50,002 nt of DNA from Pseudomonadota bacterium (lineage in GTDB: Bacteria > Desulfobacterota > Desulfarculia > Desulfarculales > Desulfarculaceae), in NCBI GenBank assembly GCA_018819925.1, contig JAHJPG010000088.1, forward strand, positions 1 through 50,002, read 5' to 3'. The notes beneath the pieces are model-generated. The model worked only from the letters and a program-made list of their open reading frames with translations, was not told the DNA's origin and did no database searches. The first letter of the stretch is position 1; each line of letters opens with the position of its first letter. A program made the translations under genes and the position numbers. This document shows, piece after piece, positions 1 to 50,002 of this stretch.

Positions 1-298
1 CCGGGCCAAGGGCCTGCCCGAGCGCCTGGTGATCTACAGCCACGCCCTGCGCAACGCCCTGATGCCGGTGATAACCATCCTGGGCCTGTCGGTGCCCGCC
101 TTGATCGGCGGCTCGGTGATCTTCGAGTCCATCTTCGCCATTCCGGGCATGGGCAAGCTGTTTTACGACGCGGTCATGGCCCGGGACTATCCCGTGGTCA
201 TGGGCGGTTTGGTCATCGGCGCGGTGCTCACCCTGGTGGGCAACCCCTTGGCCGACCTGGGCTACGCCCTGGCCGACCCCCGGGTGCGCTCCTTATGA
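1..298 (+). CDS. ABC transporter permease, DppB/OppB type (C-terminal part)
   Basis: The reading frame is open from base 2 and has no start in the window, so only about the last 98 residues are seen. They contain the cytoplasmic EAA-like loop (near [19 protein letters not shown]) that docks on the ATPase subunits, followed by two hydrophobic segments and the usual C-terminal ADPRVR ending of DppB-family permeases. In this family the protein forms half of the inner-membrane channel of a peptide, nickel or oligosaccharide importer. Its stop overlaps the start of the partner permease by four bases (ATGA), so the two are translationally coupled. The substrate cannot be told from the sequence; the binding protein and ATPase genes lie outside the window. 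Confidence 0.9.
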
Positions 299-1155
299 GC
301 ACGGGCGGCGAATACCGGGGGCTGTGGGCCCAGTTCACCCACAACCTTCGGGCCAACCGCCTGGCCCTGGTGGGGCTGGTGGTGGTGCTGGGCCTGTTGG
401 TGGTGGCTCTGGGGGCCCCCTGGCTCACCCCGCACGACCCCAACGCCATCGACGTGGAGGCCATCCTGCTGCCCCCCAGCCTGTCCCATCCCTTTGGCAC
501 CGACGAGTTGGGGCGCGACGTGTTCTCGCGCATGATAATGGGATCGCGGGTGAGCCTGGAGGTGGGGCTCATCTCCGCCGGGCTGGCCACCCTCATCGGG
601 GTGGTGCTGGGGGCCTTGGCCGGTTACTACGGCGGCTGGGTGGAGTCCACGGTGATGCGTTTCACTGACATGATGCTCTGCTTCCCCACCTTTTTCCTCA
701 TCCTGGCGGTGATCGCCCTGCTGGAGCCGTCCATCCTCAACATAATGGCGGTAATCGGGCTGACCTCCTGGATGGGGGTGGCCCGCCTGGTGCGGGCCGA
801 ATTCCTCAGCCTCAAGGAGCGGGAGTACGTGGTCGCGGCCAAGAGCCTGGGGGCGGGCGATCTGCGCATCATCTTCCGCCACATCCTGCCCAACGCCATG
901 GCCCCGGTGCTGGTGGCCGCCACCCTGGGGGTGGCCGGCGCCATCCTGGTGGAGAGCGGCCTTTCTTTCCTGGGCCTGGGGGTGCAGCCGCCGGAGGCCA
1001 GTTGGGGCAACATCCTCAACCAGGGCAAGGCCAACATAGAGATAGCCTGGTGGTTGAGCCTCTTCCCGGGCCTGGCCATCCTGGTCACCGTGCTGGGCTA
1101 CAATCTGCTGGGCGAGGGTATAAGAGACGCCCTGGACCCCAGGCTCACTGATTAA
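295..1155 (+). CDS. ABC transporter permease, DppC/OppC type
   Basis: This 286-residue inner-membrane permease is the second channel half of a Dpp/Opp-type importer. It has an N-terminal membrane segment near residues 24-44, the family's [11 protein letters not shown] motif at about 66-74, and an EAA loop at about 177-200 ([13 protein letters not shown], then RHILPNA). More hydrophobic segments follow. The end, DALDPRL, is typical of DppC. Length and motif order match full-length members. The start codon overlaps the stop of the DppB partner. No ATPase follows, so the nucleotide-binding subunits are either upstream or elsewhere. Substrate is unknown: dipeptide, nickel and glycoside systems all share this architecture. 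Confidence 0.93.
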
Positions 1156-1211
1156 GCGAACCGGAGCCAGCGTCCCATAATCAATACCCGCCACTATTTC
1201 TGGAGAGAACC

Positions 1212-1418
1212 ATGCCCTACGTAAACGTGAAACTCGCCGGCGGCCCGGTAAGCGTGGAACAAAAGCAGCAGATCATCGCCGGGATGACCGAGGTGCTGTT
1301 CAAGGTGCTTAACAAGCCCCCCCAGGCCACCTACGTGGTCATTGAGGAACACAACACCGACAACTGGGGGGTGGGCGGCGAAAGCCTCACCGTGCGCCGC
1401 GCCCGCCAAAGCAGCTAG
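1212..1418 (+). CDS. 4-oxalocrotonate tautomerase family protein
   Basis: The 68-residue product starts MPYVNVKLAGG. After removal of Met this exposes Pro-1, the catalytic base of the tautomerase superfamily, and the length equals that of the short 4-OT-type subunits. The remaining pattern (a helix with EQKQQIIAGMTEVL, then a strand with ATYVVIEEHNTDNWGVGG) fits the beta-alpha-beta fold that oligomerises. A GGAGAG ribosome-binding site precedes the ATG. The gene sits between the transporter and an acetyltransferase, with no aromatic-degradation genes nearby, so the physiological enol/keto substrate is open. Confidence 0.9.
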   Translation: MPYVNVKLAGGPVSVEQKQQIIAGMTEVLFKVLNKPPQATYVVIEEHNTDNWGVGGESLTVRRARQSS

Positions 1419-1420
1419 CC

Positions 1421-2257
1421 ATGGATCTAACGGTCCGGCCCATGAGCCTGGACGAGGTGCAAACCCTGGCCGTGCCCTGGGCCGCCGCCGAGGGCTGGAA
1501 CCCCGGGCCGAACGACGGGGCGGTGTTTTTCGCCGCTGACCCCCAGGGATTTTTCGTGGCCGAGGCCGGGGGCGAGCCCCTGGGCTGCATCTCGGCGGTG
1601 AACTACGGCGACGCCTACTGCTTCCTGGGCTTCTTCCTGGTGCGGCCCGAGGTGCGCGGCCAGGGCATCGGCATGGCCATGAGCCAAGCGGCCCTGGCCC
1701 ACGCCGGAGAGCGAATCATGGGCCTGGACGGGGTGGTGGCCCAGCAGGACAACTACCGCTCCGCCGGATTCGAGCTGGCCTTCAAGAGCGTGCGCTACGC
1801 CCGGCCCGGCGGCGGTGAGGACCCCGGCGGCACGGTGGATTTGGCCGCCCTGCCCTTGGACCTGATGCTGGCCTATGACACGGCCCATTTCCCGGCCCCG
1901 CGCCCCGAGTTCTTGCGCGGCTGGCTGGCCATGCCCGGAGCCACGGCCTTGGGGGTGATGCAGGGTGGCGAGTTGGCGGGCTACGGGGTCATGCGCCCTT
2001 GTCAGGAGGGCTTCAAGATCGGCCCCCTGTTCGCGGCCGGTCCCCGGGAGGCCCGCGCCCTGTACCTGGCCCTGGCCGCCCGGGCCCCGGGGGCCACGGT
2101 CTACCTGGACGCGCCCCACAACAATCCGGCGGCGGTGGAACTGGCCCGGGAGCTGGGCATGGAGCCGGTGTTTGAGACGGCGCGCATGTACAAAAACGGT
2201 GAGCCACAGTGGTTGGCTCACGAAGTTTTCGGCATCACGACTTTCGAACTAGGTTAG
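1421..2257 (+). CDS. GNAT family N-acetyltransferase (two-domain)
   Basis: The 278-residue protein has an N-terminal GNAT fold with the acetyl-CoA pyrophosphate-binding motif RPEVRGQGIG near residues 69-78. The preceding strand is FLGFFLV. The C-terminal half resembles the second, degenerate GNAT-like domain (Acetyltransf_18 type) of YitH-like proteins, ending in the pattern NNPAAVELARELGMEP. It starts three bases after the tautomerase stop, so the two genes are probably cotranscribed. The acceptor substrate cannot be inferred. Confidence 0.87.
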   Translation: MDLTVRPMSLDEVQTLAVPWAAAEGWNPGPNDGAVFFAADPQGFFVAEAGGEPLGCISAVNYGDAYCFLGFFLVRPEVRGQGIGMAMSQAALAHAGERIMGLDGVVAQQDNYRSAGFELAFKSVRYARPGGGEDPGGTVDLAALPLDLMLAYDTAHFPAPRPEFLRGWLAMPGATALGVMQGGELAGYGVMRPCQEGFKIGPLFAAGPREARALYLALAARAPGATVYLDAPHNNPAAVELARELGMEPVFETARMYKNGEPQWLAHEVFGITTFELG

Positions 2258-2268
2258 GGAGACGAGAT

Positions 2269-2625
2269 ATGCTGGTGCGCAACCTGGAGCATCCCGACAC
2301 TCAACTGACCCGCTACCGGGCCCACGGCGGCGGGGTGGCCCACATGATCCTGGACGTGCGCCGCCATCTGAACACCCTGATGTTCTTGGCCCACGCCTCG
2401 GTGCCCCCGGGCAACATGTTGGAGGGTCACGTGGACCCCATGGAGGAGATATACATAATTCAAAGCGGCCGGGGGATCATGCAGGTGGACGACGAGAAGC
2501 GCGAGGTCAACCCCGGCGACGCCATTCACATCCCCATCGGGGCCTGGCACCAGCTCACCAACAACGGCGATCAGGAGCTGACCATCCTGGTGGTGGCCGG
2601 GCTTATCCCGGGCCAGGAAGCCTAG
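2269..2625 (+). CDS. small cupin-domain protein
   Basis: This 118-residue single-domain cupin carries the two conserved barrel motifs: a first motif around GHVDPMEEIYIIQSGRG, with the metal-ligand His and Glu positions, and a second around PGDAIHIPIGAWHQL with its His. The ATG at 2269 is chosen because AGGGAGACGAG lies just upstream. An in-frame start at 2209 would lie inside the preceding acetyltransferase gene. Small cupins act as sugar isomerases, dioxygenases or ligand sensors; nothing here decides between these. Confidence 0.85.
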   Translation: MLVRNLEHPDTQLTRYRAHGGGVAHMILDVRRHLNTLMFLAHASVPPGNMLEGHVDPMEEIYIIQSGRGIMQVDDEKREVNPGDAIHIPIGAWHQLTNNGDQELTILVVAGLIPGQEA

Positions 2626-2643
2626 GCCTAGGTCCGGACGGGA

Positions 2644-3081
2644 TCAGTGGCGGCGGTAATGACGGATCAGCCCCGCCACCACCCCCAGCACCCGCACCTG
2701 GTCGTGGCGCAGGACGATGGGGGACATGGCCGGGTTGGCCGGCTCCAAGCGGATGCAATCCGGCTCCAGGTAGAACTTCTTGAGGGTGACGTCGCTCTCG
2801 TTGATGAGCGCCACCACGGTCTGGCCGTTCTCGGCGGTGTGCCGCTCCTCCACCACGATGACGTCGCCCGGGCGTATGTTCTCCTCGATCATGGAGTCGC
2901 CCTTAACCTCCAGGGCGAAGGTGCGGTAGCGGCCCAGCATGTCCTGGGGAATGGACACAGTGCGGCTTTCGGCCACCGCCTCGATGGGCGCGCCGGCCTG
3001 CACCACCCCCAACAGGGGCACCTCCACCTCGTTCAACTCGATTTCGCAGAAGCCCAGGTCCTCCAAGGTTATGCCGGCCAT
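2644..3081 (-). CDS. LexA/UmuD-like S24 self-cleaving protease lacking the HTH domain
   Basis: The 145-residue product consists almost entirely of a LexA-type S24 serine protease domain. Visible are the Ala29-Gly30 self-cleavage site in GVVQAGAP, the nucleophile Ser63 in KGDSMIEE, and the general base Lys101 in VTLKK. The C-terminus (VRVLGVVAGLIRHY) is much like that of LexA. The roughly 70-residue winged-helix DNA-binding domain of LexA is missing: the protein begins about 28 residues before the cleavage site. Only about 100 bp separate its start from the divergent gene, too little to encode the missing domain, and a promoter lies there. By architecture it resembles UmuD, but no umuC-type polymerase is adjacent. 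It may be a RecA-responsive regulator or polymerase accessory. Confidence 0.85.
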   Translation of the reverse strand: MAGITLEDLGFCEIELNEVEVPLLGVVQAGAPIEAVAESRTVSIPQDMLGRYRTFALEVKGDSMIEENIRPGDVIVVEERHTAENGQTVVALINESDVTLKKFYLEPDCIRLEPANPAMSPIVLRHDQVRVLGVVAGLIRHYRRH

Positions 3082-3111
3082 GGTCGCCTCCTGTTGATAT
3101 ACGCTCGTCTA

Positions 3112-3143
3112 GTATGCTATACAGGCGTAGGCCACCTTGTCAA
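3112..3143 (-). promoter_or_regulatory. sigma70-type promoter with inverted repeat, upstream of the S24 gene
   Basis: Read on the minus strand, TTGACA (3143-3138) is followed after 16 bases by TATAGC (3121-3116). The -10 element is embedded in the inverted repeat GTATAGCATAC (3112-3122), and a further ATATAC lies at 3097-3102. A repeat over the -10 is where an SOS or autoregulatory repressor would bind; that role is inference. Confidence 0.5.
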
Positions 3144-3185
3144 GCCCCCAAGCAAGGCTTTACCCACTAAAGGACGATTGCTATA

Positions 3186-4027
3186 GTGCCACCCATGGTT
3201 GTTGACGCACACACCCATATCTTCCCGCCCGAGATGCTCTCCGACCGGGCCCGCTTCTGTGAGGGCGAACCCGCCTTCGCGGCCATCTACGCCGATCCCG
3301 AGGCCCCCATGGTCACGGCCGAGGGCCTGGTGGCGGCCATGGACCGGGACCAGGTGGACGTGTCCTGGGCGGTGGGCTTCCCCTGGCTAAAGGAAGAAAA
3401 CGCCCGCCTGCACAACGACTACCTCATGGCCTCGGTGGCCCAGTTCCCCGAGCGGCTGCGGGGCTTGGCCGCGGTTCACCCGCCCCAGGCCTGGGCCCGG
3501 CGCGAGGCCGAGCGGGCCCTGGCCGGCGGCTTGCACGGCCTGGGCGAGATCGCCTTTTACGACACGGACCTCAACGTGAAAAGCCTGGCCCCCCTGTGCC
3601 GCCTGAGCGACGAGGCCGACCGGCCCATCCTCTTGCACACCAACGAGCCGGTGGGCACCGGTATCCCGGCAAGGCGCCCATGACCTTGGCCGCGTTGTAC
3701 GAACTGGTGACCAACCACTGCTACACCAAGCTCATCCTGGCCCACATGGGCGGAGGCATCTTCTTTTACGCCTGCCTCAAGCGCGAGGTGTCCCAGGCCC
3801 TGGCCAACGTGTGGCTGGACACCGCTGCCAGCCCCTTCCTCTACCGCCCCCGGGCCTATGCCCTGGCCCTGGAGCTTATGGGCGACGACAAGGTGTTGAT
3901 GGGCAGCGACTACCCCCTGCTGCCAGTGAAGCGCTACCGCCGCGAGCTTTCCTCCCCCGAGGCCGGGTTGACCCACCGCCAGATGGATATGGTGATGGGG
4001 CGCAACGCCACTTACCTGATTCCCTAA
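3186..4027 (+). pseudogene. amidohydrolase family protein (Amidohydro_2-like), frameshifted
   Basis: Two frames together encode one TIM-barrel metal-dependent hydrolase of about 280 residues. The first frame (from GTG 3186, or ATG 3195) gives the N-terminal DAHTHIF metal motif and runs to HTNEPVGTG. The second takes over near 3656 and reads HRYPGKAPMTLAALYEL, then LILAHMGGG and MGSDYPLLP, to the stop at 4027. Inserting one base near 3654-3657 restores the continuous motif EPVGHRYPGK. The lesion is therefore a single-base loss: a real mutation, a sequencing error or, less likely, programmed frameshifting. GTG is preferred as start because AAAGGA lies 11 bases upstream. The following gene begins two bases after the stop. 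The substrate is unknown. Confidence 0.82.
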
Positions 4028-4029
4028 TA

Positions 4030-5283
4030 ATGAGCACGACCCGCATTTTATTGGCCGCCGACCTGCACCTGGGCGGTCCCGTGGCCGCGCCGGACGCGGC
4101 CTTGACCGCCCAGGCGGCCCAGTCCCGCGCCCAGAGCCTGGAGCGCCTGGTGGAGCTGTCCCGCCGCCAGGGGGTGGACCTGGTGCTCTTGCCCGGCGAC
4201 GTGTTCCACGCTCCCGATCCGCCCCTGGGGGCAGTCTTGGCCCTGCAAAAGGCCCTGGACGCCTGGGAGCAGATGGGGGCCCGGGTATTCATCGCCCCGG
4301 GCAACCACGACCCTTGGCTGCCCGGCGGGGTGTGGGAGTCCTGGCCCGCCGGCCCGGGGCTGACCATCTTCGGCCCTCAGGCCCAGGGGGTGGAGCTGGC
4401 CGAAGAGGGCCTTTGGGTGGCGGGCATGGCCCATGCCTCGGAGCGCGAATCACGCGACCTGTCCCAGCTCTTGCCCCCTCCCCCGCCGGGCCGCACCGGC
4501 CTGGCCGTGCTGCACGCAAATATCGCCTCGGCCCCCAAACCCGGGGACCATGAACCCTACGCCCCGGCCAGTCTGCAAAACCTGCTCACGGGCCCCTTTG
4601 CCCTGTGGGCCTTGGGGCACATCCACATCCCCCAGGAGTTGAGCCCCCATCCCTGGGTGCTCTACGCCGGTACCCTCCAGGGGGCCCACATGGGCGAGAG
4701 CGGCCCCAAGGGCGCTTGGCTGCTGGAACTGGCGGGCGGGTCCTTGAGCGCCGAATTCGTCTCCCTGGCCCCGTTGATGTTCCACGACGTCGTGCGGGAC
4801 GACCTCATGGGCCTGGAGAGCCCGGCGGCCTTGGTTGCGCGGGTGCGTGAGAAGATGGAGGCCCCGGCCTCGCCCTGGCCCCAGGAGCACTGCCTGCGCC
4901 TGAAGCTGGCCGGGCCCTCGCCCCTGTGGCGGATGCTGGGCCGGGAGGAGCCCCAGGACGTGGCCGCATCCCTAAAGCGAGAGATGGGTCTGGGCGGGCT
5001 GGTGCTGGACATGAACAGCCTGTGCCCCCCGGCCGACCCCGAGGCTTTGGCCGCCCGGCCCGACGTCTTGGGCCGCACCCTGGCTCTCATCGCACAGGCC
5101 CAGGAGGACCCCGAATTGCTGGCCGCGCTGGAGCGGGAGCTGGCCGGCTCCCTGCATCCGGACCAGCGCCGCCTGCTGCCCGAGGAGCGCCGCGCCTGGC
5201 TGGCCGGATTGTTGGAAGAGGGCCGCGCGTTGGCCCTGCGGGGCCTGTGGCAGGGCGGACCGGAGAACGGCGATGCGGCTTGA
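4030..5283 (+). CDS. SbcD/YhaO-type DNA-repair nuclease subunit (metallophosphoesterase)
   Basis: The 417-residue protein shows all calcineurin-like phosphoesterase motifs in order: DLH at 11-13, GDVFH at 56-60, GNHD at 91-94, a later LHANI and GHIH at 196-199. These ligate the two metal ions of Mre11/SbcD nucleases. The C-terminal half is the capping and partner-binding region. Its stop lies 11 bases inside the following SMC-like ATPase gene, the usual arrangement for SbcD-SbcC or YhaO-YhaN pairs. Together such pairs process double-strand ends and hairpins. An upstream in-frame ATG at 3811 is rejected because it would run through the amidohydrolase gene. Confidence 0.9.
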   Translation: MSTTRILLAADLHLGGPVAAPDAALTAQAAQSRAQSLERLVELSRRQGVDLVLLPGDVFHAPDPPLGAVLALQKALDAWEQMGARVFIAPGNHDPWLPGGVWESWPAGPGLTIFGPQAQGVELAEEGLWVAGMAHASERESRDLSQLLPPPPPGRTGLAVLHANIASAPKPGDHEPYAPASLQNLLTGPFALWALGHIHIPQELSPHPWVLYAGTLQGAHMGESGPKGAWLLELAGGSLSAEFVSLAPLMFHDVVRDDLMGLESPAALVARVREKMEAPASPWPQEHCLRLKLAGPSPLWRMLGREEPQDVAASLKREMGLGGLVLDMNSLCPPADPEALAARPDVLGRTLALIAQAQEDPELLAALERELAGSLHPDQRRLLPEERRAWLAGLLEEGRALALRGLWQGGPENGDAA

Positions 5284-7918
5284 GCGCCTGAGCATAGGCG
5301 GTTTCGGCCGCCTGCCCGCCGGGAGGGAGTTGATCTTCACGCCGGGGCTCAACCTGGTGCTGGCCCCCAACGAGCGCGGCAAGACCACCCTGAGCCAGCT
5401 CATCGCCGGGCTGTTCTACGGCTTCGGCCCCCGCCGGGGCGGAGCGCACCCCTTTGAGCCCTGGTCCGGCGGCGACACCGGCGGGGATCTGGTATATCGC
5501 CTGGACTCGGGCCAGACCTTCACCCTGGGCCGCCATTTGGACAAGCGCGAAAACCTGACCCTGCGCGACGAGGCGGGCCGCGAGGTGGCCTTGGGCGGCG
5601 AGCAGCCGGGCGAGCTGCACCTTGGCCTGGGTCAGGGGGCCTTCCTCACCGTCAGCCGCATCGGGCTTGACGACCTGCAACAGGCCCTGTACGCCGGAGG
5701 CGGGGGCAAGGAGCTGGACACCACCCGCCAGTGGCTGGCGGGCTACTTTTTCAGCGAGGCGGCCACCCGGGGCGAGGTGGCCAATCCGGTGAGCGTGCGC
5801 CAGGCCTGGGCCGAGAAGCGAGAAAGACTCTACGCCGACGACCGCCGCAAGGGAGCCGATAGCAAAGGCCTGGCCCAGCGGACCGCCCAGGCCCAGGAGG
5901 CCTTGGCGGCAGCCAGCCAGCGGGAGGAGCAGGCCCGGCAGACCCGGCATGAACTGGAGGCCCTGGCCGCCCAGGCCGAAGGGTTGGACGACCAGCGCCG
6001 CGCCGCCGTCCAAGCGGTGCAGGCGGCCGGCAAGCGCTTGGAGCAGGCCCAGTCTTTGGCCCGGCGGGATGGGCTGTTGGCTCAGATCGAGGCCTTGGGC
6101 AAGCAGGGCCTGGCCACCGAGCAGGACGAGGCCAAGGCCCGCGATCTGGTTGGCCAGGCCCAGGCCGCCCGTGAGCGGGCCCAGGCCGCCCAAGCCGAAG
6201 CAGAGCAGGCCCGGGCCAAGGCGGCGGACCTGGCGCCCGGCGGCGATCCCCAGCGCCTGGAGGCCAGCCTGCGCGGCTTGCAGGAAATGCGGGCCGAACT
6301 CAACGCGGCGCACCGCATGCAAGAGGCGTCGGAAAGCGGCCTGACCCGGCGAGCTAATTCCCTGCGCGAGCAATGGGGCCTGGACAGCGCGGCCCTGGCT
6401 GCGGTGGACGGCCAGCTTCCCCACCGGGTGGAGCGGCTGCGGGGCCAAGCCAAAGACGCCGGCCAGGCGGCCGATGACGCCAAGCGCGCCCAGGAGGCCC
6501 TGCCCGAGCCGCCGCCCACGCCGGTCTGGTGGCTGGGCCTGGTGTTCATCGCCCTGGTGGGCGGGGGCAAGCTCATGGCCTGGGCCTACTTCGCCCTTGT
6601 CCCCTGGTGGTTCTGGGCCCTGGGCGGCGGCCTGGCCGCAAGCGGACTGGGCCTGGCAGGTTTCTGGCTGTGGCGGCGCAAACAAAGCAAGCTTGCCCAT
6701 CAGCGGTTGGGCGAGGCCCAGGCCGCCCTGGAGCAGGCCAAGCAAAAGCAGGAGGCCGCAGACCAGGAATTGTCCCAGGCCGCCGAGGGCCTGCCCCCGG
6801 TGCTGCGCCAGGCCGAGGCCCTGGCCTTGACCCAAGCCTTGGCCGAGGCCCGCCGCCTGGAAGGCGAACGCGAGGCCCAGGCCCATGATCGGGCCGCCCT
6901 GGAAGAAAAGCGCGAGGCGCTGCTGGCCCAGGCCCGCGACCTGGCCCCCCAGGCCGGAGGGGGCATGGAAGGGGCCCTGGAGGACACGCGCCGCCGGGCC
7001 CAACAGGCTCAGGAGGCCTTGGCCCACGCCCGCCGCCAGCAAGAACAGGCCCAGCGCGAGGACGACGCGGCCCTGGCCCTGGAGCAAGGGTTGGCCGGGC
7101 ACCTGGCCGCCCTGGGCCTGGCCGATCTGCCCGCCCTGGCCCAAGCCCGGGAACGCAGCCGCCAGGCCGGCAAGCTGCACGCCGCCGCAGCCGAGATCGA
7201 GCAGGGCCTTGGCGAGGCCGCCAACCAAGCCCCCGGCCAGGAGGCGGCCCAGGGGGCCCTTACCCATGCCCAGGAGGCGCTGGCCGCGCTGGACCGTGAG
7301 ATCAGGGCCCTGGCCGGCAGACGTGGCGAATTGGCCAAGGAGTTGGAGCACCTTGGGCGCAGCGAACCCGCCGCCCAGGCCCAGGCCCGCCTGGACGCCC
7401 TGACCCAGGAGCGGGCCGCCTTGGCCCGGCGGCACGACGCCTTGCTCTTGGCCGAGGCCCTCTTGGGGCGGGCCATGGAGGAGTTTCGTTTGGAGGCCCA
7501 GCCGGGCCTGCTAAAAAAGGCGGGGCGCTATCTGGCCATGGCCACGGACGGGGCCTATGAATGGCTGGGCACCGATCTCTTCGCCGCCGGGGCTCCGGCC
7601 AAGGGCGAGCCGGAGATCAAGGCCCGTAGCGGCCCCGGCGCGCCCGAACGCGACAGCGGGGCCCTGTCACGGGGCACCCGCGACCAGCTATACCTGTGCC
7701 TGCGCCTGGCCCTGGCCCAGGAGATCACCGCCCAGGGCGAGCCCCTGCCCCTGATTCTGGACGATCCCTTGGTGAACTTCGACGCCCAGCGCCTGGGGGC
7801 CTCCCTGGGCATGCTCTGCCAGTTGGCCACCGAGCGCCAGGTGCTTCTGCTCACCTGCCACCCCCACCAGGCCGAGTTGCTGGAGCAACGTTGCGCCGTG
7901 AACCGGCTGGAAATATAA
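5273..7918 (+). CDS. SbcC/YhaN-like SMC-family ATPase with central membrane hairpin
   Basis: This 881-residue protein has an ABC-type ATPase head split by long coiled coils very rich in Ala, Gln, Glu and Arg. Walker A is at about 31-39 (APNERGKTT), the signature LSRGTRDQLYL at about 797, and Walker B LPLILDDP at about 824. Unlike classical SbcC there is no obvious CxxC zinc hook at the apex. Instead about residues 418-470 form two hydrophobic, Trp-rich segments separated by a short turn, then WRRKQ, so the coiled-coil apex probably sits in the membrane. That layout is closer to YhaN-like proteins than to SbcC. It overlaps the phosphoesterase gene and surely works with it. Confidence 0.88.
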   Translation: MRLERLSIGGFGRLPAGRELIFTPGLNLVLAPNERGKTTLSQLIAGLFYGFGPRRGGAHPFEPWSGGDTGGDLVYRLDSGQTFTLGRHLDKRENLTLRDEAGREVALGGEQPGELHLGLGQGAFLTVSRIGLDDLQQALYAGGGGKELDTTRQWLAGYFFSEAATRGEVANPVSVRQAWAEKRERLYADDRRKGADSKGLAQRTAQAQEALAAASQREEQARQTRHELEALAAQAEGLDDQRRAAVQAVQAAGKRLEQAQSLARRDGLLAQIEALGKQGLATEQDEAKARDLVGQAQAARERAQAAQAEAEQARAKAADLAPGGDPQRLEASLRGLQEMRAELNAAHRMQEASESGLTRRANSLREQWGLDSAALAAVDGQLPHRVERLRGQAKDAGQAADDAKRAQEALPEPPPTPVWWLGLVFIALVGGGKLMAWAYFALVPWWFWALGGGLAASGLGLAGFWLWRRKQSKLAHQRLGEAQAALEQAKQKQEAADQELSQAAEGLPPVLRQAEALALTQALAEARRLEGEREAQAHDRAALEEKREALLAQARDLAPQAGGGMEGALEDTRRRAQQAQEALAHARRQQEQAQREDDAALALEQGLAGHLAALGLADLPALAQARERSRQAGKLHAAAAEIEQGLGEAANQAPGQEAAQGALTHAQEALAALDREIRALAGRRGELAKELEHLGRSEPAAQAQARLDALTQERAALARRHDALLLAEALLGRAMEEFRLEAQPGLLKKAGRYLAMATDGAYEWLGTDLFAAGAPAKGEPEIKARSGPGAPERDSGALSRGTRDQLYLCLRLALAQEITAQGEPLPLILDDPLVNFDAQRLGASLGMLCQLATERQVLLLTCHPHQAELLEQRCAVNRLEI

Positions 7919-7955
7919 CGGCAGTTTATTCCTGGACGCGGCTGGCGAAGCCGGT

Positions 7956-8894
7956 CTAGGCAGACAGGGTGCAGACCAGGCGGCCCTCTCCGTCGTCTTT
8001 CACCAGGCCCTGCTCCAACAGATAATCCAGATTGTCCCGGAAGGTGGCCTCCAGCTTGCCGCCGAAGTAAAGCTCCGTGGTCTCGGGGAACCAGGGCGAG
8101 GCGCTGCCCAGCTGCCACAGCCCTTCGCGGTGCAGGGGCCCGCGCATCATCAGGGTGTAGAGCAGGATCTTGCGCACCTGGTCCCGGCCCATGCGGCGGG
8201 GGTCTTCCAGGAAGGCGGCCACCCGGGCCAGGCAGGCCTCGATGGCCGCCGGGCCGTCGGCCAAGGGCGCGCCGTGGCCGGGGTAGATGGCCTGCACCCT
8301 GAGACGGCCGAGGCGCTCCAGGCTCTCGCGCAGCCTGAAGGGCGCGTCCAGGCCCTCGATGCGAGTGGTCAGCACCCCGAAATCGCCGTCCCACACGGTG
8401 TCCGCGCTCACCAGCCAGCCGGTGTCCATGCAGTAAAGGGCGATCTGGCCCATGCCGTGGCCAGGGGTGTGCAGCACCAGCCAGTTCATCTGGCCCAGGG
8501 TGAGCACCTCGCCGTCGGTGAGCGAGTGGTGGGTGGGGAAAAAGGCGGCGTCCTGCTGGTAATAGCCCCACCAGGTGGCCCAGTCGTTGCGCTGGTCCAC
8601 GAAGTAGCGGTCCACCTGGTGCAGGGCCACCTGGCAGCCCGAGCGGCGCTGGAACTCCGCGTTGCCCCCGATGTGGTCGCAATGGGCGTGGGTGTTGACG
8701 ATGAGCTCCACGTCCTCGATGGCCAGGCCGCACTGGGCGATGAGCGACTCGGTCTCGGCCGCGTCGCGGATGTAGGCGGTGTCCACCAGGGTGCGGGGCT
8801 TGCCGGTGAACACCAGGTGGTTGCCGTTTAGCCAGCCGCGCTGGATGAAAAACAGATCGTCGGTTATGGGGATGATGCGGGGGTCCATAGTCAT
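7956..8894 (-). CDS. MBL-fold metallo-hydrolase
   Basis: The 312-residue protein carries the metallo-beta-lactamase signature THAHCDHIGG (His69, His71, Asp73, His74). The further ligand motifs are TPGHGMGQ, SADTVWDGDFG and YPGHG. The C-terminal third is a winged-helix-like extension (RKILLYTLMMRGPLHREGL) seen in glyoxalase-II/RNase-Z-like hydrolases. The sequence is high-G+C like the chromosome. Its ATG overlaps the stop of the AT-rich gene upstream by four bases; an alternative ATG two codons in (8888) begins MDPRII. The substrate is unknown, probably a thioester or similar. Confidence 0.9.
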   Translation of the reverse strand: MTMDPRIIPITDDLFFIQRGWLNGNHLVFTGKPRTLVDTAYIRDAAETESLIAQCGLAIEDVELIVNTHAHCDHIGGNAEFQRRSGCQVALHQVDRYFVDQRNDWATWWGYYQQDAAFFPTHHSLTDGEVLTLGQMNWLVLHTPGHGMGQIALYCMDTGWLVSADTVWDGDFGVLTTRIEGLDAPFRLRESLERLGRLRVQAIYPGHGAPLADGPAAIEACLARVAAFLEDPRRMGRDQVRKILLYTLMMRGPLHREGLWQLGSASPWFPETTELYFGGKLEATFRDNLDYLLEQGLVKDDGEGRLVCTLSA

Positions 8895-10192
8895 CTCGCA
8901 CTAATAAATGAAAAAAAGTAATCCATAACAGCATTCATGCGAAGAAAATCATAATCAACAGAAGAAACGGGATCTCTAAAATACGAACCGCTACTCTTTC
9001 GCACGAATGCTAAAGATGGAGCAATTTTTTTCATTTTGGATAGCCTCCATTCATATATACGCATGCTCCACATATAATCATCTGCCTTTTGACTCCCGGT
9101 AGGCTCTACTTCAACGCCTTCACGCTTTAAAATATCAACAATTTCTTGATCCGTTTTCTTTGACTCGTTAGTTTCTTCATAACACGAAGCCGGCAAACAT
9201 AAGGTGCGATGAGCAGCAGCGTGGCGCATGTCGGCCATAGAACCCACCCATTCTCCATATTTAACATCGTACAAGTTAACGAGTTTCGGATTTATTTCCT
9301 TAAGTTTGCCCCAAAATTTCTTTGACATTATACCGCACTGTTTAGTTTTTAAATCAAACTCTTTTATATTATTAACAATCAATGTCAAATGTTCTAGCAT
9401 GCCCCACAGCATCAAATAAAAATTTGTTAAATGATAATTTAAAAACATAGAATGTCCATCTTCTACGCCTCGGCGATAAGATGCATCTTTCTGCACTTGG
9501 CCATATAGAACCATATCGCGAGAATAAGCAACAAACGAATATCGGTTCAGCAATGCGCTACGAATCATCTCTCTCAACTCATCATCTTTGAATTTTTTGT
9601 TATGCATATCGTACCAATGATATAATCGCACCCCTTTCCAGTGGATAAGCAAATAGTAAGCATCCAATGATATATTTTCCCAGTCGCTAAAAACTGATGA
9701 ATACACTTCATTTGCGACAGCTATTACATCAAGAGTATCCATAAATTTATAATGGTCTATGATAGTAAGCCGATGATACTGATAGAGAGTATATCTACAT
9801 TTAAGCAGCAGAGGATTATTAGTCACAATCCCATCAGATGCCATTTTATTTGCAAGAGCAATGAGGTAACGAGCTTGTTTTGCATCATCACTTTCGCCAA
9901 GCAACTCTGCCCTCAGCTCTTCACTAATATATTCATCTAATTCTATCTGTAGATCGATGTCGTCTAATTCCGCAGGCACGAGATACTGTTCAAGGTTATA
10001 AAAGACGGGGTTCATCTTGGCTAAATGTGATGGATCAACAAGGGTTGTCAGTTTAATATTAGCTTTTTGTTTTTGGTTCACTAACTCGTCAAGAAAAACT
10101 GACAGACTAATTATTTCGTTAGCCCTTAAATTAATAATGTATGGCAAATCTAAAATAAAATTAAAGTTTGTCGTTCGATGATAGTTCATCAC
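8891..10192 (-). CDS. AT-rich foreign gene: probable HEPN-domain RNase or defence protein
   Basis: I do not recognise this 433-residue family by name. Composition is the first clue: the gene is strongly AT-rich, with Ile, Asn, Lys and Tyr codons that its neighbours hardly use, and the change is abrupt at both ends. The C-terminal half is helical and contains MADMRHAAAHRT, an R-x4-H motif (Arg323, His324, His328) of the kind that forms the active site of HEPN ribonucleases. The first 130 residues, with ILDLPYI near Asp15, Asp102/Asp103 and a LIALANKMASDGIVTNN stretch, vaguely resemble a degenerate PIN-like fold; this is weak. GTG 10192 or ATG 10189 could be the start, and no clear ribosome-binding site is seen. 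It lies just past a terminator and may depend on read-through. Confidence 0.72.
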   Translation of the reverse strand: MMNYHRTTNFNFILDLPYIINLRANEIISLSVFLDELVNQKQKANIKLTTLVDPSHLAKMNPVFYNLEQYLVPAELDDIDLQIELDEYISEELRAELLGESDDAKQARYLIALANKMASDGIVTNNPLLLKCRYTLYQYHRLTIIDHYKFMDTLDVIAVANEVYSSVFSDWENISLDAYYLLIHWKGVRLYHWYDMHNKKFKDDELREMIRSALLNRYSFVAYSRDMVLYGQVQKDASYRRGVEDGHSMFLNYHLTNFYLMLWGMLEHLTLIVNNIKEFDLKTKQCGIMSKKFWGKLKEINPKLVNLYDVKYGEWVGSMADMRHAAAHRTLCLPASCYEETNESKKTDQEIVDILKREGVEVEPTGSQKADDYMWSMRIYEWRLSKMKKIAPSLAFVRKSSGSYFRDPVSSVDYDFLRMNAVMDYFFSFISAR

Positions 10193-10210
10193 ATACTCAA
10201 ATCACCAACA

Positions 10211-10237
10211 AAACGAACCGACCCTATTTGGGCCGGT
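10211..10237 (-). terminator. intrinsic terminator of the nuoEF-like operon
   Basis: On the minus strand CCGGCCC (10236-10230) pairs through a five-base loop with GGGTCGG (10224-10218), including one G-U pair, and is followed by the T-rich stretch TTCGTTTTGTT. It lies 25 bases past the diaphorase stop and just before the AT-rich gene. Confidence 0.75.
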
Positions 10238-10261
10238 CCGCTAATTCTAACGCAAAGCGAC

Positions 10262-12136
10262 CTAGTAGATGGCGTCGTACTTACAGTTCTCCAAGCAAGT
10301 CTTGCACTTGATGCACTTGTCAAGATGGATGACCGCAGGCTCCTTCTTTTTCCAGGATATGGCGTCCACCGGGCAGTTCTTGAAGCACAGGCCGCACATC
10401 TTGCACTTGTCCAGGTCCACCTTGAACTCCAGCAGGGCCACGCAGGAGCGGGCGGGGCATTTCTTGTCCACCACGTGGGCCAGGTATTCCTCGCGGAAAT
10501 AGCGCAGGGTGGAGAGCACCGGGTTGGGGCCGGTCTGGCCCAGGCCGCAGAGGCTGGCCTCCTGGATCATTCCGGCCAGCTCCTCCAGGGTTTCTATATC
10601 CGCCAACTCGCCCTTGCCCTCGGTGATCTTCTCCAGGATTTGCAGCATCCGGCGGGTGCCCTCCCGGCAGGGAGTGCACTTGCCGCAGGACTCCTCCTGC
10701 ACGAAGTCCATGAAGAAGCGGGCCATGTCCACCATGCAGGTGGAGTCGTCCATGACGATCATGCCGCCGCTGCCCATGATGGCCCCGGCCTTGACGATGG
10801 CCTCGTAGTCGCAGATGGTGTCCAGATGCTCCTCGGGGATGCAGCCGCCCGAGGGGCCGCCCAGCTGCACCGCCTTGAACTTGCGGTGCTTCTTGGGGAT
10901 GCCCTCGCCGATGTCGTAGATGATGGTCCTGAGCGGGGTGCCCATGGGCACCTCCACCAGGCCGATGTTGTTCACGTGGCCGGTGAGGGCGAAGACTTTG
11001 GTGCCCTTGGAGCCCTCGGTGCCGATGGAGGCGTACCAGTCCCCGCCATTGGTGATGATCTGAGGGATGTTGGCCCAGGTCTCCACGTTGTTCAAGATGG
11101 TGGGCTTGTTCCACAGGCCAGCCTGGGCCGGGAAGGGAGGCCGGGGCCGGGGCATGCCCCGCTTGCCCTCGATGGAGCGCATGAGCGCGGTTTCCTCGCC
11201 GCAGACAAAGGCGCCGGCGCCCTGGTAGATCTGAAGGTCGAAGCTGAAGCCGGTGCCCAGAATGTCCGGACCCAGCAGGCCGTACTCCTTGGCCTGGTCT
11301 ATGGCCAGTTGCAGGCGGTGCACCGCCAGGGGGTATTCGGCCCGGCAGTACACGTAGCCGTGGTGGCTGCCGATGGCCTTGGCCGCGATGACCATGCCCT
11401 CCACCACCGAGTGGGGGTCGGCCTCCAAGATGGAGCGGTCCATGAAGGCTCCGGGGTCTCCCTCGTCGGCGTTGCACAGCACGAACTTGGTCTCGCCGGC
11501 GGCCTTTTGGCAAAACTCCCACTTCAGGCCGGTGGGGAAGCCGGCCCCGCCCCTGCCCCGCAGGCCGGATTTTTTCACCTCGGCCACGATATCCTCGGGG
11601 GTCATCTCCTTGAGGGCCTTGGCCATGCCCTGGTAGCCACCCTGGCCGATGTATTCGTCGATCTTCTCCGCGTCCAGCAGGCTGCGGTTCTTGAGGGTGA
11701 TTAGCCTTTGCAGGGCGAAGAAGGGAATGTCGCGCATATGGGGGATGCGTTTTTTGGTGCCGGGGTCCTTGTACAGCAGGCGCTCCACCGGCTCACCATT
11801 AACGCAATAGGACGTCACCAGTTCCGGGATGTCCTTTTCCTCCAGGTTCACGTAAAAAATGCCCTCGGGATAGGAGACCATCACCGGCCCCAGGGCGCAG
11901 AAGCCGTTGCACCCTGTCTCCACCACGGCCACCTCTTCGGCCAGGCCCTGCTTGGCTATCTCGGCCACCAGGGCCGCGTTAACCGCCACGCTGCCCGCCG
12001 CCTGGCAACCGGTGCCCCCGCAGATGAGCAGGTGCATGCGCTGGGGGCCCACGCCGGTTTGTCCGTGGCGCAGGGCCTGGGCTTGCTTGGATTGTTCCTG
12101 AATCTGCGCGAGATCGTTTATCGTGAGCTGGGACAT
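10262..12136 (-). CDS. NuoF/HndC/HydB-like NADH-binding flavoprotein subunit
   Basis: The 624-residue protein has the extended layout of HydB/HndC rather than of respiratory NuoF. It starts with a thioredoxin-like [2Fe-2S] domain (CGGTGC near residue 39, then CNGFC). The FMN/NADH domain follows with GRGGAGFPTGLKWEF and CNADEGDPGA, then an SLBB region and the [4Fe-4S] motif SCGKCTPCREGTRRM. Two ferredoxin clusters end it (CKMCGLCFKNCP and CIKCKTCLENC). It oxidises or reduces NAD(H) in a soluble multi-subunit complex, for example an electron-bifurcating hydrogenase or formate dehydrogenase. Only the NuoE partner is adjacent, and no catalytic hydrogenase subunit is in the window, so the true partner must be elsewhere. 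Confidence 0.93.
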   Translation of the reverse strand: MSQLTINDLAQIQEQSKQAQALRHGQTGVGPQRMHLLICGGTGCQAAGSVAVNAALVAEIAKQGLAEEVAVVETGCNGFCALGPVMVSYPEGIFYVNLEEKDIPELVTSYCVNGEPVERLLYKDPGTKKRIPHMRDIPFFALQRLITLKNRSLLDAEKIDEYIGQGGYQGMAKALKEMTPEDIVAEVKKSGLRGRGGAGFPTGLKWEFCQKAAGETKFVLCNADEGDPGAFMDRSILEADPHSVVEGMVIAAKAIGSHHGYVYCRAEYPLAVHRLQLAIDQAKEYGLLGPDILGTGFSFDLQIYQGAGAFVCGEETALMRSIEGKRGMPRPRPPFPAQAGLWNKPTILNNVETWANIPQIITNGGDWYASIGTEGSKGTKVFALTGHVNNIGLVEVPMGTPLRTIIYDIGEGIPKKHRKFKAVQLGGPSGGCIPEEHLDTICDYEAIVKAGAIMGSGGMIVMDDSTCMVDMARFFMDFVQEESCGKCTPCREGTRRMLQILEKITEGKGELADIETLEELAGMIQEASLCGLGQTGPNPVLSTLRYFREEYLAHVVDKKCPARSCVALLEFKVDLDKCKMCGLCFKNCPVDAISWKKKEPAVIHLDKCIKCKTCLENCKYDAIY

Positions 12137-12169
12137 GCAACCTTCTCCCCAAAAACCAGCCGGGCCCAG

Positions 12170-12676
12170 TTAGTCGTATTGCTCCACCAAGTCAACGACC
12201 TTGTCGGCCATGACCTTGCGGTGAGTGTCTTGATTGGCCACCACCACCGGAGCCACCCCGCAGGCCCCCAGGCAGCGCACCTGCTCCAGGGTGAAGCGGC
12301 GGTCCTCGGTGGTGGAGTCCACCGGGACGTTCAAATGCCGCTCCAGGCGCTCCAAGACCTCCTTGCCACCGCGCACGTAGCAGGCGGTGCCCATGCAGAC
12401 CCGGATGACGTGGCGTCCCCGCGGCTCCATGGAGAAAAAGGAGTAGAAGGTGGTGACCCCAAACACCTCGTGGCCCGGCACGCCCAGTTTTTCGGCGATG
12501 CGCTCCTGCACCGGCACGGGCAGGTAACCCACCACTCCCTGGCATTTTTGCAACACAGGGATTAGGGCTCCGGGCTTGCCCCGGTGGGCCGCGCAGATAT
12601 CATCGATCTGGGCCACCATCTCCGGGGTGACGTCATCAGGCAAGGTCGCCTGGGTCAATTCATAGGCCAGACTCAT
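12170..12676 (-). CDS. NuoE/HndA-like [2Fe-2S] subunit
   Basis: This 168-residue, 24-kDa-type subunit has a helical N-terminal region and a thioredoxin-like ferredoxin domain. Its four cluster cysteines are visible in CMGTACYVRGG and CLGACGVAP. It passes electrons between the flavoprotein encoded downstream and the catalytic subunits. The start at 12676 (MSLAYEL) is chosen because AAGGAG lies just upstream; an ATG eleven codons earlier has no ribosome-binding site. The gap to the flavoprotein gene is 33 bases, so both are one operon ended by the terminator at 10211-10237. Confidence 0.92.
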   Translation of the reverse strand: MSLAYELTQATLPDDVTPEMVAQIDDICAAHRGKPGALIPVLQKCQGVVGYLPVPVQERIAEKLGVPGHEVFGVTTFYSFFSMEPRGRHVIRVCMGTACYVRGGKEVLERLERHLNVPVDSTTEDRRFTLEQVRCLGACGVAPVVVANQDTHRKVMADKVVDLVEQYD

Positions 12677-12794
12677 GGCCAACTCCTTGGGAATCGGGAA
12701 AATCTTCATAAAGGGTAGCTAATTAAAGCTCAGTTCCGGAAAAATGCCGGGACTTGGTTTGCATAGCATAGCTATGGTTGGCGGGCAAGATATT

Positions 12795-13532
12795 TCACCC
12801 CACCACGCACCAAGCCATAAGGGCGGCCACCTCGCCAGCCTCTATGGCCGCGCCCAGGGTGTCGCCGGTAACTCCGCCTATGCGCCGCCAAAACCACAGC
12901 CCCAGGACCAGGCCAAGGATCAGGACGCTCAGGGCGGCCACCGCTCCGGCCAAGCCGCCAGCCAGCAGGGCGATGGCCAAGGCGCTGGCCCCGCACAGGG
13001 CGTCGGGCCACATGGCGCTTTCCTGGGACACCGCCGCGCCCAGGCCCACCCCGGGCCGGGCCGGGGGCATGAGCCCGGCCAAAATCGCGGCCAGGGCCCG
13101 TCCCAGGGCCGGAACGGCCACCAGGGCCCCCCACAGGGACGGGCCGGACAGAGAAGCCAGGGCTCCGAACTTCATGAGCATGACCCCGGCCAGGGCCGCC
13201 ACTCCGAAGCTGCCCAGACGGGTGTCTTTCATGATTTCCAAGGCCCGCTCACGGCTGGTGGTATGCACCAAGGCGTCGGCGGTGTCGGCCACCCCGTCGT
13301 AGTGCAAAAAGCGGGTGAGCGCTCCCCACAAGACCACCATCCCCCCGGCCAGGGCCAGGGGGGGCAGTTTGAAGCCCAGCAGCCAGGCCGTCCCGGCCAA
13401 CACCAGGCCCAGGAGCCCGCCCACCACGCCGTACCAGGCCCGGGAGCGGACCAAATCCCGGGAGCCGGCCCGCAGCCCGGAGTTCACCGTGACCACGGTG
13501 AGGAACTGCAAGGCCAGTAGGAAGCTCTTCAC
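12795..13532 (-). CDS. cobS: adenosylcobinamide-GDP ribazoletransferase (cobalamin synthase)
   Basis: This 245-residue polytopic inner-membrane enzyme joins adenosylcobinamide-GDP to alpha-ribazole (phosphate), the last assembly step of cobalamin. Near the N-terminus it has the family start FLLALQFLTVV. The signature ALTRFLHYDGVADTADAL follows, with its conserved His and Asp residues, and then many hydrophobic segments. Length matches CobS. It is the last gene of the cobU-cobT-cobS run, three bases after cobT. No cobalamin riboswitch is seen nearby, so expression probably follows the upstream ftsK-lolA promoter. Confidence 0.94.
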   Translation of the reverse strand: MKSFLLALQFLTVVTVNSGLRAGSRDLVRSRAWYGVVGGLLGLVLAGTAWLLGFKLPPLALAGGMVVLWGALTRFLHYDGVADTADALVHTTSRERALEIMKDTRLGSFGVAALAGVMLMKFGALASLSGPSLWGALVAVPALGRALAAILAGLMPPARPGVGLGAAVSQESAMWPDALCGASALAIALLAGGLAGAVAALSVLILGLVLGLWFWRRIGGVTGDTLGAAIEAGEVAALMAWCVVG

Positions 13533-13535
13533 GGC

Positions 13536-14594
13536 CTAGCCTTGGTGCCCGGTGACCCCGGCCGAGGCAAAGGTGGCCATCTCGTTGTAGATGGCCACCG
13601 CCGCCCGGAGCACGTTAAGGGCCAGGGCCGCGCCGGTGCCCTCGCCCAGGCGCAGGTTCAGGTTCAAGATGGGCTTCAGCCCCAGGGCATCCAGCTGCAT
13701 CTGGTGGCCGATCTCCACCGAGCAGTGGCCGGCAAATAGATAGTCCGCCGCCGCCGGGGCCATGCGGGCGGCCACTAGGGCCCCGGCCCCGGCGATGAAG
13801 CCGTCCAAGAGCACCGGCACCCCCTGGGCCGCCGACTCCAGCACATAACCGCAAACCGCCGCGATCTCCAGACCGCCCACTGCAGCCAGGGTCTCCAGCG
13901 GCTGGTCCGCCGAGGGCTTATGCAGGGCCAGGGCCTGCTCGATTATCTTGATCTTCTGCACCAGGCCGGTTTGGTCCAACCCGGCTCCCCGGCCGGTGAC
14001 CGCGGCCACCGGCTGGCCGCAGAACACGGCGGTGAGGGCCGCGCAGGGGGTGGTGTTGCCGATGCCCATGTCGCCGGGGATGAGCAGATCGCAGCCCTCG
14101 CCGATGAGTTGGGCGGCCATCTCGGCCCCCACGGCTATGGCCCGACGGGCCTGCTCCAAGCTCATGGCCGGCTCCTGGGCCATGTTGGCCGTGCCCTTGG
14201 CCACCTTGGCCCTGACCAGGCCGGGCAGGTCGTCGAAATCGTAGTTGACTCCCACGTCCACCACCCGGACCTGGGCCCCGGACTGCCGGGCCAGCACGTT
14301 GATGCCCGCCCCACCGGCCAAGAAGTTGAACACCATCTGAGGGGTCACCTCGGAGGGATAGGGGCTAACCCCGGCCTGGGCCACCCCGTGGTCGGCCGCG
14401 AACACGGTCACCGCCGCTTGGGGCTGGGTCAGCGCGGCGCTGCCGCGAATCTCGGCCAGACGCCGGGCCAGATCCTCCAAGCGGCCCAGGGAGCCCAGGG
14501 GCTTGGTCAGGTCGTCAAGGTGGGCCTGGGCCGCCACTCCGGCGTTGAGGTCCAGGGGCTTGATGCGTCCGATGATGCCTTCCAGGGTGCTCAT
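13536..14594 (-). CDS. cobT: nicotinate-nucleotide-dimethylbenzimidazole phosphoribosyltransferase
   Basis: The 352-residue enzyme transfers phosphoribose from nicotinate mononucleotide to a benzimidazole base to give alpha-ribazole phosphate, the lower-ligand precursor. Recognisable are the N-terminal LTKPLGSLGRLEDLA, FAADHGVA, GDMGIGNTTPCAAL, and the C-terminal LGEGTGAAL with the catalytic glutamate near residue 318. Length is that of typical CobT. It lies between cobU and cobS, both within a few bases, so the three lower-ligand assembly enzymes are made together. Which base it activates is not readable from sequence. Confidence 0.96.
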   Translation of the reverse strand: MSTLEGIIGRIKPLDLNAGVAAQAHLDDLTKPLGSLGRLEDLARRLAEIRGSAALTQPQAAVTVFAADHGVAQAGVSPYPSEVTPQMVFNFLAGGAGINVLARQSGAQVRVVDVGVNYDFDDLPGLVRAKVAKGTANMAQEPAMSLEQARRAIAVGAEMAAQLIGEGCDLLIPGDMGIGNTTPCAALTAVFCGQPVAAVTGRGAGLDQTGLVQKIKIIEQALALHKPSADQPLETLAAVGGLEIAAVCGYVLESAAQGVPVLLDGFIAGAGALVAARMAPAAADYLFAGHCSVEIGHQMQLDALGLKPILNLNLRLGEGTGAALALNVLRAAVAIYNEMATFASAGVTGHQG

Positions 14595-14595
14595 G

Positions 14596-15156
14596 TCATC
14601 TCCTTCGGTCCAAGGGCAGCGGCCCGCCCTTGAGGGCCAAGGGCAAGCCGGCTGTTATAAGCAAAACCGTATCGCAGGCCCGGGCCAGGCGCTGATTCAA
14701 GGAGCCGGCCAGGTCCCGCCAGCGGCGGGCCAGGGCGTTTTCGGGCACGATGCCCAGGCCCACCTCGTTGGCCACCAGTATCACCCGGGCCCGGAGCCCG
14801 GGCAAGAGCCGGGCCAGGGCTTGGCCCCGGGCGCCCACCTCGTCGTCGCCCAGGTTGGCCCCCAACACCAGATTGCTCAACCACAGGGTTAGGCAATCCA
14901 CCAGGAACACCGTATCCGGGCCGTCGGCCTTGGCCAGGGCATCTTCCAGGGCCAAGGGCTCCTCCAGGGTGGCCCAGGCCGCGCCCCGGTCGGCCTGGTG
15001 GCGGGCGATGCGCTTGGCCATCTCCTGATCCCCGGCCTGGGCGGTGGCCAGGTAGACCAGCCGCCCGCCCCAACTCTCGGCCAGGGCCTGGGCGTAGGAA
15101 CTCTTGCCGCTCTTGGCCCCGCCCAACACCAGCACGCTGTGGACAGGCGCGCTCAT
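14596..15156 (-). CDS. cobU: adenosylcobinamide kinase / adenosylcobinamide-phosphate guanylyltransferase
   Basis: This 186-residue bifunctional enzyme phosphorylates adenosylcobinamide and then adds GMP. The P-loop LGGAKSGKSS is at about 11-20. Further on come the DCLTLWLSNL motif and the conserved ANEVGLGIVPENALARRWRDL segment. The start overlaps the lolA stop by four bases, and cobT follows two bases after its stop. Linkage of cobUTS to lolA and ftsK rather than to other corrin genes suggests that the upper corrin pathway is encoded elsewhere or replaced by cobinamide salvage. Confidence 0.95.
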   Translation of the reverse strand: MSAPVHSVLVLGGAKSGKSSYAQALAESWGGRLVYLATAQAGDQEMAKRIARHQADRGAAWATLEEPLALEDALAKADGPDTVFLVDCLTLWLSNLVLGANLGDDEVGARGQALARLLPGLRARVILVANEVGLGIVPENALARRWRDLAGSLNQRLARACDTVLLITAGLPLALKGGPLPLDRRR

Positions 15157-15890
15157 CTGCCCTGCGCGTCCCTTATGGACGGCAAGGGCCTATGGTCCAC
15201 CACCCGGTAGTCCACCGGCGCCTCGTAGGCGAACATCTGCGGGGTGGTGGGCGGATTCACCTTAAGCTTGTTGAAGCGGTACAAGGTGCGGTCGCCCACC
15301 AGGTTGTAGATTACGAAGCCGCGCAAGAGCAGGTCCTTGGCCCCGAAGATGAGCACCAGTTCCTTTAGGTCGGCCCGGCGCTGGCGGGGTTGCAGGGAAA
15401 GCAAAAGGCTGCCGGCGGGCGCGTCCTTGGCCTCGGCCGCCGAGGCCGAGCCCACCTCGTAATCCTTGTCCAGGCTGGCCAAGCCGCCCAGGGCGTCCAA
15501 GAGGGAGGTGAGCCCGCTGGTGAACTGGCTGAGGGGATAAAGGTCGGCCTGCCTGCGCTGGGGGCGCACCCACCAGGCCGCCCCGCCGCCGGTGATGATA
15601 AGCTCTTGGCGCGGGGTGTCCTGCTCCAGGCGCAGCTTCAGGGGCCGGGCCCAAATCAGGCGGCCCGAGCCGGCCACCTCGCGGCCTCCCTGGGCCCCCA
15701 GGGACACGAAACGGCTGGCCCTGGTGTAATCGGCCGCCAGGCTTTGCACCGAGCGGTAGCGCTCCTGCACCTGCTGGGCCAATTGGGCCGGAGACTCGGG
15801 CTTGTCCCGAGAGGCGGCGGCGGCCAGTCCCGGCCCCAAGAGGAGCAGGACCGCCAAGCCGGCCAAAACTTTGCTGGTCAAAAATCGCAA
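15153..15890 (-). CDS. lolA: outer-membrane lipoprotein carrier protein LolA
   Basis: The 245-residue periplasmic chaperone carries lipoproteins from LolCDE to the outer membrane. An N-terminal signal peptide (hydrophobic residues about 8-25, ending AAAA) is followed by the LolA pattern: a helix with QQVQERYRSVQSLAADYTR, the strand with GSGRLIWARPLKLRLE, and TPRQELIITGGGAAWW. The central part SASAAEAKDAPAGS is low-complexity. It directly follows ftsK, a pairing common in proteobacteria. Its stop overlaps the cobU start, so envelope and cobalamin genes are translationally coupled here. Confidence 0.9.
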   Translation of the reverse strand: MRFLTSKVLAGLAVLLLLGPGLAAAASRDKPESPAQLAQQVQERYRSVQSLAADYTRASRFVSLGAQGGREVAGSGRLIWARPLKLRLEQDTPRQELIITGGGAAWWVRPQRRQADLYPLSQFTSGLTSLLDALGGLASLDKDYEVGSASAAEAKDAPAGSLLLSLQPRQRRADLKELVLIFGAKDLLLRGFVIYNLVGDRTLYRFNKLKVNPPTTPQMFAYEAPVDYRVVDHRPLPSIRDAQGR

Positions 15891-15909
15891 GCTATCTTTC
15901 CTGCCCTTC

Positions 15910-18192
15910 TTAATCCCGCATCAACACCTGGCGGGGCTTGGAACCTTCGCTGGGCCCCACGATGCCGTCGCGCTCCATCTGCTCGATGAGATTGGCCGCC
16001 CGGTTATAGCCCACCTTGAGGCGGCGCTGCACGTAGCTGATGGAGGCCTGGCCGCTCTCGCGCACCAGGGCCACCGCCTCGGGGTAGAGCTCGTCGTCCC
16101 CCGCTCCGCCGTCGTCGCCGCCCTCATCCTCGGAGGTGGCGGCCACCACGCTTTCATCATACTCGGGCCGGGCCTGGCCCTTCCAAAAGCGGGTGACTCT
16201 CTCGATCTCCTCCTCGCTGACGAAAGCCCCGTGCAGGCGGCTGACCCCGGTGGTGTCCGGAGGCACGAAGAGCATGTCCCCGCTGCCCAGCAGATGCTCG
16301 GCCCCCTGCTGGTCCAAAATGGTGCGGCTGTCCACCCGGCTGGCCACCTTGAAGGAGATGCGGGCCGGGAAGTTGGCCTTGATAAGACCGGTGATGACGT
16401 CCACGCTGGGCCGCTGGGTGGCCAACACCAGATGGATGCCCGCCGCCCGGGCCATCTGGGCCAGGCGGGTTATGAGCCCCTCCACCTCCTTGGAACTGAC
16501 CATCATCAAGTCGGCCAACTCGTCGATGAACACCAGCACGTAGGGCAAGGGCTCCAGAAACTCGCGGCCGTTGTTGTCCACCCCCTCGGGGGCCGGGATG
16601 GGCCCCTTGTCGGCCAGGCGGCGGTTGAAGGACTCGATGTTTTTGACCCCCACCTCGGCCAACAACTCGTAGCGCCGCTCCATCTCCCGCACCGCCCAGC
16701 GCAGCCCGGCGGTGGCTTCCTTGGGGCTGGTGATTATGGGATAGAGCAGATGGGGAATGTCGCTGTAGGCCGACAGCTCGATGCGCTTGGGGTCCACCAT
16801 GAGGATGCGCACCTGCTCCGGGGTGCTGCGGTAGAGGATGGAGAGCACCAGGCAGTTCATGAACACGCTCTTGCCCGAGCCGGTGGCGCCGGCGATGAGC
16901 AAGTGGGGCATGCGGGCCAGGTTGGTCACCACCGGGTGCCCCAGGATGTCCTTGCCCACGGCCAGGGTGAGGCGGCCGGTGGCCTTTTGGTACACCGGGG
17001 CCGAGAGCAGCTCGCGCAGGGCCACCATCTCCCGCACCGGGTTTGGTATCTCGATGCCGATGACCGCCTTGCCCGGGATGGGGGCCACGATGCGGATGGA
17101 CTTGGCCCGCATCACCATGGCCAAATCGTCGGCCAGGCCCGCCACCTTGCTTATCTTCACCCCGGGGGCGGGCTTGAACTCGTAGCGGGTGACCACCGGA
17201 CCGGGGGCCACCTCGCGCACCGCGCCATGCACCCCGAAGTCGGCCAGCTTTTCCTCCAACACCCGGCTGGTGGCCCTGAGGGCCTCGGCCTGCTCGGGCG
17301 GAGCCGGGCCGGGGCCTGGGTCCAAGAGATCCAAGGCCGGCAGCTTGAAGCGGCCCTTTTTGGATGCGGCGGTCACCGCCCCGGAGGCGGAGCCGCCCCC
17401 GGCCAACCGGGGCTTGATCACCGGCCCGTTGTCCGCCTCGCCCCTGGGCGCCGGGGCCGGCAGGGCCGGCGGCGCGGCCGGCTCGGGACGGGAAATGACG
17501 ATATCGGGCCGGGGTTGCGGCTCCGCCGGCGCCGGATCGGGTTGGGGCCGCAGGCTAAGGGGCCCCACGGAGGGCGCGGCCAAGGGCTGCCCCGCCGCCG
17601 GGGCCCGCAGCAATGGCCCCAACAGGGGCCACAGGGACCAGGCCAGCAGGCCCAGGGCCCCGGCCCAGATCGCCAGGGGCAGACCCCAGGCAAGCCATTG
17701 ACCCGCCGCGCCCATGCCTTGGGCCATGGCCCGGCCCGCTCCACCGCCCACAGGGAGGGAGGCTCCGCCCAGGTTGATGGTCCCGCCAGCCGCGCCCAGG
17801 GTGGCCGCGGTGGCCACCAAAAGGCCCAGCCCGGCGGCCCACAAGGGCAGCATGCGCCCGGCGGCGCGGCCCGACCACAGCAGCCAGGCGGCAAGAAGCG
17901 GCAGCACCACCAGCCACCAGGCCCCCAAGCCGAACAAATCATAGGCCACGGCGGACAGGGCGGCCCCGGCATGGCCCAGCAGGTTGCCGGCCGGCCCGTT
18001 TACCTCGTGGATCGGTGAGGGGTCCGAGGCGCTGTACCAGGCCAGGGACAGAATCACGGCCAGGGACAGGGCGGCCAGAAAAGCCGCACCCGCCACCCGG
18101 CCCGCCTGGGCGGCGGCGGCCATGGTCCGGCTGGGCGCGGCGGCCTTGGAAACACGTGGGGTGGCGGTCTTTTTAGGGCGCTTGGCGGACAA
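15910..18192 (-). CDS. ftsK: DNA translocase FtsK/SpoIIIE
   Basis: The 760-residue protein anchors at the division septum and pumps the chromosome termini apart. The N-terminal third has several hydrophobic segments (the first at about residues 30-50), followed by a Pro/Ala-rich linker. The RecA-like motor follows with Walker A AGATGSGKSVFMN and the Walker B region YVLVFIDELADLMM. At the C-terminus a winged-helix gamma domain (VQRRLKVGYNRAANLIEQME) reads the polar KOPS sequences. The linker is short compared with E. coli FtsK, so total length matches the SpoIIIE-like form. Confidence 0.96.
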   Translation of the reverse strand: MSAKRPKKTATPRVSKAAAPSRTMAAAAQAGRVAGAAFLAALSLAVILSLAWYSASDPSPIHEVNGPAGNLLGHAGAALSAVAYDLFGLGAWWLVVLPLLAAWLLWSGRAAGRMLPLWAAGLGLLVATAATLGAAGGTINLGGASLPVGGGAGRAMAQGMGAAGQWLAWGLPLAIWAGALGLLAWSLWPLLGPLLRAPAAGQPLAAPSVGPLSLRPQPDPAPAEPQPRPDIVISRPEPAAPPALPAPAPRGEADNGPVIKPRLAGGGSASGAVTAASKKGRFKLPALDLLDPGPGPAPPEQAEALRATSRVLEEKLADFGVHGAVREVAPGPVVTRYEFKPAPGVKISKVAGLADDLAMVMRAKSIRIVAPIPGKAVIGIEIPNPVREMVALRELLSAPVYQKATGRLTLAVGKDILGHPVVTNLARMPHLLIAGATGSGKSVFMNCLVLSILYRSTPEQVRILMVDPKRIELSAYSDIPHLLYPIITSPKEATAGLRWAVREMERRYELLAEVGVKNIESFNRRLADKGPIPAPEGVDNNGREFLEPLPYVLVFIDELADLMMVSSKEVEGLITRLAQMARAAGIHLVLATQRPSVDVITGLIKANFPARISFKVASRVDSRTILDQQGAEHLLGSGDMLFVPPDTTGVSRLHGAFVSEEEIERVTRFWKGQARPEYDESVVAATSEDEGGDDGGAGDDELYPEAVALVRESGQASISYVQRRLKVGYNRAANLIEQMERDGIVGPSEGSKPRQVLMRD

Positions 18193-18236
18193 ATCGCTTC
18201 CTCTCTGAAGCCTTTACCAGGCTACGGGGGTACAAT

Positions 18237-18959
18237 CTAGGCTCCGGTTCCGGGGCTGTCAACCGGAGGCCCTTCCCCGGCCTGTCTCTGCAACTCAAGT
18301 ATGCGCTCCCGCACCAAATCAGACAGATCCTCGCGCTGGGAGGGCCGCCGGCCGTCGGCCGGGATTGGCTGCCCCAGAATCACCTCGATGGGGCCGGGGT
18401 CCAAAAGAAAGCGGTCGTTGGCCATGACCTGGCGGGTGCCTTGCAAATAAAAAGGAACCACCGGCCGGCCCGATTTGATGGCCAAGAGGAACCCCCCGCT
18501 TTTAAAGGGCAGAAGCTGGCCGTCATCGGAGCGGGTGCCCTCGGGGAAGATCACCACGCTGGCCCCGTCGCTCACCCGCTGGGCGGCCAGGGCCAGGCTA
18601 TGCATGGCCTGGCGGCTGGCCGAGCGGTCGATGGGGATGTTGCCCGCAGTCGTGAGGGCTGGGCCGAACAAAGGGATAGAGAAAAGCTCCTTCTTGGCCA
18701 CCCACCGGAAGTTCTTGGGCATCACCGACTGCAAGGATGGTATGTCCAGGGCCGAGGCGTGGTTGCCCGCGAAGACGTAGGTGGCCCCGGGTTTGAGATT
18801 TTCCCCGCCACTCAGGCGCACCCGGCAGCCGATGCCCCGCATGAGCAGGCGGGCCCAGGCCCGGGGAGCCCATTGCAGCTTGTGATCGCTGACTCCCAGG
18901 AGGCCCCCGACAACCACCGCCAGGGACAGGGTGATGGTCAGAAGCACCATCCAGGTCAT
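18237..18959 (-). CDS. plsC: 1-acyl-sn-glycerol-3-phosphate acyltransferase (PlsC family)
   Basis: This 240-residue membrane-associated acyltransferase makes phosphatidic acid in phospholipid synthesis. It has an N-terminal hydrophobic segment, the catalytic NHASALD (HX4D), the glycerophosphate-binding stretch NIPIDRSASR, and FPEGTRS. The start at 18959 is the first in-frame ATG before the membrane segment; an open extension towards 19403 would run across the ssb promoter and gene on the other strand and is rejected. An AAGGAG further upstream has no in-frame start codon nearby, so the N-terminus is slightly uncertain. ftsK follows on the same strand. Confidence 0.9.
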   Translation of the reverse strand: MTWMVLLTITLSLAVVVGGLLGVSDHKLQWAPRAWARLLMRGIGCRVRLSGGENLKPGATYVFAGNHASALDIPSLQSVMPKNFRWVAKKELFSIPLFGPALTTAGNIPIDRSASRQAMHSLALAAQRVSDGASVVIFPEGTRSDDGQLLPFKSGGFLLAIKSGRPVVPFYLQGTRQVMANDRFLLDPGPIEVILGQPIPADGRRPSQREDLSDLVRERILELQRQAGEGPPVDSPGTGA

Positions 18960-19031
18960 GCCCCATGCGGTCCAAAGATAGCGTATCGGCCGCCACCAGC
19001 GGCTCTTGTCTCCTTCACGGGTCGCCTTGGC

Positions 19032-19060
19032 TTGCGGCCCCTTTTCACCTTGTGTTACAG
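19032..19060 (+). promoter_or_regulatory. possible sigma70-type promoter of ssb
   Basis: TTGCGG (19032-19037) is followed after 17 bases by TTACAG (19055-19060), 30 bases before the ssb start, in the gap between divergent plsC and ssb. The match to consensus is moderate. Confidence 0.35.
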
Positions 19061-19089
19061 TCAAGCTCAAAATCCAAAGGAGTTGTCTA

Positions 19090-19533
19090 ATGGCCCGCGG
19101 CGTCAATAAAGTCATTCTCATCGGCAACCTGGGTGCAGACCCGGAACTAAAGTATACCCCAAGCGGCACCCCGGTGTGCACCTTCCGCCTGGCCACCAGC
19201 GAGTCTTTCAAGGACCGCGAGGGCAACATGCAAGAGCGCACCGAGTGGCACCGCATCGTGGCCTGGGCCAAGCTGGGCGAAATCGCCGCCCAATACCTGT
19301 CCAAGGGCCGCCAAGTGTTCATCGAAGGCTCCATCCGCACCCGCTCCTGGGAGGACCAGAGCGGCGAGCGCAAGTACATGACCGAGATCGTGGCCCGGGA
19401 CATCCAATTCCTGGGCGCCGGCGGCCAAGGCGGCCAGGGTGGCGGAGGAGGATACGGAGGCGGCAGTCAGGGCGGTGGCGGCGGCAACGACTTCGGCGGA
19501 CCGCCCTCCACGGACGACGACATACCCTTCTAG
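19090..19533 (+). CDS. ssb: single-stranded DNA-binding protein
   Basis: The 147-residue protein coats single-stranded DNA in replication and repair. The OB fold covers about residues 1-110 ([53 protein letters not shown]). A Gly-rich disordered linker follows. The acidic tip DDDIPF is the docking tail for repair and replication partners. ATG 19090 has AAAGGAG upstream. A terminator hairpin lies 29 bases past the stop, so ssb is probably a single-gene unit. Confidence 0.97.
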
Positions 19534-19561
19534 CGCCTGACAAACGCCGCATTTGAAATCT

Positions 19562-19592
19562 GGCCCCGCCCCAGCGGCGGGGCCTTGCTTTG
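19562..19592 (+). terminator. intrinsic terminator after ssb
   Basis: GGCCCCGCC (19562-19570) and GGCGGGGCC (19576-19584) form a perfect nine-pair stem with loop CCAGC, followed by TTGCTTTG. Confidence 0.75.
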
Positions 19593-19636
19593 CCGGGCGC
19601 GCTGGCCTAAGCTTGCCGGAGAAGGAGACACCAACC

Positions 19637-20248
19637 GTGCTTGTGGAGATCAACCCTCAGAATCCCCAGCCGCGCCTGATCCAGCGGGTGGTGGAGCTAT
19701 TGGAAAAAGGCGGGGTGGTGGCCTATCCCACCGACACCTTCTACGGCCTGGGCTGCGACATCCACAACAAAAAAGCACTCAAACGCCTCCACCAGATCAA
19801 GGGCCAACCCGAGTCCAAGCCCTTCTCCTTCATCTGTCCGGACCTGAGCGACGTAAGCCGTTACGCCTTGGTGACCAATTACGCCTACAAGACCCTCAAA
19901 CGCCTGCTGCCCGGCCCCTACACCTTCGTGCTCACCGGCAGCCGGGAGGTGCCCAATATGATGCTCACCCGGCGCAAGACCGCGGGCATCAGGGTGCCCG
20001 GCCATCCCATACCCGTGGCCATCGTACAAGCCCTGGGGCACCCCTTGGCCAGCGCCACGGCCACCGCTGCCGAGGGCCGGGAGCTGCTGCACGCCTGGGA
20101 GGTGGAAGAGCTTTTAGGCAAGCAGTTGGATATGGTGGTGGACGGCGGGCCGGTGCCGGGGCAGCCCTCCAGCGTAATCAGCCTGGTGGACGACCAGCCC
20201 GAGATCATCCGCGAAGGGGCCGGGGCGGTGGACGAATTCCGAGTCTGA
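19637..20248 (+). CDS. Sua5/YrdC/YciO family protein (threonylcarbamoyl-AMP synthase-like)
   Basis: The 203-residue single-domain protein has the family hallmarks: GGVVAYPTDTFYGLGCD, then KRLHQIKGQPESKPFSF, LLPGPYTFVL and the basic pocket RRKTAGIRVPGH. The family binds ATP, bicarbonate and threonine to form threonylcarbamoyl-AMP for tRNA t6A modification. Length and the residues around KGQPESKP look closer to YciO-like paralogues than to TsaC, so the t6A role is not certain. The GTG start at 19637 has AAGGAG nine bases upstream. The gene is preceded by the ssb terminator. Confidence 0.88.
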   Translation: MLVEINPQNPQPRLIQRVVELLEKGGVVAYPTDTFYGLGCDIHNKKALKRLHQIKGQPESKPFSFICPDLSDVSRYALVTNYAYKTLKRLLPGPYTFVLTGSREVPNMMLTRRKTAGIRVPGHPIPVAIVQALGHPLASATATAAEGRELLHAWEVEELLGKQLDMVVDGGPVPGQPSSVISLVDDQPEIIREGAGAVDEFRV

Positions 20249-20298
20249 CCAGGGATCACGGCCACGCGCCCGGCGCGATCGAATTCCGCGGAGCGGTT

Positions 20299-20991
20299 AT
20301 GAAGAAAATCGGCTTGATCGGCGGGCTGGGCCCAGAATCCACCCTTGATTACTACAGGGGCATCATCAGCGCCTTCGCCGCCGCCGGGGCCAAATACGAC
20401 TACCCGGAAATTTTCATCCACAGCCTAAACCTGGGCAGCGCCCTGCGCCTGTTCCAGTCCGGCCAGTGGGACCAGGTGGCCGAGTTGTTGCTGGAGAGCG
20501 TCATGGCCCTGCACCGGGCCGGAGCCCAGTTCGCGGCCATCGCCTCCAACACCCCCCACCTGGCCTTTGAGCAGGTCCAGGCCCGCTCGCCTCTGCCGCT
20601 CATCAGCATCGTGGAGGCCACCCGTGACAGGGCCTCGGCCATGGGCCTAAAACGGCCGGGCCTCTTGGGCACCCGGGTCACCATGGGCTCAACCCTCTAC
20701 CAGGACTGCTTCGCTCCCCGGGACATGGAGGTGGTGGCGCCGCCGCAAGAAGACCAGGCCCTGATCCAGCAGCGCCTGGACACCGAGATAGAGTTGGGGG
20801 TTTTCAAGGACAGCACCCGCCGGGAGCTTCTGGGCATCGCGGCCCGCCTGAAGGACGAGCGGGCCATCGACTCGGTGATCCTGGGGTGCACCGAGCTACC
20901 CCTGATCCTGGACCGGGACGAGTTGGGCCTGCCCTTCCTCAACACCGCCGCCATCCACGTGGCTGCCATCGTGGATTACTGCCGCCGCTAA
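20299..20991 (+). CDS. aspartate/glutamate racemase family protein, first catalytic Cys replaced
   Basis: The 230-residue protein starts MKKIGLIGGLGPESTLDYY, the usual beginning of PLP-independent Asp/Glu racemases. The second catalytic cysteine is present in VILGCTELPLIL. The first, normally in a CNTxH context, is Ser here (AIASNTPHLAF). Two-cysteine members racemise aspartate or glutamate; single-cysteine variants exist with altered substrates. The gene follows the Sua5-like gene by 50 bases and converges with the MFS gene. A role in D-amino-acid supply is possible but unproven. Confidence 0.87.
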   Translation: MKKIGLIGGLGPESTLDYYRGIISAFAAAGAKYDYPEIFIHSLNLGSALRLFQSGQWDQVAELLLESVMALHRAGAQFAAIASNTPHLAFEQVQARSPLPLISIVEATRDRASAMGLKRPGLLGTRVTMGSTLYQDCFAPRDMEVVAPPQEDQALIQQRLDTEIELGVFKDSTRRELLGIAARLKDERAIDSVILGCTELPLILDRDELGLPFLNTAAIHVAAIVDYCRR

Positions 20992-21034
20992 CCCGCCTTG
21001 CCCGCCGGCCTTGGGGCCGCGCCAGGCAAATTCG

Positions 21035-22498
21035 TCAGCGAACCGGGGAGGCCTGCTCATTGCGGCGCTCCAGCCACCAGGCGGCCAGAGCCACCGCGAT
21101 GCTGCTGGTGCCCAGCCAGGCGGCCAACCGGAAGGCGCCGGAAACCCCGGCCACCAGGGCCTGGGGTGGAGCGGCCATGAGGTCTGCCTGGTCCGCCCCC
21201 GGGGCCGCCGCCAAAAAGTAGACGCTGAAGACTGCCCCCATCAAGGGAACCCCGGAGGTGTTGCCCAGGGTGCGCGAAAGCGACACCAGGCCCGAGGCCA
21301 CCCCCAGGCGATTGCGGGGGGCCCGACCCATGATGGAGCTGTTGTTGGGCGCGTGAAAAAGCCCCAAGCCAAGGCCCAGGGGCAGCACCCTCAGGACGTA
21401 CTCCCAGGCCGAGATGTGCAGGGTTATGCCACTCAGGCGCAGGCACCCGACCACCAACAGCACCAGGCCGGCCAGGCTCACCACCCGGGCGCCAAAGCGG
21501 TCGGCGCACCAGCCCGCCAAGGGCGAGACCACCCCCATGCTCACCGGCACCACCAACATAAGAAAACCGGTCTGCTGGGGAGAGTAGCCCTCGGCCACCT
21601 GCAGGTAGATGGGCAGGATGAACACCCCGCCCAGGATCAAAAAAGCGATCCATCCCATGAGCAGGCCCAGGCCAAATTGAGGATCTTTGAACAGGCCCAG
21701 GGGCATCATTGGGTGGCGGGTTGTGGTTTCCACCCACAGAAAGGCAGCCACTCCCAAGACGCAGGCCCCCAACAGCAGCGGGGCCGCGCCAGAGGAGAAG
21801 CCGTAGTGCTGGCCCATGGTCATGCCCAGGGCGTAGCAGACCAGGGCCAGGAACAAAATCAAGGCGCCCGGCGCGTCGAAGCGCTCCCCGTTTTTGCCCT
21901 TCCAGTCGCTGGGCACGTTGCGGGCCACCACCCACCAGGCGAGCAGGCACACCGGCAGGTTGACCAGGAAGATGGCCCGCCAGCCCACGGTGCCCACCAG
22001 CAGGCCTCCCAGGGGATGGCCCACGGCCAGGCCCAGGGACACGGCGGTGCCGATGATGCCCATCACCCTCCCCCGCTGCTCGGCGGGAAATATCTCGGTG
22101 ACTATGCCCATGCCCAGGGCCTGCATCATCACCGCGCCCATGGCCTGCACGCCCCGGAAGAGGATTAGGGTCCAGGCGTTGGTGGCCAGGGCGCACAGCG
22201 CCGAGCCCACCCCGAACACCGCGATGCCCAAAAGATAGACCCGCTTCTTGCCGAACATGTCGCCCAGGCGGGCCACCCCCAGCATGAGCGAGGTGATGAC
22301 CAGGGCGTAGCTCACCACCACCCACTCGATGGTGGCCAGGCTGGCCTTGAGGTCTTGCATGAGGGTGGGCAGGGCGATGGTGACGATGCTTATGTCCATG
22401 GTGCCCATGAACACGCTGAGGCCGATGCCCAATAGAGCCAGGTTGCGGCTGAACTCCGGTGCCGCCTCCATGCCGTCTATGTTGTTGAGTTGGGGCAT
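21035..22498 (-). CDS. MFS transporter, DHA2 (EmrB/QacA-like) family
   Basis: The 487-residue protein has about 14 hydrophobic segments and the DHA2 pattern. Segment 1 carries the motif SVFMGTMDISIVTIALPTL, the A-motif LGDMFGKKRVYLLG follows in loop 2-3, and motif C-like glycines appear in segment 5 (GTAVSLGLAVGHPLGGLLVG). Such proteins export drugs or metabolites using the proton gradient. It is the last gene of the minus-strand run that begins with hisC, 71 bases after the EI24 gene. No regulator or membrane-fusion partner is next to it, so the substrate is unknown. Confidence 0.92.
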   Translation of the reverse strand: MPQLNNIDGMEAAPEFSRNLALLGIGLSVFMGTMDISIVTIALPTLMQDLKASLATIEWVVVSYALVITSLMLGVARLGDMFGKKRVYLLGIAVFGVGSALCALATNAWTLILFRGVQAMGAVMMQALGMGIVTEIFPAEQRGRVMGIIGTAVSLGLAVGHPLGGLLVGTVGWRAIFLVNLPVCLLAWWVVARNVPSDWKGKNGERFDAPGALILFLALVCYALGMTMGQHYGFSSGAAPLLLGACVLGVAAFLWVETTTRHPMMPLGLFKDPQFGLGLLMGWIAFLILGGVFILPIYLQVAEGYSPQQTGFLMLVVPVSMGVVSPLAGWCADRFGARVVSLAGLVLLVVGCLRLSGITLHISAWEYVLRVLPLGLGLGLFHAPNNSSIMGRAPRNRLGVASGLVSLSRTLGNTSGVPLMGAVFSVYFLAAAPGADQADLMAAPPQALVAGVSGAFRLAAWLGTSSIAVALAAWWLERRNEQASPVR

Positions 22499-22568
22499 GG
22501 CGAGGTTCCTAACACCTTGGATCAGATGGCGCGAGAATTTCGAATTGTACCACCAACATCCAAGGCGG

Positions 22569-23363
22569 TCAGGGCAAGGCGGGATTGCGGGGGGCTGGGA
22601 TATCGGAAGGCGGCAGGGGGCGCTCCAGGTACAGCAGGGTGCCGCCCACCGCCGCCAGGGGCAACAGGGCGAAGTTCACCACCGGCACCAGGCCCATGGC
22701 CAACACCGCGCTGCCGAACCCCAGCCAGCCCAGACCCATGCCCCGCACGTAGCGCGACTTTTCCTTCAGGCTAAGGCCCCGGCGGTCCAGGGGATAGTCC
22801 ATGAACTCCAGGGCAAGGAAATGGGCGGTGACCAGCCAGGCCAAGACGGCGTAGGCCACCCCTCCCAAGCCGGGTATGAAGTTGAGCAAGAGCAGGGGCA
22901 GCATCACCCCCAAATATATGAGCAGGCGCATCAGGCTTTGCCGGAGCGCCCGAAGCACCTCGCGGGCCAGTCCGCCGTCGGCCCAGGGCGCTCCCGGGGG
23001 CATCCCCTGGGCCAGGGCTTCGGTGCGGCGGGTGAGCAGATCCAGGAAAGGCTCGGACACCATCCGGCCCACCACGGCGAACAGGTATATCTGCAAGATC
23101 AAAAGGGCCAGCACCACCAGGACCAGCAATAGGTAGAGCAGCACGGCCCACCACCAGCCCTCTCCGCCGGGCAGCAGGCCACGCACCCAATCCCCCAGAT
23201 AGGCGTAGCTCAACCAAAAAGCCAGAACGAAAAGAAGCAGGTTAAGAAAGAAGGGAGCGGCGGCCAGGGGCAAAAGGCGCTTGTGGCCCCACAAAAAGCC
23301 CAGGGCCCTCAAGGGGGCCCCGAAGGCGCGCACAAAGGTTAGGGGATTTACCGCCGCCCTCAT
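22569..23363 (-). CDS. EI24/CysZ-like integral membrane protein
   Basis: The 264-residue protein has about four long hydrophobic regions and the EI24-domain pattern. The segment VVGRMVSEPFLDLLTRRTEALAQ lies between membrane spans, and FLALEFMDYPLDRRGLSLKEK follows later, characteristic of CysZ-like proteins. CysZ of enterobacteria mediates sulfate uptake, and other EI24 proteins have envelope-related roles. With no cysteine-synthesis genes here the function stays open. Its start overlaps the sppA stop (ATGA). Confidence 0.86.
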   Translation of the reverse strand: MRAAVNPLTFVRAFGAPLRALGFLWGHKRLLPLAAAPFFLNLLLFVLAFWLSYAYLGDWVRGLLPGGEGWWWAVLLYLLLVLVVLALLILQIYLFAVVGRMVSEPFLDLLTRRTEALAQGMPPGAPWADGGLAREVLRALRQSLMRLLIYLGVMLPLLLLNFIPGLGGVAYAVLAWLVTAHFLALEFMDYPLDRRGLSLKEKSRYVRGMGLGWLGFGSAVLAMGLVPVVNFALLPLAAVGGTLLYLERPLPPSDIPAPRNPALP

Positions 23364-24256
23364 GGTTTCAGGGGCGAGGCGGGCCAGCGGAAGGCCAGGC
23401 CGGGCATGGCTCCCAGCTCGGCGGCCAGGTCCCTGAAGAACAGGCGGGCCTGCTCCCGCAACATATCAGACCAGAAACCGCCCTTTTTCTCGGGCCACAC
23501 CAGGGTGGGTTCGCCCTTGATGCCCCCCAGGCGGGCGGCCAGGTTCACCGCGTCCTGGAAGTTGCCCAACAAGTCCACCAGGCCCAACTGCTTGGCCTTG
23601 GCCCCGGTGAACACCCCGCCGTTGGCCAGGGCCTCCACCTGCTCGTACTTCATGTGCCGGCCCTTGGCCACGTCGGAAACGAATTGGCGGTGGGTCTGGT
23701 CGATGAGCTCCTGCAGGTTGGCCCGCTCGGCCTCGGTTAGGGCCTTGGAGGGGATGCCAGCTCCCTTGAGGCTGCCCGACCGGAGAATCTGCATCCGCAC
23801 CCCCAGCTTTTCCAGCAGTTGGTGCAGGTCGGGAATGGTGGCGATTACCCCGATGGAGCCGGTGACCGTGGCCGGGGCGGCCACGATCTTGCTGCACGGA
23901 GCCAGCAGATAGTAGCCGCCGCTGGCGGCCACCCCGCCCATGGAGCCCACCACCGGCTTGACCTTGGCGGTGCGGGCCACCTCCATGAACATCTCCTGGG
24001 AAGCGGCGGCGCCGCCGCCCCCGGAGTCCACTCTGATGATGATGGCTTTTATGGAATCATCGCGCCGCAGGCGGATAAGGGCTTCGTTGAAGGTCTGGGA
24101 CTGCTCGATGAGGCCGTTGACCATCAGAACGGCTATTTTGCCCCCGAAAAAGGCTTGCGGGCGGAGCCCCGGCTTTGTAAGCAACAGGGCTCCGCCAAAC
24201 AAGACCACGATCAGGGTGCATACCCCAAAGGCCAGGGCCAGGGGGTGCTTTTTCAT
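23360..24256 (-). CDS. sppA: signal peptide peptidase SppA (short form)
   Basis: The 298-residue inner-membrane serine protease digests leftover signal peptides. An N-terminal anchor (about residues 8-28) precedes a single ClpP-fold S49 domain. The nucleophile Ser is in GSMGGVAASGGYYLLAP and the Lys base is probably in QFVSDVAKGRHM. The substrate-strand motif VDSGGGGAAASQEMF is also present. The single-domain length matches the Bacillus/archaeal type, which forms octamers, rather than double-domain E. coli SppA. It follows rpsA by 18 bases. Confidence 0.93.
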   Translation of the reverse strand: MKKHPLALAFGVCTLIVVLFGGALLLTKPGLRPQAFFGGKIAVLMVNGLIEQSQTFNEALIRLRRDDSIKAIIIRVDSGGGGAAASQEMFMEVARTAKVKPVVGSMGGVAASGGYYLLAPCSKIVAAPATVTGSIGVIATIPDLHQLLEKLGVRMQILRSGSLKGAGIPSKALTEAERANLQELIDQTHRQFVSDVAKGRHMKYEQVEALANGGVFTGAKAKQLGLVDLLGNFQDAVNLAARLGGIKGEPTLVWPEKKGGFWSDMLREQARLFFRDLAAELGAMPGLAFRWPASPLKP

Positions 24257-24274
24257 AAAAGTCTCTTCGGAGGC

Positions 24275-26098
<1,824 letters not shown>

Positions 26099-26209
26099 GG
26101 TTAAATCGCTTTAGCTCCTAATGGTATAGCCACGCGGCGGCCACGGCCATGCTCCGGCCGGGCTCCGCAACTTGTAAAACTAAGTTCTCCTACCAGAAAG
26201 TACGGGGGT

Positions 26210-26902
26210 TTACAAGGTTTCATTGGCCTTTTGGGCCAGGACCCATTGCCGCCCTCGCACCGCCTGGGCCAGGATTTCCACCACCTCCGGCAGCCCGTGG
26301 CCGGTGGTGTCCAACACCACGGCATCCTCCGCCGGGCGCAAGGGGCTCAGGCTGCGCTGGGAATCGCGCCGGTCCCGCAGGCGCAGATCCGCCAATACCT
26401 CATCCAACTCAGCCGGTTGCCCGCGCTGGGCAAGCTCCCGCCAACGCCGGCGGGCCCGCTCGTTTTCGCTGGCGGTGAGAAAAAACTTGGCCTCGGCCCG
26501 GGGGAAGACCACGGTGCCCATGTCCCGGCCCTCGGCCACCAAATCCCCCGCTTGGCCGGCAGCCCGTTGCAGGCCCATGAGATGCCCCCGCACCGGGGCC
26601 AGGGCCGACAGGCGGCTGGCCAATTGGCTGATTACTTCATTGCGAATGAAGGGTTCCACGTCCTGGCCATCCAAAAGCACCAAGAAGCAGCCCTCCCGGG
26701 ATTTGGCCTCCAGGGGCACCTCCTCCAGCCAGGCGTCAAGCTCTTCCTCGCCGGCATCCTGCATCCCGGCCCGTTGGGCGGCCAGGGCGATGGCCCGGTA
26801 CAGGGCCCCGGTGTCCAAGAAGGCGAAGCCCAACTCCCGGGCCAAAAGGCGGCTGGCCGAGGACTTGCCCGAGCCGGCCGGCCCATCCACGGTCACCACC
26901 AT
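26210..26902 (-). CDS. cmk: cytidylate kinase
   Basis: The 230-residue enzyme phosphorylates CMP and dCMP. It starts with the P-loop MVVTVDGPAGSGKSSASRLL and continues FAFLDTGALYRAIAL, the CMP-binding region. Later it shows GRDMGTVVFPRAEAKFFLTA, the RARRRW lid, and a C-terminal DTTGHGLPEVVEIL. The CMP-binding insert typical of bacterial Cmk is present. It lies five bases after hisC and before rpsA. Confidence 0.96.
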   Translation of the reverse strand: MVVTVDGPAGSGKSSASRLLARELGFAFLDTGALYRAIALAAQRAGMQDAGEEELDAWLEEVPLEAKSREGCFLVLLDGQDVEPFIRNEVISQLASRLSALAPVRGHLMGLQRAAGQAGDLVAEGRDMGTVVFPRAEAKFFLTASENERARRRWRELAQRGQPAELDEVLADLRLRDRRDSQRSLSPLRPAEDAVVLDTTGHGLPEVVEILAQAVRGRQWVLAQKANETL

Positions 26903-26907
26903 GGAGC

Positions 26908-28014
26908 CTAGCCCTCGCCCAAAATGGCGCTCAACTCGTCCATGAAACGGCGGTTCTCCTGGGGCAGGCCCACGCTGATGCGCAGATGCTCGGGCAGACC
27001 GTAGGAGGCCATCTTGCGCACGATGACTCCCCGCTTCAGCAGCTCGTCGGCCACATGGGAAGCCTTGGGTCCTATTTTCACCAACACGAAGTTGGTCTGG
27101 CTGGGCACGTACACCAGGCCCAGGCGCTCAAAGCAGGCGTAGAAATCCTTTAGCCCCTGCCAGGTGACCTGAAGGGTTTTCTGGAGAAACTCCTCGTCGG
27201 CCAGGGCGGCGGCGCCGGCGGCCTGGGCCAGGATGGAGGTGTTGAAGGGCTGGCGCACCCGGTGCAGGATATCCATGATCTCCACCGGCCCCAGACCAAA
27301 GCCCACCCGGAGCCCGGCCAAGCCATAGGCCTTGGAAAAGGTGCGCATCACCACCACCGGCACGGCGTGGTCCAAAAAATCGGTGCCCTGGGCCACTTGG
27401 GGGTCGGAGGCGAAATCTATGTAGGCCTCGTCCAACACCACCACCACGCCGGGGGGCACCTGCCCCAGAAACTCGCGGAATTCCTCGCCGCTGAAGGCGG
27501 TGCCCGCCGGGTTGTCCGGGTTGTTGACAAACACCAGGCGGGTGCGGGGTTCGATGGCACGGGCCAGGGCCTTCAGGTCCAGGCGAAAGTCGTTGAGGGG
27601 CACCTCTTTCAGCCGCCCGCCAGCCACTTGCACCAGCTTGGAGTACATCAGGAAGGAAGGGGCCGCGGCCAGGGCCAAATCGCCGGGGCGCAAAAAGGCC
27701 CGGCACAACAGCTCGATGATCTCGTTGGAGCCGTTGCCCAGCACGATCTGCTCCTGGGCCAGTTCGTAACGCTTGGCCAGGGCCTGGCGCAGCTCAAATC
27801 CCGCCCCGTCGGGGTAGCGGTGCAGGCCATCCAGGGCCCGGGCCATGGCCGCCACCGCCTTGGGCGAGGGGCCCAAGGGGTTCTCGTTGCTGGCCAATTT
27901 GATGGCCCCGCTTATGCCCAGCTCCCGCTCCAGCTCTTCTATGGGCTTGCCCGGTTTGTAAGGCACCAGGGCCTCGATCTCCGGGGGGATGGGAGGCAGA
28001 TTACGCTTGTTCAC
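26908..28014 (-). CDS. hisC: histidinol-phosphate aminotransferase
   Basis: The 368-residue class I/II PLP enzyme transaminates imidazole-acetol phosphate in histidine synthesis. Visible are KLASNENPLGPSP near the N-terminus, GNGSNEIIELL, NNPDNPAGT, and VVLDEAYIDF. The PLP lysine is in RTFSKAYGLAGLRVG. The substrate-specific C-terminus has LRISVGLPQENRRFMDEL. Length is typical. Its place at the head of a cmk-rpsA operon, apart from other his genes, is seen in several Deltaproteobacteria. A promoter lies 95 bases upstream. Confidence 0.94.
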   Translation of the reverse strand: MNKRNLPPIPPEIEALVPYKPGKPIEELERELGISGAIKLASNENPLGPSPKAVAAMARALDGLHRYPDGAGFELRQALAKRYELAQEQIVLGNGSNEIIELLCRAFLRPGDLALAAAPSFLMYSKLVQVAGGRLKEVPLNDFRLDLKALARAIEPRTRLVFVNNPDNPAGTAFSGEEFREFLGQVPPGVVVVLDEAYIDFASDPQVAQGTDFLDHAVPVVVMRTFSKAYGLAGLRVGFGLGPVEIMDILHRVRQPFNTSILAQAAGAAALADEEFLQKTLQVTWQGLKDFYACFERLGLVYVPSQTNFVLVKIGPKASHVADELLKRGVIVRKMASYGLPEHLRISVGLPQENRRFMDELSAILGEG

Positions 28015-28108
28015 CAGATGTTTCCTTTTCTAGGGCCGCCAGGCAAGGCCCCTTTCGCCATGCGGTGAAAAGTGACTAACTGCGCGGCCTGGCTGAAAAA
28101 CGAGGCAA

Positions 28109-28138
28109 AATTTACCCTGGGGGCCACCGGGCTGTCAA
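28109..28138 (-). promoter_or_regulatory. sigma70-type promoter of the hisC-cmk-rpsA operon
   Basis: On the minus strand TTGACA (28138-28133) is followed after 18 bases by TAAATT (28114-28109), about 95 bases before the hisC start. The leader between them holds no recognisable attenuator peptide. Confidence 0.55.
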
Positions 28139-28151
28139 GGCCCGGACGGAC

Positions 28152-28580
28152 CTAGCCCAGTTCCACGTAGCTTGATTCCAGGGGCCCGGCCAGAAGTTGC
28201 AGGGTGCGCGCCCGCACCACCAGCACCTTGGCCGCCGGATCGGCGGTGATGCCGGCCAGGTGGGGCAGCCGCTCGGCGAACCGGGCCTTGAGGCGCTCCT
28301 GTTCCTCTTCCGGCGCGGGGGTGCATGTGCCGCCCACGGTCAGGGCCCTTGCTTGGCGGCCCGGTTCACCATCCCGGCAATCGTCGATGAGCAGGCTCAC
28401 CTGGGGATTGGTCAGGATGTTCCGGTACTTCAGGGTGTCGGCCGAGGTTATCAAATATATCTTGCGGCCCTGGTCCCCAGGCAGGTAGGCCATGAGCGAG
28501 GCGTGGGGCTCCTGGCCGTTGACTGTTGCCAGCACGCAAATATCGTTTTCCCTGATAAACGCCAGCATCTGCTCAAGCAT
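28152..28580 (-). CDS. pyridoxamine 5'-phosphate oxidase-like (PPOX-fold) protein
   Basis: The 142-residue protein has the split-barrel flavin-binding fold. Its N-terminus LAFIRENDICVLATVNGQEP is the usual first strand pair, followed by KIYLITSADTLKYRNILTNP (flavin-phosphate region) and VSLLIDDC. Such small PPOX proteins bind FMN, F420 or haem and are often only loosely related to PdxH. It is the last gene of the five-gene operon starting with the SPOR protein, three bases after the cupin stop. Confidence 0.87.
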   Translation of the reverse strand: MLEQMLAFIRENDICVLATVNGQEPHASLMAYLPGDQGRKIYLITSADTLKYRNILTNPQVSLLIDDCRDGEPGRQARALTVGGTCTPAPEEEQERLKARFAERLPHLAGITADPAAKVLVVRARTLQLLAGPLESSYVELG

Positions 28581-28583
28581 GGC

Positions 28584-29003
28584 TCACTCCTGGGCAAACT
28601 CCACGGGCAGGTCGTCCTCGGCCTGATAGGGCCGGTCGCTCAGTTCCACGAAGGTCATGGCCTGGCTGGCCGTGAAACGGTGGGCCACCCCGGCGGGAAT
28701 GTAGAGGCGGTGACCCGCTTCCACCTCCAAGGCCAGGCGCTCGCCGCTATGGGGGCAAAAGAACTCGGCCCTGCCCCGCCCTGCGGCGACGTAGATGTAC
28801 TCGTTCTTGCTCCGGTGCATATGGCCGCCCCGGCACCCCGCCCCGGGCAGCAGGGTGAACAGCCCGGCCCGGCGCACCTGGGGGCCGTTCAGTATCAAAT
28901 GGCCCTCGCCCCGGGAGTCGGCGAAGCGCTTTTCGGTGGCGAACTCGCCGCTCACCGGCAGCGACACCACCTCGACCCGCTGGGCCAGGGGAAGATCAGG
29001 CAT
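28584..29003 (-). CDS. cupin-domain protein
   Basis: The roughly 139-residue product contains a cupin barrel with HMHRSKNEYIYVAAGRG (metal-binding His and Glu positions) and later AGHRLYIPAGVAHRF. The N-terminal strand pair FADSRGEGHLILNG and the size suggest a sugar-nucleotide-associated or sensor cupin. Start ATG 29003 is chosen because GGAAAAGG lies upstream; it overlaps the stop of the preceding small gene, implying coupling. Function is unknown, though linkage to a PPOX-fold protein is noted. Confidence 0.84.
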   Translation of the reverse strand: MPDLPLAQRVEVVSLPVSGEFATEKRFADSRGEGHLILNGPQVRRAGLFTLLPGAGCRGGHMHRSKNEYIYVAAGRGRAEFFCPHSGERLALEVEAGHRLYIPAGVAHRFTASQAMTFVELSDRPYQAEDDLPVEFAQE

Positions 29004-29355
29004 CGGCCTTTTCCGGTTTGGCCTGGGGCTCGGCGGCATCGTCGCCGGAGTCCTCGTCCCGGCCTTCCGCCTGGGCCGCCTCGTTGACCCCCGGCTGGAA
29101 GGCGGCGGGAGGCCCCAGGGTGGGATCGGGCAGCATGGCCAAATCTTCCAGAGCCTGTTCCAAAAGATCCACCCGATCGCCCACCGGCTTCAAGCGGTCC
29201 ACGAACAGGTAGTAGCGGCCCTTGAACCAGCACAGGCCGCTCTTGAGGTGCAGCCCTGCGAACTGGAGCTTCTCATAGGCCAGTTGCACCCCCTTGCCCC
29301 GCACCTGGCGCTCCAGTTCGGCCAGGCGTTCCTTGCCGCGCTTGGCCGCGCTCAC
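28996..29355 (-). CDS. conserved hypothetical protein, basic N-terminus and acidic tail
   Basis: I do not recognise this 119-residue protein. The first 70 residues are basic and predicted helical and beta (RQVRGKGVQLAYEKLQFAGL, then CWFKGRYYLFVDRLKPVGDR). The last 45 are Pro-, Ala- and acid-rich and probably disordered. There is no signal peptide or membrane segment. It lies between another unknown gene and the cupin, overlapping the cupin start. YYLFVDRLKPVGDRVDLLEQALEDL looks like a protein-interaction helix. Confidence 0.75.
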   Translation of the reverse strand: MSAAKRGKERLAELERQVRGKGVQLAYEKLQFAGLHLKSGLCWFKGRYYLFVDRLKPVGDRVDLLEQALEDLAMLPDPTLGPPAAFQPGVNEAAQAEGRDEDSGDDAAEPQAKPEKADA

Positions 29356-29367
29356 TGTGCTCTCGCC

Positions 29368-29667
29368 TCAGTCATCCCATTTATCTCCTTGGCCTTCGGT
29401 GCCGGCCAACTCGCTCAGATATTCCCGCACCACCGGGCGCAGGTAAACCCCGTCCAAATCCAGGGCCAATAGCCCCACTCCCAGGCGGCGGCAGCGCTGG
29501 GAGGTGTCTTGCCGCCGCTCGATGAATATTACCGGTTTTCCCCGCAGCCGGCAGATGCCGCTTCTGGCCGAGGGGTCTTCGCCCCCGTCCAGGCTTTCCA
29601 GGCGCACATCCACCCCCAAGACCTGGGCCACCTCGTTTAACAGGAACCACAGGCGCTTGTCATCCAT
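29368..29667 (-). CDS. conserved hypothetical protein
   Basis: The 99-residue product is soluble and mixed alpha/beta: LWFLLNEVAQVLGVDVRLES, then a GGEDPSARSGICRLRGKPVIFIE strand pair and an Arg-rich turn ERRQDTSQRCRRLG. The LRGKPVIFIERR stretch resembles a small nucleotide- or phosphate-binding strand, but no family is recognised. It starts ten bases after the SPOR gene, and the following gene begins 12 bases after its stop, so it belongs to the operon. Two Cys (in SGICRL and RCRRL) are not arranged as a metal site. Confidence 0.75.
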   Translation of the reverse strand: MDDKRLWFLLNEVAQVLGVDVRLESLDGGEDPSARSGICRLRGKPVIFIERRQDTSQRCRRLGVGLLALDLDGVYLRPVVREYLSELAGTEGQGDKWDD

Positions 29668-29676
29668 GGCGCGGTC

Positions 29677-30369
29677 TCAGCGCAGGGGCAAAAGAAAAGC
29701 GTCGCTGATAAGGCCTTGCTTTTCCCAGGCCTTGTACTGTCCCCGGGCCTCATCCAGGGTGGTGAAGCTGCCCACGCAGACCCGGTGCCAGGTGCCCCGC
29801 TTGCCCAGGTCCACCAGATTCACCCGGGCGGGAAGGCCTTGCTTGGCCAGGCGCTGGGCGTAACCCTGGGCCACGGATTCGCGCCGAAAGGACGCGGCGC
29901 ACACCGTCCAGGCTCCCCGGCCTTGGGACCGGGCCGCGTTTTTGACCGGCTTGGGCGCAAGGGTGGTGCTGGTGCTGGCCGTGCTTTCGGTGGTGGTGGT
30001 AGTGCTGGTTGTTGTTGTTGTGGTGGTGCTGGTGGTCTCGGGAGTTTCGCTGAAGGCCGGCACCGGGCCCCGCACCATTGCCTGGGGCGGCGGCAAGGTC
30101 TCACTGCCCACTGCGGCCTCCTGGCCGGTGGCACGGGCCTGCAGGTCCATGGGGCCGGGCGGCGACCACCAGGCCATGCAGACAAAGCCCGCGACCATCA
30201 CCGCTCCCACCCCGGCCAGCCAGAGAAACCGCCGCCGCGTGCCGTCCCACATGCGGGGCGCCTGGGGATGCATGCGCCGCGCCTGGAGATAGCGGTAAAG
30301 GTAGAACAAACCGCCCCCCAGATACAGCACGCCGCCCGCGAGCAAAACCAATAGGATCAGAGCAGACAT
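29677..30369 (-). CDS. SPOR-domain inner-membrane protein with Thr/Ser linker
   Basis: This 230-residue protein has two N-terminal hydrophobic segments (residues 2-25 and about 48-69), a periplasmic linker and a C-terminal SPOR domain. The SPOR domain contains GAWTVCAASFRRESVAQGYA and RVCVGSFTTLDEARGQY. The linker has a run of Thr and Ser, encoded by a simple ACC/ACT repeat at 29989-30036. SPOR domains bind glycan strands stripped of stem peptides at the septum, so the protein probably localises to division sites. It heads the five-gene minus-strand operon; a possible promoter is at 30403-30431. Confidence 0.85.
   Translation of the reverse strand: MSALILLVLLAGGVLYLGGGLFYLYRYLQARRMHPQAPRMWDGTRRRFLWLAGVGAVMVAGFVCMAWWSPPGPMDLQARATGQEAAVGSETLPPPQAMVRGPVPAFSETPETTSTTTTTTTSTTTTTESTASTSTTLAPKPVKNAARSQGRGAWTVCAASFRRESVAQGYAQRLAKQGLPARVNLVDLGKRGTWHRVCVGSFTTLDEARGQYKAWEKQGLISDAFLLPLR
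29989..30036. repeat. trinucleotide low-complexity repeat (Thr/Ser codons)
   Basis: On the plus strand the sequence is mostly GGT/GTT triplets; on the minus strand these read as ACC/AAC-type triplets giving a Thr/Ser tract in the SPOR protein linker. Such a tract is prone to length change by slippage. Confidence 0.7.
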
Positions 30370-30402
30370 AACCCCACCGTAAAGGCCACCAAAGGTGCAG
30401 TT

Positions 30403-30431
30403 ACGCTAGCATTCCCATCCCCTGTTTACAA
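30403..30431 (-). promoter_or_regulatory. possible promoter of the SPOR-protein operon
   Basis: On the minus strand TTGTAA (30431-30426), a 17-base spacer and TAGCGT (30408-30403) lie about 34 bases before the SPOR gene start, in the gap shared with the divergent IclR gene. The -10 is weak. Confidence 0.35.
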
Positions 30432-30466
30432 GGCCCAGCTACGCCCGGACCTGGGCCCGCCCATTC

Positions 30467-30495
30467 TTGACATCCCCCCGCGGCGGGGGCATCAT
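30467..30495 (+). promoter_or_regulatory. possible promoter with G/C inverted repeat before the IclR gene
   Basis: TTGACA (30467-30472) is followed after 17 bases by CATCAT (30490-30495). The spacer is CCCCC-GCGGC-GGGGG, an inverted repeat that an autoregulatory IclR dimer could bind. The start codon is 31 bases downstream. The -10 is weak. Confidence 0.4.
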
Positions 30496-30525
30496 GGGCC
30501 ATTCTCTGTTCAGCGAGGAGAACGC

Positions 30526-31284
30526 ATGTCCCCCCAGAACGGCTACCGCGCCCCCTCGGTGGGACGAGCATTAAAGATACTGGAGTTGGTGGCCCAGAGC
30601 AGCGACGGCTTGGGCATCAGCGAACTTTCCCGCCACCTGGGCATCAGCAAGGGAACGGTATTTGGCCTGTGCAAGCAGTTGGAGGCCGGCGGGGCCCTGA
30701 GCCGGGACCCGGGCAGCAAGCGCTACGGCCTAGGGCCATTGGTTGCCACCCTGGCCCGGCGCGGCTTTGCCCAGGCCAGCCTGCGGGACGCCGCCGGCCC
30801 GGAGATGACCCGTCTTTGCGGCCGGTTGGACGAATCGGTGTTTCTGGGGATCATGGGCCGGGGCGAGGTGATGGTGGTGGAGGCCCGCCAGCCTCCGGAG
30901 CAAATTCGCATCTCCGCCGGGCCGGGCACCCGCCTGCCTCTTTTGGCCGGCGCGGTGGGAAAGGTCTTCTTGGCGGGCCAACCGCCCGCGGTGGTGGAGG
31001 AGGTTTTGGCCCACGGCCTGCCCCGCTACACCCCCCAATCGGTGGTTGATCCCAAGGAATATCACCGCCAATTGGAGCAAGCCCGCCGCCGAGGTTACGC
31101 CGTGGAGCGCGATGAATACCTCACCGGCATCTGGGGGGTGGCGGTGTTGGTTGGCTCGGCCGGGGGCATGGCCTCGGCCCTGTATGTGGTTGGCTTCACC
31201 TCATCCCTGGAGCCCGGCCGCCTGGAAGAGGTGGCTAGCGAAACCATGGAAAGCGCACGCCGCATCCGGCAAAACCTGCAATAG
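30526..31284 (+). CDS. IclR family transcriptional regulator
   Basis: The 252-residue protein has an N-terminal winged helix (about residues 8-70; VGRALKILELVAQSSDGLGI, SELSRHLGISKGTVFGLCKQ). The C-terminal IclR ligand-binding domain ends with ALYVVGFTSSLEPGRLEE. Conserved IclR positions such as RYGLGPLV and RQPPEQIRISAGPGTRLPL are present. The start ATG is preceded by GAGGAG. No metabolic operon is adjacent, so the regulon is unknown; autoregulation is suggested by the inverted repeat in the promoter. Confidence 0.93.
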   Translation: MSPQNGYRAPSVGRALKILELVAQSSDGLGISELSRHLGISKGTVFGLCKQLEAGGALSRDPGSKRYGLGPLVATLARRGFAQASLRDAAGPEMTRLCGRLDESVFLGIMGRGEVMVVEARQPPEQIRISAGPGTRLPLLAGAVGKVFLAGQPPAVVEEVLAHGLPRYTPQSVVDPKEYHRQLEQARRRGYAVERDEYLTGIWGVAVLVGSAGGMASALYVVGFTSSLEPGRLEEVASETMESARRIRQNLQ

Positions 31285-31298
31285 GCTCCAATACGCCC

Positions 31299-31520
31299 CT
31301 AGGGCTTCACCTGGAACCAGGGGCCGTCTATGCGCTGGCCCCGGCAGGCGGGGCAGCGCCCCGGCGCGTCCAGACGGCGGCGGCCCAGGGAGCGGCCCAG
31401 GTGCTCCAGGTGCTCCTCCACCTCCCGGCGGGTGAGACACAGATCCCCGGCCAACTCCAGCGCGCTCCAAGGCCCTTGGGCCAACATTTGGGAAATGGTT
31501 TGGCGAATGGTCAGTGGCAA
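31299..31520 (-). CDS. small HTH / zinc-ribbon protein (COG3357-like), reduced form
   Basis: The product of about 73 residues begins LPLTIRQTISQMLAQGPWSALEL, an ArsR-like winged helix (with LCLTRREVEEHLEHLGRSL). It ends with a Cys pair, GRCPACRGQRIDGPWFQV. This matches the COG3357-like predicted regulators that fuse an HTH to a zinc ribbon, but the first CxxC knuckle normally between them is missing, so only half of the ribbon is left. TTG 31520 is suggested as start because the ATG at 31550 lies inside the 3' end of the SRP RNA gene; a clear ribosome-binding site is absent, so 31550 cannot be excluded. It converges with the IclR gene, 14 bases away. Confidence 0.65.
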   Translation of the reverse strand: MPLTIRQTISQMLAQGPWSALELAGDLCLTRREVEEHLEHLGRSLGRRRLDAPGRCPACRGQRIDGPWFQVKP

Positions 31521-31533
31521 GGCAAAAACAAGG

Positions 31534-31812
31534 TGACCCCAGCCGTGCATCCCGCTTCGAGCCTGCCGTCAAGGGGTCTGTGAAGCACAAGGTCGAGGAC
31601 CAGATCGCTCCGCGACACGCACCGCATCGCTTACCGCTGCTTCCTTCCGGACCTGACGGGGTTCACGACCGCACGTCGCGCGGTGTCCGGACTTTACCCC
31701 GGTATCACGAGAACTCCCCTAATGGCAAAACCCTAGGCGGGCCTTCGACCCCGCAAAAGCGGATTTCGGGAAAAGGGCACCGCTAGCTCCCCGCCTAGCA
31801 CGGCCGGGGTCA
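31534..31812 (-). ncRNA. ffs: signal recognition particle RNA, long Alu-domain type
   Basis: On the minus strand the invariant SRP core GTCAGGTCCGGAAGGAAGCA lies at about 31657-31638. Further 5' is a block much like the Alu domain of Bacillus scRNA: GCCGTGCTAGGCGGGGAGC, then AGCGGTGCCC and AATCCGC. The two ends pair: TGACCCCGGCCGTGC (31812-31798) with GCACGGCTGGGGTCA (31548-31534), one G-U mismatch. The RNA is thus about 279 bases, the long bacterial form, not the short 4.5S type of enterobacteria. A TTGTTTTT run just after the end is the likely terminator. It scaffolds Ffh for cotranslational membrane targeting. Confidence 0.93.
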
Positions 31813-31832
31813 TAATTCGTTCTTGGTCAGCC

Positions 31833-31868
31833 GCAAAAAACAGCCCCGCCGCTCAATTGGGCGGGGCG
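31833..31868 (-). terminator. intrinsic terminator of the HU gene
   Basis: On the minus strand GCCCCGCC (31867-31860) pairs with GGCGGGGC (31850-31843) through a nine-base loop and is followed by TGTTTTTTG. It separates the HU gene from the SRP RNA gene. Confidence 0.85.
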
Positions 31869-31921
31869 GACACAATAATATCAGAGGGTTGCCAACCTGG
31901 CCCACAGGCCAGGGGGCGGGC

Positions 31922-32203
31922 TTAATCGACGCTGTCCACTCGTTCCTTAAGCTCTTTGCCCACTTTGAAAAAGGGCAGCTTTTTCTGGCCTACGTCGATT
32001 ATCTCGCCCGTCTTGGGATTGCGTCCCTGGTAGCCATCGTAGTCCTTGACCTTGAAGCTGCCAAATCCGCGTATCTCCACCCTATCACCGAGAACGAGAG
32101 CATCCTCGACTGATCCGAAAACGGTGTTGATCACCATTTCCGCCTTCTTGATGGTTAGGCCCTCGGCTTTAGCCAGCGCCTCTATAAGTTGGGACTTGTT
32201 CAT
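31922..32203 (-). CDS. HU/IHF family DNA-binding protein
   Basis: The 93-residue histone-like protein bends DNA as a dimer. N-terminal helices (MNKSQLIEALAKAEGLTIKK) are followed by the beta-arm region GDRVEIRGFGSFKVKDYDGY and the intercalating RNPKTGEIIDV, with its conserved Arg-Asn-Pro. The C-terminus is KVGKELKERVDSVD. Both HU and IHF share this form; Tyr and Gln in the arm do not decide. It has its own near-consensus promoter (32251-32279), an AAGGAG ribosome-binding site and a terminator, so it is a monocistronic, well expressed gene. Confidence 0.95.
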   Translation of the reverse strand: MNKSQLIEALAKAEGLTIKKAEMVINTVFGSVEDALVLGDRVEIRGFGSFKVKDYDGYQGRNPKTGEIIDVGQKKLPFFKVGKELKERVDSVD

Positions 32204-32250
32204 GGACGGGCACTCCTTGCCGGTAATAAAGCGGTAGGCTTTAGCTAACG

Positions 32251-32279
32251 ATTGTATGCAGTTGGCTTGCTTCTGTCAA
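32251..32279 (-). promoter_or_regulatory. near-consensus sigma70 promoter of the HU gene
   Basis: On the minus strand TTGACA (32279-32274), a 17-base spacer and TACAAT (32256-32251) lie about 50 bases before the HU start. The remaining sequence to 32547 between the divergent genes is AT-richer than average and includes a second TTGACA (32365-32360, minus) without a good -10; nothing else is recognised there. Confidence 0.75.
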
Positions 32280-32547
32280 GCGGCTTAACTCGGGTGTGAA
32301 TCCGGCCCACATAATGATGTACACTTTTCCTATCATGCCTAGAGTAGTAAGCCCCGGCCTGTCAAGCTCTTTTTATAAATTTATCTATGGATTAGTCCTA
32401 CTTCTCACCCGCAAGCAGCGCCCCGCGAACCCCCGGGACGCCCCAAATTTGGACGTCTGGCCGCTCTCTGTCCTCCATGGGGTCTTTTACCAAGCCCTTG
32501 CCTCATGCTATTAGTTAAACTGTCTTTAACCGGAGAGAACAAGCAAA

Positions 32548-33573
32548 TTGCGTCACTCGCGCAACATCATACTGGCTGCCATTCTGGTCTGCTGCCTTTG
32601 GCCGGGGGCCGCCGCCGCCCAGGAGCCCAGGGAGTTCCTGGACCAGGCCATCTACCAACAAGCCTACCAAGACCAGCGCTGGGCCATCTCACCCCAAGAG
32701 TTGGACTTTTTGGTGGACAACATGGTGGGGGTTCTGGCCGTGGTCAGCCAGCCGGAGTTCAAGCGGCGGCATCCCCTGCTGGGCAATCTGGTTCTGGAGC
32801 AGCTGGGCGGCACGGCGCATTCTTTCAACCTGAGCACCTACAGCAACCGCGCCCAGATGACCATGGAGCGCCCCGGCCCCAAACAGATCGTGTACCTGGC
32901 CCAGGTGACCATGCACAAGCTGGGGTTGTCGGTGAGCGGGCAGATGCTGATCTGGCTGCGCCTGCACTACACCTCGCCCCAGGACCCAGATATGCGAGCC
33001 GAGGTCACCGTGGCCTTTCGCCCGGCTTCGGACATGCTGGCCACCGCCCTCAAGCCGGTGATGGCCTCCTTTCAGGAGGAGATGGACCGCCTGGGCAACA
33101 AGGCCATGGTGCAAATCCAGGACTTCCTGCGCCTGTATCAACAGGAACGCCAAGGGGCCTTCAGCCGGGCGGGATTGCTGAATCAGTTGGCCCTGGTCAA
33201 CCAGCGCCGTCTGGTGCAGGCACAGGAGCTAAAGCAACGGGGCGCTCCCGGCGGGCAGGGATTGCCCGGAGGTGGTCTGGGCCTGGCTGCCTTGGCCCTG
33301 GCTGCGGCCTTGGTGCTGCTTTTGGGCCTGGCCCTGGGCTGGGTGCTGGCCAACCGCCTAAGGGCATCCCGCGATCAGAAGCTCCTGCGCCGCAGCCTGC
33401 GGGCCCAGCGCGAGCAGGCCGTCTTGGACAAAAGGCTGGTAAAATTGTTAAAAAGCAGAGGGGTTTCCCCCAAGGCCGCAGCCGAGGCTAAAGAAGAGCA
33501 CCAAAGGCTCAACCGGGAGTTGCTCCAGCGGCTGGGGCGCGGCCCCAAGGACTCCCGGCAAGCGAACAAATAG
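32548..33573 (+). CDS. membrane-anchored protein of unknown function
   Basis: This 341-residue protein starts at a TTG with GGAGAG upstream. It has a signal peptide (residues 5-24, ending AAAAQ), then an extracytoplasmic region of about 210 residues without recognised motifs (a strand-rich stretch RAQMTMERPGPKQIVYLAQV and a helix EEMDRLGNKAMVQIQDFLR). One strong membrane segment near residues 245-275 follows. The tail is very basic, helical and cytoplasmic, with RRSLRAQREQAVLDKRL and RGVSPKAAAEAKEEH. I do not recognise the family. It sits upstream of glycosyltransferase genes and could be an envelope or glycan-related factor. Confidence 0.78.
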   Translation: MRHSRNIILAAILVCCLWPGAAAAQEPREFLDQAIYQQAYQDQRWAISPQELDFLVDNMVGVLAVVSQPEFKRRHPLLGNLVLEQLGGTAHSFNLSTYSNRAQMTMERPGPKQIVYLAQVTMHKLGLSVSGQMLIWLRLHYTSPQDPDMRAEVTVAFRPASDMLATALKPVMASFQEEMDRLGNKAMVQIQDFLRLYQQERQGAFSRAGLLNQLALVNQRRLVQAQELKQRGAPGGQGLPGGGLGLAALALAAALVLLLGLALGWVLANRLRASRDQKLLRRSLRAQREQAVLDKRLVKLLKSRGVSPKAAAEAKEEHQRLNRELLQRLGRGPKDSRQANK

Positions 33574-33614
33574 GGCCCCCGGCCCAACACCCGGCCCCAC
33601 GCGAAGGAACAAAC

Positions 33615-35075
33615 ATGGATCAGGCTCCCCCCAATTACACCGACGAGAACTACCGCCAGGCCTACAACCAAAAGCGCCTGAGCTTTTGGCAAAAAGTGGC
33701 CGCCTCCGCTTCCAAGGGAGGCCGGGTGGGGCACCGCTTCTACCTCAATCATTTGAAACGCATCTACGGTCGCCTGATCACCCCCGGCCAAAAGGTGCTG
33801 GAAGTGGGCTGCGGCCAGGGCGACCTCTTGGCCGCGCTCAAGCCCTCGGTGGGGCTGGGGGTGGATTTCTGCCCGGAGATGATCGCCCAGGCCAGGGAGC
33901 GCCACCCGGAGCACAGCTTCCTGTGCGTGGATGCGCAGGAGTTGGACCTGGAGGGCATGACCTTCGACTACATCATCCTCTCGGACCTGGTCAACGACCT
34001 TTGGGACGTGCAGGAGGTGCTGAAAAAGCTGCGCCCGGCGTGCAATCCGCGCACCCGCATCATCCTCAATTTCCACTCCCGGCTGTGGGCCGCGCCCCTG
34101 GCCGTGGTGCGGGGCCTGGGCCTGGCCCAGCCCCTGCTGACCCAGAACTGGTTCACCGCCCCAGATGCGGCCAACCTCCTGGATCTGGCCGGTTACCAGA
34201 CCTTCCGCACCTGGATGGAGTTGCTCTGGCCCATGCCCGGGGCCGCGCCCAGCTGGATGTTCAACCGGGTGCTGGCCAGGATTTGGCCCTTCAAGTACCT
34301 GGCCCTGTGCAACTTCGTCATGTCCCGCCCGGCCCCGGCCAAGCCCATGGAAAAAGAGCCGGTGGTTTCGGTGATCATCGCGTCGCGCAACGAGGCGGGC
34401 AACATCGACGGCCTGATGCGCCGCACCCCGGAAATGGGCGCGGGCACCGAGCTTATTTTCGTGGAGGGTCACAGCACAGACGACACCTGGGGAGCCATCC
34501 AACAGGCCCTCAAGGACCATCCCCACCGCCGGGCCAAGGCCTATCAGCAGACCGGCGTGGGCAAGGGCGACGCGGTGCGCCTGGGTTTTGAAAAAGCCGA
34601 GGGCGACCTGTTCATGATCATGGACGCGGACCTCACCTTCCCGCCGGAGAACCTGACTCCCTTCTATGATGCCTGGTACGGCGGCAAGGGCGAATATATC
34701 AACGGCGTGCGCCTGGTCTATCCCATGGAAGATAAAGCCATGCGGCCCATCAACTTCCTGGGCAACAAGTTCTTCAGCCTGGCCTTCTCCTGGTGTTTGG
34801 AGCAGCCCATCAAGGACACCCTCTGCTGCACCAAGGTGATGAGCCGCCGCGACTACGAGGTCATCGCGGCCAACCGGGCCTATTTCGGCGAGTTCGATCC
34901 CTTCGGCGACTTTGACCTGATCTTCGGCGCGGCCAAGCAGAACATGAAGATGGTGGACCTTCCCATCCGTTACCGGGAACGCATCTACGGCAGCACCAAC
35001 ATCTCCCGCTGGAGCCACGGCTGGCTGCTGATCAAGATGCTGTGGATAGGGCTCAAGAAGCTTAAATTCGTATGA
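33615..35075 (+). CDS. fusion of a SAM-dependent methyltransferase and a GT2 glycosyltransferase
   Basis: The 486-residue protein has two catalytic domains. Residues 1 to about 245 form a class I methyltransferase with motif I VLEVGCGQGD at 61-70 and FDYIILSDLV later, ending in a methyltransferase-11-like cap. Residues from about 251 form a GT2 glycosyltransferase of the dolichyl-phosphate-mannose synthase type: VVSVIIASRNEAGNIDGL, then FVEGHSTDDT, and IMDADLTFP (metal-binding Asp-x-Asp) at about 335. The C-terminal IRYRERIYGSTNISRW is typical of DPM synthase-like enzymes. A joined enzyme suggests one glycan intermediate is both methylated and extended. It overlaps the following GT-C-like gene (ATGA). 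Confidence 0.9.
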   Translation: MDQAPPNYTDENYRQAYNQKRLSFWQKVAASASKGGRVGHRFYLNHLKRIYGRLITPGQKVLEVGCGQGDLLAALKPSVGLGVDFCPEMIAQARERHPEHSFLCVDAQELDLEGMTFDYIILSDLVNDLWDVQEVLKKLRPACNPRTRIILNFHSRLWAAPLAVVRGLGLAQPLLTQNWFTAPDAANLLDLAGYQTFRTWMELLWPMPGAAPSWMFNRVLARIWPFKYLALCNFVMSRPAPAKPMEKEPVVSVIIASRNEAGNIDGLMRRTPEMGAGTELIFVEGHSTDDTWGAIQQALKDHPHRRAKAYQQTGVGKGDAVRLGFEKAEGDLFMIMDADLTFPPENLTPFYDAWYGGKGEYINGVRLVYPMEDKAMRPINFLGNKFFSLAFSWCLEQPIKDTLCCTKVMSRRDYEVIAANRAYFGEFDPFGDFDLIFGAAKQNMKMVDLPIRYRERIYGSTNISRWSHGWLLIKMLWIGLKKLKFV

Positions 35076-37282
35076 GCCAACCGGCCCATGACAGGGGCGG
35101 CGCGCCTGCGCGCCTAGCCCCGCTCCCCAGCCAAGCGTCCCTGTTGTGGGCCGTGCCAGTGTTCGTGTTTCTGGCCCTGGCCTACTGGGGCCTGAGCCAG
35201 GCCTTCCCCTATTACTTCATCTGGGACCTGGACCACATCGTGGCCCTGGACACCCTTATCATCAACAGCGGCCTGCTGCCGGACCACATCCACAGCCCCG
35301 GCTTCGGCGCCTACCTGATCACGGTGTGGGCCAGCCGCCTGGCCGCGGGCCTGGATATGCTCTCGGCGGCGAACCTGGCCCAACTGGATCAGTCCCTCAA
35401 CCCCCTGGCCTGCCTGGCCCAGGCGGTGGAGTTGCTGCGCCGGCTCAGTCCCCTGGCGGTGCTGGGCGCGGTGTTTCTGCTGTGGAGCTCCTTGCAGGCG
35501 GCCTTTCGGCCCCGCGCCTTCTGGGCCCTGGGCGCGGCGCTCATCCTGGGCCTGGAGCAGGGCCTTTTCTACCAGGCGGCCATGATCCGCACCGAACAAT
35601 ACAGCCTGCTGTTCTGGGCCGGGGCCGCCCTGACGGCGGTGCTGGCCGGACGGGGCCGAGGCTGGGGGCGCTTGGCTTGGCTATGGTCCTCGGGCCTCTT
35701 GTTGGGCTTGGCCTTTGTCACCAAGGTCCAATTGGGCACCTACCTGTTGGCCGCGCCCCTGCTGTTTTTGCTGCTCCCGGCCCTGGGCGGCCTGCCTTGG
35801 CCCCAGGCCTTGCCTCCCCTGGGACGCGGGACGCGCCTGGCCGCCCTGGCCGCCTCGGCCCTGGCCCTGGCGGTGTTGGCCGGGCTGGGCTGGCTGGCCT
35901 GGGTGGAGCCCATCCCCGAGGGCATGGGGGCCTTTTTGCACCGCCTCAGCATCCAGCCTTCCCTGCCCTGGATGGCCCTGCTGGCTCTTTTGGTGGTCCT
36001 CACCCTGGTCAACCTTTGGGGATTGTTAATCGCTCCCCAGCGATGGGGCCTGGTCACAACCCTGGCCGCCTATGCCTCCTTTGTGCTCTTGGGATTTGGG
36101 GCCAGCTTTTTCTGCCATTTCCTGGTGGGGCTAACGCCCGCCCTGGCCTGGCAGTATCTGCTGCTGGACTACAAGATGGCCTTTATGCGCAAGGGCTTCA
36201 TGCTGGTGCCCCTGGCCGAGCACCTCAAGCTTCTGGCCTACCTATGGCCCGCGGTGCTGGCCAACCTGGTTTCCCTGGCGCTCTTGGCCTGGTGCGCCCG
36301 CCGCCGCCTTAATCCGGCCCTCAGCCGGACCGCCTGGCTGGCCCTGGCCCTGGCCCTGTTGGCCTACGCCCACCCCCTGGTCCTGGACCGCTTCATCCTG
36401 CGCGATCTCATATGGGCCGAGCCCCTGATGAACCTCACCACTCTGATCTGCCTGCTCGCCCTGGCTCGATTCTCCTGGCCCAGCCGGGCCTGGAGCGTGT
36501 CGCTGGCCCTGGTGGCCCTGTTCCTGTTGGCCAGCGGGGCCTTGGCCTGCTGGCAGATGCCCGCCCGCCTGAACGCCAACTACAACCTTTACGGTTGGAG
36601 CCCCGAACCCTTCACCAAGGGAGTCTACGGCCGCAGTCAACCTCGCTGGGAAAAGATCATGCGGGCCCACTACGGCCCCAACTTGGGGCGGGCGGCCTGG
36701 GGGCCGGCCGGCGCCCAGGCGGCCAGACAAGCGGAAGTGCTCTCCACGGTGCGTTTCGTCTTGCCCACCATGCGGCCCGATCTGCGCCGGGTGGGGGTGG
36801 TGGCCCAGGGAGCGCCGGTGGGGCTGGCCCGTCCGGGCCATGTCCTGGGTCCGGCGCCCTGTTCCCTGGCCGGGGGCGTATTGGTGGACCCCCGGGGGGC
36901 CGACCTTGATCCCGCGCGCCAGTTGCGCGCCAAGGAAATGCTCCAGCCGTCGGAGGTGTTGGACAAGTTCGCCTCCGGGGGCAACCCCGCCCTTTTGGCG
37001 ATTTCGCCCCGGACGGACCTGTCGGTGCTGTTGTTCGCTCCCGCCGGCAAACGGGAGGTGCCCCGGGCCCTTGGCCAAGCCGGCCTGGCCCAAGGGCCCA
37101 GCCAATCCGTGACCGTTATGGGCCCGGACGCCGTGAAGGCCGAGACGTACCACGGTTACGCCCTGGAGCAGTACTGCGAGCTTCCCCTGGGGCTGTTGGG
37201 CAGGGATTGTTTTGTGGTGATCGTCTCGCGCTTGCGGGCCCGGGGCCCCTGCATGGCCGGGGATGGGACGCCGAGGCGTTAG
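35072..37282 (+). CDS. polytopic membrane protein, GT-C (GT39-like) glycosyltransferase candidate
   Basis: The 736-residue protein has roughly 10-12 hydrophobic segments in the first 500 residues and a soluble C-terminal domain of about 200. The first outer loop holds FIWDLDHIVALDTLIINSG with two Asp residues in the place where GT-C enzymes keep their catalytic acid, followed by HIHSPGFGAYL. This pattern resembles ArnT/PMT-like enzymes that use lipid-phosphate sugars, but overall similarity is not strong enough to name one. It is translationally coupled to the GT2 fusion, which could make its lipid-linked sugar donor. No closing terminator is recognised before the convergent flippase gene. 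Confidence 0.78.
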   Translation: MSQPAHDRGGAPARLAPLPSQASLLWAVPVFVFLALAYWGLSQAFPYYFIWDLDHIVALDTLIINSGLLPDHIHSPGFGAYLITVWASRLAAGLDMLSAANLAQLDQSLNPLACLAQAVELLRRLSPLAVLGAVFLLWSSLQAAFRPRAFWALGAALILGLEQGLFYQAAMIRTEQYSLLFWAGAALTAVLAGRGRGWGRLAWLWSSGLLLGLAFVTKVQLGTYLLAAPLLFLLLPALGGLPWPQALPPLGRGTRLAALAASALALAVLAGLGWLAWVEPIPEGMGAFLHRLSIQPSLPWMALLALLVVLTLVNLWGLLIAPQRWGLVTTLAAYASFVLLGFGASFFCHFLVGLTPALAWQYLLLDYKMAFMRKGFMLVPLAEHLKLLAYLWPAVLANLVSLALLAWCARRRLNPALSRTAWLALALALLAYAHPLVLDRFILRDLIWAEPLMNLTTLICLLALARFSWPSRAWSVSLALVALFLLASGALACWQMPARLNANYNLYGWSPEPFTKGVYGRSQPRWEKIMRAHYGPNLGRAAWGPAGAQAARQAEVLSTVRFVLPTMRPDLRRVGVVAQGAPVGLARPGHVLGPAPCSLAGGVLVDPRGADLDPARQLRAKEMLQPSEVLDKFASGGNPALLAISPRTDLSVLLFAPAGKREVPRALGQAGLAQGPSQSVTVMGPDAVKAETYHGYALEQYCELPLGLLGRDCFVVIVSRLRARGPCMAGDGTPRR

Positions 37283-37300
37283 GGGGCCCGGGGGCCAGCC

Positions 37301-38803
37301 CTACAGGTTGTCGCCCTCCTGGGGCTCCAGGGCCGGCTTGGCCACGTCCGGGCGGCGTCCCATGATCCGAAGCACCCTTTCGTGTATTTCCTTGTCCCGC
37401 CAGTAGAGCAGGCCGAAATACACCACCGCCCCCAGGGCCGACAGGCCCAGGGAAGGCCAACGCAGTTCGAAATAATAGAAAGCCACCGCGGCCGGCAGCA
37501 GGGTGAGCAGGGAGAACCACATCTCCTTGAGAAGGACTTTGATGTTGGCCCACACCTTGGCCTTGCCCAGCCTGAGGATGTGGATGAACATCACTAGGCT
37601 GACCAGGCCCAGGCTGAACGACATGATGGCCAGGGTCAAGCGCACGTTGCCGATCATGCTCCCCGCGAACAGCGAAAGCAGGGTAACCGCCAGGTGCATG
37701 ATGGAAAACACCAGGCGGGTCCCGGCCCGGTTGACGATGAGGAACAAACTGGAGATGGGCGCGGTGATGAAGTTCATCAGGGTCCAGAAGGCCAGGATTT
37801 GGCTTAACACCCCGGCCTCGGTCCAGCGGAAGCTGAACACCACCTCAAAGAAAAGCGGCCCCAACAGGCCAAGGGCCACCATGGGGAAGATGCCGATGGT
37901 GGCCTGGAACTTAATCGCGAAGTGCAGGGCGCGTTCCACCGCGCCGCTCTCGTTCCATTCCCTAGCCGCCTCGGGATAGAAAACATCGGACACCGAGTTG
38001 CCCAACACGCGCAGGGGCAGGGAGATGATGTTGGTGGCAAAGGTGAAAAAACCCACCACCGCCGGGTCGAAGTAGGCGGCCAGCACGAACACCGGCATGC
38101 GGCCGGTGCTCACCTTCAGCAAGTTGTTCCACAGGTTGATCTTGGGGAACTGGATGTGGTTTTTTAAGACCTGGGCGTAACTCACCGCGGGAGCCTCGTC
38201 CTCGCCGGATTGGTCCCAAAGCACCCTGATGCCCACGGCCAGGGCTATGGCCAGGCTCAGGGAAGTGGCCATGACGGCGCCCATGAGTAAGCCCATGATC
38301 CCGGCGGTGAGCACCAGGGCCCACAGGATGGACACCAGGCGGGCCAGGTTCAAGTCGATGAGACTGACTGCGGAAATAACCCCAAAGCGCCCCTCCCGGG
38401 CCAGGATGCTTTCGCTGGTGCTCTTGACGCTGTCGATCAAGAAAAGCAGGGGCACGAACCAAAGGTATGGCGCGATCTGGGGCTCGCCCAAAATCCCGGC
38501 CAACCAGGGTCCGCCCAGGCCGAAGACCATCACCGCCAAGAGGGTGAGCCCAGCCGAGATCCACATGCACAGACGCACCAGGGTGCGCGCCTCCCGGCGG
38601 TCGGCCGCCAGGGGGATGGCTGAGTAGTAGCCTAGGCAGGAAAAAGCTATAAACCAGGATGCCACGGAGAACACCACCCCGTAGAGGCCGAAGTCCTCGG
38701 GACGGTAGAGGCGGGTGACTATGGGCGTGCTCACCAAACCCAACCCGATGGATACGCCGCGGCTAAGGGTGAGCTTGCTGATGTTGCTGAAAAAGGTTCC
38801 CAT
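37301..38803 (-). CDS. Wzx-like oligosaccharide flippase
   Basis: The 500-residue protein has about 12-14 hydrophobic segments and the PST/Wzx pattern. It starts FFSNISKLTLSRGVSIGLGLV, with TPIVTRLYRPEDFGLYGVVF next, which is diagnostic. Wzx proteins flip undecaprenyl-linked repeat units to the periplasm. The gene converges on the GT-C-like gene 19 bases away and has its own promoter at 38849-38877. A Wzy polymerase is not seen in the window. Confidence 0.92.
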   Translation of the reverse strand: MGTFFSNISKLTLSRGVSIGLGLVSTPIVTRLYRPEDFGLYGVVFSVASWFIAFSCLGYYSAIPLAADRREARTLVRLCMWISAGLTLLAVMVFGLGGPWLAGILGEPQIAPYLWFVPLLFLIDSVKSTSESILAREGRFGVISAVSLIDLNLARLVSILWALVLTAGIMGLLMGAVMATSLSLAIALAVGIRVLWDQSGEDEAPAVSYAQVLKNHIQFPKINLWNNLLKVSTGRMPVFVLAAYFDPAVVGFFTFATNIISLPLRVLGNSVSDVFYPEAAREWNESGAVERALHFAIKFQATIGIFPMVALGLLGPLFFEVVFSFRWTEAGVLSQILAFWTLMNFITAPISSLFLIVNRAGTRLVFSIMHLAVTLLSLFAGSMIGNVRLTLAIMSFSLGLVSLVMFIHILRLGKAKVWANIKVLLKEMWFSLLTLLPAAVAFYYFELRWPSLGLSALGAVVYFGLLYWRDKEIHERVLRIMGRRPDVAKPALEPQEGDNL

Positions 38804-38848
38804 GTCCCCTCAATTTCGGACCTATGCGCCAAAGCACGCGGCATCCAA

Positions 38849-38877
38849 ATAATAAAGCGGCCCCGCTTGCTTTACAA
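38849..38877 (-). promoter_or_regulatory. promoter of the flippase gene with inverted repeat in the spacer
   Basis: On the minus strand TTGTAA (38877-38872) is followed after 17 bases by TATTAT (38854-38849), about 46 bases before the start. The spacer contains AAGCGG-GG-CCGCTT as an inverted repeat on the minus strand, a possible regulator site. Confidence 0.6.
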
Positions 38878-38933
38878 TGATCTTGTGCGCCATGGCCCCC
38901 GGCGCGCCTGGGCCACGCCGGGGGCAAAAGCCC

Positions 38934-38962
38934 TCGACTAGATTGCACGCCCAGGCTATATT
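38934..38962 (+). promoter_or_regulatory. possible promoter of the uppP-man operon
   Basis: TCGACT (38934-38939), a 17-base spacer and TATATT (38957-38962) lie 27 bases before the uppP start. The -35 matches consensus in four of six positions. Confidence 0.4.
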
Positions 38963-38989
38963 CCCTAGCAACCGCAGATGGGAGCGAAC

Positions 38990-39787
38990 ATGGAGCTTTG
39001 GCAAGCAGCGGCGCTGGGTGTGGTGCAGGGGCTCACAGAGTTTCTGCCCGTCAGTTCCTCGGGGCACCTGGTTCTGGGTCAGCGGTTGCTGGGCTTCACC
39101 GAACCGGCGCTGATGTTCGACATCGCGGTGCACGTGGGCACCCTGGTCGCGGTGGTGGGCGTTTTCTGGCGGGACCTGTGGAGCATCATGCGGGGTCTTT
39201 TCGTGTGGCGCGACGGCGAGGGCAGGCAAGGCCGCCGCTTGTTGTGGCTGGTGATCGTGGGCAGCATCCCCACGGCCATCATGGGTTTTCTCTTGAAGGA
39301 CCTGTTCGAGTCCATGTTCTCATCTCTGCTCACAGTGGGCCTGGCCCTTTTGGTCACCGGGTGGCTGCTCTTGGCCACCGCCCTGGTGCGTATGCCCGGC
39401 CGGCCCTTGGAGCGGGTGGGCGCGGGCCGGGCCCTGCTCATAGGCTTGGCCCAGGGCTTGGCCATAACCCCGGGCATCAGCCGCTCGGGAAGCACCATAG
39501 CCATGGCCCTATTGCTGGGGGTCAACCGCCGCATGGCCGCCCATTATTCATTTGTGCTGTCCATACCGGCCATCCTGGGGGCCCTGGTCTTGCACGTGCA
39601 TGAACTGGGAGCGCCGTCGGCGTCCCAACTGGCGCCCATGATCATGGGCTTCATCACCGCCGCCATAAGCGGCTACCTGGCTCTGAGGATGCTATTGAAG
39701 ATCGTACAGGCCGGCGCCTTCCACTGGTTCGCGCCTTACTGCTTCGCGGTGGGGCTGTTTACCCTGGCCTGGAATTTCTGGGGATAG
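38990..39787 (+). CDS. uppP: undecaprenyl-diphosphatase
   Basis: The 265-residue inner-membrane enzyme recycles the lipid carrier undecaprenyl pyrophosphate, needed for peptidoglycan and surface glycans. Residues 17-26 (EFLPVSSSGH) hold the Glu-rich first active-site motif and TPGISRSGST at about 160 the second; eight or so hydrophobic segments follow family order. ATG 38990 is chosen because GGGAG lies just upstream; an ATG at 38978 is in frame but has none. It heads the run uppP-manC-dedA-manA-manB, implying coupled supply of lipid carrier and GDP-mannose. Confidence 0.96.
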   Translation: MELWQAAALGVVQGLTEFLPVSSSGHLVLGQRLLGFTEPALMFDIAVHVGTLVAVVGVFWRDLWSIMRGLFVWRDGEGRQGRRLLWLVIVGSIPTAIMGFLLKDLFESMFSSLLTVGLALLVTGWLLLATALVRMPGRPLERVGAGRALLIGLAQGLAITPGISRSGSTIAMALLLGVNRRMAAHYSFVLSIPAILGALVLHVHELGAPSASQLAPMIMGFITAAISGYLALRMLLKIVQAGAFHWFAPYCFAVGLFTLAWNFWG

Positions 39788-39791
39788 ATAA

Positions 39792-40868
39792 ATGAATTTT
39801 TACGCGGTGATAATGGCCGGAGGCAGCGGGACCCGCTTCTGGCCGGCCAGCCGGCAAAAGCGCCCCAAGCAGCTGCTTTGCCTTACCGGCCGGCGCAGCC
39901 TGTTGCAGCAGACGGTGGATCGCCTGTCCCCTCTGGTGGAGCCACGGCGGATTTTGGTGGTCACCGGCCGGGCGCACGCCGAGCAGGTGGGGGATCAGCT
40001 TCCCGAACTGCCGCCGGAAAACATCCTGGCCGAGCCCCAGGGGCGCAACACCGCGGCCGCCTGCGGCCTGGCCGCCGCCTGGGTGGCGCGGCGCGATCCC
40101 CAGGCGGTGTGCCTGGTGTTGCCGGCCGACCACCTCATCACCGACGAGACCCTGTTCGTGGACACCCTGCGCCGGGCGGCGGAGCTTGCCGCCGGCCAAG
40201 AAGTGTTGGTCACTCTGGGGCTCACCCCCCACTACCCGGCCACCGGCTTTGGCTACATCGAAACCGGCCCTACCCTGGACCCGGAGCCTCCGTCCATCAG
40301 CGAGGTGGCCGCTTTTCATGAAAAACCCGGCCTGGCCACGGCCCGGGAATACCTTGCCGGGGGGCGGCACCTGTGGAACTCGGGCATGTTCGCCTGGCGG
40401 GCGGGGACGCTTTTGGACGAACTCGAGGCGCACCAGCCCCTCTTGGCCCAGGGACTGAAGGAGTTGGCCCCGGCCCTGTGCGGTCCGGACCAGGACGCGG
40501 CCCTGGAGCGCATCTACCCGGATCTGCCGTCGATCAGCGTGGATCACGGGGTGCTGGAGAAAAGCTCTCGCCTCAGGGTGGTCAAAGCCGATTTCGGCTG
40601 GTCCGACGTGGGCTCCTGGGAAGCCATGGCCGAGCTGTGGAGCCTGGATCAGCAAGGCAACGCATGCCAGGATGGTCCGTTGGTGGCCCTGGAGTCCCAG
40701 GGCAACCTGGTGTCCGCCGGGGGGCGTCTCACCGCCTTGCTGGGAGTCGAAGGCCTGGTGGCCGTGGTCACCGACGATGTGCTCCTGATCGCCCCCCGCA
40801 GCCGCTGCCAGGAGGTGGGGCGCCTGCTGGAGGAACTCAAGCAGCGGGACCAGGAGGAATATCTGTGA
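39792..40868 (+). CDS. manC: mannose-1-phosphate guanylyltransferase
   Basis: The 358-residue nucleotidyltransferase makes GDP-mannose from mannose-1-phosphate and GTP. The N-terminal signature AGGSGTRFWPASRQKRPKQ, then EPQGRNTAAACG, LPADHLI, FHEKPGL, and FGWSDVGSWEA are all present. Length fits the short form with only the pyrophosphorylase domain; the isomerase domain found fused in longer proteins is here a separate gene (manA) three genes downstream. It begins four bases after uppP. Confidence 0.95.
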   Translation: MNFYAVIMAGGSGTRFWPASRQKRPKQLLCLTGRRSLLQQTVDRLSPLVEPRRILVVTGRAHAEQVGDQLPELPPENILAEPQGRNTAAACGLAAAWVARRDPQAVCLVLPADHLITDETLFVDTLRRAAELAAGQEVLVTLGLTPHYPATGFGYIETGPTLDPEPPSISEVAAFHEKPGLATAREYLAGGRHLWNSGMFAWRAGTLLDELEAHQPLLAQGLKELAPALCGPDQDAALERIYPDLPSISVDHGVLEKSSRLRVVKADFGWSDVGSWEAMAELWSLDQQGNACQDGPLVALESQGNLVSAGGRLTALLGVEGLVAVVTDDVLLIAPRSRCQEVGRLLEELKQRDQEEYL

Positions 40869-40891
40869 GCCGAAAGGAGACGAGGTAGCCC

Positions 40892-41497
40892 ATGGAGTGG
40901 ATCAAGGACATAGCCGCCTGGGTGGCCCACTTCGCCCAAACCCCCTATGGGGCCTGGGCCCTTTTCGGCCTGGCCTTTGCCGAAAGCTCCTTTTTTCCCA
41001 TCCCCCCGGACGTGCTGCTCATGGCCCTGTGCGCGGTAAAGCCGGAGTACAGCCTGTGGTTCGCCACCATCTGCACCGTGGCCTCGGTGCTGGGAGGCAT
41101 GTTCGGCTTTTTCATCGGCATCAAGGGCGGCCGTCCGCTGATGTACCGCTGGTTCTCCGCCGAAAAAATCAAGCTGGTTGAGGACTACTACCACCGCTAC
41201 GACGTGTGGGCGGTGGGCGCGGCCGGGCTCACTCCCCTGCCCTACAAGCTGTTCACCATCACCGCCGGGGTGTTCGCACTCAACTTCCCCCGTTTCGTGC
41301 TGGCCTCGGTGATCAGCCGGGGGGCGCGCTTCTACGCCCTGGGCCTTATCTTTTGGTACTTCGGTCCGGCCATCCAGACATGGGTCAAGCAATACTTCGG
41401 CTGGATCGCGGTGGGTTTCTTCGTGTGCCTGGTGGGCGGCTTCTGGGCGGTGAAGCATCTTGGCGGCCGGGCGGCAAAAAGCGGAGACAGCCAGTGA
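40892..41497 (+). CDS. DedA/YqaA-like (VTT-domain) membrane protein
   Basis: The 201-residue protein shows about four membrane segments and the VTT/SNARE-associated pattern. It has an N-terminal FAESSFFPIPPDVLLM, then the loop GGMFGFFIGIKGG and a PLPYKLFTITAGVF re-entrant motif followed by VISRGARFY. DedA-family proteins are implicated in undecaprenyl-phosphate or phospholipid flipping. Its place between uppP/manC and manA fits a lipid-carrier recycling role, which is inference. Its stop overlaps the manA GTG start (GTGA). Confidence 0.88.
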   Translation: MEWIKDIAAWVAHFAQTPYGAWALFGLAFAESSFFPIPPDVLLMALCAVKPEYSLWFATICTVASVLGGMFGFFIGIKGGRPLMYRWFSAEKIKLVEDYYHRYDVWAVGAAGLTPLPYKLFTITAGVFALNFPRFVLASVISRGARFYALGLIFWYFGPAIQTWVKQYFGWIAVGFFVCLVGGFWAVKHLGGRAAKSGDSQ

Positions 41498-42528
41498 GGC
41501 CACCCTGCGGCCCCCTGCGGCTGACCCCGGTGTTTCTGCCCAAGGTCTGGGCCGCGCCCTGCTTTCCCGACCCCTGGGCCTCCAGCTTGGGCGCCCCGCC
41601 GGGCACCGGCGAGGTGTGGCTGGCCTCGGATCGCCTGCACATAACGCCGGTGGCCGCCGGCCCCCTGGCCGGCGAGGGCCTGGACCAGGTGATCCGCCGC
41701 TGGCCTGATTATTTGCTGGGGCCGGGGGCGACACCAGGCTTTCCCCTGCTGCTCAAGCTTTTGTGCGTGGGCCAGTGGCTCTCGGTGCAGGTTCACCCCG
41801 ATGACGCCACCGCCGCCCGCCTGGAAAACGAACCCTGGGGCAAGGGCGAGGCCTGGCACATTTTGCACGCGGAACCCGGGGCCGAGCTGGTGCATGGGAT
41901 GACTCCGGGGGCCGGGCTGGCCCAGGTGGCCAGGGCGGCCGCCGCCGGCCGCCTGCCCGAGCTTCTGGCCAAGGTGCCGACCCAAAGGGGCGACACCTTC
42001 AACCTGCCCGCAGGCACCCTGCACACCACCGGACCGGGCCTTTTGATCCTGGAGGTGCAGCAGGCCTCGGACCTAACCTACCGCCTCTACGACTGGAACC
42101 GCCCTGGCCCCGACGGCAAACCCCGGCCCCTGCACATGGAGCGCGCCCTGCAAGCGCTCAAGCCCAGCGGCCCGGGAGAGCCCCAGCCTCCCCTGCGCCT
42201 TTCGCCGCCGCCCTGGGGGGTGTGGGCCTTGGTGCAAACGGAGTCCTTCGGCCTGCTAAAATATGAGATCATGGAAAATGGTCCCCTCCAGAAGCCCGGC
42301 CCGGGACCTGGGCTGCTGTGGGTGGAACAGGGGGCGGGCCGTCTGGTTTTCCCCGGCGGCGAGCACCAAGAGGAAGAGTTGGCCCCGGGCCAGTGCTGGC
42401 TGTTGCCCGCCGGATTGGCTCCGGCCCAGGTAGCCGCCAGGGGAAAAATGGTGTTTTATCAAGCCTGGGCCCCGGAAGTCCGAGACTTGCCCGGCCCCAA
42501 GACATTGGGAGGAAAAGCCAAAGCATGA
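41494..42528 (+). CDS. manA: mannose-6-phosphate isomerase, type I
   Basis: The 344-residue zinc enzyme interconverts fructose-6-phosphate and mannose-6-phosphate. The zinc-binding SVQVHPDDATA lies at about 106, GKGEAWHIL further on, and the active-site NLPAGTLHTTGPGLL and EVQQASDLTYRLYDW in the middle, all typical of the short type I enzymes. The GTG start overlaps the dedA stop by four bases; an upstream in-frame ATG would run through dedA and is rejected. It overlaps manB (ATGA), closing the path fructose-6-P to GDP-mannose. Confidence 0.92.
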   Translation: MRPPCGPLRLTPVFLPKVWAAPCFPDPWASSLGAPPGTGEVWLASDRLHITPVAAGPLAGEGLDQVIRRWPDYLLGPGATPGFPLLLKLLCVGQWLSVQVHPDDATAARLENEPWGKGEAWHILHAEPGAELVHGMTPGAGLAQVARAAAAGRLPELLAKVPTQRGDTFNLPAGTLHTTGPGLLILEVQQASDLTYRLYDWNRPGPDGKPRPLHMERALQALKPSGPGEPQPPLRLSPPPWGVWALVQTESFGLLKYEIMENGPLQKPGPGPGLLWVEQGAGRLVFPGGEHQEEELAPGQCWLLPAGLAPAQVAARGKMVFYQAWAPEVRDLPGPKTLGGKAKA

Positions 42529-43877
42529 ACCCCAACATTTTCCGTGAATACGATATCCGGGGCGTGGTGGACAAAGACATCAGCAACGCCGACGTGGTGA
42601 CCTTGGGCCAGGCCATAGGCACCTACATGGCCCAACTGGGGGTGGTGCGCATCACCCTGGGCCGGGACTGCCGCCTGAGCGCCGACCGCTACCGCGACCT
42701 GCTGACCGAGGGTCTTTTGTCCACTGGCCGGCAGGTCGTGGACATAGGGGTGGTCACCACCCCCATGCTCTACTTCTCGGTGTTTCACTTCGAGGCCGAC
42801 GGCGGGGTGATGATAACCGCCAGCCACAACCCCGGCGATTACAACGGCTTCAAAGTCATGATCGGCAAGAGCACCATATACGGGGCCGAGATACAAAAGC
42901 TCTACCAAATCGCCGAGGCCGGCCAATTTGAGCAGGGTCAGGGCTCCCGGGAGGAGGTGGACGTCCTCACCCCCTACTCCGACTATCTGGTGGAGCACAT
43001 CAATATCCCCAGACCCCTAAAAATAGCGGTGGACGGCGGCAACGGCACCGGGGGGCCCGTCGCCCTTCCCATTATGCGGCGCTTGGGCATAGAGGTGACT
43101 CCCCTGTATTGCGAAATGGACGGCACCTTCCCCAACCACGAGCCCGACCCCACCGTGCCGGCCAACCTGCGCGACCTCATCGCCACGGTGAAGGACAAGG
43201 GCCTCCAAGCCGGGGTGGCCTTTGACGGCGACTGCGACCGGGTGGGGGTGGTGGACGAAAAGGGGCAGATCATCTATGGCGACATGCTCCTGGCCATCTT
43301 CGCCCGCAGCGTGGTCAAGGACAACCCCGGAGCCCTGTTCATCGCCGAGGTCAAGTGCTCCAAAAACCTCTACGACGACATTGAAAAACACGGGGGCAAG
43401 GCCTTGATGTGGCGCACCGGCCACAGCCTTATCAAACAAAAGATGGCCGAAACCGGCGCCTTGCTGGCCGGCGAGATGAGCGGCCACATGTTCTTCAAGC
43501 ACCGCTGGTTCGGCTTTGACGACGGCATCTACGCCGCTTTGCGCTTCTGCGAGCTGCTGGCCGCCACCAGCGAGCCTCTGTCCACCTGGCTGTCCGACAT
43601 GCCGCCGGTGGTTTCCACTCCCGAAATTCGGGTGGAATGCGCCGACGACATCAAATTCCAGGTGGTGGAAGAGGTGAAAAAGGCCATGTCGGGCAATTAC
43701 GAGGTCATCGACGTGGACGGGGTGAGGGTGAATTTCCCCGATGGCTGGGGATTGGTGCGAGCCAGCAACACCCAGCCGGCCCTGGTCCTGCGCTTCGAGG
43801 CCCAGAACCAAGCCCGCCTGCAAGAAATCCGAGCCCTGGTGGAGGGCGAGGTTAAAAAGGCCAGCGAAAGCCTCTAA
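42525..43877 (+). CDS. manB: phosphomannomutase / phosphoglucomutase
   Basis: The 450-residue enzyme converts mannose-6-phosphate to mannose-1-phosphate and often also acts on glucose. It starts FREYDIRGVVDKD, has the phosphoserine loop ITASHNPGDYNG and the metal loop DGDCDRVGVVDEKG, then the sugar-binding GEMSGHMFF and the C-terminal phosphate-binding RASNTQPALVLRFE. Length is that of AlgC-like enzymes. The start overlaps the manA stop, and a strong terminator follows 21 bases after the stop, ending the uppP-man operon. Confidence 0.95.
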   Translation: MNPNIFREYDIRGVVDKDISNADVVTLGQAIGTYMAQLGVVRITLGRDCRLSADRYRDLLTEGLLSTGRQVVDIGVVTTPMLYFSVFHFEADGGVMITASHNPGDYNGFKVMIGKSTIYGAEIQKLYQIAEAGQFEQGQGSREEVDVLTPYSDYLVEHINIPRPLKIAVDGGNGTGGPVALPIMRRLGIEVTPLYCEMDGTFPNHEPDPTVPANLRDLIATVKDKGLQAGVAFDGDCDRVGVVDEKGQIIYGDMLLAIFARSVVKDNPGALFIAEVKCSKNLYDDIEKHGGKALMWRTGHSLIKQKMAETGALLAGEMSGHMFFKHRWFGFDDGIYAALRFCELLAATSEPLSTWLSDMPPVVSTPEIRVECADDIKFQVVEEVKKAMSGNYEVIDVDGVRVNFPDGWGLVRASNTQPALVLRFEAQNQARLQEIRALVEGEVKKASESL

Positions 43878-43897
43878 CCCGTCTAATTTACATCCGA

Positions 43898-43930
43898 AGC
43901 CCTCCCCACCGGGGAGGGCTTTTTATTTTT
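43898..43930 (+). terminator. strong intrinsic terminator of the uppP-man operon
   Basis: Perfect ten-base stem AGCCCTCCCC / GGGGAGGGCT (43898-43907 and 43911-43920) with a three-base loop, followed by TTTTATTTTT. The small minus-strand gene ends inside the T-tract at 43923, so the hairpin may also insulate that gene. Confidence 0.92.
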
Positions 43931-44264
43931 CATACTCCAGAGTTACCTGGCCGCCAAAAGCCGCGGCCAGGTCGGCCTCCAAATCCACCAACTGCGAAGG
44001 CCCCTCGCACTCCACCACCAGCTCCCGGTCGTCCAAGAGTTTTATCCGGCCGTGTTTGGCAAATATTTCGTTGGCTTTGGTCACGTCCACCGTAACCCAA
44101 CCCTTCATGCGAGCCAAAAGCTCCGGCCCCTTGAGGGGGCGTTCGATCTCCAAGTCAACCTGGCGCTTCTTGGCCTCCCAGCCTATACGGCAGGGCTGGA
44201 CAAGCACCGGGCTCACCGGATCAAGCATGGCCGCGCAGGTGAGCCAAATTCGGGCTCTGAGCAT
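43923..44264 (-). CDS. conserved hypothetical protein
   Basis: The product has 113 residues and begins MLRARIWL. The start at 44264 has an excellent AAGGAGG upstream. It is mixed alpha/beta: RIGWEAKKRQVDLEIERPL, then KGWVTVDVTKANEIFAKHG and RELVVECEGPSQLVDLEADL. Its repeat of a strand-helix pattern suggests a small ferredoxin-like fold, but no motif identifies a family. There is no signal or membrane segment. It lies opposite the surrounding surface-glycan genes, ending in the T-tract of the man-operon terminator. Confidence 0.7.
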   Translation of the reverse strand: MLRARIWLTCAAMLDPVSPVLVQPCRIGWEAKKRQVDLEIERPLKGPELLARMKGWVTVDVTKANEIFAKHGRIKLLDDRELVVECEGPSQLVDLEADLAAAFGGQVTLEYEK

Positions 44265-44355
44265 GAGGCCGCCTCCTTGTTGCGCTTGGTCTTCCCCTAG
44301 GACTATACGAGGCCCGTCCCCGGCAGTCAACCAGAGGGCTAACTGTATTTAAATC

Positions 44356-44385
44356 TTGATATAAATGAACAAAACCGTGTATAAA
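44356..44385 (+). promoter_or_regulatory. sigma70-type promoter of the exopolysaccharide export operon
   Basis: TTGATA (44356-44361) is followed after 18 bases by TATAAA (44380-44385), 50 bases before the exporter start, in an AT-rich gap. Confidence 0.6.
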
Positions 44386-44434
44386 CCAGAAGGGAAGAAC
44401 CTCTAGCCGGGGCCTGGCGGGCCTTAGGAGACTA

Positions 44435-45067
44435 ATGGCGATGAGCCCAAATTTCATGCGAAAAATTAATTGGATCGTTGCCGTTTTCCTTTTGGCTTGT
44501 CTTTTCCTGTCCACAGCCATTGCGCCCCGGGCCCGGGCCGAGCAGCCCGTGGTCCAGAAAAAGCCCCTGGTGCAACAGGAGCCCATCTACCGCATCGGCC
44601 CCAGCGACCTGTTGGAGATCGTCACCTGGCGCGAGGAACAACTCACCCGCAAAGACGTGCTGGTGCGGCCCGATGGCCGCATCTCCCTGCCCCTGACCGA
44701 TGACATCATGGCCGCCGGCCTCACCCTGATGCAGCTAAAGTATCGCATTACCAAGGCATTGAGCCATTACCTGGAGGCTCCCCAGGTCTACGTTGTCCTC
44801 ACCAATCCCCGTCATTGGGAGATCAGCGTGCTGGGCAACGTGAAAAAAGAGGGCAACTTTCAAATGCTCAAGCCCACTGACGTGTTGCAGGCCCTGGCCA
44901 TGGCCGGGGGCTTCAACGAGTGGGCCGACAAGAACGAGGTGTTCATCTTGCGGGGGATAGGTCCTCGCCAACAGCGCTTTCTCTTTGAATACTCAGAAGT
45001 GATAAACGGCGAAAAAAGAGAGCAGAACATTATCCTAAAACCGGGTGACGTGATCATAGTCCCCTAA
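44435..45067 (+). CDS. Wza-like polysaccharide export protein (exosortase/PEP-CTERM EPS type)
   Basis: The 210-residue periplasmic or outer-membrane protein carries a Poly_export domain (YRIGPSDLLEIVTWREEQL, then VRPDGRISLPLTDDIMAAG) and an SLBB domain (ISVLGNVKKEGNFQMLKPTD). It ends ILKPGDVIIVP, the typical finish. A signal peptide is present; LLAC inside it could be a lipobox, but the ARAE site further on is equally plausible. In exosortase-linked loci it forms the outer-membrane exit for the polymer. ATG 44435 follows AGGAG. It is the first gene of the export operon. Confidence 0.92.
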   Translation: MAMSPNFMRKINWIVAVFLLACLFLSTAIAPRARAEQPVVQKKPLVQQEPIYRIGPSDLLEIVTWREEQLTRKDVLVRPDGRISLPLTDDIMAAGLTLMQLKYRITKALSHYLEAPQVYVVLTNPRHWEISVLGNVKKEGNFQMLKPTDVLQALAMAGGFNEWADKNEVFILRGIGPRQQRFLFEYSEVINGEKREQNIILKPGDVIIVP

Positions 45068-45110
45068 AGCGGGCGCTCCCTTTTCACCCTTCACGGCAAG
45101 GCCCGGCCAA

Positions 45111-46469
45111 ATGACGCATCAACCAGGCTCAGGCCCCAAACCACGCATTGGGGGTCTGGTGTTGCTTGGCCGCATGCTTTTTATCCTGGCTGCCCTGTCC
45201 CTGGCGCTTTGCTCCCCTTCCGCGACGCAGGCGGCCCTGGTCACCCCTTACGTTACCCTGACCGGCGGCTGGAGCGACAACGTTCGCCTCACCCGGGTGC
45301 CTCGCTCGGACTTCTTCCTAAAAGTGGGGGCGGGCATTAACGGTGAATGGAAATGGCCGGGGCACTCCCTCATGGTCCGAACCGGGGTGCAATACGCCCA
45401 ATACCTGGACCTTGACGAATTAGACGGTTTTGACAGCGCCACATTGGGATTCAATTACCAATACGCATCCTCCCCCCGTTGGCAATTTTTGATCAGCGAC
45501 ATCTACATCACCACCTTTGACAAGGCCGAGTTGTCCGACACCGGTGAGCTGGTGGAGGTGCGGCCGGGCGCCGGCCGGATGGACCGCAACACCTTAACCC
45601 TCAAGGCGACCCACAAATACTCTTCCACCGGCAGCGTGGACCTAGGCTACACCAACATCTACACCAAGGGTGAGAATGAGGACCAGGAGACCACCCGTTT
45701 CAACCGAATGGACGCCAACTGGATCCACCGCCCGACCTATGATTGGGAATTGGCGGTGGGGGTCAGCGGCACGCGCACCGAATATGAGATATCGCCCAAC
45801 CAGGACCGGGGCCGGGCCTACACCCGGCTTACCCGGTTGGTGGGACCCAGTATGCGGGCCTACGGCCAGCTTTCCTACGCCATAAACCGGTCCACCAGCG
45901 ACCAGGAGCTGGTGGAGGACAGCCGTAACTACGAATCGTTTTCCCTGGAGGCCGGCTTAAGCCAGGACATGAGCCGCAGGTTATCCTGGAAGTTCGGGGC
46001 CGGCTGGTCCATGGTCAGCGGCGACAGCCAATACAATAACGCGGCCGACAAAGGTTTTCCGCTACTGAACGCCTCGATGCGCTACCGGGGGCTCAAGTGG
46101 AATCTCACCGGCTATGCCATCGCCGACCTGGGACAGTTCGACTACCTGGGAGACAACTCCGGCCTCGCCGTCAGCCACCGGGCCGGGGTTACCTTTGGCT
46201 ACAGATTCACCAATTTCCAAAACCTCAGTTTGACCGTGGAATACGTGCGCAACGATTACCAGGAAAGCCCCATCGCCAACTTGAATAGTCAACAGGGAAC
46301 AGTGGATTCCTATCGTTTCTTGGCCCGCTACACTTGGCAAATCCATAGACATTGGCGGATATCCATGGAATATTCATATTTAAATCGTGATGCCGAGGTG
46401 GATAATGACGATAGGCAGCAAAATCAGGTATTGTTAATCTTGTACACTGATTATCCATTTAAGTGGTGA
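45111..46469 (+). CDS. outer-membrane beta-barrel protein of the EPS locus (PEP-CTERM-associated type)
   Basis: The 452-residue protein has a signal peptide (hydrophobic residues 17-40, ending QAA) and then a long run of alternating hydrophobic/polar strands without large domains, such as YVTLTGGWSDNVRLTRV and VDLGYTNIYTKGENED. The sequence ends TDYPFKW, with the aromatic closing strand of a barrel. It matches the layout of the uncharacterised barrel proteins next to PEP-CTERM EPS export genes. It may be the pore or an exit accessory. It follows the exporter by 43 bases. Confidence 0.82.
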   Translation: MTHQPGSGPKPRIGGLVLLGRMLFILAALSLALCSPSATQAALVTPYVTLTGGWSDNVRLTRVPRSDFFLKVGAGINGEWKWPGHSLMVRTGVQYAQYLDLDELDGFDSATLGFNYQYASSPRWQFLISDIYITTFDKAELSDTGELVEVRPGAGRMDRNTLTLKATHKYSSTGSVDLGYTNIYTKGENEDQETTRFNRMDANWIHRPTYDWELAVGVSGTRTEYEISPNQDRGRAYTRLTRLVGPSMRAYGQLSYAINRSTSDQELVEDSRNYESFSLEAGLSQDMSRRLSWKFGAGWSMVSGDSQYNNAADKGFPLLNASMRYRGLKWNLTGYAIADLGQFDYLGDNSGLAVSHRAGVTFGYRFTNFQNLSLTVEYVRNDYQESPIANLNSQQGTVDSYRFLARYTWQIHRHWRISMEYSYLNRDAEVDNDDRQQNQVLLILYTDYPFKW

Positions 46470-46473
46470 GGAT

Positions 46474-48123
46474 GTGGAAGGCACCGGCATAAACATAAAA
46501 AGCTACGTCTTCCTGCTCAAGCGCCGATGGATTATGGTCTTGCCCATTTTCCTGTTGGTGCTTGCGGGGGGAGTGGCCTATTGCCTCTTCTGGCCACCCA
46601 TTTTCGAGGCATCCTGCCTGGTGGTGGTGCAGCCCCAGAAGGTGCCCGGCGACATCATCCGCCCCACGGTGACCAGCAAAATCGAAGAACGCCTCCAAAT
46701 CATTACCCAGCAGGTGCTTAGCCGAACCCGGCTCACCGAAATCATCGAGCGTTTCGACCTGTACCCCAATATGCGCAACAAGGTGACCCCCGACGAGTTG
46801 GCCGAGGTCATGCGCCGGGACATCACCATCAAAATCAGCCGCAAGAACTACTTCACCATCACCTTCCTTTATGCCAACGCCTCCACGGTGGCCGCGGTGA
46901 CCAACGCCGTTGCCGCCTTTTACGTTGACAGCAACCTGCGCCTCAGGGAACAGGACGCCGTGGGCACCGCCCGCTTCCTGGAACGGGAGCTCACCCGCAT
47001 GCGAGGTCAGCTATCCGAATGGGAAAAAAGGGTCACCAGCTACAAGCAGGAGCATTTGCAAGAACTTCCCGAATCGCGTCAGTTCAACCTGAAGCTCATG
47101 GACCAGATGCGCCAGGACGCCAACATCATGGACGGCAAGGTGCAGAATCTTAGGACGCGTTTACACGGATACGAGCAAGACATCGCCGTTTGGCAGCGCT
47201 GGATAGAAGGCCTAGAGCAACGCCGAGCCGAAGCCAAGTCCCGTGGCCTGCAAGGCGGCGGCTCCAGCCAGTCCGGCGGCCAAGATGACGCCAGCCCCGA
47301 AGGCATCAAAAAGCGCATTGGTGAACTCAGGGTCTTCTACACCGATGACCACCCGGACATCCAGCGCCTGTTGCGCCATCTCAGAAAGGCCGAGGCCCTC
47401 GAGGCTGCCAAGGAGGCCAAGAAAAAGGCCGAGGCCGAGGCTGCTGGCTTGACCGGGGAGCAGGCAAAACGCGCCGCCATCGATGCAGAGCTGGCAAAGG
47501 GTAAGATGAGTATTCGCAAACTTCAGGATCGTATTGAACAAATCAACGGCGAAATCCACGAAACCGAAACCAGAAAGAACAAATATCTGGAGCAGGTGGC
47601 CATAGTTAATAAGCGGATAGAGGCAGCACCTACGGTTACCGAGCAGCTCCACGAACTCACCCGTGGCTACGAGGAGTTGAACACCGCCTACCAGAAGCTG
47701 CACGGCAAGTGGTTGGAAGCGCGCATGTCCGCCAACATGGAGCGCACCCAGCGTGGTGAGCAGTTCGAAGTGGTGGACCCGGCCCAGGTGCCCGAGGCAC
47801 CCTTCCGCCCCCAGGTAAAGCGGGCCATACCTGTGACCATTGGTCTGGCACTGGCCCTGTCGGTGGGCCTGGCCTTTGGGTTGAGCTACATAGACGTGTC
47901 TTTCACATCTTCTTTGCAGTTGGAGCGCCAGTCCGGCTTGCCGGTGCTTATGGTCCTGCCCCCCCTGGAAACAGCCGAGGAGCAGTCTGCCGCCGTGCGG
48001 CGCAACATAATTTTTGGGGCCGTGTTCGGCGTGATCTTCCTGTTCCTGCTGGGCCTGGTTGGCATATTGGTAACCGGGCGGGGGCCGGCCCTTAAACAAA
48101 TGCTCATGGGATTGGTATCCTGA
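46474..48123 (+). CDS. Wzz-type polysaccharide chain-length determinant with GNVR motif region
   Basis: This 549-residue inner-membrane protein has two membrane segments (about residues 20-40 and 450-475, IPVTIGLALALSVGLAFGLS) and a second hydrophobic span near residue 517. A long periplasmic coiled coil lies between. It resembles the PEP-CTERM chain-length proteins, with an Ala/Lys/Glu-rich insert (EAAKEAKKKAEAEAAGL) in the coil. No C-terminal kinase domain is fused, so a separate tyrosine kinase is expected. The GTG start is 4 bases after the barrel gene stop. It controls polymer length with the kinase. Confidence 0.9.
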   Translation: MEGTGINIKSYVFLLKRRWIMVLPIFLLVLAGGVAYCLFWPPIFEASCLVVVQPQKVPGDIIRPTVTSKIEERLQIITQQVLSRTRLTEIIERFDLYPNMRNKVTPDELAEVMRRDITIKISRKNYFTITFLYANASTVAAVTNAVAAFYVDSNLRLREQDAVGTARFLERELTRMRGQLSEWEKRVTSYKQEHLQELPESRQFNLKLMDQMRQDANIMDGKVQNLRTRLHGYEQDIAVWQRWIEGLEQRRAEAKSRGLQGGGSSQSGGQDDASPEGIKKRIGELRVFYTDDHPDIQRLLRHLRKAEALEAAKEAKKKAEAEAAGLTGEQAKRAAIDAELAKGKMSIRKLQDRIEQINGEIHETETRKNKYLEQVAIVNKRIEAAPTVTEQLHELTRGYEELNTAYQKLHGKWLEARMSANMERTQRGEQFEVVDPAQVPEAPFRPQVKRAIPVTIGLALALSVGLAFGLSYIDVSFTSSLQLERQSGLPVLMVLPPLETAEEQSAAVRRNIIFGAVFGVIFLFLLGLVGILVTGRGPALKQMLMGLVS

Positions 48124-48127
48124 GGCC

Positions 48128-49693
48128 ATGTACGAAGACTTTTTTCATTTTCGCGAGAAGCCCTTCGCCCTGGAGCCCAGCGCACGCTTCATCGTGTTGA
48201 GCCGCGACCACCGCGAGGCCCTGGCCACCCTGGTTTACGCCATCGACGAGCAGGAGGGCTGGGCCATGCTCCTGGGCCAACCCGGAGTGGGCAAAACCAC
48301 CCTTATCATCGCGCTGCTCAAGGAATTGGGCGAGCGGGTGATCCCGGCGGTGATAACCAACCCCCGGGTGGAGCCCCTGGACTTCATGAACATGATGGCC
48401 CTGGAGTTGGGCCTGGCCGGCCCCTTCCGGGGCAAGGGCCAGTTCCTGGTGGCCCTCAACGATCTCATCAAACAATGCCGCCGTGAAGGAAAGGTCCTCC
48501 TCCTGGTAGTGGACGAAGCCCACAGCCTGTTGCCGGAGATGGTGGAGGAGCTTCGGCTCCTGGGTAACTTGGACGACTCCACTCCCCGGGTGCTCAACAT
48601 ATTCCTGGTGGGCCAGCCCGAGCTGCTCAAACTTATCAAGCAAAGCGGCGGCACCTCCCTGTTGCAACGACTGAGACGCTATTACCTGCTGCACCCCTTG
48701 GGCGAGGATGAGACCGAGCGCTACATAGAGCACCGTCTCAAGGTGGCCGGAGGCAACCCCAGCCTTTTCACCCAAAAAGCCATATCCGCCATCCACCGCC
48801 TTACCCGGGGAGTGCCCCGGCTCATCAACTCCCTGTGCGACGACTCCCTGTTGTTGGCCTACACCCAGGACCTGGCCCAGGTTGACCTGCCCCAGGTGGT
48901 GGCCGCGGCCAAAGAAGACCCCAGCCTGCGCTGGACCTTTGGCTCACTGGATTTGCCCGAGGATGAAACCCCCGAGCCCGAGGCATCTCCCGAACAGGCC
49001 TCGTGGCAGGCTTATCCCCAGGAGGCCGCGCCTCAATTCGAGGTCCCTGACCAGGCGCCTGCCCCGGCGCAAGGCGGGCAAGCCTACCAACAGCCACCCC
49101 AGGCCGCCTATCAGCCACCGCCCCAGCCGCAGGCATATCAGCCGCCGCCCCAGGCCGCCTATCAGCAACCACCCCAGCCGCAGGCATATCAGCCACCGCC
49201 CCAGGCCGCCTATCAGCAACCGCCCCAGCCGCAGGCATATCAGCCGCCGCCGGGGCCACAGCCCGGGGAGCTAGCCCAATACAAGGCCGCTCAAAAGGCC
49301 CAACGCCTGGCCCAACGAGAGGCCCAAAAGGCTGAAAAGCAGGCCCGGGCCGCCGCCTTGCGCCAGTTGAAGGGCCCCAGCGTTGTTTCGCGCCTTCTCA
49401 GCCGGTTGTCCCGAGAGGCCCCGCATAGCTTCTGGGTGCGATTGGCTGTGCTGGCGGGAATCCTCTTGCTGATTTTCCTCCTGTACCTGGCCTGGCAACA
49501 TGGCGGCCGCGGCCTGGCGGTGCGCATGGGACTTGTCAAGCCGGCCATCATGATGCCCGGCGAGATCACCGTACCCTCGCCCCGGGTCCCGGGCCAGCCG
49601 CGCCAGGAAGGCCCGCCGGATTGGGGCCCCTTGTTGCGCCCCGGCCAACCGGCGGCTCCCCGGTCCAGTTCCCTGGGGGGAGGCGGCGTCTGA
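48128..49693 (+). CDS. ExeA-like AAA ATPase of the EPS locus, with Pro/Gln repeat and membrane anchor
   Basis: The 521-residue protein has an AAA (GspA/ExeA) domain: MYEDFFHFREKPFALEPSAR, Walker A LLGQPGVGKTTL at about 53, and Walker B LLLVVDEAH. Later comes HRLTRGVPRLINSLCDDSLL, as in putative secretion ATPases of PEP-CTERM loci. Residues about 325-378 are three 17-residue Pro/Gln/Tyr repeats. A Lys/Ala/Gln-rich helix and one membrane segment (VRLAVLAGILLLIFLLYLAW) follow, then a short tail. The enzyme probably remodels cell-wall or transport components from the inner membrane. The next gene overlaps its stop. Confidence 0.9.
   Translation: MYEDFFHFREKPFALEPSARFIVLSRDHREALATLVYAIDEQEGWAMLLGQPGVGKTTLIIALLKELGERVIPAVITNPRVEPLDFMNMMALELGLAGPFRGKGQFLVALNDLIKQCRREGKVLLLVVDEAHSLLPEMVEELRLLGNLDDSTPRVLNIFLVGQPELLKLIKQSGGTSLLQRLRRYYLLHPLGEDETERYIEHRLKVAGGNPSLFTQKAISAIHRLTRGVPRLINSLCDDSLLLAYTQDLAQVDLPQVVAAAKEDPSLRWTFGSLDLPEDETPEPEASPEQASWQAYPQEAAPQFEVPDQAPAPAQGGQAYQQPPQAAYQPPPQPQAYQPPPQAAYQQPPQPQAYQPPPQAAYQQPPQPQAYQPPPGPQPGELAQYKAAQKAQRLAQREAQKAEKQARAAALRQLKGPSVVSRLLSRLSREAPHSFWVRLAVLAGILLLIFLLYLAWQHGGRGLAVRMGLVKPAIMMPGEITVPSPRVPGQPRQEGPPDWGPLLRPGQPAAPRSSSLGGGGV
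49100..49252 (+). repeat. three tandem copies of a 51-bp repeat (17 residues)
   Basis: Copies begin at 49100, 49151 and 49202, differing at a few positions. Each encodes a variant of QAAYQQPPQPQAYQPPP. The repeats are in frame, so copy-number change alters linker length without breaking the gene. Confidence 0.92.
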
Positions 49694-49992
49694 TGGTCAA
49701 ACTCAGCGATGTGCTGGACAAAAAGGGACGCGGCCTCAAGGAAGCGAACCTGGAGCCAGGCCGCGATGCGCCGCCTGCGGGGCCGGGCTCCGCGCCGGCC
49801 CCCCCGCCGGCCGCCCAGCCGCCATCAGCATCCAAAATCACCGCGCGATCGTGCAGCGCATTGATCCATTCCACAGGGCCAATGCCGCGAGAGTCGTATC
49901 CCCGAATCGGGCTCACTCGTTTGACGACACTCAGCCTCAATTCAGACCGCTCCTCCCTCGTCGACCCAGGTAGGAACGGGTCCAACCAGTAG
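49693..49992 (+). CDS. start of the next EPS-locus gene, probably broken near its N-terminus
   Basis: The frame begins MVKLSDVLDKKGRGLKEANL at an ATG overlapping the ATPase stop (TGATG), with a Pro/Ala-rich stretch to about residue 45. In this position the tyrosine autokinase of EPS export loci is expected, but no kinase motif is reached. After about 49829 the frame continues as unlike sequence (PRESYPRIGLTRLTTLSL) to a stop at 49992; the complementary strand there reads as a plausible protein entering from beyond the window. I infer that the original gene is interrupted or misassembled here. Confidence 0.35.
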   Translation: MVKLSDVLDKKGRGLKEANLEPGRDAPPAGPGSAPAPPPAAQPPSASKITARSCSALIHSTGPMPRESYPRIGLTRLTTLSLNSDRSSLVDPGRNGSNQ

Positions 49993-50002
49993 TCATCGCG
50001 CG

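Follow-up and report, generated by a model that had tools for sequence, protein, structure and literature searches.

The window analyzed in this study is a stretch of 50,002 nucleotides, in which positions 8891–10192 of the minus strand hold a single intact open reading frame of 433 codons. The encoded protein is 433 amino acid residues long, and its frame contains no internal stop codon. The gene starts with a GTG at position 10192 that is directly followed by an ATG, so that translation may begin at 10189, and its stop codon is at positions 8891–8893. The G+C content of this gene was 0.367 (37%) and its GC3 was 0.342 (34%), whereas the flanking genes had G+C contents of 63–72% and GC3 of 0.84–0.93 (six neighbors). 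This AT-rich dip was much stronger than any other in the window, and its edges were also the edges of the gene, which bears out the claim of an earlier note on this DNA that a sharp drop in G+C is confined to one gene. These results support a foreign, AT-rich one-gene insertion in a GC-rich bacterium. Two milder dips, with G+C contents of 0.50–0.56, were found elsewhere in the window at positions 46001–46750 and 31751–32750.

Upstream of the insertion is a gene for a NuoF/HydB-like iron-sulfur oxidoreductase subunit (positions 10262–12136, minus strand; the name was read from its sequence), a resident neighbor whose terminator hairpin (10212–10242, minus strand) forms the upstream edge of the insertion. 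The downstream edge is formed by a gene for a metallo-beta-lactamase-fold (MBL) hydrolase (7956–8894, minus strand). In the genus comparison, the occupied site was identical in the window genome (G000), G005 and G001, where the gene lies past the terminator hairpin of the NuoF-like gene and has the MBL gene as its immediate downstream neighbor. The gene was absent from five of the eight genus members. Four of these five (G004, G006, G002, and G003) had a complete empty site, in which the corresponding hairpin was followed by a short leader and then by the MBL start; the contig of the fifth, G007, begins at the MBL gene, and its site is incomplete. Thus, the comparison with close genomes lacking the gene, which the earlier note had proposed, placed the ends of the insertion at the NuoF hairpin and the MBL start. 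No integrase gene was seen at the insertion edges.

The earlier note had also suggested that the gene and the MBL hydrolase might be linked. All eight genus members carried the MBL gene but only three of them the 433-codon gene, so the link was not supported and the MBL hydrolase is regarded as a resident of the genus rather than as a functional partner. The four-base overlap behind this suggestion arises only when an additional ATG further upstream is taken as the MBL start. With the start common to most of the genus (ATGGAC), the MBL gene begins 2 bases past the stop codon in G000, and this distance is 5–6 bases in G005 and G001.

Searches with the window protein against Pfam, NCBIfam, PADLOC, and PHROGs returned no family at E ≤ 10, which means that no PADLOC model of a known anti-phage defense system was matched at this level either, and sequence searches of the PDB yielded only noise. 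Three relatives were found: those of G005 and G001 from the same genus and one from a distant genome, G438 (JAKLET010000006.1, Deltaproteobacteria RA.bin14). G438 was assigned to the same phylum, as a phylum search centered on it returned genomes that matched G001 and G005 with identical coordinates. In a class-level scan of 63 genomes, the gene was restricted to this genus. Sampling of the phylum (395 genomes, and another 395 centered on G438) and of 198 relatives of G438 gave no further relative, and the viral contigs, phages and plasmids searched contained no relative of the 433-residue protein. It probably represents a new, rare and unnamed family, although systems of this kind are already known. 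The G438 genome encodes, a few genes upstream of its copy, a small protein that has an R-N-x3-H motif (RNEVTH) and a weak match to DUF4145 (L005:5131-5784); G007 encodes a similar protein (L031) with the motif RNEIAH. Next downstream of the G438 copy itself are genes for an Mrr-type nuclease and an OLD-like ATPase, a neighborhood that suggests a role in defense.

Identities among the copies were much lower than those of the adjacent proteins. Between G000 and G005, the NuoF and MBL proteins were 90 and 83% identical, respectively, whereas the two copies of the candidate were 32% identical. The G000 copy was 32–33% identical to those of its genus mates and 34% identical to that of G438. The copies of G005 and G001 were 58% identical, yet the MBL genes of these two genomes were placed in separate clades. 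Judged from these identities, the divergence pattern does not fit simple vertical descent; it suggests repeated arrival or replacement of alleles at one site, because the other genus copies are about 33% identical to that of G000 while the neighboring proteins are 83–90% identical. The three genus copies all had a G+C content of 36–37% at this one site despite identities of 32–58%; a long-resident gene should drift toward the composition of its host.

Only the copies of G000 and G438 were intact among the four. The G005 copy contained two oppositely oriented IS3-like elements (L014:5188-7622), with an in-frame TAA just past them. The G001 copy was divided over two contigs (L017:6588-6723 and L035:1-150), whose broken ends carried hallmarks of an insertion sequence (IS), namely 16-base terminal inverted repeats (TGAGCCTATCCGCATG) and a direct repeat of 9–10 bases that marks a target duplication. 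The IS in the G001 copy differed from those in the G005 copy, and both copies were broken close to the same codon, near the boundary between the two halves of the protein.

Residues R323-H324-A-A-A-H328 (9209–9226, minus strand) constitute the proposed R-x4-H catalytic motif and are the sole R-x4-H of the window protein. In one sequence alone, such a motif is weak evidence, because 8% of shuffled copies of the protein contained R[NDH]xxxH and 48% contained R-x4-H. The motif lies within a block, ADMRHxAAH, that was invariant in all four sequences (G000, G005, G001, and G438), although their identities outside it ranged from 32 to 58%. Hence, the conservation among homologs on which the earlier note had made its proposal depend was found, and RHxAAH has the features by which HEPN motifs are recognized: R-x4-6-H, a polar residue after the arginine and conservation across the family.

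The C-terminal helical region (approximately residues 195–433; 8894–9610, minus strand) is probably a HEPN domain. The Pfam family HEPN_Cthe2314 (PF18730) was matched by the copies of G005 (E = 0.0027) and G438 (E = 0.095); the better of these scores, 18.2 bits, was below the gathering cut-off of 27.1, and the window protein itself did not match this family. Sequence divergence among HEPN families is strong (PMC3710099). The family consensus, which is not a natural sequence and whose match counts as supporting evidence, matched the HEPN part of the PADLOC model CARF-HEPN (CARF2--CARF_HEPN) at E = 5.5e-5. These weak matches spanned the motif region, and no HEPN model was matched by the controls, which were the reversed consensus and five block-shuffled ones. 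Profile comparison with one true Cthe_2314 member was near noise, however, and direct profile comparison with other R-x4-H proteins was not separated from negative controls. Another PF18730 match, in G058, was rejected as a DnaA-like protein, and PF05168, another HEPN family, was not found in the genome.

Structure prediction and fold search had both been recommended in the earlier note. The full-length AlphaFold2 model had a pLDDT of 37.5 and was set aside. The model of the G438 C-terminal domain was of moderate confidence (pLDDT 62, pTM 0.56) and contained long helices at 31–67, 75–102, 140–156, and 237–260, of which the third ended with R151 and H156 and the second contained a conserved D/E. 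This arrangement agrees with the HEPN layout described by Anantharaman et al., in which the motif ends the third helix and a D/E lies in the second (PMC3710099). Foldseek returned no match at E ≤ 0.001 for this domain; the HEPN toxins 7bxo, 8yuf, and 5yep were listed at E-values of 1.9–3.8. In the VIA search, HEPN entries were found at Z-scores of 6.1–6.3, beneath unrelated helix bundles at 7–9.5. The failure of HEPN entries to top these lists was not counted as evidence against HEPN. Given the conserved motif, the weak profile matches with clean controls and a model in which the motif closes the third helix, the C-terminal half is likely to be of the HEPN type. The HEPN ribonuclease put forward in the earlier note therefore stands in part: its motif is invariant and profile matches exist, but all of them are below threshold and the fold search gave no significant match.

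The N-terminal region (approximately residues 1–149; 9745–10192, minus strand) contains conserved F-x-F-x-x-D and D-G-I-V-T sequences, and all four N-terminal sequences have a hydrophobic strand whose last residue is D as well as a D-G-I/V-I/V-T block. When their profile was compared locally with that of seven PIN_3-type proteins, the last block was aligned in the PIN register with a score above all 60 shuffles, at a probability of 4%; the global alignment was equaled by 5 of 100 shuffles. Neither the four N-terminal sequences nor their consensus matched any Pfam PIN family. Among the PIN active-site acids, only the first D and the D before I-V-T were conserved, whereas the middle acids and the T-x-D acid were not. 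A degenerate PIN-like N-terminus, as the earlier note had raised, is therefore possible and only hinted at: the local match stands, but the probability is low and the usual acids are missing.

No antitoxin gene was found adjacent to the 433-codon gene, in agreement with the earlier note. Its neighbors are the resident NuoF and MBL genes, every other open reading frame in the island is a short one that lies within the gene or its flanks, and no Rfam RNA was matched next to it. The neighborhood thus lacks the adjacent antitoxin gene of a type II toxin-antitoxin module. Because neither an antitoxin gene nor a known RNA lies beside the gene, a one-protein RNase that is checked by its own N-terminus would be the most economical reading. 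The C-terminal half would then be an RNase of the HEPN type that requires no metal and whose active site consists of R323, H324, and H328, and it would work as a dimer, as expected from the family. The N-terminal half, perhaps with a degenerate PIN-like fold, would hold the RNase off and sense a trigger. Upon phage infection, the RNase would be released and cellular RNA cleaved, so that growth would stop. The protein would thereby provide a one-gene abortive-infection defense. Its gene would be carried alone, as cargo, at a favored position of the chromosome that is bounded by the NuoF terminator and the MBL gene, and at this position alleles would arrive, replace one another and disappear. 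To this reading, a single-gene HEPN RNase effector of a new family with a probable anti-phage role, we assign a probability of about 0.5; the gene, its foreign composition, the empty and occupied sites, the divergence of the alleles, the invariant motif and the broken copies are observed, and the RNase activity, autoinhibition, trigger and defense function are inferred. Against it stand the failure of every match to reach a curated cut-off, the lack of any match for the window gene itself, the fold search, the near-noise comparison with the Cthe_2314 member, the lack of a relative in the viral contigs, phages and plasmids searched and the breakage of two of the three genus copies, which may mean that the gene brings no lasting benefit.

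A possible though unlikely alternative is that the protein is a HEPN RNase toxin of a selfish, addiction-type or stress-effector kind rather than a phage defense, controlled by an unseen antitoxin (an RNA or a distant protein) or by its own N-terminus. It would draw on the same HEPN evidence, and a lone gene at a variable site is consistent with it, as are the broken copies of G005 and G001, which would fit a costly toxin. However, no antitoxin-like open reading frame or Rfam RNA adjoins the gene, and the distant relative in G438 lies beside defense-type genes. It is improbable that the protein is helical but not HEPN, for instance a nucleic-acid-binding or signaling protein in which RHxAAH has another role. 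The insignificant fold search, the profile matches under their cut-offs and the unusable full-length model speak for this reading, but the motif is invariant and closes the third long helix of the model, and two different HEPN profiles were weakly matched while the shuffled controls stayed clean, all of which argues against it. Finally, the gene is very unlikely to be a foreign one that has no function and decays neutrally: the family is very rare and both other genus copies are broken by ISs, one also with an in-frame stop, but the G000 and G438 copies have remained intact over 430 codons at 34% identity with their invariant blocks kept, which points to protein-level evolution of the whole family.

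HEPN RNases recur as effectors of phage defense, and several one-gene HEPN defenses came from experiment or machine learning rather than from sequence search. The family described here was missed by all four libraries despite its conserved candidate active site. An intact copy near defense-type genes, together with a genus in which empty and occupied sites are both defined, makes direct cloning and testing possible. Moreover, the apparent turnover of very different alleles at the same site would be a modest example from nature of a spot for one-gene cargo.

Among known systems, the Cthe_2314-like HEPN proteins (PF18730) share R-x4-H with the window family and gave the best sub-threshold Pfam match of its relatives. 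A 2013 survey detected no operon partner for them (PMC3710099), similar to the lone gene in the window. The window family differs in its long extra N-terminal half and in its score (18 bits; cut-off, 27). The CARF-HEPN proteins (Csm6/Csx1-like) also combine an N-terminal domain with a C-terminal HEPN domain, whose model the consensus matches; the window family, however, has no match to the CARF part. In the eukaryotic Swt1, a PIN endoRNase is combined with a HEPN domain that is probably inactive (PMC3710099), an order that the window protein would share if its N-terminus is PIN-like. The reverse distribution of activities would hold in the window protein, where the PIN reading is putative. That a catalytically dead PIN-like sensor and an active HEPN RNase are joined in one bacterial protein, encoded by a gene that stands alone and has come repeatedly to a single exact site, is a speculative and rather unlikely combination. 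One-protein HEPN defenses include DS-11 (PMC13092281) and Tha, an RNase with a C-terminal HEPN domain and no discernible N-terminal domain (PMC11087260). Tha, a tail-activated system, differs from the window protein in that it is prophage-borne, has 301 amino acid residues and carries R-N-x3-H. By its features, however, Tha is comparable to the proposed one-gene defense: both are single proteins with a C-terminal HEPN domain (a probable one in the window protein) bearing R-x4-H, an N-terminus of unknown fold and no antitoxin.
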